A DNA stretch of 33,016 nt, from the IMG/VR virus record IMGVR_UViG_3300035698_017134, positions 1 through 33,016 of that record; one strand, written 5' to 3'. Source of the DNA: a virus. Numbering within the stretch: position 1 is the first letter of the stretch; each line of letters opens with the position of its first letter. Both the position numbers and the translations under genes were made by a program. Shown here piece by piece: positions 1 to 33,016 of the stretch. Under the pieces are notes generated by a model. It searched no databases. It had not been told where the DNA came from and saw only the letters and a program-made list of their open reading frames with translations.

Positions 1-12
1 AAAGAATTAATA

Positions 13-309
13 ATGAATATTTTATTAAAACAAAAGTTTATAACTGATCAAGGGATAAATTACAAAGGAGAAAAAGACGTTGCTTTAAATGAAATACTTA
101 ACCTTATAGCCCTCGCAGTACAACAAGCTAGGCAGGAGGAGAGAGAGAAGATTATTGAGATGATTAAGGAAACTCAATCTTTTTATGAAAAACATAAAGA
201 GAAAATGGATAATGACACAACTTATAATTTAACTCATGCTGACGGCGTAATTGGTATTTCTGATGACTATATTAACTTTATCAAAGCAATTAACCAAGAG
301 AGCCTATGA
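13..309 (+). CDS. hypothetical protein, 98 aa, helical
   Basis: I do not recognise this protein. It is mostly helix-forming, with a charged stretch at about residues 36-65 (QQARQEEREKII) that could make a short coiled coil, and it has no signal peptide or membrane segment. The start ATG follows 'attaata', the usual A/T-rich context here, with no Shine-Dalgarno. Its stop overlaps the next start as ATGA, so the first three genes look translationally coupled. Helical proteins of this size are common in phage early regions. No function is assigned. Confidence 0.75.
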   Translation: MNILLKQKFITDQGINYKGEKDVALNEILNLIALAVQQARQEEREKIIEMIKETQSFYEKHKEKMDNDTTYNLTHADGVIGISDDYINFIKAINQESL

Positions 310-548
310 GTAAACTACCTAAGATAAATCCATATGAATCACTTGAAGAAGCTATTATTTTTGATTGGTTTAAAATGATGGACTATTCAAATGAATTTGA
401 AAGTAAACTTATTGATGGTTCTGCAAAATTAACATCAATGCAATCACGAAACCTTTGTACTATTCTTAAAATGGAAAAATCAGATTTTTGGAAAACATTA
501 TACGATAATTATAATAAGAAAGATGAAAAAAAGATTCGATTAACATGA
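306..548 (+). CDS. hypothetical protein, 80 aa
   Basis: Unrecognised small soluble protein, rich in aromatic and charged residues (FDWFKMMDYSNEFE near residues 19-32) and with a lysine-rich C-terminus. It overlaps both neighbours by 4 nt (ATGA), so it belongs to the same translational unit as the preceding 98-aa gene and the following Zn-finger gene. The coupling supports it being real despite its size. It has no membrane segment. Confidence 0.7.
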   Translation: MSKLPKINPYESLEEAIIFDWFKMMDYSNEFESKLIDGSAKLTSMQSRNLCTILKMEKSDFWKTLYDNYNKKDEKKIRLT

Positions 549-739
549 AACACTGTGAAACATGTATAGACAATCGTGTTTGTGATAAGTGTAAGAGAGC
601 TAGGAATGGAATACCAAATGGACTCTTTTGTCATAGGTGTGATAAGGAACTAACAGGACAATCAAAAAAATGGTGTAAAGCACTCTGTGCAAATAGAGAC
701 TATTTTGATAGAAGGAGAGTAAACTCCACAAATCGTTAA
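545..739 (+). CDS. small zinc-finger protein, 64 aa, HNH/Zn-ribbon-like
   Basis: Eight cysteines in 64 residues make this a likely zinc-binding protein: CETC and CDKC near the N-terminus, then FCHRCDKELTGQSKKWC and a further cysteine. The middle part, C-x2-C-x-K-x-LTG-x-KKWC, resembles the zinc-ribbon that precedes or forms part of phage HNH endonucleases, but no HNH catalytic triad follows. It is therefore either a stand-alone nucleic-acid-binding finger or a reduced relative. It overlaps the upstream gene by 4 nt. A long structured RNA begins directly after its stop codon. Confidence 0.65.
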   Translation: MKHCETCIDNRVCDKCKRARNGIPNGLFCHRCDKELTGQSKKWCKALCANRDYFDRRRVNSTNR

Positions 740-740
740 T

Positions 741-1025
741 AATCCCAGAGTTGTATACTGAGATTGGTTAAGTTATTAGTTGCCGAAAGGTGATAAGTAG
801 TTTGGAGCTACACTATTAAAACTAACGGGCTACGGTCCATTAAATTAATGCGATGTGAATGAAAATTCACTGGTAATACTTTACTAACCCTCGTGGTTGG
901 TTTAGAGGGACGAAATACTGTAAATTAGTACCAAGGGAAGGTAACTCAATATAATTACTAGTTATATGTTGAGTTAGTTGAAACTTCGTGTGATAAACCT
1001 AATACCCTCTAAACTGCTCATGCAG
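741..1025 (+). ncRNA. structured RNA 1, unknown class
   Basis: There is no open frame here, but helices are dense. The 3' domain (886-1025) opens with hairpin AACC-ctcgt-GGTT (886-898). A 10-bp helix follows, GTTTAGAGGG (900-909) with CCCTCTAAAC (1005-1014). Inside it lie ACGAA/TTCGT (910-914 with 985-989), a TACT/AGTA hairpin (916-930) and a long TAACTCAA/TTGAGTTA hairpin (942-976) continued by TATAA/TTATA. It closes with hairpin TGC-TCAT-GCA (1015-1024). A 5' domain (about 765-870) holds two GAAA-capped hairpins: TGCC/GGTG at 781-792, and GTGAAT/ATTCAC at 855-870. The two end hairpins recur at 4413-4634. The transcribed strand is inferred from the neighbouring genes. It does not look like tmRNA, RNase P or a group I intron core. 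Confidence 0.7.
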
Positions 1026-1032
1026 AAACAAT

Positions 1033-2319
1033 ATGAAAGAAAAAACATTAAAAAAACAAATACTCCCTTTCTACGAACATCAAAAAATAATAATAGTAGA
1101 AGACAAGAAATGGTTTGGTATTTTTCAGGGAACAGGTAGTGGAAAAACTAGATCAGCCCTTGAACTCGCTGAAGGTAAAATCTTAGTTGTATGTTTGAAG
1201 CAAGGATATCTTGATAAAACATGGGAGGACAATGCTGAAAAATTTAGCATTAAAAAAGATCTTACGGTAATGAGTAAAGAAATGTTTCGTAAGGATTGGG
1301 AGACTTTGCCTTATTACGACACTCTTATATTTGATGAGGCACATACCATCTTTGGAGTGACTCCATATATGAGACAACGTAACCATGTGCAGATTCCAAA
1401 AGCTTCTCAATTATTTGAGGCAGCACTAGGATATATTCAAAAACATAACCCTATTCGACTTTACACCTTGAGCGCAACCCCTCATTCAAAACCTATGAAA
1501 GTTTGGGCTATGGCAAAACTCTTTGGGGTAAATTGGAACTTTGAAAAATTCAGAGAAACATTTTATGTCTCAAGGGGTGGGTATTGGTTTTCAAGGAAAG
1601 ATGAGGTAACACAGCACAGACTTGGACTCCTAGTTCAAAAATTTGGGTATACAGGAGCTTTAGAAGATTTTGTGGATGTTCCTGAGCAAACACACAAAGA
1701 AGTTCACATAGACCTAACCAAGGCTCAGAAGGATGCAATTAAGACCCTCAAAGAGGAAGAAGCGGACCCAATGATCCAACGTGGAAGAATGAGGACTATT
1801 GAGAATGGAGTTCTCTATGGAAAAGACATCGAGGACATTAATGAACGGGAAGCAAAAATGGTTAAGAGTACTACAATATTTCCATCTAATAAGATTGAAT
1901 ATATTCTTGAGCGAGCTGTTGAGTTTAAAAAGCTTCTCATCTTCGCACAATATACAGGTCAGATTAATGAGATCGCTCGTGTTCTCAGAGAGGAAGGCTA
2001 CACTGTTTCTACCTTAACTGGGAAAACAAAGGATAGAACTTTTATCAAAAGAGTTGATGAAGATCCAGCCCCACATATTATTGTTGCTCAGAGTGGAATT
2101 TCTGCCGGGTACGAATTACCAAGTTTTGAGTGCGTAATATACGCTTCAAAATCTGGGGAGTATGTGCATTACAAACAAAGTCTCGGACGAGTACTCCGAG
2201 CGAACAAATTGAAAAAGAATCTCTATATTCATCTCTTAGTGAAAGGGGGTGCGGACATGGATTGTCATAAGTCGATGATGATCGGAGAAGATTTTCAAGA
2301 GAAATTATCAGTATTATAA
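1033..2319 (+). CDS. SF2 (SNF2/DEAH-type) DNA helicase, 428 aa
   Basis: ATP-dependent DNA helicase or translocase. It shows Walker A GTGSGKT (residues 33-39), motif II DEAH (101-104), motif III SAT (147-149), motif V around QSGISAGYELPS (353-364) and motif VI QSLGRVLR (382-389). Both RecA-like lobes are therefore present. At 428 aa it is compact, with no added nuclease or Zn domain. Phage helicases of this sort serve replication, recombination or annealing of forks. The next two genes encode a Dam-type methylase and a putative nuclease, so the group reads as a DNA-metabolism set. The start lies 8 nt after the 3' hairpin of structured RNA 1, so the RNA may control it or simply share its transcript. 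No Shine-Dalgarno is present. Confidence 0.9.
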   Translation: MKEKTLKKQILPFYEHQKIIIVEDKKWFGIFQGTGSGKTRSALELAEGKILVVCLKQGYLDKTWEDNAEKFSIKKDLTVMSKEMFRKDWETLPYYDTLIFDEAHTIFGVTPYMRQRNHVQIPKASQLFEAALGYIQKHNPIRLYTLSATPHSKPMKVWAMAKLFGVNWNFEKFRETFYVSRGGYWFSRKDEVTQHRLGLLVQKFGYTGALEDFVDVPEQTHKEVHIDLTKAQKDAIKTLKEEEADPMIQRGRMRTIENGVLYGKDIEDINEREAKMVKSTTIFPSNKIEYILERAVEFKKLLIFAQYTGQINEIARVLREEGYTVSTLTGKTKDRTFIKRVDEDPAPHIIVAQSGISAGYELPSFECVIYASKSGEYVHYKQSLGRVLRANKLKKNLYIHLLVKGGADMDCHKSMMIGEDFQEKLSVL

Positions 2320-2329
2320 AAACATTATT

Positions 2330-2746
2330 ATGAATATACACTTTTCATCAAAAACAAATGAATGGTCTACGCCACAAGATTTTTATGACGAACTAAACAA
2401 GGAATTTAATTTTACGTTAGACCCTTGTTGTACTAAAAAAACAGCAAAGTGTGATAAATTTTACACAGAAGAAGAAGATGGTCTAACCCAGTCATGGGAT
2501 GGAGAGGTTGTATTTATGAACCCACCATATGGGAGAGTTATTGGTCAGTGGATTAAAAAAGCCAGTGAAATTAAAAATGGCATTGTAGTTTGTTTAATTC
2601 CAAGTAGAACTGATACTAGATACTTCCATGATTATCTCTATAAAAAGAAAAATGTTAAATTACGTTTCTTAAAAGGAAGATTGAAATTTGGTGGAGCTAA
2701 AAATGCTGCACCATTTCCTAGTCTATTAGCCATTATAAAATCATGA
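2330..2746 (+). CDS. phage DNA N-6-adenine methyltransferase (Dam family)
   Basis: Small adenine methyltransferase of the phage Dam type. The N-terminus has the family hallmark EWSTPQDFYDELNKEF. It is followed by TLDPCCT (SAM-binding region, about residues 29-35) and the catalytic NPPYG motif at 64-68; N-P-P-Y is the amino-methylase signature. The 138-residue length is typical of the family. It transfers a methyl group from S-adenosylmethionine to adenine in DNA, which in phages usually protects against host restriction; the target site cannot be read from sequence. It begins 11 nt after the helicase stop and overlaps the next gene by 4 nt. Confidence 0.9.
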   Translation: MNIHFSSKTNEWSTPQDFYDELNKEFNFTLDPCCTKKTAKCDKFYTEEEDGLTQSWDGEVVFMNPPYGRVIGQWIKKASEIKNGIVVCLIPSRTDTRYFHDYLYKKKNVKLRFLKGRLKFGGAKNAAPFPSLLAIIKS

Positions 2747-3129
2747 GACCTAAAAGAATAAAAAGAGAATCCAAGGAGCAAGTAGTTCTCAATCAATATC
2801 TCAGGGAAAAAAGATTTTATTGTTACTGTGAATTGAAAGTAATGAAAGGAAACACTTTTAATTTCAAAGACATCGAGGAGAGTCAGCTAAGAGGTCTTCC
2901 AGCACTTGAAAAAAATGGATTAGTATGGAAATTATCTGATGCAGATATGAGGCAAAAAGCTTGCGATACTATATGTACCCCACCACTACCTACCTATCTT
3001 GTTATCAAAAAAGACAAAACATTTTACTTCATGAGGTACATGGTTATCGAAGCTATGATGGAGTTAGGAAAGAAAAGTATCACACTGGAAGAGTGTAAAG
3101 AGCTAGCAGAGAAACTTATCCACAGCTAA
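2743..3129 (+). CDS. putative PD-(D/E)XK-like endonuclease, 128 aa
   Basis: Likely small nuclease, moderate confidence. The pattern CELKVMKG (residues 29-36), then IEESQLRGLPAL (about 43-54), VWKLSDADM and a hydrophobic strand TYLVIKKDKTFYFM resembles phage Holliday-junction-resolvase-like PD-(D/E)XK nucleases. In those, ELK carries the catalytic E-x-K and a downstream Q packs the active site. A clear upstream catalytic Asp is not obvious, so an inactive or divergent member is possible. It overlaps the methylase gene by 4 nt. Its last codons (LIHS) encode a perfect DnaA box, and a promoter starts just after its stop. Confidence 0.5.
   Translation: MRPKRIKRESKEQVVLNQYLREKRFYCYCELKVMKGNTFNFKDIEESQLRGLPALEKNGLVWKLSDADMRQKACDTICTPPLPTYLVIKKDKTFYFMRYMVIEAMMELGKKSITLEECKELAEKLIHS
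3117..3125 (+). other. DnaA box (TTATCCACA) at end of nuclease-like gene
   Basis: Exact match to the bacterial DnaA consensus, lying over the last codons of the preceding gene and 6 nt upstream of the -35 box of the promoter at 3132. The second perfect copy (31930-31938) also lies just upstream of a promoter carrying the same ACACC repeats. A coding coincidence is possible, but the repeated arrangement argues for function. Confidence 0.5.
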
Positions 3130-3131
3130 AT

Positions 3132-3160
3132 TAGACACCAACACCAACACCGTGTATACT
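3132..3160 (+). promoter_or_regulatory. sigma-70-like promoter with ACACC repeats
   Basis: TAGACA (3132-3137), 17-bp spacer, TATACT (3155-3160). The spacer carries three direct ACACC units at 6-bp steps, related to the two-unit version at 31148 and 31957. It drives the ribbon-helix-helix gene at 3193 and probably the genes beyond. Spaced short direct repeats are the usual target of RHH repressors, so autoregulation is a reasonable inference. A weak stem GTTA/TAAC lies in the leader. Confidence 0.65.
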
Positions 3161-3192
3161 GTAGGTTAGTTAAGAATAACTATCAACAAATT

Positions 3193-3348
3193 ATGAAACA
3201 AACAAAACAATTACAGAGAATTTACCCAGGGGTTACAGCGGAACAAAAAAAGCTTATTAAAAGCCAAGCAAAACTTTTGAAAATGGGACATGGAGAATTT
3301 ATTCGATATGTTCTTGATCAATACTTTAAAAACACTAAATTAAAATAA
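3193..3348 (+). CDS. ribbon-helix-helix (CopG/Arc-like) DNA-binding protein, 51 aa
   Basis: A 51-residue protein with the layout of a minimal RHH regulator. A short strand with basic residues (KQLQRIYPGVT) is followed by helix A (AEQKKLIKSQAKLLKMG) and helix B (GEFIRYVLDQYFK). The G-[HSM]-x-EFIR-x-L pattern is typical of the CopG/MetJ-Arc fold, which binds operator DNA as dimers through the N-terminal strand. The start ATG follows 'aaatt' with no Shine-Dalgarno. It sits directly behind a promoter whose spacer contains three ACACC repeats, its likely operator; the same motif at 31148 and 31957 would make it a regulator of the right-hand early genes. Confidence 0.65.
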   Translation: MKQTKQLQRIYPGVTAEQKKLIKSQAKLLKMGHGEFIRYVLDQYFKNTKLK

Positions 3349-3353
3349 TTATC

Positions 3354-3647
3354 ATGCAAAATATTTACGAAGAGTACGCATTATTAGATGCGCAAAAAAA
3401 AGAAATCACTGTTAAACAAGATCAACTAAAAGCTGTTATTCTTGAAGGAATGAATAATGAAGGAGAAACAAAGAAGGAAACAGGTATGGGAAATTTCAGT
3501 ATTAGTCGACTAAAGAAATGGACTTACCCTGAAGCTATCTCATTAATGGAAATTGATTTCAAAGCTGCGAAAGCAAAAACAGAATCAACAGGAGAGGCTA
3601 CATTTGTAGAAAAAGATAGTCTACGATTTACAGGAGTAAAACTTTAA
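3354..3647 (+). CDS. conserved phage hypothetical protein, 97 aa
   Basis: The N-terminal half is a coiled helix (EEYALLDAQKKEITVKQDQL, residues 5-24). A C-terminal segment follows: GNFSISRLKKWTYPEAI, then KAAKAKTESTGEATF, ending in SLRFTGVKL. It resembles uncharacterised phage proteins that pair a helical hairpin with a small beta segment, somewhat like Gp157-type proteins. No catalytic residues are seen. Start 'taattatcATG', 5 nt after the RHH stop, in the same transcription unit as the RHH gene. Confidence 0.7.
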   Translation: MQNIYEEYALLDAQKKEITVKQDQLKAVILEGMNNEGETKKETGMGNFSISRLKKWTYPEAISLMEIDFKAAKAKTESTGEATFVEKDSLRFTGVKL

Positions 3648-3652
3648 TCATT

Positions 3653-3763
3653 ATGAAAAATTTTTTGAACCCAAGACAAAACCGTAAACAAAAAAGAGAT
3701 TTAAAAAGAAGAATAAATAAATCTACTAGAGGTTCTAATTTTACTAAACCAAAAAAACAATAA
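3653..3763 (+). CDS. small basic peptide, 36 aa
   Basis: Thirty-six residues with about 14 Lys or Arg (NRKQKRDLKRRINKSTRG in the middle) and no hydrophobic segment. It fits exactly between its neighbours: the start follows TAATC-ATT-ATG of the upstream gene and its TAA is one base before the next ATG. A nucleic-acid- or ribosome-binding role is plausible from charge alone. I do not recognise it. Confidence 0.6.
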   Translation: MKNFLNPRQNRKQKRDLKRRINKSTRGSNFTKPKKQ

Positions 3764-3764
3764 C

Positions 3765-4409
3765 ATGAAAACATCAAAGAAAAAAACCACAAAAAAAGCT
3801 CCAGCTAAAAAGAAAGCTGTTGCTAAAAAGTCTACTGCTAAAAAAACAGTAGCAAAGAAAAATACTGTTAAGAAGTCAAAAGTTAAATTAACAAACTTCA
3901 CTATTGGAGCCACTATTCCAACTATGAGTTATGGTAATATTCAACCAATGATTTCTGTTGAAGCTCCAAGTATCGAAGAAGCTAAGGCAGTTGTTCTACC
4001 AGTTATTGAAGATCTTTATGCGCGGTATGCAGTAACACCTCTTATCAAGGCAGAAAAAGTAGTTCCTAAAGTCACTGTTACAGAAAAAGTTGTAGAAGTT
4101 CCAGCTGAAAATCCTACTCCCAAAGAAGCAGTTGCTGCTAAAAAAGAAGAGATGGTTGCTGAGAAACCTAAGGAAGAAGTTATTCCTTCACCTACTCCAG
4201 TTAAAACTGAAGCTGATACATTATCAGATGAACTAGAGGAATCTCCTGCATTTACTAAAGCAAAGAAAGCTATTACAAATGCATTTAGCCTTGATGCTCT
4301 ATCATTGATTGAAAACCAAATTCAGAAATCAATCAAGCTAACAGAATCTGAAAAACCTCTTCTGCTATCTGAAGTATTGAAGAAACGTAGAGATTTAAAA
4401 ACAGCTTAA
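3765..4409 (+). CDS. lysine-rich histone-tail-like protein, 214 aa
   Basis: Three parts. Residues 1-45 are a Lys/Ala-rich tail with repeated (T/A)KK steps (KKTTKKAPAKKKAVAKKSTA), like histone H1 or AlgP tails, expected to bind DNA without sequence preference. Residues about 46-90 form a small compact domain (NFTIGATIPTMSYGNIQP ... ARYAV) seen in uncharacterised phage proteins. After a Pro/Glu/Val-rich linker, residues about 160-214 form a helical segment (FTKAKKAITNAFSLDALSLI ... EKPLLLSEVLKKRRDLK). It may act as a DNA-coating or nucleoprotein factor during replication. The stop is followed after three bases by structured RNA 2. Confidence 0.75.
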   Translation: MKTSKKKTTKKAPAKKKAVAKKSTAKKTVAKKNTVKKSKVKLTNFTIGATIPTMSYGNIQPMISVEAPSIEEAKAVVLPVIEDLYARYAVTPLIKAEKVVPKVTVTEKVVEVPAENPTPKEAVAAKKEEMVAEKPKEEVIPSPTPVKTEADTLSDELEESPAFTKAKKAITNAFSLDALSLIENQIQKSIKLTESEKPLLLSEVLKKRRDLKTA

Positions 4410-4412
4410 AAT

Positions 4413-4634
4413 AACCCTCGTGGTTAGTTAGCTACAAATTATATTTTACTGAAACTCATAAAATAAACTTTAGTTTAATCAGCTATTAATTACCTACCGT
4501 ACTGTTATGGACTCGGATTCATTGCTATATTCTCTATGGATGATTACAGCAAATAGGGTGCGCTTTGAACATAAGTAATGGAGGTATGGTATAGGGTAAG
4601 AAGTAATTTGGTTTGTAGCTAACTGCTCATGCAG
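4413..4634 (+). ncRNA. structured RNA 2, same unknown class as RNA 1
   Basis: It opens with AACC-ctcgt-GGTT (4413-4425), identical to RNA 1, and ends with AACTGCTCATGCAG (4621-4634), also identical. Between them a perfect 12-bp helix, GTTAGCTACAAA (4427-4438) with TTTGTAGCTAAC (4612-4623), replaces the different helix of RNA 1, so both strands changed together. Nested inside are ACCTACC/GGTATGGT (4492-4498 with 4583-4590, one bulge), TTATG/CATAA (4505-4509 with 4570-4574) and TTGCT/AGCAA (4522-4526 with 4548-4552). There is no coding frame. It lies 3 nt after a stop and 27 nt before the start of the first sponge-like gene. Strand assigned from the neighbouring genes. Confidence 0.75.
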
Positions 4635-4661
4635 TCATTATTAATTAATTTAAAAAAAATT

Positions 4662-4904
4662 ATGGAAGAAGGAAAAACAACTACTTTAGGAGAATCTAGG
4701 GTTAGAACTGAATTTAATCCATCATCAGAAGATGTGGTTACAATTATTAAAAACAAAACTGCGGAGCTTATTGATCTAATAAATCAATGCCCTGATAAGT
4801 CAGTAGTTGAACCTGAATCAGCTGAGTTCTTTAGATTAAAAGCTTTGGCAATGACAGCTTATGAAGAAGCTGCAATGTGGGCAGTTAAAACAGTAACTAA
4901 ATAA
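4662..4904 (+). CDS. Acb2/Tad1-like cyclic-nucleotide sponge domain protein, 80 aa
   Basis: Resembles the short helical-hairpin family that includes phage Acb2 (anti-CBASS) and the hairpin of Tad1 (anti-Thoeris), which sequester cyclic nucleotide or gcADPR signals. The visible signature is GESRVRTEFNPS near residues 9-20, a helix KNKTAELIDLINQC, and the C-terminal RLKALAMTAYEEAAMWAVK, the part most like the family. I chose ATG 4662 over the upstream in-frame ATG 4629. It has the usual 'aaaaaaaattATG' context, and 4629 lies inside the terminal hairpin of structured RNA 2. The next gene, one base on (TAATATG), looks like a second family member. Assignment rests on pattern memory, not a search. 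Confidence 0.6.
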   Translation: MEEGKTTTLGESRVRTEFNPSSEDVVTIIKNKTAELIDLINQCPDKSVVEPESAEFFRLKALAMTAYEEAAMWAVKTVTK

Positions 4905-4905
4905 T

Positions 4906-5358
4906 ATGTTTGATTTTCTTAAAAAGTTTTTTAAAGATACCGGTATTGAAGTTGTTAAGGAACAATCATGTAAAGGTGTCTGTGAAGAAACAGGTCAAGG
5001 TATTGATATAGGTACTGCACCAGGAAGGCAGGTTACTGGAGAAAAATCACATCTAGTAAACGCATTAGATCAAATGAATGATGATCAAAAGCAATTTATT
5101 TCATTAAAAGATAACGAATATGCAAAGATAGTTTCTTTTCACATTCAATCAGATCCAATATCAGAAGTTGGAGTTAATGGGGTCCAAGTACATGACTTGA
5201 TTGAGTATTCAATGCATTTACTAAAATCTTTAAATGACAAATTTCATAGTCCTTATAATGACAATGCAATTTCAAGATTAGAAATAGCACTATCTCAATT
5301 AGAAATGAGAACTAAAGATCGTGTGGCTCGAAAAGTAGAAGGATTTAACCAAGAATAA
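4906..5358 (+). CDS. second Acb2/Tad1-hairpin-like protein, 150 aa
   Basis: The C-terminal half (about residues 90-148: GVNGVQVHDLIEYSMHLLK, then DNAISRLEIALSQLEMRT and DRVARKVEG) matches a widespread phage module of the form ENALAITKLEEALxWLxxRTxDR-x-RGVEG. I associate that module with the Acb2/Tad1 hairpin group. The N-terminal 65 residues begin with MFDFLKKFFKDTG, similar to the start of the 75-aa protein at 7149 (MLKFIKNLFNDTS), and include CKGVCEETGQ and a G-rich loop. The gene is coupled to the upstream sponge-like gene by TAATATG. A pair of such genes suggests a counter-defence pair with different ligands, but the biochemical role here is inference. Confidence 0.5.
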   Translation: MFDFLKKFFKDTGIEVVKEQSCKGVCEETGQGIDIGTAPGRQVTGEKSHLVNALDQMNDDQKQFISLKDNEYAKIVSFHIQSDPISEVGVNGVQVHDLIEYSMHLLKSLNDKFHSPYNDNAISRLEIALSQLEMRTKDRVARKVEGFNQE

Positions 5359-5372
5359 TTTCTTGTGTTATT

Positions 5373-5478
5373 CGGGAGGTGGCGAAATAGGTAAACGCAG
5401 TGTACTGGTCGCAACAGTTGGGTCTTATATCGACCAATGGACAATGATATTTTGTAGGTTCGACTCCTACTCTCCCGA
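5373..5478 (+). tRNA. tRNA-like gene, Leu-type frame, anticodon unresolved
   Basis: Acceptor stem CGGGAGG (5373-5379) pairs with TCTCCCG (5471-5477), one G-U, with discriminator A 5478. The D-arm TG-GCG-aaatAGGtaaa-CGC (5380-5398) is Leu-like. The T-arm GTAGG-TTCGACT-CCTAC (5454-5470) is perfect. At 106 nt it is about 20 nt longer than a class II tRNA. The middle (5399-5453) does not give a normal anticodon arm. A 6-bp helix TGGTCG/CGACCA (5406-5411 with 5431-5436) encloses 19 nt, suggesting an insertion in the anticodon loop. The alternative ACTG-gtcgcaa-CAGT has a 7-nt loop but sits 4 nt too far from the D-stem. No CCA is encoded. Confidence 0.6.
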
Positions 5479-5496
5479 CATTAATTAAAAAACATT

Positions 5497-5682
5497 ATGA
5501 GTGAAAAAAAGAAAACAAAAAAAAGAATACATTGGAAACCTTCAAGGTTAATTGAAGATCCTATGACAAACGAAGTATACGTTTTAATGTATGGTGGATC
5601 AGGTCGAGTTCGTTTCCTTTCAACAACAGAGATTCAAGATCCTGTATGGTTTGAAGAAAGATTTAGAAGAAGCAATGAATAA
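5497..5682 (+). CDS. hypothetical protein, 61 aa
   Basis: Basic N-terminus (EKKKTKKRIHWKPSRL), then what looks like a small beta-rich core (NEVYVLMYGGSGRVRFL) and a charged helical tail. There is no membrane segment and no recognised motif. It starts at 'aaaaaacattATG' just after the tRNA-like gene and is followed by another gene 9 nt on, so it is an ordinary member of the left-arm series. Confidence 0.65.
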   Translation: MSEKKKTKKRIHWKPSRLIEDPMTNEVYVLMYGGSGRVRFLSTTEIQDPVWFEERFRRSNE

Positions 5683-5691
5683 TCAATTATT

Positions 5692-6078
5692 ATGAAAATA
5701 GAAATCAAAAAAAATGAATTAAGTTTCATGCCAATCAATTTAGGAGAAGAGGTAATGTTAGAAAAAATGAGAAGTCATTTTGAAGAAAACAAGTTTATGA
5801 CAGATAGGGTTTGGAGCGAAGAACAAAAGAAAAAGAAAACTGGATTAGGACTTCGTGTATCTTTAGATGTTTCTGATTTAATAAAACAAACAGAAAAAGC
5901 CTTTGGTGGATGTAAGAATTGTTATGGAAAAGGTTATTCAACTGTAAAAGATTTTACTACTGCTCATGCAGACTTTATTGGAGACAAGAAATCATCAATT
6001 GAAAACAACCCTATGAAATATTGTTCATGTGAAAGAGGTAAACAATTAGAATCATTATTAACTATCGTAAATGAATAA
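5692..6078 (+). CDS. zinc-binding conserved phage protein, 128 aa
   Basis: Residues about 74-82 read GGCKNCYGKGY, a DnaJ-type CxxCxGxG half-finger. A second pair, KYCSCERGKQL, sits near residue 111, so a four-cysteine zinc site is likely. The segment between (DFTTAHADFIGDKK) is conserved in look-alike phage proteins I recall. The N-terminal 70 residues are helical and charged. Function unknown; a protein or RNA-binding adaptor is possible. The codons for TTAHA contain the 13-mer that forms the 3' hairpin of both structured RNAs (5959-5971). Confidence 0.7.
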   Translation: MKIEIKKNELSFMPINLGEEVMLEKMRSHFEENKFMTDRVWSEEQKKKKTGLGLRVSLDVSDLIKQTEKAFGGCKNCYGKGYSTVKDFTTAHADFIGDKKSSIENNPMKYCSCERGKQLESLLTIVNE

Positions 6079-6083
6079 TTTTT

Positions 6084-6839
6084 ATGCTAATTAAAAAAGA
6101 TCCTGAATTAAAACAAGAAGTAGAGCAACACACCCCAGGAGTCTGTCCTTGCGCTATGTGTGAGCATATATTCCTAGAACCTGAATTTCCTGACTTTCCT
6201 AGGGGGGATGGGGCATTCTTACTACCTAAACCCCACCTATCTTGGTCACAGCTGTCTTGTTGGCTCTCTAGCCCTTCTAGGTACCGTAAAGAGTACTTTG
6301 AGGGCGGTAGCAAGCTAAATACGCGTTATCTTACTTTTGGTAAGAATATCGCTACTCTGATTGAAAACAACCAACATCACGATCTAATTCCTGACCTTGA
6401 GGTATATGATACCCCTGAACATGAAATTAGGTGTATAATTGCAGGGGTGCCTATTTTATCCTTCTTAGACAGTTACAATAAGATTGAAACAATAGATGTC
6501 CCTGCTAATGTATTTAGAGAATACAAAACAGGGAAGATCCCTTGGACCAAAGCAAAAGTTCAAAAACATGATCAATTAGTATTCTATGCAACCGCACTCA
6601 AATGGAGTACCGGAACAATGCCTGAATACTGTGATCTTGATTGGATTGAAACAAAGGACACGAAAGAAGAGAAACAAGATTTTTGGGTGACAGCCAAAAA
6701 GGGAGTAAAAGTGACAGGTAAAGTTGTGTCATTTCATCGAGAGTTTGATGAACGTGAGATTGACCGTATGGAAAGACTCATTGTAAAAGTGGCAGGACAA
6801 ATTAGTAAAGCTTATCAAGAATATATTAAAGAATTATAA
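6084..6839 (+). CDS. PD-(D/E)XK nuclease (RecB/Cas4-like), 251 aa
   Basis: Carries the layout of the RecB-like PD-(D/E)XK fold: LSWSQLSCWLSSPSRYRKEY at 52-71, which corresponds to the S-x-SQL-x-x-W ... CPxxYR entry motif. Next come a strand ending in LDSY (D129), REYKTGK with E146 and K148 (motif E-x-K), and QLVFYA with Q164 and Y168. These give the D, E-x-K and Q-x-x-x-Y residues of an active nuclease. Extra N-terminal cysteines (CPCAMC, 21-26) may bind metal. Such phage proteins act as exonucleases in recombination or replication. It lies 5 nt after the preceding gene. Confidence 0.8.
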   Translation: MLIKKDPELKQEVEQHTPGVCPCAMCEHIFLEPEFPDFPRGDGAFLLPKPHLSWSQLSCWLSSPSRYRKEYFEGGSKLNTRYLTFGKNIATLIENNQHHDLIPDLEVYDTPEHEIRCIIAGVPILSFLDSYNKIETIDVPANVFREYKTGKIPWTKAKVQKHDQLVFYATALKWSTGTMPEYCDLDWIETKDTKEEKQDFWVTAKKGVKVTGKVVSFHREFDEREIDRMERLIVKVAGQISKAYQEYIKEL

Positions 6840-6844
6840 TTATT

Positions 6845-7156
6845 ATGGAACAATTAACACAAGCAGAAGCAAACAAACAAGTACAAGAAAAAGCAAATCA
6901 AATCGAATCATTAGCAAAAGCACTCAAGGTCGGAATGACAGCAGTTCAATCAGTTCAACTAAACGGAGTAATTAGTAATGTTATTATTTATACAGACTTG
7001 GAACGATATCAAATCACCCAAGAGCAAAAACTTCCTTTAGTGGATGTAAAAAAAGGAACACCTACCCCTGATGTAGCAAAAGAAGTTGAACCAGTTGAAC
7101 CTAAAGAAGTTGAACCTGTTAAAGAAGCTTCATCAAAAGAAAAGAAAAATGCTTAA
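6845..7156 (+). CDS. hypothetical protein, 103 aa, with EPVEPKEVEP tail
   Basis: A helical N-terminal part (about residues 1-35: EANKQVQEKANQIESLAKAL) and a small strand-rich middle (NGVISNVIIYTDLERYQI) are followed by a low-complexity tail of Pro/Glu/Val/Lys repeats. The charge pattern of the tail suggests a flexible linker or DNA-mimic segment. The gene starts 5 nt after the nuclease stop ('ttATTATG') and overlaps the next gene's chosen start by 8 nt. Confidence 0.65.
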   Translation: MEQLTQAEANKQVQEKANQIESLAKALKVGMTAVQSVQLNGVISNVIIYTDLERYQITQEQKLPLVDVKKGTPTPDVAKEVEPVEPKEVEPVKEASSKEKKNA

Positions 7157-7376
7157 ATTTATTAAAAATTTATTTAATGACACTAGTAAGAATTTGGTTG
7201 CCTTTGAGTTAGGTCTTGTTATTTCAAAAGTTGCTAGAGAAAGAGGTATTGCAGTTACTCCAAAAATGGTTAACACAGCAGAAGAGATTATTAAGAAAGA
7301 ATTTAAAACAAAAACAGCTACAGAGATAGCTGGTGAGTTTGAGTTATTAACTCTTTCAGTGTTTGACACAGAATAA
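7149..7376 (+). CDS. hypothetical protein, 75 aa
   Basis: Unrecognised soluble protein. The N-terminus MLKFIKNLFNDTSK resembles that of the 150-aa sponge-like protein (MFDFLKKFFKDTG). The rest is two predicted helices around a VTPKMVN loop. A longer reading from 7086 would overlap the upstream gene by 70 nt; 7149 leaves 8 nt and a better start context. The stop is followed by TATG (TAATATG junction). Confidence 0.6.
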   Translation: MLKFIKNLFNDTSKNLVAFELGLVISKVARERGIAVTPKMVNTAEEIIKKEFKTKTATEIAGEFELLTLSVFDTE

Positions 7377-7377
7377 T

Positions 7378-7482
7378 ATGAATTATTTTGATATTCTATT
7401 AATAATAATATTAGCAGTTATCATTGGTTTTCATTTTCCAGTACCAGCAATAATAATAGCTATATTGATATTCTCAATATAG
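7378..7482 (+). CDS. single-pass membrane micropeptide, 34 aa
   Basis: Thirty-four residues, almost wholly hydrophobic: ILLIIILAVIIGF, then HFPVPA, then IIIAILIFSI, so one long or two short membrane segments. It joins the upstream gene by TAATATG. Its last nine codons form the stem of a transcription terminator, so it is the final gene of the left arm. The role is unknown; inner-membrane peptides of this size can be lysis or superinfection factors. Confidence 0.55.
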   Translation: MNYFDILLIIILAVIIGFHFPVPAIIIAILIFSI

Positions 7483-7488
7483 TTTTTT
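7460..7488 (+). terminator. intrinsic terminator of the left arm
   Basis: Perfect 9-bp hairpin CTATATTGA (7460-7468), loop tattc, TCAATATAG (7474-7482), followed by six T and TTATTTTC. The stop codon of the 34-aa gene is inside the stem. It lies exactly where the two transcription arms converge. Confidence 0.85.
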
Positions 7489-9016
7489 ATTTTCTTAATG
7501 CAGCAGTAGCCAAAGCTACAACCCCTGCAGCTCCCAACGCTCCAGTTGCTCCTTTTATTACCTTCCCTGATCGTGTTTTAAAGAATCTTTCTGCAGCAGT
7601 AGTACCTAATTGTTTAACAAGTTGATCAACAATATTATCTCGCGCATTGAACATCCTAGTTTGTTTTGCTAGATTTCCTGCAACCTGTTCTCCAATCTCT
7701 TCAGGAACATTGTTAATAATATATTCATTTGCCTTCTTGCGAACAGTTCTTACAATTTCTCTTTTTGTATTTTCACCTAATCTTTCATTTCTCAAAAGAA
7801 CTTTCACAGCAGGGAGTTTATCAAATCCCTGTCGGGCATCTAATAATCCTGACATGTTTTTTTTCTTTAATATTTCCATGAAAGATTCAACAACAGTATC
7901 ATAAGTTTTTTCAGCTAAAGGATCTGAGGTAAACACAAACTTTAGATCATCTTTACCAGCATTAAGTCCTTTGAGTAATTGATTATCATTAAAAGGAATA
8001 TTATATTGCTTTAATAAGTCTTTTGTACCTGTATCAATTTCACCAATAGCATTATTAATTAGATCTCTATTTTTTTCAGGTTTATTTTTTCTCTTAACAA
8101 TATCTGAAACAGAATCTGAAACTTCATCATCAAACTTATTAGGGATGATTTTAGGTTCACTAAAAATACTTCTACTGGTACTTCCAGTAGCTTTTTGTTT
8201 AGCCTTTTTTTCTGCTGTAGTTAATACAGGTTCAGTAATTTTACGAGCATCATCTAATCGTAGACTAGATCTTAATTTTGGAATCAAATCAGTATTTCTT
8301 GCTACAACACTAGCTCCTTTATTTAATAATCCAGTAAACAATCTACCACCAAGCGCGCCACCTGCACCATATTTTACTCCATCAAAAATAACTCCAGGAA
8401 GACTTTTGTTATCTTTCAATCCTTCTGATACTCCAGTAGCTCCACCATATTGCGCTCCTACCTTTACCAAATTCTTTGCTTTTTGAAGATTAGAACCTGC
8501 ATTAATAATTGTTCCAGCACCCTTTGATAACAGACCTCCAGTCAAAGCTTCAACTCCTGTACCAATTGCCTCTCCTGCAATTTCTTTCCATGTTTTATTG
8601 ATAACATCTCCAGTAAAATCTTCTACTTTAGATCCACCACTTCTATTTAATTCAAGAATTTCCATTAATCGAGGACGATCTTCAGGTGAAGCGGTTTTTA
8701 ATCTTTGTAAAATATCAGTTTCAGTATCAGTTATAGCTTGTTGGCTTTTAGCAAACTTTTTAGCAGCACTAGGAGCAACCAACGATTCTCCTATTGTTCT
8801 ACCAAACCTTTGTGTGTTCCCTGTAAATACTTCACCAAGAAAACCACCTTTAACCTTTTTCTCTGTAGGTTTTGCAATTGCAGTAGGGGTGTTAGGAGAT
8901 TTTGAAGCCTTAAAAGAAGCAATATCAGATTTGATTTGCTGTGGACTTGGTGTGACATCTTTTTTCTTTCTAAATTCAGCGATGTCTTTTTTCATTTGTT
9001 CGGGTGTAGGTTTCAT
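7487..9016 (-). CDS. internal virion protein candidate, 509 aa
   Basis: Last gene of the virion cluster. The N-terminus has two copies of a short motif, TPEQMKKDIAEF and SPQQIKSDIASF. A Gly/Ala-rich region with hydrophobic stretches follows (about 100-230: GGLLSKGAGTII, GGALGGRLFTGLLN), then a charged helical middle and a Gly/Ala-rich membrane-like C-terminus (GALGAAGVVALATAALRK). This layout, plus its place after the transglycosylase-like gene, fits an ejected inner-virion protein that touches the membrane. I start at 9016 (aatattATG), not the upstream 9064, because 9064 overlaps the previous gene. Confidence 0.6.
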   Translation of the reverse strand: MKPTPEQMKKDIAEFRKKKDVTPSPQQIKSDIASFKASKSPNTPTAIAKPTEKKVKGGFLGEVFTGNTQRFGRTIGESLVAPSAAKKFAKSQQAITDTETDILQRLKTASPEDRPRLMEILELNRSGGSKVEDFTGDVINKTWKEIAGEAIGTGVEALTGGLLSKGAGTIINAGSNLQKAKNLVKVGAQYGGATGVSEGLKDNKSLPGVIFDGVKYGAGGALGGRLFTGLLNKGASVVARNTDLIPKLRSSLRLDDARKITEPVLTTAEKKAKQKATGSTSRSIFSEPKIIPNKFDDEVSDSVSDIVKRKNKPEKNRDLINNAIGEIDTGTKDLLKQYNIPFNDNQLLKGLNAGKDDLKFVFTSDPLAEKTYDTVVESFMEILKKKNMSGLLDARQGFDKLPAVKVLLRNERLGENTKREIVRTVRKKANEYIINNVPEEIGEQVAGNLAKQTRMFNARDNIVDQLVKQLGTTAAERFFKTRSGKVIKGATGALGAAGVVALATAALRK

Positions 9017-9023
9017 AATATTT

Positions 9024-10928
9024 TTATGTGATAGTTTTAAATTCCTTTGCAAACCTTGCAACATATTGATTACCGGATGTCCCTAGACTATCTCTAGTGT
9101 TTCCTCCTCGAGATTGAGGTTTTCCAGTAAACCAAACAGAAGCTGCATCATCCCAGTTTCCGTATTTTTTATAATTCTTCATAAACTGAACAGCTACTAT
9201 TTTATCTTGAAGCTCAGGATCATTTAGAAATTCTTCAGGATTAACACTTCTTCCAACAGCTTCACGTCCCCATTGATCTAAGTTCCCTGGCATCACTTGA
9301 TATCTTCCGAGTGCTTTTTCTCCTTTATATAATCCACCCTTTACCAATGGACCAATAGCACTATATCCTCCTGATCCTCGACTTTCAATATTTGCAATAG
9401 ACTGCATCGCTGTAGCTAATTGACTTGATGGAGCAATTTCTCTTGAAGCGAAAGAAACATTTGGATTATAAACTCCTCGATTATTATCTGAATAAGAATC
9501 TGCATTAGCTGTGTTAATTAATCCATTACCGGAATCTCTCGTATTACCAACGTTGTTAAAAGCTAATGGATTATATCCATAAATGGATTCAAATTCAGCA
9601 GCTTCTTCAGTTGTAAAATCTGATTCTTCTTCATCACTTCTTAGGATTGAACCGCCTAAGCTATTCATAATATCTTCATACATACCAAGAACATCAACAA
9701 GGTCACGCCTTAGTAATGCTGGATCCCTAGAAACTTCTAGTCGTCCAACCAAACCTTGCAAACTCTCCAACTGCTTCTGTGGAACTTGCCCAAGCCCTGA
9801 TCCTTCTCGTTTAATGTTCAAGAGAGCATCAATACCAACGTTATCTTTTACTGATTGAATTAATCTCTCGATTTCCCATTCATCATTTCCTCGTATTCCT
9901 GAATTAATCCACCTTTGGTTTGCACCAATTACAGATTGACCTTTAGGATTATCGCCATCAGTAAACGCTGATGATGCATCAAATCTCGCAATCGCATCTT
10001 TTGCATCTCGTACTACAGTTGAGGCACCTTTAAGTGCATTTGATGACATTGGGTTTAATTTAGGATTTTGAGCTATCTGATTAAGAACCTGTCGTTGCAT
10101 ATCTTCACCATAAGCTGATTTAACATCTGACATTTTATATTCATCTGCTTGAATTGCTGAAGCAAGATTCTTAGCTTCTTGTGATACTACTCCATCAAAT
10201 TCTTCTGATCCATTATTACCACCAGCAACTACATTTCCTTGTGCATCATATCTTGTTTGCCCTTCACTAAGAGTAAATCCTTCATCTTTTTGAGAATCTT
10301 GTTTTTGCTTTGTTTCTAATCGAGAAAATACACTTTGAAGAGCAGGGTCATAAATTCCTGCTTGTGCATTTTCAATAGCTTTTAATTCAGCTGGAGTATA
10401 TGCAATTCCTGAATCAGCTCCAACTCCATAAGGATCAGTCTCTCCAGTGGCAATATCATTACGAGCGTTATTCATATTTCTCGCTGTATTTTGTATTTGT
10501 TGAGTATTTTGATCACCTACAATCGCATCTCCAGCTGCAACACCAACAGCTCCACCAGTTAATCTTTTTGCTACCATATCAGAATAATCATTTGGATCAT
10601 ATCTTTCACCTGTTTCAGGATTAACATATTTACTTTGATACCCCTGCCCTCCTTGCCCTCCTCCTTGTTGTGCAGGTGGTTGTGATCCATTAAACAAAGG
10701 TGAAGGCACCCCTGATTGTGCAGGTGGTTGATTTTCCGTTCCAGGATTTACATTTACTGCAGGTGGTTGTTGTTCTACAAAAGGAGAAGGAACACTATCT
10801 CCAGGTTGTTTTTGTTGGGATCTATACTTCCCTGAAAAAACATCACCAAGAATCATTGCTGGTCCAGTGATAGGATTTGATCTCAAGGCTGTATTTCCTG
10901 CTTTTTTAAATAGATCTTTTAATTTCAT
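9024..10928 (-). CDS. virion protein with C-terminal lysozyme-like transglycosylase domain, 634 aa
   Basis: The C-terminal ~120 residues look like a lysozyme-fold lytic transglycosylase: IANIESRGSGGYSAIGP (likely catalytic Glu), GEKALGRYQVMPGN, then helices ending in AVQFMKNYKKYGNWDDAASVW. It would cut peptidoglycan locally during DNA injection. The N-terminal ~100 residues are Pro/Gln/Gly-rich and disordered (QPPAQQGGGQGG); the middle is helical. It is joined to the upstream peptidoglycan-binding gene by TAATATG, so the two likely act together in the virion. Start 10928 is supported by that junction. Confidence 0.75.
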   Translation of the reverse strand: MKLKDLFKKAGNTALRSNPITGPAMILGDVFSGKYRSQQKQPGDSVPSPFVEQQPPAVNVNPGTENQPPAQSGVPSPLFNGSQPPAQQGGGQGGQGYQSKYVNPETGERYDPNDYSDMVAKRLTGGAVGVAAGDAIVGDQNTQQIQNTARNMNNARNDIATGETDPYGVGADSGIAYTPAELKAIENAQAGIYDPALQSVFSRLETKQKQDSQKDEGFTLSEGQTRYDAQGNVVAGGNNGSEEFDGVVSQEAKNLASAIQADEYKMSDVKSAYGEDMQRQVLNQIAQNPKLNPMSSNALKGASTVVRDAKDAIARFDASSAFTDGDNPKGQSVIGANQRWINSGIRGNDEWEIERLIQSVKDNVGIDALLNIKREGSGLGQVPQKQLESLQGLVGRLEVSRDPALLRRDLVDVLGMYEDIMNSLGGSILRSDEEESDFTTEEAAEFESIYGYNPLAFNNVGNTRDSGNGLINTANADSYSDNNRGVYNPNVSFASREIAPSSQLATAMQSIANIESRGSGGYSAIGPLVKGGLYKGEKALGRYQVMPGNLDQWGREAVGRSVNPEEFLNDPELQDKIVAVQFMKNYKKYGNWDDAASVWFTGKPQSRGGNTRDSLGTSGNQYVARFAKEFKTIT

Positions 10929-10929
10929 A

Positions 10930-11964
10930 TTATAATTGATTAGCGTAACCTGTGTTGAATAATTTATTTGCCTTATTTCTCAATAAGCCGGATGCTCTCG
11001 ACTGAACATTTGCACCGTGAGCTGTAACTGCTGAACCTGCGAATCCTGTTTCTTTAGGTTGGTATGTTTGAGATAACGAAGATCGCTGCGCACCCTCTCT
11101 TGCAACCTTAGGATTAAGGGTGTTACGTCCTGATCCATAATATTGCGAAAGCCTATTTGACCCAACAGCATTATCTCCATATTGATATTGAAGATTTTTT
11201 GTAAGGTTTTTAGTATCATCTTGATATCCTTGAGACAATCTATCTTGATTCGTTTTATAGATATTTGCTAATTTACGTTCCTTTTGATCACGCGCACCTG
11301 AAAACAATACACCTTGATTAGCAGCATTCTGATCTAATTGAGTTTTATCAGCTTCAAATTGATCTGCTTGGTCTTCAAGAGTATTATTGTAATTGTATTG
11401 ATTTTGACGAAGAGCGTCCTCCGTGTTTTGAGTTGTGTATTCTTTATCAACATTAAATCTTGGGTCAAGAGCATTTTGTGCATCTTGAACTGCTTCTTGT
11501 TGAATCAAGTCAGAAAATGGTTTTCCATAAGTGTCATACAAACCTGAAAAATCTCCACTGAGAGCAGCTTGTTCAATATCCTCTTCTGAATTACCTTTAA
11601 ATATATCATTAGAAAGAATAGCTTGATTATAGAAGTAATCATCCTCTTGTTCGTTTTGAGGTTGGAAATTACGATTCAATCTTCCTGTTTCAGTATTAAA
11701 CATATTACTAGGATCATCAGGAGCTTTTACAGCTTCTTGCTGTTCTACAATTGAAGAAATTGCACCAATTGATCTTGGACCAAAAATACCATCAGGAGAT
11801 AATCCGTTGGATGTTTGAAAGCCTCTTACAGCTTGCTCAGTTATAGGTCCGTAAATACCATCAACCTTCACGTTGGGATATCCAATACTCTGTAGGTATT
11901 CTTGAAGACCTCTAACGTCTTCTCCTCTCGACCCTCTTCTTAATGTTGTGTTTAATGGTTCCAT
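10930..11964 (-). CDS. virion protein with N-terminal peptidoglycan-binding domain, 344 aa
   Basis: Residues about 5-70 are a PG_binding_1 domain: LRRGSRGEDVRGLQEYLQSI ... VDGIYGPITEQAVRGFQ ... PDGIFGPRS, with the paired DG-x-[YF]-GP turns of that fold. The remaining 270 residues are Gln/Asn-rich and helical (DQADQFEADKTQLDQNAAN), not enzymatic. This suggests an anchor that holds the virion or its ejected proteins on the cell wall, working with the transglycosylase encoded next. The upstream leader contains tataataaaac, a weak -10-like sequence. Confidence 0.75.
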   Translation of the reverse strand: MEPLNTTLRRGSRGEDVRGLQEYLQSIGYPNVKVDGIYGPITEQAVRGFQTSNGLSPDGIFGPRSIGAISSIVEQQEAVKAPDDPSNMFNTETGRLNRNFQPQNEQEDDYFYNQAILSNDIFKGNSEEDIEQAALSGDFSGLYDTYGKPFSDLIQQEAVQDAQNALDPRFNVDKEYTTQNTEDALRQNQYNYNNTLEDQADQFEADKTQLDQNAANQGVLFSGARDQKERKLANIYKTNQDRLSQGYQDDTKNLTKNLQYQYGDNAVGSNRLSQYYGSGRNTLNPKVAREGAQRSSLSQTYQPKETGFAGSAVTAHGANVQSRASGLLRNKANKLFNTGYANQL

Positions 11965-11991
11965 TGCTAGTTTTATTATATAGTGATTAAG

Positions 11992-13059
11992 TTATAAATT
12001 CAATTCCTCTCTGAGTGTTTTCACCTCATCGTTCAATTCTATTACTGCTTTTAGTAAAAAACCTAACATATGATTATGCTCAATATCGACTACACCTTTT
12101 GGATTTGTGTATAAAACTTCCTCAGGAAAAGTTAAATCATCAAAATAAATTCTATCATGCCCGTAGTGTCCTCGATCATCAACAAGTGATGGTTTTGGTA
12201 TTTTTTCAAGTACTTCAAGGGCGTTTGGAATCGTTGGTAATGGACAAGCTGAAATACTTCCATAGAATGTTCCAATTTTCATTGCTGGGGAACCAATATC
12301 ATATGCACCATTTGCATCAGGAATCATATCCGCTCCTAGAGTAACAGTAGTTGCATCTAGTAAATAAAGTAATGCAGCATTCCCATAAGCTATCCCAACA
12401 ATACCTCCTCCGTGAGCTGAGATCAATGTTGAAACCCCTGAGAAACTAGGAGAAACAATACTTCGTGAATCACCTGTTTGGAAGGAAGGGAACAGTGGTG
12501 TCTCTCCATCAATAGATACTTCAACTGTATAGATACCATTAGCAAGGAATGCATCTTGCGTTGTTTTTATATCAACTGAATTTACAATAATCCCAACTCC
12601 TCTAGGAGATGTCCCTCTGCCATCCCTACCAATAAATATATAGTTATAGTCTCCATCTACAGGAGGAGTAGCATATAGTGACAATACATTATCATTTTCA
12701 TCTTCAATAGAAGATCTTTTTTCCATAAAATATGTCCCTTCTGTTCTATCAGCTCTAGTCCAAACAATACGAGAAGTGTCTCCTTTTGATACCCCACCTA
12801 CAGTGTAGGTACTATCATAAAAAGTAACATCATTACCAGCAATTTCTACTCGGTCAACACTCCCTGAAGTTTGAAAAAAACAATCAGTAATAACAGTTCC
12901 TGTGATTATCTCTCCTGACTGATTAAATTGCCTACTCATTCTATTAAGATTATTTTCATTAACAGACATGTAAACAGCCCCCTGGTTCTCAGAGGATTGT
13001 TTTTTTTTGTATAATAGTCTGTTTATACCTAATTCTTGTTGTTCTCCGATATCAATCAT
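11992..13059 (-). CDS. tail fibre or spike-like protein, 355 aa
   Basis: A beta-rich protein with fibre features. The phrase MIPDANGAYDIGSPAMKIG (about residue 245 on) is typical of phage fibre shafts. The end reads NHMLGFLLKAVIELNDEVKTL, a coiled trimerising tail like that of S74-type chaperone domains, though no clear Ser/Lys cleavage pair is seen. The start at 13059 (MIDIGEQQ) gives the TAATATG junction with the upstream nozzle gene; the longer frame to 13110 would overlap it. A run of nine A encodes KKK near the N-terminus. Confidence 0.65.
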   Translation of the reverse strand: MIDIGEQQELGINRLLYKKKQSSENQGAVYMSVNENNLNRMSRQFNQSGEIITGTVITDCFFQTSGSVDRVEIAGNDVTFYDSTYTVGGVSKGDTSRIVWTRADRTEGTYFMEKRSSIEDENDNVLSLYATPPVDGDYNYIFIGRDGRGTSPRGVGIIVNSVDIKTTQDAFLANGIYTVEVSIDGETPLFPSFQTGDSRSIVSPSFSGVSTLISAHGGGIVGIAYGNAALLYLLDATTVTLGADMIPDANGAYDIGSPAMKIGTFYGSISACPLPTIPNALEVLEKIPKPSLVDDRGHYGHDRIYFDDLTFPEEVLYTNPKGVVDIEHNHMLGFLLKAVIELNDEVKTLREELNL

Positions 13060-13060
13060 A

Positions 13061-15658
13061 TTAGTTTTTATCGTACCCGTGAACGTCAACCTTGAGTACT
13101 TCAATACCATGAATAATTATTGGCTCACCTTTTGTTGTTCCTACCAATCTTAGGCGTGAGACATTTGATTGCTCTGTCTCAAAATTAGGGAAAAGAGAAT
13201 TACTTTCTTCTGAAAGTGTCCCAATAGATTCCCATGTGTTCACACCTTGTTTTTTGTTTTGATATTCCAATGAAACACCTGCTCCATTGTCATGGTAAAC
13301 ACTAAGTCCGTTAAGGCTTTTTACTTCAGCATACATATTAGTGTAAGATCTCCATCGATCAATCATTTCAAAATTAATAATTTCTCCAAGATCATCAAAT
13401 CCATCATCCATTTTACTAACTTTTCCTGTGTCTGTACCCATTAATACATTTTTTGCAGTACCGTCATTATAATTTATTAAAGCTCGGATATCATTTCCGG
13501 GATAATCATAAATAGTCCAAACTTGAGTTGAAATAGTATATCTCATTACACAATTACTATAAGTAACACCTTCAACAGTAATGGGACCAACAGACCATAA
13601 AACAGCATCAAATCCATCATAAACAGCTTCAACACTTTCATAATAAGCACGAGGTATAGCTTGAACAAAATCAATAACTCTACGAGAAATCTCAATAGGT
13701 TCTCCTCCGTAATTAAATTGATAGAAACCTGATGAGTGATGGAAAAATAATCCATCTTTAGTTTGAACGATAGATTCTTCTGAATACGTTCCAACATTAT
13801 ATGCAGGATAAGCATCTACGTTGTATGCTCCATAAATACGATAAATACTATCTTGTTTAAACAATAAAAGCGCACGAGGAGTTGTAATGAACCCTGTGAT
13901 TGTTTGACCATTCTGAGGAGAGAAATTTTTAATATAATTATCTAAAGGATTGTAAGTTAATTCATAAGAATTAGGTGGAGTAAACTGAACAATATCTGTG
14001 AAGTATACAACATCTAATAATTTATCAGCAACCCAAACGCGACCTTCAAATCCAGCTTGAATAAAGTCTCCAGGTGGGAAGTTATCAGGAACAAGATCTG
14101 TACCAAAGGCTCCTCCATTAGAAGTTTGAACTGGATCTCCTATAGTAGCATTACCATTCACCATCCAAATATAATTCAAATATTGAGTAAATCTAGCTTT
14201 TTGATTATTTTTTAAACCAGTTCTTCTTGAGGTCCAAGCAGAACCTTCCCAATTATAAACATCTGCATTTCCTTGTTGAGCATATAAATAATTAGAAACT
14301 ATAACTGATCCCTGTAGAGCAAATAAAGCTCCAACCCCTGTTCCGTCTGATGGAGATTCGTCTTTTACCCAAAAATTCGCGATTCTATAATTAGATAAAA
14401 ACACAGCAGAGTTTTGATCAGGAGACCCATCCGCTAAGGTTCCAAAGTTAACAAGGTTTTCTATTGCTGTAACAGCGAATGTTCCTGTATCTACATTAAA
14501 CATCTGACTGTAACCTTCATCATCAGCTCCTTTCCAAAAATTAACAAAATGTTCTCCGTCTCCAGTTGCAACAGAAGAGTTACCATCAACAGTCCCAGCT
14601 TCATATGTAATAGCTGTTCCATCTGCTGTTACTGCATATGTTCCTAAATCAACACTAAATACTTGAGCCTTACCAACATTAGAAGTACTAGCCCAAAAGT
14701 TTATAAAGTGAGTTGAGTCAACTTGTTGGCATGAGTTTGATTCAGCTGTTGCAGCATCAAATTCAAAAGAAGATCCAACCATAGAAATAACAAAGGTACC
14801 AAGATCGACATAAGCTACTTGAGCTTCCCCTGTTGAGGCAGCATCCCAAAACAATAAGACATGATCAGCATCTACCATAACAGCAGATACTTCATCCCCA
14901 CCTGAATCCACGGTTATAGAAGATCCTATTGCAGTAACCGCAAAAGCTCCTGAAATAAGAAATGTCTCAGCGATTATTCCATTAGCACCCCCGCGATCCC
15001 AAAACATAGAAACATGAGTAGAGTCGATCAGAACACAAGAACCTCCTTGATAATTAGTTGTATCAAATTCAAAAGAAGAACCATTAGCAGTAACAGCAAA
15101 AGTAATTAAGTCTACGGTAAATACCTGAACAAATCCGTCATTACTTGCACCTTGCCAAAAGTTTATAAAATGAGTTGAATCAATCTGACATGAACTATTA
15201 AATGCACCTCCTGCCGCATCAAAGGTAAGTGCTGTCCCAATTACTGTTAATGCTCCACTATCAGGATTTACTTCAACAACTTGGACCATTCCGTCACCAC
15301 TTGCATCATCTTGCCAAAAAATAATAACATGAGTGTCGTCAACCTTTAATGCTGAAATATATCCTGCTTCTGTTAGTGTAAAATTATCTGATGGAGGATA
15401 TTTGAATAAAATTTCATAACCATCTTGTAATATAGAGTTATTTAATTCTCCAAAATTCTGGATTTCTCCAGTTAAATCATCTGCATATTCTGTTAATCCT
15501 AATCGAGTTTTTATTGCTCCTATTTGGTCAAAATTTAAATTGACTGCAGATTGAACTGAGTCTTGTGGAGCAACCGTATCATCAATAGAAGCTGTTCTGA
15601 TGACACCTTCTGATGGATAAGGGATTTTTACATCTTCTATTGTGCTTGAATTTCTCAT
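13061..15658 (-). CDS. tail nozzle/stabiliser-like protein with propeller insertion, 865 aa
   Basis: The N-terminal ~60 residues (TIEDVKIPYPSEGVIRTASI) and everything after about residue 440 (NQKARFTQYLNYIWMVNGN ... TTPRALLLFKQDSIYRIYG) look like the beta-propeller nozzle proteins of short-tailed phages, such as P22 gp10. Between them are seven repeats of about 46-50 residues. Each has a strand ending in (V/F/I)-x-x-FW: VIIFW, FINFW, VSMFW, VLLFW, FINFW, FVNFW and IANFW. This is best read as a seven-bladed propeller, perhaps for host binding. It sits between the 218-aa beta protein and the fibre gene in the tail block. Confidence 0.65.
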   Translation of the reverse strand: MRNSSTIEDVKIPYPSEGVIRTASIDDTVAPQDSVQSAVNLNFDQIGAIKTRLGLTEYADDLTGEIQNFGELNNSILQDGYEILFKYPPSDNFTLTEAGYISALKVDDTHVIIFWQDDASGDGMVQVVEVNPDSGALTVIGTALTFDAAGGAFNSSCQIDSTHFINFWQGASNDGFVQVFTVDLITFAVTANGSSFEFDTTNYQGGSCVLIDSTHVSMFWDRGGANGIIAETFLISGAFAVTAIGSSITVDSGGDEVSAVMVDADHVLLFWDAASTGEAQVAYVDLGTFVISMVGSSFEFDAATAESNSCQQVDSTHFINFWASTSNVGKAQVFSVDLGTYAVTADGTAITYEAGTVDGNSSVATGDGEHFVNFWKGADDEGYSQMFNVDTGTFAVTAIENLVNFGTLADGSPDQNSAVFLSNYRIANFWVKDESPSDGTGVGALFALQGSVIVSNYLYAQQGNADVYNWEGSAWTSRRTGLKNNQKARFTQYLNYIWMVNGNATIGDPVQTSNGGAFGTDLVPDNFPPGDFIQAGFEGRVWVADKLLDVVYFTDIVQFTPPNSYELTYNPLDNYIKNFSPQNGQTITGFITTPRALLLFKQDSIYRIYGAYNVDAYPAYNVGTYSEESIVQTKDGLFFHHSSGFYQFNYGGEPIEISRRVIDFVQAIPRAYYESVEAVYDGFDAVLWSVGPITVEGVTYSNCVMRYTISTQVWTIYDYPGNDIRALINYNDGTAKNVLMGTDTGKVSKMDDGFDDLGEIINFEMIDRWRSYTNMYAEVKSLNGLSVYHDNGAGVSLEYQNKKQGVNTWESIGTLSEESNSLFPNFETEQSNVSRLRLVGTTKGEPIIIHGIEVLKVDVHGYDKN

Positions 15659-15682
15659 AATATTTTTATAATCTACCTATTC

Positions 15683-15702
15683 CTGAGGGTATAAACCCTC
15701 AG
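15683..15702 (-). other. intercistronic hairpin
   Basis: Perfect 7-bp stem CTGAGGG/CCCTCAG with a 6-nt loop in the 54-nt gap between the 218-aa gene and the nozzle gene. No T run follows in the direction of transcription, so it is more likely an RNA-processing or stabilising element than a terminator. Confidence 0.55.
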
Positions 15703-15712
15703 AGTAGAAAGA

Positions 15713-16369
15713 CTAGATTGTGTGGTAATTCACAATTACCTTTGCTGTTCCTGTCCCTGCTGCAAAGACTGCTGTCTGCGCTCCAATATAAAGTCCTAGT
15801 CCAGTTATTGCTGCTGTAGCAATAGATGTTAGATTTAATGGGATTCTCAAAGTTTGAGTTCTTGCTGTTGCACCAGTAATCACTGAAGCTGCAATATCTG
15901 CGTGGACTTTCAATCCTGCTCCGTTTACAGTGTCATCATATTGAAGATTCACTACTCCTCCTCCTGTAAACTGTGTTGCTGTTCCTGTTAGGTCAAGCAC
16001 TACACTGTCTAGGATTATAGATTTTCCAGCGATTGCTGGAACAACCTCAATTGAAGTTGTATACAGAGCAATAATTTCAGCTGCTGTAAGATCAATTGAA
16101 ACTGTTTGGATAAGAGCTGGGTCAACGTCATCTGAAGATACTGGAGTTGAAAGCATTGCTGCCCAAGCTGGTACTGCTACCGTTCCTGTCATTTGATACA
16201 CTCCTCCTCCATCTACGTCTTGTAGAATACATTCTAATGCAAAAATTCCTGCATAAGAAGCTCCTGCTGGAGGTGTCCCTTCAACTGTCGCTAATGTGAT
16301 CAGTTGCTCTCCGGTTGGTTCTTGCTGTTGAATATCAACAGTTGGGATTAATGGGTTTGTTTTTGCCAT
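15713..16369 (-). CDS. beta-rich virion structural protein, 218 aa
   Basis: Ala/Thr/Val/Gly-rich, with no charged helices. A C-terminal domain (about residues 105-218: VVPAIAGKSIILDSVVLDLT ... LGLYIGAQTAVFAAGTGTAK) reads as a beta-sandwich of the type found in phage head-decoration or fibre proteins. It has no signal peptide. It lies between the probable adaptor and nozzle genes, so it is probably a tail or neck component. Its alanine content is clearly above that of its neighbours. Confidence 0.6.
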   Translation of the reverse strand: MAKTNPLIPTVDIQQQEPTGEQLITLATVEGTPPAGASYAGIFALECILQDVDGGGVYQMTGTVAVPAWAAMLSTPVSSDDVDPALIQTVSIDLTAAEIIALYTTSIEVVPAIAGKSIILDSVVLDLTGTATQFTGGGVVNLQYDDTVNGAGLKVHADIAASVITGATARTQTLRIPLNLTSIATAAITGLGLYIGAQTAVFAAGTGTAKVIVNYHTI

Positions 16370-16379
16370 ATAATTATTA

Positions 16380-17774
16380 TTAATTAGTTACGATTATTGT
16401 ATCTTGTCCTGTGTATAAGTTATCGAACAAGGCTCCAACTAATTCCTCAAACTTTTTCAAGTCAGGATCACTAGCAGGAAGATCAGTGTCTTTACGATAT
16501 TTTATAGCCCAGCGTAGATACCATTTATAAATTTCTCTATAAGGCTCTGGGAGTTCTTGATAGAGGTCTGTCGCTTTATCCAATTTTTTGTAAAAATCAA
16601 TATATAGATTATTACCTTGCATTGAATCTGAAACTACTCTGTCAAAAACAATTTTGTTTTCATACACAGTATAATACACGGGCTGTCCTATTGTAGGGTT
16701 CGACCAGACTCTCGCCCCTACAGGTATTGCTCTTGTAATCCCAGTGACCCCCGTAAGTTGATTATTTACTAAATCAACTCCAGTATAGGCTATCTCCATT
16801 ATAACTTGGTCAAAGGAATCTGTCGCGACATGAGCAATACTTCCATTGGTTCCAGCCTCAAAATCTCCAGCATTATCAACATCAAGCGTTACTGCTCCAA
16901 TAGATGCTAGAACAGAAGCATTACTTCCCATAATTTGAAATGAAGCGCTATTCCAAGAACGTTTATCAATATAGCTTAAACTATATGGAGTTAATACGTT
17001 CCCTAGAAGAAATCGTGCAGCAAGAAGAGATCTATTTGTTTCATTAAAATCTATAGTACTTGGTAAATCAACATAATTATTACCAGCAAGAACTTTTATA
17101 GGATATTCAAAATCTTGGTTCCATGCATGACGTACCCCGTATAAATTAGCTTTAACAAATTTACGAGCATCATCAATTGCACTTAATAGAAATTCTATAT
17201 TTATTCTTTTATCATTTTCAGAAACACCCATTGCTTTTAATACAGGGAATATTAATTCTGCAACTGAATTTTCAGGATAAGTAAGAACACTAATAGGAGT
17301 AGAAAAACTTGAAAGATCTGAAGTGTCAGAATTTTTCCATCTTAATTTATAAAAATCAGAAGTTAATCCAACTAAATCATTTACGATAGTACTCATTTGA
17401 GTCATTTGAAAATCATTAGTAGATAATAAAGAGTAAGTTCCGTCAATAGTTGAAGATTTATGAACTTCAACTTGATCAAAACCTATCTCACGAATGATAT
17501 CTCCTCGGCTATGATTCATCTTTATTGCAGTCACAGTAAAATCTTCATCAGTGTGACTTGCTGAATCTATAATTTCACATTTTTCTGATCCTATGGAAGA
17601 CAATTGGAGAAGGCTCGCTGCAGTAAAATCTATAGCGTTTTGGCTTTCAAGAGTTGTTGCTCCTATTGCTGTATTTGAAGCAAAATAGGTAAATGCCCTA
17701 GAGATAACTTGATTAGGTATATCTAAGACATTTCCAATCGCATGTTTAATAGTTATCTGTGGGAATTGGCTCAT
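16380..17774 (-). CDS. probable head-tail adaptor / tail accessory protein, 464 aa
   Basis: First gene of the tail block. The middle and end (NSVAELIFPVLKAMGVSEND, DDARKFVKANLYGVRH, EPYREIYKWYLRWAIKYRKD, KKFEELVGALFDNL) have the helical pattern of connector proteins that sit under the portal. The N-terminal ~150 residues look like an added beta domain. Placement directly before a nozzle-like gene supports an adaptor role like P22 gp4. I start at 17774 (MSQFPQ), not 17828, because a promoter -10 box lies at 17786-17781, inside the longer version. That would make the mRNA nearly leaderless. Confidence 0.55.
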   Translation of the reverse strand: MSQFPQITIKHAIGNVLDIPNQVISRAFTYFASNTAIGATTLESQNAIDFTAASLLQLSSIGSEKCEIIDSASHTDEDFTVTAIKMNHSRGDIIREIGFDQVEVHKSSTIDGTYSLLSTNDFQMTQMSTIVNDLVGLTSDFYKLRWKNSDTSDLSSFSTPISVLTYPENSVAELIFPVLKAMGVSENDKRINIEFLLSAIDDARKFVKANLYGVRHAWNQDFEYPIKVLAGNNYVDLPSTIDFNETNRSLLAARFLLGNVLTPYSLSYIDKRSWNSASFQIMGSNASVLASIGAVTLDVDNAGDFEAGTNGSIAHVATDSFDQVIMEIAYTGVDLVNNQLTGVTGITRAIPVGARVWSNPTIGQPVYYTVYENKIVFDRVVSDSMQGNNLYIDFYKKLDKATDLYQELPEPYREIYKWYLRWAIKYRKDTDLPASDPDLKKFEELVGALFDNLYTGQDTIIVTN

Positions 17775-17780
17775 ACTTAT

Positions 17781-17809
17781 ATAATACAAGGTAGTGAGTT
17801 TAAAGGCAA
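17781..17809 (-). promoter_or_regulatory. sigma-70-like promoter for the tail block
   Basis: On the minus strand: TTGCCT (17809-17804), 17-bp spacer, TATTAT (17786-17781). The expected transcription start falls at about 17774, the A of the chosen ATG, so the transcript would be leaderless. It follows a terminator for the preceding lysis genes. Confidence 0.55.
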
Positions 17810-17811
17810 AT

Positions 17812-17840
17812 AAAAAAGACCCAGCCAAAGGTCTCTTTCT
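17812..17840 (-). terminator. intrinsic terminator after the lysis block
   Basis: On the minus strand AGACC-tttggctg-GGTCT followed by TTTTTA. The 5-bp stem is short, but the T run is good. It separates the lysis genes (transcribed from the right) from the tail block that starts at 17774. Confidence 0.6.
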
Positions 17841-17872
17841 TTAAAAAACATCAAAATGAAAAAATTCATCAT

Positions 17873-17892
17873 GTAGAGTTATTACACTCTAC
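17873..17892 (-). other. 7-bp hairpin in lysis/tail intergenic region
   Basis: GTAGAGT/ACTCTAC with a 6-nt loop, in the 150-nt gap downstream of the 94-aa membrane protein. On the minus strand it is followed by ATGATGAATTTTTTC. It could be a first terminator or a processing hairpin ahead of the terminator at 17812-17840. The rest of the gap holds no gene that I can support. Confidence 0.5.
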
Positions 17893-17923
17893 GCTTTCAT
17901 TATAACACTGATATTAATATTTC

Positions 17924-18208
17924 CTAACGTTTTGTTTGAATAAATCCAATAATATCATTAACATAGTTCGCCCCACGTCCAATAATAATACCTGATACGA
18001 TTGATCCAACTAAACTAAAGTCACTCGCTAATCCAACCATTGCTGGTATATCAACAGCATATGCTATTGATAATGATATTCCGAGAGCCAGTGATACATA
18101 ACGTAAATATGCGCGGTTACTATATAGTGTTGGTCCTTTTTCTCCAAACAAATAAGTAATCAACCCTTCAACAAGAGTTGCTAAAAATAATATTCCTATA
18201 AATTCCAT
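17924..18208 (-). CDS. small membrane protein, second holin-like, 94 aa
   Basis: Three hydrophobic segments: GILFLATLVEGLITYLF (4-20), YVSLALGISLSIAYAV (37-52) and SLVGSIVSGIIIGRG (65-79). It has short charged ends and a conserved-looking GRGANYVNDI near the C-terminus. The size, three-segment topology and position directly downstream of the amidase fit a holin or antiholin. A dedicated holin-family protein lies on the other side of the amidase, so one of the two may regulate the other. Confidence 0.6.
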   Translation of the reverse strand: MEFIGILFLATLVEGLITYLFGEKGPTLYSNRAYLRYVSLALGISLSIAYAVDIPAMVGLASDFSLVGSIVSGIIIGRGANYVNDIIGFIQTKR

Positions 18209-18215
18209 AGTTTTT

Positions 18216-18917
18216 TTAAGTTAATTCTTTTAATAAATCCTTTAAATGATCGACTGTTTCATAAATTGTTGCATCTTTCAATGCAAGAGGGCATGTGTGA
18301 GAAACTTCATAATCTTCTGATCCATCTTTCTTTTTTTTCATTCCCTCAACTACATAATTATATTCCCATTCAAGATCAGGTTTATAATGATTAGTATCTG
18401 CATGTGTCAGTAAATGACTTGCATCCGCCTTAATATCCAACCAGGGATCAGTTTTTGATTCTTCTTCTAATAAAAACATATAATCAATAAAGTCATCGAG
18501 TTGTTCTGTTGTAGCTCTTTTTTCATGTTCTTCTAGTCTCCCATCCCTATCTATATCATACCAAGCTGTGAATTCATGTCCAATACATACGTTGTTCGGA
18601 TCTCGAACTCCAATAACATCCAAGGCGCGCAAAGTTCTTCTTGTTACCCCTCCTGCATGCCAAGCACGATATTGCCAAGGCATAAGTTGATGGATAACTC
18701 CTCGATCATCTCTTTTATCAAGACTATGCGCTGAAGACCAGCTTTTTTTTCCATGTTTTCTTAATCGTTCTGCTGGAGTTGTACAGAGCCATTCTAATGC
18801 TCCTTCAAAACCTCCAGCTGTCTTGTGCATCATCACAGCTGTTTTAACATATTCTTTTGGAGATCCATTTGAATGTGTTGAGTAATTTTTTGATTGTTTA
18901 GCTTTTTTAATTTGCAT
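18216..18917 (-). CDS. N-acetylmuramoyl-L-alanine amidase (Amidase_2), 233 aa
   Basis: Endolysin that cleaves the bond between muramic acid and L-alanine. It has the T7-lysozyme/PGRP pattern: MMHKTAG with zinc ligand H31, AWHAG at 85-89, and LLTHADTNHYKPD at 169-181, where H172 and D181 should be ligands and K179 the catalytic-site lysine. There is no signal peptide, so release depends on a holin. Residues 121-132 (DIDRDGRLEEHE) fit the EF-hand calcium loop exactly (D1, D3, D5, G6, E12), unusual inside this family. It is flanked by the 146-aa holin gene upstream and the 94-aa membrane protein downstream. Confidence 0.9.
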   Translation of the reverse strand: MQIKKAKQSKNYSTHSNGSPKEYVKTAVMMHKTAGGFEGALEWLCTTPAERLRKHGKKSWSSAHSLDKRDDRGVIHQLMPWQYRAWHAGGVTRRTLRALDVIGVRDPNNVCIGHEFTAWYDIDRDGRLEEHEKRATTEQLDDFIDYMFLLEEESKTDPWLDIKADASHLLTHADTNHYKPDLEWEYNYVVEGMKKKKDGSEDYEVSHTCPLALKDATIYETVDHLKDLLKELT

Positions 18918-18925
18918 AGTGTTTT

Positions 18926-19366
18926 TTATTTATTATTAACAATTTCCTTTAATTTTCTATAAAGGTCTGCGGGTACGTTATATCCTATTTTTTCCACATT
19001 TTCAAATATTGAGACTAATTCAGTCATGGCCAAGAATATCATTATAGTTTTAGAGATAAATAAATCAGTTCCTATAACTAATTCTGTGAAATAACCAGCA
19101 GAAATAAGCATAAAATATATAACAAATTTTAAAGCTGTTCTAAATGTTTTTTTTGATGTTATTTTTCCTTTATTCATTTTAATTGCTATTGAAGCTGTTA
19201 TAAAATCAAAGATAATAAGCATTAATATTGCAGTTAGTAATGTTCCTGATATGTCTCCAAATGAGAATTGGACAGCTAGTCCAGTAATAACAGCAATACA
19301 TTTTATTACTACGTCTGAACACATTTGAGTTATATATGAAGTTGTGCCTGATAGTTTGTTAATCAT
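18926..19366 (-). CDS. phage holin family 4 (Cph1/TcdE-like), 146 aa
   Basis: Holin that would permeabilise the inner membrane and release the amidase. Three or four hydrophobic segments: CIAVITGLAVQF (about 23-34), LTAILMLIIFDFITASIAI (43-61), KFVIYFMLISAGYF (79-92) and MIFLAMTELVSIFE (108-121). The phrase IFDFITASIAIKMNKGKITSKK, and TELVSIFENVEKIG near the end, are characteristic of the Phage_holin_4_1 family. The length is normal for the family. It ends 8 nt before the amidase start in transcription order. Confidence 0.85.
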   Translation of the reverse strand: MINKLSGTTSYITQMCSDVVIKCIAVITGLAVQFSFGDISGTLLTAILMLIIFDFITASIAIKMNKGKITSKKTFRTALKFVIYFMLISAGYFTELVIGTDLFISKTIMIFLAMTELVSIFENVEKIGYNVPADLYRKLKEIVNNK

Positions 19367-19413
19367 AATATTTTTTATTTATACATAATGTTTAAGTCTA
19401 GTCTTATTACCCT

Positions 19414-19485
19414 TCACTTTTGATATCGTGGATTGTAACTAATTTCTCCATTATTACAGCTATTTGTGTTTTCTTGTGATGACAT
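19414..19485 (-). CDS. possible micropeptide, 23 aa
   Basis: In the 123-nt gap after the long fibre gene, an ATG follows the fibre stop by 4 nt in the standard context (TAATATTATG) and opens a 23-codon frame. It is polar, with one Cys, and ends in SYNPRYQK. The start context is exactly that of proven neighbours, but the length gives little coding evidence. It may be only a reinitiation-like site. Confidence 0.25.
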   Translation of the reverse strand: MSSQENTNSCNNGEISYNPRYQK

Positions 19486-19489
19486 AATA

Positions 19490-21430
19490 TTACCAGTTTA
19501 TATATGAAATAACTGAGTTTAATCCTGAACTCACTCCGTCTACTGCGAATAATCTATTTCCGTTAGCTTGCATGAATATTCCATAAATTCCAGTTGTTGT
19601 TGGATTAAACATCATTTTATTAGCATAACTTGCTGTCGATACATCATATGCTGTTGATAATGTAATTTCAGCTATACATTTTAATGTAGCGTCTGATAGA
19701 TACATTATTGTACCATCATCATTTAATGCAATACCATGAGCAGATACTCCTCCATAAGCTGTATTATAATTAAATGATTTTGTATCATATGATGCAGTAC
19801 TTAAATCCCATGCTGTTGATAATGTATATTGATAAACAGTGTCATTATTACTTCCACCTATATACATCTTTGTTCCGTCAGAATTGAATACCATTGAATC
19901 AGGTGATGAATCCTCTGAACTTACACTCTTAGTTACGGTATCATAAGATACTGTTGATACATCCCAAGCTGTTGATAGAGAATATTGATAAACACTATCA
20001 GTAGAACCTCCAACCATATACATTTTTGTACCATCAGATTTGAATGAAACACCATTTGGTAGAGTATCTTCAGTGAAAGCATAAGACTTTGAAGCATAAG
20101 TTGCTGTCGTAATATCCCAAGCTGTTGAAAGTGTATATTGGAAGACATCATCAGTTGAAGCTCCTAAGACATACATTATTGTTCCGTCAGTTTTAAATGA
20201 TACAGAACGAGGATCTGAATCTTGATTTTTTGCATAATATGCTTCGTTTGCATATCTGTATGATCTTAAATCAAAGACATCAAAACCTGAACCTCCACCT
20301 CCTGCCGAATCTTGCCATTCTGGTGCTGTTGCCCCAGAATTCATTGTATATACTTGATCTGCTGTTCCTTTTGCAACTCTTGTAAGTACACCTCCAGATC
20401 TATAATAAGTATCTCCATTTGCATCAGAACCAAGAGTCATAGTTACTCCACCTAAAACATTATTAGAATTTGTAAGTGTTTTGTTTGTAAGTGCGTTTGT
20501 ACTAGATATTGTAGGTATAACTACTCCTTCTACAGATATTACACCTGCTGATACTCTAGCTAAAGTAGTATCTGAAGCATGACCCAAATTTATTCCTGTA
20601 AATTGTGGACTATCTGATGTTTTTAATCCAGTTACAAGAGATTGAGAATAATCTCCATCTACAGCAACAACAGCACCTGTTCTTCCAAATACACTTAATA
20701 CTGCATCTGTATAATCTAGTTTGTGCCAGTTTCCTGCGTATGTACCGGTGGAAGCATTATCTGTTATAGCAACGATTCTATCATTTACTACAAATACCTC
20801 TCCATCTACCGTACCTCCAACTGATACTATATAAGACCAACCAGCTTGCGCTGACCCACCACCAGGGAAAGTACTAGCAGAAGCATCCCATGTTCCCTTT
20901 AACACTATAGCTCCTGATAGCGCATCAATTTGAGTTTGGATAGCACTTGTTACTCCTTTTACATATGTAAGTTCTAAAAGTGAAGGATACGTTGCTACTG
21001 GAGCTGACACAATTTGCTTAGAACCATTTGTTATGAGAATTTCTGATGCAGTTAAATAGCTTCCAGTTATAGAAGTTGCAAAAGTAGGAGCAGTTAGTGG
21101 GGCTTTTGCTGCAAAAGCTACTGTTGTAAATATTTCATAACCCGATGCAAGAGAAACAGCAAATGTTCCTGATGTTGTTATGGGACTTCCTGAAACAGAA
21201 AGACCTGTTGGTACAGTCATGGCAACAGAAGTTACTGTCCCTGACCCTCCTGACCCTCCTGTATCTACCCAAGCCGCAGTCCCATCATCCCATACCCAAA
21301 CAGTATCTGTTGCTCCAACGATAGCAAAAGCCCCATCGAACCCGACAGGGTAAGCAGTATTTAAAGCAGCTTCTGTAGCGAAATACCCAAGGTTATTTGG
21401 ATCTCCTAATTTGTTTGCTAAATATCCCAT
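19490..21430 (-). CDS. tail fibre/adhesin with C-terminal propeller repeats, 646 aa
   Basis: The N-terminus (GYLANKLGDPNNLGYFATEA, then VWVWDDGTAAWVDTGGSGGSG) and a Gly/Ser/Thr-rich shaft (GTVTSVAMTVPTGLSVSGSP) are typical of phage fibres. From about residue 380 to the end come five repeats of about 46-50 residues: S-x-K-S-D-G-T-K-M-Y-x-x-G-[GA]-S, then V-Y-Q-Y-x-LSTAWD-[VL]-ST. They form a beta-propeller-like head, probably the receptor-binding part. The repeats are also strongly similar as DNA (19550-20260). The start gives the TAATATG junction with the coiled-coil gene upstream. Confidence 0.8.
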   Translation of the reverse strand: MGYLANKLGDPNNLGYFATEAALNTAYPVGFDGAFAIVGATDTVWVWDDGTAAWVDTGGSGGSGTVTSVAMTVPTGLSVSGSPITTSGTFAVSLASGYEIFTTVAFAAKAPLTAPTFATSITGSYLTASEILITNGSKQIVSAPVATYPSLLELTYVKGVTSAIQTQIDALSGAIVLKGTWDASASTFPGGGSAQAGWSYIVSVGGTVDGEVFVVNDRIVAITDNASTGTYAGNWHKLDYTDAVLSVFGRTGAVVAVDGDYSQSLVTGLKTSDSPQFTGINLGHASDTTLARVSAGVISVEGVVIPTISSTNALTNKTLTNSNNVLGGVTMTLGSDANGDTYYRSGGVLTRVAKGTADQVYTMNSGATAPEWQDSAGGGGSGFDVFDLRSYRYANEAYYAKNQDSDPRSVSFKTDGTIMYVLGASTDDVFQYTLSTAWDITTATYASKSYAFTEDTLPNGVSFKSDGTKMYMVGGSTDSVYQYSLSTAWDVSTVSYDTVTKSVSSEDSSPDSMVFNSDGTKMYIGGSNNDTVYQYTLSTAWDLSTASYDTKSFNYNTAYGGVSAHGIALNDDGTIMYLSDATLKCIAEITLSTAYDVSTASYANKMMFNPTTTGIYGIFMQANGNRLFAVDGVSSGLNSVISYINW

Positions 21431-21431
21431 A

Positions 21432-22046
21432 TTATTTAGCTTTTCGGTTAAGTTTAATAGGTTTCTTCAATGAATGTGGACGTTGTAGCTCAAATATCCA
21501 TCGTGGTAATTTATTTAAGATAGTATTAGCTGAGTCAGATGCTTCTTTTTCTTTTATCAATAAACTTTCTAATCCTTTTTTTAATATAGAAAACATCTTA
21601 CCAATATCAGAAAGATTTTTCGTAGTTAATTTATTAAATTTATCAACAATTTTTTCAACTTCTACATTTTTATTAGAAAGACCTTTGTTTACCTTCAAAA
21701 GAACATTAGTTGATTCAATTACTAATTTCTTTTCACTTTTAACAGAGGCTAAAAGAATTTTTTCTTTTGAAATTTCTCCTTGTAATTCAGTCTTCTCGGT
21801 TTTAAGATTACTTAATTCTTTTGGAAATAAATTAATCTGATTTTTTTGTTGTTTTTCAAGTTGTTTGATTTCTCCAACAACTTCGTTCTTTCGTGTTTCC
21901 TTATCAGTCAAGGAAGTTGCAGCTTCTTTGTTTTTTCTCTCAAGAATTGATTTCTCGTCATTTAAAACAGAGATATCGTTTAAAATCGCATCCCTTTCTT
22001 CAGCCCAAGAGCCTAATTTCTTCATTTGTTCAGGTGTGATTTTCAT
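21432..22046 (-). CDS. coiled-coil protein, 204 aa
   Basis: Nearly continuous heptad-like helix from about residue 20 to 170 (ERKNKEAATSLTDKETRKNE, EIKQLEKQQKNQINLFPKEL), with a basic C-terminus (PHSLKKPIKLNRKAK). It begins MKITPEQMKK, very like the N-terminus of the 509-aa virion protein (MKPTPEQMKK). Its position between the 110-aa capsid-region protein and the fibre suggests a virion rod or fibre connector. No enzymatic motif. Confidence 0.65.
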   Translation of the reverse strand: MKITPEQMKKLGSWAEERDAILNDISVLNDEKSILERKNKEAATSLTDKETRKNEVVGEIKQLEKQQKNQINLFPKELSNLKTEKTELQGEISKEKILLASVKSEKKLVIESTNVLLKVNKGLSNKNVEVEKIVDKFNKLTTKNLSDIGKMFSILKKGLESLLIKEKEASDSANTILNKLPRWIFELQRPHSLKKPIKLNRKAK

Positions 22047-22054
22047 ATATTTTT

Positions 22055-22387
22055 TTAATATCTAAAGCTGTGAGCCATAGCTCCAGTAAAGACTGATCCT
22101 GCTGATACTCGTATGATAAAGTCCTCTCCTGGTTTACATTCAAACCGAGGACGGTTATCCTCTCCTGGAATATCTTCAGTTGTAAGACCTTGACCAGCAT
22201 CTAGCGCCCAAGTACCTAATATATCCGTTCCTGATAAAAGAGAAACGGTTCCAACAACATCTAAATCTCCTTGAATTTCATGGATATAAATCCATTTATC
22301 TGAAGTTCCAGCAACAAGTACTGTGTCAACTCCAGCAGCTCCAACAATAGGGCTGCTTATTTTTCTACTACTTGTATCTTGTAACAT
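22055..22387 (-). CDS. small beta-rich head protein, 110 aa
   Basis: Short strands throughout (TVLVAGTSDKWIYIHEIQ, GTVSLLSGTDILGTWAL, FIIRVSAGSVFTGAMAHSFR), with no helix and no charge clusters. It looks like small virion beta-sandwich proteins encoded near capsid genes. It is separated from the capsid gene by 181 nt of hairpin-rich DNA, so its expression may be uncoupled from the capsid's. Decoration or fibre-base function is inferred from position only. Confidence 0.55.
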   Translation of the reverse strand: MLQDTSSRKISSPIVGAAGVDTVLVAGTSDKWIYIHEIQGDLDVVGTVSLLSGTDILGTWALDAGQGLTTEDIPGEDNRPRFECKPGEDFIIRVSAGSVFTGAMAHSFRY

Positions 22388-22568
22388 TTTTTTTATTTAT
22401 TAATTATTAATAATCTACCTGATAAGTTACTCGAAATAAATCAAGTAACATACAGATAGACAACTTATAGATTGACTCCGTATGAGTCAGTCTTAGTGTG
22501 ACATTCTAAACATAAGGTTATTACATTTGATTCCTCAAATGATGGAATAACTTGACAATACTTAAAAC
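22388..22568 (-). other. hairpin-rich intergenic region after the capsid gene
   Basis: There is no supportable gene, only a 14-codon frame from 22451. Inverted repeats: GTTATT/AATAAC (22517-22522 with 22546-22551) stacked on CATTTG/CAAATG (22524-22529 with 22536-22541), TGACTC/GAGTCA (22473-22489) and GTTACT/AGTAAC (22426-22449). The last arm overlaps ATAAGTT, which can pair instead with AACTTAT at 22462-22468, so two folds compete. No T run follows the first hairpin. Likely an mRNA-stabilising or attenuating element that sets capsid expression apart from downstream genes. Confidence 0.5.
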
Positions 22569-23606
22569 TTATCCTGCACTCGTTCCGTTTCCTGCGCTCC
22601 ACATCCATCCTCGAACATCACTAGCTCCAAAAGTCGCTAGAGAGTTGAAGTTCATAACAAGGTCTTGGTTTCCAAGAAGATCAACTACAGCAGGTTCTGC
22701 CCGTGTTGCTAATGCTTCAATGTACAAGAATCCATAATCCTTGTTCATCATTTTTGAATCCATCATACCCCACATAAGCCCATTAAGACCGAGGTTTTGA
22801 TATGGAGATAGTTCAATAATTTTGAACGTATCTGTAGCTGGTGCGTTGTTATATAGATTTGTTTGTTGAGGTGCAAGACCTTTATCAATAGTTGCTTTAA
22901 TAGTTTTTGCAAACTGAGCAGCTGTTGATCCGTCTCGTACAACAAGACAGTCAAGAGTAGACATAAGTGGCAATCCACGTCCGTCTTTCTTTAATGAATG
23001 TTGTCGCCTTGCAGCAAGCAATGATGAGTAAGTAAATTGAGGAGATGGTACAACGTCCACAATAACATTACTCCATGCAGCTCCTCCATCTTCTAATGGG
23101 TGAGTTGCATCCCAGTAAGGTACTGCATCAGCTCCAATCGTTGAGATAGTAGTACTGATACCTACTGAGTTAATCGGAGTCCATGTAAATGAAGTTCCGA
23201 AACCTTGTGCTAATAGACTTTGAGAAAGATAGTTTTTCGCATGTTCGATGGCGTTTTTACCATCAAGAATTTTTGATTTAACTTCTCCTTTAATCTTTTT
23301 AGCAGATCCTTCAAATAGGAAGTAATTTGACTGGAAGGTCAAACGTACTTTCTTAGTGAAGTGCATTTGGGTATAATTTTTTGAATACCCTTGTATTGGA
23401 GCATCTGATGCTCCAACTCCTCCGTCATTGATAATCTGTCCCATACCAAGACCGGTAACTCCAGTATCTGAATAGATACGTTGAGCGTCCAGTTCTTTGT
23501 GCATGAAATCAAGATATTCTGATTTAACGGTAGGTGCTGTTTTTGGTGCAATGTGTTTTACAACATTGTTTACAATTACAGCATAGTCTTGAATAGTTCC
23601 TGACAT
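22569..23606 (-). CDS. major capsid protein, 345 aa
   Basis: Size, composition and position fit the major capsid protein: after portal, scaffold-like and small decoration-like genes, before fibre genes. It has phrases common in HK97-fold capsids of this type, such as PYWDATHPLEDGGAAWSN (about residues 165-182), FTYSSLLAARRQHSLKKDGRG and a C-terminal strand set (GFLYIEALATRAEPAVVDLL). No signal peptide and no visible protease site. It lies 24 nt after the 139-aa gene, downstream of the promoter at 25015-25044. Confidence 0.8.
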   Translation of the reverse strand: MSGTIQDYAVIVNNVVKHIAPKTAPTVKSEYLDFMHKELDAQRIYSDTGVTGLGMGQIINDGGVGASDAPIQGYSKNYTQMHFTKKVRLTFQSNYFLFEGSAKKIKGEVKSKILDGKNAIEHAKNYLSQSLLAQGFGTSFTWTPINSVGISTTISTIGADAVPYWDATHPLEDGGAAWSNVIVDVVPSPQFTYSSLLAARRQHSLKKDGRGLPLMSTLDCLVVRDGSTAAQFAKTIKATIDKGLAPQQTNLYNNAPATDTFKIIELSPYQNLGLNGLMWGMMDSKMMNKDYGFLYIEALATRAEPAVVDLLGNQDLVMNFNSLATFGASDVRGWMWSAGNGTSAG

Positions 23607-23630
23607 AATATTGGTTAATTAGTTAGACGA

Positions 23631-24050
23631 TTAAGCTGTATTTAAGAAGCGTACAAGAATTTTCTTATCCGCCGCTGCTCCATAAACTCCGACCTGTTGA
23701 ACAATACCAGTAGCACTTGTTGTACCAGTGTTGTTAACAATTCCTGCGTTTGTTCCTAGGACCATTTTTTGTCCATTATGAGTAGCATCAGAATTGTTTG
23801 TTGAGTCAGCGACCCAAACATCGTTTTGGAATAGTTCAATATACGGTACGATTGTTTCAGCATCTGCAGCTGCAATATCTTTATTACAGACTCCAAGAAC
23901 ACCAGCAACAACAGTAGAAGAATCAGCTAGAATAGCTAATCCCGCAACCATTTCCAAAAGGAACCCCTTAGTCAAAACTACAGCTGAACCTTTGTTCGCT
24001 TCAGCAAGTGACCGAGTTGGATTTTTGATTTGTGATTGTAAAAATGACAT
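23631..24050 (-). CDS. capsid decoration-like protein, 139 aa
   Basis: Ala/Val/Gly-rich beta protein with phrases typical of small head proteins (GSAVVLTKGFLLEMVAGLAI, VVAGVLGVCNKDIAA, QKMVLGTNAGIVNNTG). The gene lies between the scaffold-like and capsid genes, the classical place for a decoration or head-stabilising protein. No active-site residues. The assignment is by composition and gene order. Confidence 0.6.
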   Translation of the reverse strand: MSFLQSQIKNPTRSLAEANKGSAVVLTKGFLLEMVAGLAILADSSTVVAGVLGVCNKDIAAADAETIVPYIELFQNDVWVADSTNNSDATHNGQKMVLGTNAGIVNNTGTTSATGIVQQVGVYGAAADKKILVRFLNTA

Positions 24051-24068
24051 ATCGTTGTTATTTGGTTG

Positions 24069-24965
24069 TTATTCTTCCTCAAGAAGTTCTAAGGCTTTTT
24101 CCTCAGACATACCTGTTGCAACAAGTTCCGCTACCGAATCTTTTACATCCGCTGGGACAGTAGTTTTTACATTTGTTCCACCTGGGAACTGCATAGTATT
24201 AACCTTCTCTGCAACATTTGCTCCTTTAAGTACTCTTTCTTGAATACTTTCAGAAGGCTTAAACATGTTTTCTCTAGCTAGTTCAAGAACTGTCATTAGC
24301 TCTTTCCCTGACTTGTTTTGCCAATTATAGTTATTATCAACAAAATCGAAAAACACGTCTCGTACGTCTTCGTCCTTAAACTGATGGTGACGTTCAACAA
24401 ATCTTTCAAGAGTAGTATTAACATTTTGTTTCATACGTTCATCTTGCATTATTTGTCTAATGTCTTCTTCAGTTGTTCCACCAAGTTGCTTTAATCGTTC
24501 ACGATCTGCAGCAATTGTAGGATCTAAATCTTCAGGATTTTTTACAACCTCATTAGGGTTAGTAATTTCTTCCTTTTTCTGACCAATACTCAAATCACGA
24601 ATATCATTTCGAGTATTTTGTATTTGATCAGATAAGTTTTGTTTCTGTTCAGGAGTTACAGCTGATTTCTTTCGTTGAATTAAAGTCATTAATTCAGACC
24701 TTTTTTCATAAACTTCGTCCGACTCGAACTTAGTTTTTAAAGGCATCTTAAAATCCATTACTGGCTCTTCAGTTTCTACAGGAGGTGTTCCGGGTTCCTC
24801 CACCTCTTCAGGTTTGACTTCAGGCTTAGCCTCAAGTTCTTCACCGGACTTAACGCTATTAATTGAATCTTCAATTTCTTTATCTAAAATCGCTTCATCA
24901 TCAACAACTTCTTCGATAACTTCTTCCTTTACTTCTTCTACTATTTCAGGTTGTTTATCTACCAT
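24069..24965 (-). CDS. scaffolding-like protein, 298 aa
   Basis: The first ~70 residues are extremely acidic (VEEVKEEVIEEVVDDEAI), followed by charged helices with coiled-coil character (QKQNLSDQIQNTRNDIRDLS, DRERLKQLGGTTEEDIRQIM) and an acidic helical tail (GMSEEKALELLEEE). Such a long, charged, helical protein directly upstream of the capsid gene is the usual scaffold, which guides shell assembly and then leaves. A promoter 50 nt upstream fits strong expression of the shell genes. Confidence 0.65.
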   Translation of the reverse strand: MVDKQPEIVEEVKEEVIEEVVDDEAILDKEIEDSINSVKSGEELEAKPEVKPEEVEEPGTPPVETEEPVMDFKMPLKTKFESDEVYEKRSELMTLIQRKKSAVTPEQKQNLSDQIQNTRNDIRDLSIGQKKEEITNPNEVVKNPEDLDPTIAADRERLKQLGGTTEEDIRQIMQDERMKQNVNTTLERFVERHHQFKDEDVRDVFFDFVDNNYNWQNKSGKELMTVLELARENMFKPSESIQERVLKGANVAEKVNTMQFPGGTNVKTTVPADVKDSVAELVATGMSEEKALELLEEE

Positions 24966-25014
24966 AATATTACATCCCGTTAACGTGGGGAGCTACGAAC
25001 TATGTGTTAGGTTA

Positions 25015-25044
25015 ATTATAATATGAAACTATACAATAATGCAA
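25015..25044 (-). promoter_or_regulatory. sigma-70-like promoter for the shell genes
   Basis: On the minus strand: TTGCAT (25044-25039), 18-bp spacer, TATAAT (25020-25015), giving a leader of about 40 nt. The leader carries the palindrome CGTTAACG within CCC...GGG (24976-24989), a candidate operator or small hairpin. It would allow scaffold, decoration and capsid genes to be expressed above the packaging genes. Confidence 0.6.
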
Positions 25045-25049
25045 ATTTT

Positions 25050-25607
25050 TTATTCTGCAATTTTGATAGTTCCTGAGTTTGAGATACTTTCTAGCTTCTT
25101 TTGTAGAGTATCAAGATTCACACTTCCTTCATTTAAAAATGAAATTGCGTGCTTTTGGAAATCTCCTTTAATTGAATCATTCAATTCTCCAACTTCTGTT
25201 GCGTGTCGAATAGGAATGATCACAAGGTAAACTTCTTTTGTTCTATCTTTATAAAATAGAAATCCGTGCTTAGCTTTAAATACTTTTCTAAACACTTTAA
25301 TCATGTCTTCACGATCAACTGGTTGACCTGAAATTTCCTTGAAATAACTAGGAGCTTCTCCTTTGAAGAAATAATCTTTTTCATCAACTTCGTTTCCTTC
25401 AGGATCAAAAATATGAATTGGAACTCTCTCTACATCTTCATCTGTCTCAGGCTTAAATTCTTTAATTGCATGAGCTGGATTATTTGGAGTTTCTCTTTTA
25501 GGTTCCTCTTTAGGTTCCTCTTTAGGTTCATTCGGGTTGTCATTTTGGTCTCCATTTATAATTTCTTCTTCAAGACCATCTTCGGTTTTAATTTCGTTTT
25601 GTAACAT
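25050..25607 (-). CDS. hypothetical protein in the head block, 185 aa
   Basis: The first ~50 residues are acidic and repetitive (KEEPKEEPKRE). The rest is a mixed alpha/beta domain (VPIHIFDPEGNEVDEKDYFF ... FLFYKDRTKEVYLVIIPIRH) with a helical end. The similar acidic start and adjacency to the scaffold-like gene suggest a role in assembly, but I do not recognise the family. The gap to the next upstream gene (25608-25643) contains the inverted repeat ATCGT/ACGAT. Confidence 0.55.
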   Translation of the reverse strand: MLQNEIKTEDGLEEEIINGDQNDNPNEPKEEPKEEPKRETPNNPAHAIKEFKPETDEDVERVPIHIFDPEGNEVDEKDYFFKGEAPSYFKEISGQPVDREDMIKVFRKVFKAKHGFLFYKDRTKEVYLVIIPIRHATEVGELNDSIKGDFQKHAISFLNEGSVNLDTLQKKLESISNSGTIKIAE

Positions 25608-25643
25608 AAATATACATATCGTTGCCTACGATAGGGAGGGTTC

Positions 25644-26114
25644 TTATTTTAATAAATTTTTGAAAAAGGCGTAAAACTTTTCAATGAACTTTTTTTGTTC
25701 AGGTTTAATTTTCTTACGAACTTTTTCAATATATTCTCGAGTAAGTGTAAATGTAGGTACATCCATATTGATCTTTGCGATATTCATAGCTTCTTCAAGA
25801 ATCGCAAATTCAATTGGATAAGGATGGGAATAATTAAGTCGAATCTCTTCTCCTTTTTTAATATCACGATCAGCTCGTACAACAACTTGTCGTTGGACTT
25901 CCACAACATCTACTTTTTCAGTATCAACAAATACAGCTTCAAGGGTTTCAGAATTAACTTGACCGACAAGCATTGTCATCATTTCATCTGCTGATATTTC
26001 AAATTCATCTCCACCTGGAGTAATGAATTTCATTAACTTTTTCTTCTTAGCTTTTTCAGAATAATTCACTTGAACAGTGTATTTTTTCTTAACTAATTGT
26101 GTTGGTTTTTTCAT
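25644..26114 (-). CDS. hypothetical protein in the head block, 156 aa
   Basis: Basic N-terminus (KKPTQLVKKKYTVQVNYSEK), a central beta-rich part (MKFITPGGDEFEISADEMM ... VEVQRQVVVRADRDIKKGEE) and a basic helical C-terminus (KVRKKIKPEQKKFIEKFYAF). It overlaps the upstream 80-aa gene by 4 nt. The words ADRDIKKGEEIRLNYSHP recall the last motif of SET methyltransferases, but the rest of that fold is missing. Function unknown; head-assembly context. Confidence 0.55.
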   Translation of the reverse strand: MKKPTQLVKKKYTVQVNYSEKAKKKKLMKFITPGGDEFEISADEMMTMLVGQVNSETLEAVFVDTEKVDVVEVQRQVVVRADRDIKKGEEIRLNYSHPYPIEFAILEEAMNIAKINMDVPTFTLTREYIEKVRKKIKPEQKKFIEKFYAFFKNLLK

Positions 26115-26353
26115 AATTCATCTGTATTAACTAAACTTCCTTTTTTAATTCTATCTATCAAGTCAACCATGTTTCTAAGCATGGTACTTTCTGTGTCCAT
26201 CTTAATCGTATTAACTATTGTTGCCCATTGACTATCTGCGACAAGGGGAGTTTGTGATATGCAATCTTTCATTAGAGCAATCACAGTTCCAGCATGTTCA
26301 CTTTGAGCAAGGGCTATTTTTTTTTGATTTAAACTTTGTTCTGAATCATTCAT
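26111..26353 (-). CDS. hypothetical protein, 80 aa
   Basis: A short helical protein (QSLNQKKIALAQSEHAGTVI ... LRNMVDLIDRIKKG) without membrane segments. It sits 5 nt after the portal stop and overlaps the next gene by 4 nt, so it is translated with the portal set. It could be a small portal-associated or assembly factor. No recognised family. Confidence 0.55.
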   Translation of the reverse strand: MNDSEQSLNQKKIALAQSEHAGTVIALMKDCISQTPLVADSQWATIVNTIKMDTESTMLRNMVDLIDRIKKGSLVNTDEL

Positions 26354-26358
26354 AATAA

Positions 26359-28605
26359 TTAATTGTTATTTGGAAAGAATGGTAAATTTGCTGCGCGACC
26401 TACAGAGGCATCAACAGAAGCTCCTAATGGAGACTGAGGTCTCTGAATTTGGCTCTGACCTTTTGGATTTAAGAAATCTCTATTACTATCAACTCCAGGT
26501 GTATTTTCAGGAGCTTTATTTTTTACCGGTGGAATAGTTCCAGGTGTTTGAGGTGGTCCAGCTATTTGTGATGGCTGAAGACCTGCCTGTTCCTCAATCT
26601 GACGTTGAACATCAGCTGGGGCATCTTTGTATTTCAAAGTTTCTGCTGGAACAGGATCTAATTCAGGTGGAGTTGGTTCAAGTGGTTTCATTTCCATGAT
26701 TTGATCATACTGTGATTTTGGTATGTAATCATAGATATTTTGTTTTTGAACAATTAACAATTGCTCAAGAGATTTCAATTTAACTCCAGCTAATTCAGGG
26801 TCTTCTCTTTTTGCTTGATAAATTGCATTCAACTCATCTGAAATAACAGGGTACAAAGCCATAAATGTTTGCTTCTGAATTTCAATAGAAGGCAAGAGCA
26901 TTGAATCAGGATCAATAATAAATTCATAGTAATCTGATTTATGCCCATGGCTTTCTACTTCATCAAAAAGTTTTTTAGCTGAAATAGTTCGTGTTGGAAC
27001 ATCTTCAAGTAATTCCCCATCAGGAGTAAAGTCGTAATTAATCCTCATGTTCCTAGAAGCTGCCGCAACAATACCTCCTGTTGGAATACCATTATCTCCT
27101 ATAATTTCCTCTGACTCGACATAGTAATCAGGATTTTGTTTTATAAATTCTTGAAGAACTTCACTTGAATCAATCATAAAGATCTTATCGTGTGGATATG
27201 TTTGTTGCATCCAGCTTGTTGCAATATGTGCATCAGTTTGAAGAGCATTCATCATTGAGTTTTTAGCAGGAGTCAGTCGGTTGTACGCAGCTTCTTTCAA
27301 AATCACTGTTGAACCAAGAGTACTTTCAGCTTTATTTCCTCCGAGGATATTATTTACCCCAGTATTCTCATCAATAGATTCTTTTTGTTTATCAGCAAAA
27401 GCAACTCCTTGACCAACATTCCCTGATGTTTTAACAACATCAATTGATGACCCAGGGTTTTTTGGATTTATAACATTTGGAGACCGCTTGTAGGTATTAG
27501 ATCCATTTTGAACTTGCGCTCCAAATAATAGAGGGAAGATTTCTGCTTCAACCTGTTGAGCATTTAGTGAATTAATGTATGTATAAATCGCAGTATTACC
27601 ACGCATCAATTCATATAATCCAACTCCATATGGATCATTCAAGTCTTTAGCAAAACATCGTGACACTACTACTGATCCATGACTATCATCATTTGGAAGT
27701 TCTCCATCATAAAGAACAAGTGTTCCACAAACAATAACATATCGGTTTAACAATACGTTTTCATAATAGCCAATAGTCACGCTATGGCGTGATTTTTCTT
27801 GATTTTGATCCTGTGCTTCTTTTGAAACTGAGCAGTATTCAATCTTCTTTTTATTTTTTGGTTCCTTTGCTTCAGGGTATTTAGCAAAGAACTCATCTTT
27901 TAGAATATCCTTTTCATAATACACCTCAAACTGTGACCAATAATCTCCATTAGTAAATCCTAATCCAAGCCATGTTCGTTCAGGGTCCATTGGTTCACGA
28001 TACACATCATCAAAAAGAATTTTTTCTGTTCCCTTACGATCTACAGAAATTCGTTTTGGATAAGTCCTCCATGCAGACCAACCAAAAGTAAAAATATTTT
28101 GATAAGACAAAGATAAGGTATTTGCTCCATTAGCTCCATTCATAGCCCATCCACGTTTCCATTGATCGTGAAGAACTTTACTATAAATTTTATCATCAGA
28201 AATAACTTCAGCATTAGGAAGTTTTCCTGCAAGCACTGAAGTTGCAATCATTATTTTTGAAAAAGCAATAGGTTCTTGAGAAACAGGAACCCCTGATTTG
28301 TTTTGGTCACGACTTCCATTTTTTTGAGGGTACACACTAATATCATATGCTCCATTATCCATTTTGTTATAAACAACCATGGATCCCCATCCATTATCCT
28401 CATATAATTTTTGACCATAAGAAACACTCGTATTAACGAGGTTCGCTTCGATCTCTTTAAGGAGTGCATCGAATTTTACTCGATACTGTGATTTTTTCAT
28501 ATCCTCCTTTTTCTGAGTAATGAAACTGACACTATCTTTTTCCTTCTTCTTTTTAGCAGATTTTACGATTTTATCAGCTGCAACTTTGTCGTAGTTTTCT
28601 TCCAT
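26359..28605 (-). CDS. portal protein, 748 aa
   Basis: Second virion gene after the large terminase and of the length expected for portals of P22-like short-tailed phages. Visible features: a basic helical N-terminus (KSAKKKKEKDSVSF), an aromatic-rich wing region (TFGWSAWRTYPKRI, PERTWLGLGFTNGDYWSQFE), the helix-rich stem (GLYELMRGNTAIYTYINSLN) and a Pro/Gln-rich C-terminus (about 640-748) that is probably disordered. Twelve copies would form the DNA entry vertex and bind the terminase. Start at 28605, in 'taattactatATG', 28 nt after the terminase gene. Confidence 0.85.
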   Translation of the reverse strand: MEENYDKVAADKIVKSAKKKKEKDSVSFITQKKEDMKKSQYRVKFDALLKEIEANLVNTSVSYGQKLYEDNGWGSMVVYNKMDNGAYDISVYPQKNGSRDQNKSGVPVSQEPIAFSKIMIATSVLAGKLPNAEVISDDKIYSKVLHDQWKRGWAMNGANGANTLSLSYQNIFTFGWSAWRTYPKRISVDRKGTEKILFDDVYREPMDPERTWLGLGFTNGDYWSQFEVYYEKDILKDEFFAKYPEAKEPKNKKKIEYCSVSKEAQDQNQEKSRHSVTIGYYENVLLNRYVIVCGTLVLYDGELPNDDSHGSVVVSRCFAKDLNDPYGVGLYELMRGNTAIYTYINSLNAQQVEAEIFPLLFGAQVQNGSNTYKRSPNVINPKNPGSSIDVVKTSGNVGQGVAFADKQKESIDENTGVNNILGGNKAESTLGSTVILKEAAYNRLTPAKNSMMNALQTDAHIATSWMQQTYPHDKIFMIDSSEVLQEFIKQNPDYYVESEEIIGDNGIPTGGIVAAASRNMRINYDFTPDGELLEDVPTRTISAKKLFDEVESHGHKSDYYEFIIDPDSMLLPSIEIQKQTFMALYPVISDELNAIYQAKREDPELAGVKLKSLEQLLIVQKQNIYDYIPKSQYDQIMEMKPLEPTPPELDPVPAETLKYKDAPADVQRQIEEQAGLQPSQIAGPPQTPGTIPPVKNKAPENTPGVDSNRDFLNPKGQSQIQRPQSPLGASVDASVGRAANLPFFPNNN

Positions 28606-28632
28606 ATAGTAATTATGATTTATTAGTAATGT

Positions 28633-30363
28633 TTAGTCAAACTGTTCATTAAACATAACGCTTCCAAGTGACGACCCTAGAGCATTATTATCTGAATCTT
28701 TCCACTCCCCTTGTTCTTGCAGAATTGCATATCCAATACCTGCAGCCATAATGACATCATCATTTTTCCCAGACAAAGCTTCAGGTTTTCCTTTTTCATT
28801 TCTAACAAAACTAACCATCTCTCCTAAAATTTGTGTAGGGAACCCATCGTCTTTATTTAAGAAAATAGATTTCAAGGCAGCAAGAGCAAACGGTCTTGTC
28901 GCGCTGGTCGTTCTCCATCCAAAGAATTTAGTTACTTTTTTAGTAATGTCATCAAAAACTTTTCGATAATATAAATTAATATATCCAAGTTTATCTAATC
29001 CATCATTTACCCACAAACCATCTTTGTTTGATTCAACTCCTAACAAAGCCCAGTTAAAATATTTTCCAATATTATAAGCATCAGTAATAAATTCATCAGG
29101 TGGCACCTGAGATTTATAAACAGCATCACATTTCTTTGTCTTCTGATTAATAAAATAAAGTACCTGAGCATCTCCATGAGCTAACCCTTCAGCAGTATCT
29201 CCACCAGCAACATATCTCATACCTTTCTCCGGCTTTTTGAAAATAGTAAGATTCCCGGTAGATACTTCTTGAAAAACAAGTTTCCCTTCTGCATTTGTAA
29301 TAACCTCTCCCTGAACTCCTTCCATAGGAGTTTGCATCATTGAGAAAACCTTTGCAGTAGGGAAATAACTTTGCCCACTCGCTAGGAATGCTTCTTCCGC
29401 TGTTGTTGGGTATTCCTGATTCAATTTCTTAACAGTATCAGTTCCATTCTGACCTCCGAGCTGTAACCATTTCATATAATAATAAGTGATCTCAATATCA
29501 TTTAGGTTATGTTCTTTTTGGTATTCTCTAAAATCCAATTCTCCTCGCTCCATTTCTGATACAGGAATAGGTTCTGTGATCTCCTCCATTTCAGCATCAT
29601 CATATTGCCAATTATAAAAGTGAGGTAAAAATATTGCTTTTGATTTTTGAGGGGTAACTGTTTCTCTCTTTCTCCAATTCGCTTGGAACATTTCGTAGAA
29701 TCTTCCTGCCATTCCTTCTGCAGTAGATTCAATAAAAATAAATCCATTGTTAGGTACCGCTGGGAATGTTCCTACTTCAACTTCATGCGCGCGCTTTGGA
29801 AAATCAACACACATTTTTGCAAACTCTGAAATATGCACATAGAAAAAAGTACCTGATCGTCCTGATGTAGATACCGCTAGAGATGACATCGCTCCTTTTT
29901 CTGATCCATCTTCGATTGTGATCTGAATTTTTTTAGCAGAGTTACGGGTCATCTTGAAAAAAGCATCCTTAACATTGTCATCCATGTTACGCAATGCAAA
30001 ATCAACCTTCCTATCAAAGATTTCTGCAGCATCTGCAACCTTATGGGCTACAACAAGCCCCTCCCTGTTTGGGTTAAACAATATCTCATCCAATATATAA
30101 ATATTTATAAATGTAGTAAATCCCAACTGCCTTGATTTTAATATAATATGACGATGGAATATAGCCCCAGGCTTAATCAAATAATTATCAAAGAAATGTT
30201 GCTGCGCGCGGTTCATTTTAAATACTGATTTTTTACCAGCCTTTGTAATAATCCAATACAGGTGATCCATTCTCCATTGTTTATCTTCAATTAAACTAGG
30301 ATCATCAAGCAATAAAGCCATTACATAATCATTATGTTCTCTTTGTGTTTTTGTTTTTTTCAT
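28633..30363 (-). CDS. terL: terminase large subunit, 576 aa
   Basis: DNA-packaging motor. Residues 76-84 (KSRQLGFTT) are the variant Walker A of terminases. VHISE at 176-180 is the Walker B-like strand with catalytic Glu 180. IESTAEG at 211-217 is the coupling motif. The C-terminal RNase H-like nuclease shows AGGDTAEG (D389), LLGVESNKDG (E444) and SGKNDDVIMA (D535/D536). All functional parts are present, so it should both translocate and cut DNA. It starts one base after the small-subunit stop (TAATATG), so the two are translationally coupled. Confidence 0.93.
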   Translation of the reverse strand: MKKTKTQREHNDYVMALLLDDPSLIEDKQWRMDHLYWIITKAGKKSVFKMNRAQQHFFDNYLIKPGAIFHRHIILKSRQLGFTTFINIYILDEILFNPNREGLVVAHKVADAAEIFDRKVDFALRNMDDNVKDAFFKMTRNSAKKIQITIEDGSEKGAMSSLAVSTSGRSGTFFYVHISEFAKMCVDFPKRAHEVEVGTFPAVPNNGFIFIESTAEGMAGRFYEMFQANWRKRETVTPQKSKAIFLPHFYNWQYDDAEMEEITEPIPVSEMERGELDFREYQKEHNLNDIEITYYYMKWLQLGGQNGTDTVKKLNQEYPTTAEEAFLASGQSYFPTAKVFSMMQTPMEGVQGEVITNAEGKLVFQEVSTGNLTIFKKPEKGMRYVAGGDTAEGLAHGDAQVLYFINQKTKKCDAVYKSQVPPDEFITDAYNIGKYFNWALLGVESNKDGLWVNDGLDKLGYINLYYRKVFDDITKKVTKFFGWRTTSATRPFALAALKSIFLNKDDGFPTQILGEMVSFVRNEKGKPEALSGKNDDVIMAAGIGYAILQEQGEWKDSDNNALGSSLGSVMFNEQFD

Positions 30364-30364
30364 A

Positions 30365-30877
30365 TTAAAAATCTAGGTCTACTTCTTCAGGTATTGTTTC
30401 TGTTGGATTTTCTTCCCCTACTTCAACATCTACAATATTACTTTCCACCTCCTCAGGCTTATCAGCAACAACAGTTTCTGTTTGTATAATACGCCTTTTC
30501 ATAATTACCTGTTTTAAAGGATTGACATCATTTTTACCCTTATCAGGTTCATCTGATTTATTAAATTTCTCCCAAGCATTTCCAATAATACCTACAGCAG
30601 TAAGCAATTCTTTATTATCAAAAGTGTTTAACCCTCTCGTTTGAAATTCAGATAATATAGATAACATTAAATTATTACTTTCTTGAGCCAATTTATGCAT
30701 AGCGTTGTGATAGCCTACAGTGTTTTCTATTTTATTTTTTACATTATTAGCAACACTTGGAGAAAAGCCGACAGAACGAGCTATCTCTTTTTTTGACTGT
30801 GCGCCTTCCCCTCCATTTAATAGTCTCGTAGCGTAGGCATATTGTTTAGGTGTTGATCCGTTTGCTGGTCGTTTCAT
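30365..30877 (-). CDS. terS: terminase small subunit, 170 aa
   Basis: Contains a helix-turn-helix at about residues 29-52 (KKEIARSVGFSPSVANNVKN), a central helical oligomerisation part (NNLMLSILSEFQTRG, LLTAVGIIGNAWEKF) and an acidic tail (EEVESNIVDVEVGEENP). This is the usual order of DNA-recognition, ring-forming and large-subunit-binding parts. It opens the minus-strand virion cluster, next to a GC-rich inverted-repeat block that could hold the packaging site. Its start codon overlaps one copy of the 11-mer ATACCTTATAG (plus strand), repeated at 31787 and 31820. Confidence 0.8.
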   Translation of the reverse strand: MKRPANGSTPKQYAYATRLLNGGEGAQSKKEIARSVGFSPSVANNVKNKIENTVGYHNAMHKLAQESNNLMLSILSEFQTRGLNTFDNKELLTAVGIIGNAWEKFNKSDEPDKGKNDVNPLKQVIMKRRIIQTETVVADKPEEVESNIVDVEVGEENPTETIPEEVDLDF

Positions 30878-30960
30878 ACCTTATAGAATAGCATGACATT
30901 ATTTTTTTTTAAAGGGAGTCACTTTTTATATTCATTTTTTAAAATGTTTTTCTTTCACCA

Positions 30961-31021
30961 GGGGGGTACAGGGACTTTTTTAAATAAAAAGGAGGGGCAT
31001 GCCCTCGAGGGGTTCACCCCC
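30961..31021. repeat. GC-rich inverted-repeat block
   Basis: A G/C-rich island in an AT-rich control region between the divergent arms. It holds GAGGG-gcatg-CCCTC (30992-31006), palindrome CCTCGAGG (31003-31010) and hairpin GGGG-ttca-CCCC (31009-31020), which overlap and so are mutually exclusive, preceded by GGGGGGTACAGGG. Candidates are a terminase recognition/cleavage site or an insulator. The flanks (30878-30960 and 31022-31106) show no gene. A TTGACA on the minus strand near 31037 has no matching -10. Confidence 0.5.
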
Positions 31022-31106
31022 ACCACAAAATTTTTAGATGTCAAGTTAAATATAATTATGACATATCTATAAATTATGTAAAGTAATTCTACGGCATACC
31101 GATATT

Positions 31107-31135
31107 TTGACATATATAATATTATATGGTATATG
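31107..31135 (+). promoter_or_regulatory. sigma-70-like promoter, upstream copy
   Basis: TTGACA (31107-31112), 17-bp spacer, TATATG (31130-31135), all in AT-rich DNA. It lies just upstream of the promoter at 31148, so the first early gene may have tandem promoters. Confidence 0.45.
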
Positions 31136-31147
31136 TATATAACCTGA

Positions 31148-31204
31148 TTGACACCGACACCGATATAATATAAGATATGTATATGAGCAATTAACTAACA
31201 GCTC
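31148..31204 (+). promoter_or_regulatory. ACACC-repeat promoter and leader hairpin, copy 1
   Basis: TTGACA (31148-31153), 17 bp, TAAGAT (31171-31176). The -35 and spacer contain two ACACC units. The leader carries stem GAGC (31185-31188)/GCTC (31201-31204) around an aatta..taac loop. The stretch from about 31145 to 31199 is repeated almost identically at 31954-32008, so the two early genes behind them share control. Confidence 0.7.
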
Positions 31205-31216
31205 AATAATAAACAT

Positions 31217-31372
31217 ATGAAAACTACAAAACTACAATTTATGGAGTGGGCAATAGATTGCATGGCATACAGTGAAGAAGAAGCGGAACACCTTGGAGAA
31301 GATTATAATTATAATTTATTCGATATGCTGGATGAATCTTATCATCAAGATATCAAAAGTTTTTTCAAATAA
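31217..31372 (+). CDS. small acidic protein, 51 aa
   Basis: First gene of the right arm. It is acidic (EWAIDCMAYSEEEAEHLGED ... NLFDMLDESYHQDI) and helical, with no membrane segment, and starts at 'aaacatATG' without a Shine-Dalgarno. A duplicated strong promoter stands upstream and a good terminator directly downstream, so it is a single-gene unit. Small acidic early phage proteins often bind and inhibit host enzymes or mimic DNA, but nothing here proves that. Confidence 0.65.
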   Translation: MKTTKLQFMEWAIDCMAYSEEEAEHLGEDYNYNLFDMLDESYHQDIKSFFK

Positions 31373-31385
31373 TATAGATTAATTT

Positions 31386-31408
31386 AAACACTTTAATAAG
31401 TGTTTTTT
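31386..31408 (+). terminator. intrinsic terminator after first early gene
   Basis: Stem AAACACTT/AAGTGTTT (8 bp) with loop TAAT, running into TTTTTT. It lies 14 nt after the stop of the 51-aa gene and keeps transcription out of the iteron region. Confidence 0.8.
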
Positions 31409-31473
31409 ATTTATACAAATAACAGCATGCGGGAGTAATGAAATGATAGCCATTTGACAAATCAAATATATAA

Positions 31474-31742
31474 GGTGGGCATTGGGCATAGGATTTTATA
31501 AAAGTTATTTTTTTAATATATATATATTTTGATAAAAGTTTTTCTTTTTAGTTTTCTATGCCCAATGCCACACAAAAGAGATAAAAGCCTTTCATAGCAA
31601 CGAATTAGAGCTTGGGCATAGAGCGTGGCATAGACGTGGCATAGAGTCCATGCCACAGCCCTTTTGCCCTTTTATGTACCTAAATTATTTTACGACGTTA
31701 TTTCTCTTTTTTATTTCTCTTTTTCTTTTTTCTATGCCACAG
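31474..31742. other. candidate replication origin: iterons and AT-rich stretch
   Basis: Copies of TGGGCATAG/TGGCATAGA lie at 31482-31490, 31613-31621, 31626-31634 and 31637-31645. The last two are 11 bp apart, one helical turn. Inverted copies are at 31556-31571, 31648-31658 and 31731-31742. GTGGGCATTGGGCATAG (31475-31491) and CTATGCCCAATGCCAC (31556-31571) form a long inverted repeat around about 64 nt of almost pure A/T, a likely unwinding element. A DnaA box follows at 31930. No gene is credible here, and the 62-codon frame at 31650 is T-rich noise. Confidence 0.6.
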
Positions 31743-31786
31743 CAAACAACCGCATATATCTATAGTTTTCAAACCCTCCCTACGTC

Positions 31787-31830
31787 ATACCTTATAGCTT
31801 TTATATTCATCCATAATTTATACCTTATAG
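31787..31830 (-). promoter_or_regulatory. paired ATACCTTATAG sites
   Basis: Two exact copies of the 11-mer ATACCTTATAG (31787-31797 and 31820-31830), 33 bp apart (three helical turns). A third copy at 30876-30886 covers the small-terminase start. On the minus strand they read CTATAAGGTAT. They are probable binding sites for a regulator of the late, leftward genes. Between 31831 and 31929 I see only AT-rich DNA. Confidence 0.45.
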
Positions 31831-31929
31831 ATTCTTAATTCACTCATATATAGACAACCAAAAAGCACAACAGCACGAACATATTTAATAGAGAATATAT
31901 AAAATCCACACTTAAAAGCTACTCACAAG

Positions 31930-31938
31930 TTATCCACA
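31930..31938 (+). other. DnaA box (TTATCCACA)
   Basis: Perfect DnaA consensus between the iterons and the second ACACC promoter, where a DnaA-assisted origin would be expected. It lies 18 nt upstream of the -35 box, an arrangement repeated at 3117. Confidence 0.65.
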
Positions 31939-31956
31939 GTTTACATTATATAATGA

Positions 31957-32013
31957 TTGACACCGACACCGATATAATATAAGATATGTATATGAGCAAT
32001 TAACTAACCGCTT
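31957..32013 (+). promoter_or_regulatory. ACACC-repeat promoter and leader hairpin, copy 2
   Basis: TTGACA (31957-31962), 17 bp, TAAGAT (31980-31985), almost identical to the copy at 31148. The leader stem GAGC (31994-31997)/GCTT (32010-32013) has one G-U pair. It drives the 74-aa gene. Confidence 0.7.
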
Positions 32014-32025
32014 ATCAATAAACAT

Positions 32026-32250
32026 ATGAAAAATATAGACCTATTAAAAGAATTTTTTAAAAATAAACCTATTCAATTATCAATGGTAGACTCACTTGAT
32101 AACATGAATACACGAGAAGAGTATCATCAAAGCATACAAGAGCATTTTAAAAAGTTTTTTGGTGGTAAAGTTGAGCATGTTGCGAAACTAATATCAGCAG
32201 GATATGGCAACGTTATATCTTTTTATAAAAATATCAATGAATTAAAATAG
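32026..32250 (+). CDS. small early protein, 74 aa
   Basis: Helical soluble protein (NIDLLKEFFKNKPIQL, EEYHQSIQEHFKKFFGGKVE), near neutral to basic, with no recognised motif. The start is 'aaacatATG' behind a duplicated promoter. The -35 box of the next unit begins right after its TAG. It shares control with the 51-aa gene. Function unknown; probably a host-takeover or regulatory factor by position. Confidence 0.65.
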   Translation: MKNIDLLKEFFKNKPIQLSMVDSLDNMNTREEYHQSIQEHFKKFFGGKVEHVAKLISAGYGNVISFYKNINELK

Positions 32251-32313
32251 TTAATACATGAGTACATACATATAATGTATGTATTAATGTGCTAATTAAA
32301 TTAGTAACAGCAC
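32251..32313 (+). promoter_or_regulatory. promoter with 21-bp palindrome and leader hairpin
   Basis: TTAATA (32251-32256), 17 bp, AATGTA (32274-32279), overlapped by the perfect palindrome TACATACAT-ata-ATGTATGTA (32263-32283), a likely operator. The leader stem is GTGC (32289-32292)/GCAC (32310-32313). The same design recurs at 32514. Confidence 0.6.
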
Positions 32314-32327
32314 AAAACAATATATAT

Positions 32328-32513
32328 ATGAAATCAGAAAATATTTACACTGGCATAGTTGTTGCCTTTGTACTATTAATGGGAGTAGGCGGAGGAGCAA
32401 TAATGCATGAACGGAATCGAGTTAACGCGACATGTTCAGTATCAGTAGAACATCAAAGAGTATATAACTGTGAACAGGCAAAGACCTTGACGGATATATT
32501 ACTATTCAGATAG
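32328..32513 (+). CDS. single-pass membrane protein, 61 aa
   Basis: One hydrophobic segment at residues 7-23 (TGIVVAFVLLMGVGGGA), followed by a charged stretch (MHERNRVNAT) and two cysteines (CSVSV, NCEQAK) that could form a disulfide outside the membrane. I use ATG 32328 in 'atatatATG'. The upstream in-frame GTG at 32289 is inside the leader hairpin, so it is unlikely to be the start. Possible superinfection-exclusion or envelope-modifying protein, by topology only. Confidence 0.6.
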   Translation: MKSENIYTGIVVAFVLLMGVGGGAIMHERNRVNATCSVSVEHQRVYNCEQAKTLTDILLFR

Positions 32514-32570
32514 TTGATACATGGCGACATACATTATATGTATGTTGCAATGTGCAAATTATTAACGCAC
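32514..32570 (+). promoter_or_regulatory. promoter with 19-bp palindrome and leader hairpin
   Basis: TTGATA (32514-32519, starting just after the upstream TAG), 17 bp, TATGTA (32537-32542). The palindrome ACATACAT-tat-ATGTATGT (32527-32545) covers the -10 region. The leader stem is GTGC (32552-32555)/GCAC (32567-32570). Paralogous to the element at 32251. Confidence 0.6.
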
Positions 32571-32585
32571 AAACAAATTAAACAT

Positions 32586-32873
32586 ATGAAAAAACCAACA
32601 ACATCAAAAAGTATGAAACTAACTGAAACACAAAAGAAAAAAGCTATTGAAGATATTATCAATGATGATATTGAATCATGTTATAAGCCACGAGATAGAT
32701 TTAATCAATATTATTATGGTATACCCGCATATAAAGATATGACAGATGACGAAATTATAGAGCATTTTGAATATAAAGGATGTATAGAATTATTAGAATC
32801 ATTCAAAGAAGAAGATTTATGTAATTGTTGGAGAAATGCAGGCTTTCATGAAAAACAAGATAATTGTAAATAG
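32586..32873 (+). CDS. small acidic early protein, 95 aa
   Basis: Basic N-terminus (KKPTTSKSMKLTETQKKKAI), then an acidic helical body (EDIINDDIESC, MTDDEIIEHFEYKGCIELLE) and a Cys-containing end (DLCNCWRNAGFHEKQDNC). Four cysteines with a late His might bind metal. The start at 32586 ('aaacatATG') is preferred over 32514, which lies in the promoter. I do not recognise it. Confidence 0.6.
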   Translation: MKKPTTSKSMKLTETQKKKAIEDIINDDIESCYKPRDRFNQYYYGIPAYKDMTDDEIIEHFEYKGCIELLESFKEEDLCNCWRNAGFHEKQDNCK

Positions 32874-32891
32874 TAAATAGTATATAAGCCT

Positions 32892-32937
32892 CAAGGCATA
32901 ACGTGCCTTGGAACGTGTATATTATTATAACAACACG
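32892..32937 (+). promoter_or_regulatory. two hairpins ahead of the last gene
   Basis: CAAGGC-ataacgt-GCCTTG (32892-32910), a perfect 6-bp inverted repeat and possible operator. CGTG (32914-32917)/CACG (32934-32937) follows around a T/A-rich loop, the fifth member of the leader-hairpin series. A clear -35/-10 pair is not visible. Confidence 0.45.
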
Positions 32938-32951
32938 AAACAAGCAAAATT

Positions 32952-33016
32952 ATGACATATTCAGACTATAAAGAAGTAGTAACGAAAGAACGGGATACAA
33001 TAATGAAAAGCAACGG
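32952..33016 (+). CDS. partial early gene running off the end
   Basis: Opens with ATG in 'aaaattATG' after a leader hairpin like those of its neighbours, and is still open at the window end (21 complete codons plus two bases: MTYSDYKEVVTKERDTIMKS and on). If the window ends were joined directly, it would stop after 24 codons. Too short to classify. Confidence 0.45.
   Translation, partial: MTYSDYKEVVTKERDTIMKSN

Follow-up and report, generated by a model that had tools for sequence, protein, structure and literature searches.

Bacterial rRNAs are processed by RNase III at long stems that enclose them and whose sequence is free, and in the general layout of phage T7 an operon carries more than one site for this enzyme. 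At the T7 site R1.1, RNase III cleaves an irregular stem located between genes (PMC8708148, PMC6121014). Two similar put RNAs, each of approximately 70 nt and with two stem-loops, are present in early transcripts of phage HK022 (PMC9378689). Among larger phage RNAs, GOLLD is often longer than 800 nt, and GOLLD and ROOL each have a conserved sequence and structure of their own (PMC12286853). The two elements described here, RNA1 and RNA2, are located in an uncultivated bacterial virus known from an IMG/VR record of 33,016 bases, which was analysed over its full length (hereafter the window). Most likely, their conserved ends pair into one long imperfect stem around unrelated interiors.

The recurring end blocks of 13-14 nt on which the original prediction was based are exact. 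The 5′ box AACCCTCGTGGTT is found at positions 886-898 (RNA1) and 4413-4425 (RNA2) of the + strand, with 0.18 matches expected by chance when up to two mismatches are allowed, and the 3′ box AACTGCTCATGCAG at 1012-1025 and 4621-4634 (0.27 matches expected). Each box pair also encloses a distinct and completely paired stem, as had been predicted. In RNA1 this stem consists of ten Watson-Crick pairs (GTTTAGAGGG at 900-909 with CCCTCTAAAC at 1005-1014) around an interior of 95 nt (910-1004), and in RNA2 of 15 pairs, two of them G-U (GTTAGCTACAAATTA at 4427-4441 with TGGTTTGTAGCTAAC at 4609-4623), around an interior of 167 nt (4442-4608) which is itself folded. At random window positions, at least ten consecutive pairs occur at a rate of 4.5e-6. 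Both regions folded better than shuffled sequences (z = −2.4 for RNA1 and −2.6 for RNA2), and better on the + strand than on the − strand. A further copy of the 3′ box with one mismatch (5958-5971) is probably a chance match, as it is located inside an ORF (5692-6078) and is not associated with a stem. That ORF precedes an exonuclease gene. The intergenic stretch 5′ of RNA1 (741-885, + strand) is separately structured according to sequence, motif search and folding, with a GAAA hairpin at 782-791 and a UACG hairpin at 827-838, and is not common to RNA2. Homology of this stretch with a sequence in the related phage L028 by way of these two hairpins was not accepted because both are common tetraloops.

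In the window, the + strand carries an early operon and the − strand late genes, among them those encoding terminase and a cell-wall amidase. RNA1 lies downstream of a 64-aa ORF, and its 3′ box stops 7 nt short of the ATG (1033) of the helicase gene that follows. RNA2 comes after a Lys/Ala-rich gene with a stop codon ending at 4409, and its 3′ box is approximately 27 nt from the likely ATG of the next gene, whose product has an Acb2/Tad1 hairpin domain. The protein encoded at 4629-4904, just after RNA2, matches this domain in Pfam with 44.5 bits and is likely to be an anti-CBASS cyclic-nucleotide sponge. When the whole window was compared with Rfam 15, which includes GOLLD, ROOL, HEARO and riboswitches, the only match was a tRNA at 5373-5478 (38.9 bits, 106 nt). 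It was not called by ARAGORN, and its anticodon arm appears enlarged; a similar tRNA-like element sits just upstream of the exonuclease gene of L028 (approximately 9880-9985). Permissive scans of positions 700-6000 and of the third copy described below returned nothing over the RNAs. The statement that they belong to no known family therefore held at gathering and permissive thresholds.

Relatives of the virus were found via neighbouring proteins. One of them, L014, which is clearly related to the window in its helicase and the genes next to it, contains a third copy with both boxes around the stem GTGTGTAGGGTAT/ATACCCTACACAC and an interior of 106 nt. This copy is located directly before an exonuclease gene, 10 nt from the ATG. 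With the interiors removed, the three copies aligned without gaps. Two-sided changes were present at eight of the ten central stem pairs, a value matched by none of 500 shuffles and nowhere near reached by slid versions, which is strong evidence of selection on pairing. A diverged intergenic element in a second relative, L011 (5749-5825), has a stem nearly identical to that of L014 and changed boxes. The known copies hence comprise three with the same boxes and one diverged element. The elements of L014 and L011 and RNA2 start 2-7 nt past a stop codon. The genes downstream of the elements vary (helicase, Acb2-like, exonuclease, primase), which suits a general mRNA element. Additional structured intergenic sequence, in which hairpins flank a TGACTAACAA/TTGTTAGTCA stem, is present 3′ of the L011 element (5890-6070).

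Neither a widespread family nor a large ornate RNA with a conserved core was supported. In scans of viral and genome contigs, exact boxes were found in the window and L014 only, and two-box gapped patterns gave L014 as the sole real match. A search for the 3′ box combined with AAACAA yielded no new element, and searches of the whole records of the relatives yielded no additional copy. Seven exact 5′-box matches in viral contigs were dismissed as chance hits on the basis of their sequence. In the records of four relatives, CCTTCGTGGTTGG sits in similar protein-like sequence. The interiors of RNA1, RNA2 and the L014 copy showed no similarity to each other beyond that of shuffled sequences.

The boxes had been interpreted as two independent end hairpins, H1 and H2, that frame each RNA. 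They also pair with each other in register, thereby lengthening the central stem to 19-22 bp, with a U-C mismatch at a constant position. The 5′ strand of this extension is formed by 890-899 in RNA1 and 4417-4426 in RNA2, and its 3′ strand in RNA1 by 1015-1025. The lowest-energy folds of RNA2 and L014 have a stem of 22 bp that includes pairing between the two boxes. For the three copies with identical boxes, all alignment cells were paired over 19 pairs in the box-box model as compared with 98.1% in the hairpin model, where H1 loses a pair in L014. When L011 was added, the box-box model remained at 100% over 17 pairs while the hairpin model reached 90.3%, its columns dropping to 75-83% paired. 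Eleven pairs of this larger alignment have two-sided changes, two of them within the boxes. The L011 boxes pair around the same U-C mismatch, with two compensatory changes (C-G to A-U and G-C to U-A) and one change from G-U to G-C. Box flanks pair in register at seven of eight positions per element (chance 0.0066, counted once for the three identical-box copies and once for L011), figures that are weakened by the choice of the register after the folds had been seen. As a free duplex the two boxes have an ordinary energy, and it is the in-register match alone that stands out. The lowest-energy fold of L011 itself consists of local hairpins formed by other bases. The long stem is therefore considered better supported by the alignment than two independent hairpins as the frame, but not proven, and switching between the two forms is possible. 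Conserved apparent hairpins picked out by inspection can turn out to be the two strands of a single stem.

The hairpins would have a role of their own in a cis-acting leader or antitermination element, in which H1 and H2 are bound by RNA polymerase, the ribosome or an RNA-binding protein in a put-like manner, possibly with a switch to the long stem. Such an element is unlikely, even though both pairings are possible in all copies and nearly equal in energy in RNA1 (−38.5 kcal/mol for the hairpins and −37.6 kcal/mol for the long stem; RNA2, −55.0 and −57.3; L014, −41.7 and −46.4). H2 is a perfect hairpin kept in RNA1, RNA2 and L014, CC-CTCGT-GG is conserved beyond the needs of the long stem, and the two put RNAs of HK022 with their two stem-loops each provide a precedent (PMC9378689). 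However, H1 is broken in L014, the changes in L011 alter both hairpins while preserving box-box pairing, the elements sit deep in the operon, and put lacks a long connecting stem around some 100 nt.

Long stems were also found in codirectional intergenic gaps of the relatives. They comprise 16-29 bp and enclose interiors of 18-195 nt with mostly unrelated sequence; most relatives lack the boxes. The long stems of the group often precede primase, helicase or nuclease genes, and the 3′ end is located 7-27 nt before an ATG in 10 of 14 elements. Such stems occupy 15 of 81 gaps in the family as compared with 2 of 41 gaps in unrelated contigs, an excess that is modest because near-identical contigs (L085/L086/L091 and L040/L041) and two terminator-like stems (L040/L041) were counted. 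The coding strand is the more stable one in 14 of the 15 long intergenic stems of the phage group, and in a strand-neutral alignment of the arms G-U pairs outnumber A-C oppositions by 48 to 20. As a DNA hairpin would show no such bias, the elements most probably act as RNA rather than as DNA. Together with the covariation observed with L014 included, these data support the proposed selection on RNA structure.

An element functioning at the DNA level, that is, a single-strand replication or primosome hairpin, a recombination end (attC-like or IS200/IS605-like) or a palindromic operator, is very unlikely in view of the strand bias and the G-U excess. It would agree with the near-palindromic nature of both boxes and with the 3′-box copy at 5958, which is located 113 nt upstream of an exonuclease gene, the gene directly following the element in L014. 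Yet this copy is stemless and part of a coding sequence. Recombination or MITE-like ends would need a conserved stem and interior, and copies of a MITE or transposon would share both their terminal and their interior sequence; here, stem and interior differ among the copies. A Pistol ribozyme, a group I intron, a retron, and attC or IS200/IS605 ends were set aside because their hallmark motifs or partner genes were not apparent.

Three long-stem intergenic RNAs of the group, in L085 (6672-6775, − strand), L028 (491-725) and L037 (5635-5785), enclose a tRNA T-arm that conforms to the consensus (GGTTCRAATCC type) and, after it, a GAAA hairpin. None of the three matched Rfam, ARAGORN detected no tRNA in L028 and L037, and inspection of RNA1 and RNA2 by eye revealed no T-arm. 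In L037, two long-stem RNAs are arranged in tandem (5635-5999) with common stem ends (GTGTAGAA.../...CTGCACATTAT) and interiors that are not shared, a recurrence of the RNA1/RNA2 pattern in a different phage. Possibly a different RNA family is represented by a folded intergenic RNA of approximately 120 nt that is located 3′ of the exonuclease gene and before a strong terminator-like hairpin, with short motifs in common (L030, 11199-11374; L031, 8607-8782; L033, 11030-11215; L035, 7842-8041; L036, 9373-9543; L037, 8984-9162).

The T-arms are among the observations that point to a non-coding RNA acting in trans. The long stem would close it, and the frame would excise it from the early transcript as a variable payload, such as a decoy or anti-defence RNA. 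Large folded interiors that differ while the frame stays, and the position of RNA2 directly before the gene with the Acb2/Tad1 hairpin domain, are likewise consistent with this reading. It is nevertheless doubtful, as conservation of the payload between copies was not detected, no promoter or terminator of its own stands out, and the elements end just 5′ of start codons. Even less likely is the more specific proposal of a new kind of phage RNA cassette, with mutually complementary boxes, a covarying stem and swappable structured payloads, some of them tRNA-like, that would be excised from early mRNA and have trans-acting roles, such as that of a decoy for host defence systems.

With a probability of roughly 0.4, RNA1 and RNA2 are best explained as intercistronic processing or leader stems of phage early mRNA that resemble T7 R sites. 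This reading suits where the stem lies and how long and irregular it is, as well as the absence of any one constant gene downstream. Each RNA would fold into an irregular stem of approximately 20 bp. Its lower half would consist of the paired boxes (5′-CUCGUGG-U-URG-stem/stem-CUG-C-UCAUG-C-AG-3′, with the fixed U-C mismatch) and its upper half of any sequence that pairs, while the interiors of approximately 95 and 167 nt would be free to change. The stem may serve as a double-strand RNA processing site for an RNase III-type enzyme of the host, as at T7 R sites. Cutting would separate the messages and give the following gene a defined 5′ end close to its start, and the conserved boxes may represent the recognised or cut segment. 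Points against a processing stem are the similar energies of the two forms in RNA1 and the ability of H2 to form a perfect hairpin; moreover, most relatives lack the boxes and the excess of long stems over unrelated contigs is modest.

With these elements, an uncultivated phage group gains an RNA that carries no annotation and is accessible to experiment. If the interiors were excised payloads, some of them tRNA-like, they would provide phages with a modular route to deploy structured RNAs from early mRNAs. Like GOLLD and ROOL, they are phage-borne structured RNAs of unassigned function near tRNA-like genes, but they have no match in Rfam. With rRNA processing stems they share a long stem of free sequence around an RNA; here, however, the enclosed RNAs are mutually unrelated and no rRNA is involved. 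As in HK022, two related RNAs with two possible stem-loops each are encoded in phage early transcripts. Unlike the promoter-proximal put RNAs of approximately 70 nt, they have a variable enclosed interior and a covarying connecting stem (PMC9378689), and their boxes are more than 110 nt apart, a distance taken up by the paired stem and by 95-167 nt of interior. Two differences from T7 sites, which measure approximately 50-60 nt and have small loops, weigh against a processing stem: the folded interiors of 95-167 nt far exceed T7 R-site loops, and the two boxes are kept almost letter for letter, which is more than a nuclease site that depends on pairing only should require. Like T7 R sites, they are irregular long stems with fixed mismatches in intergenic positions of the early region, just 5′ of the next gene (PMC8708148, PMC6121014). 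As in T7, the operon holds several of them. T7-type stems are irregular, intergenic and about 20 bp or longer, and all three copies have 19 pairs plus a fixed mismatch, between genes and shortly 5′ of a start codon (7, 27 and 10 nt).
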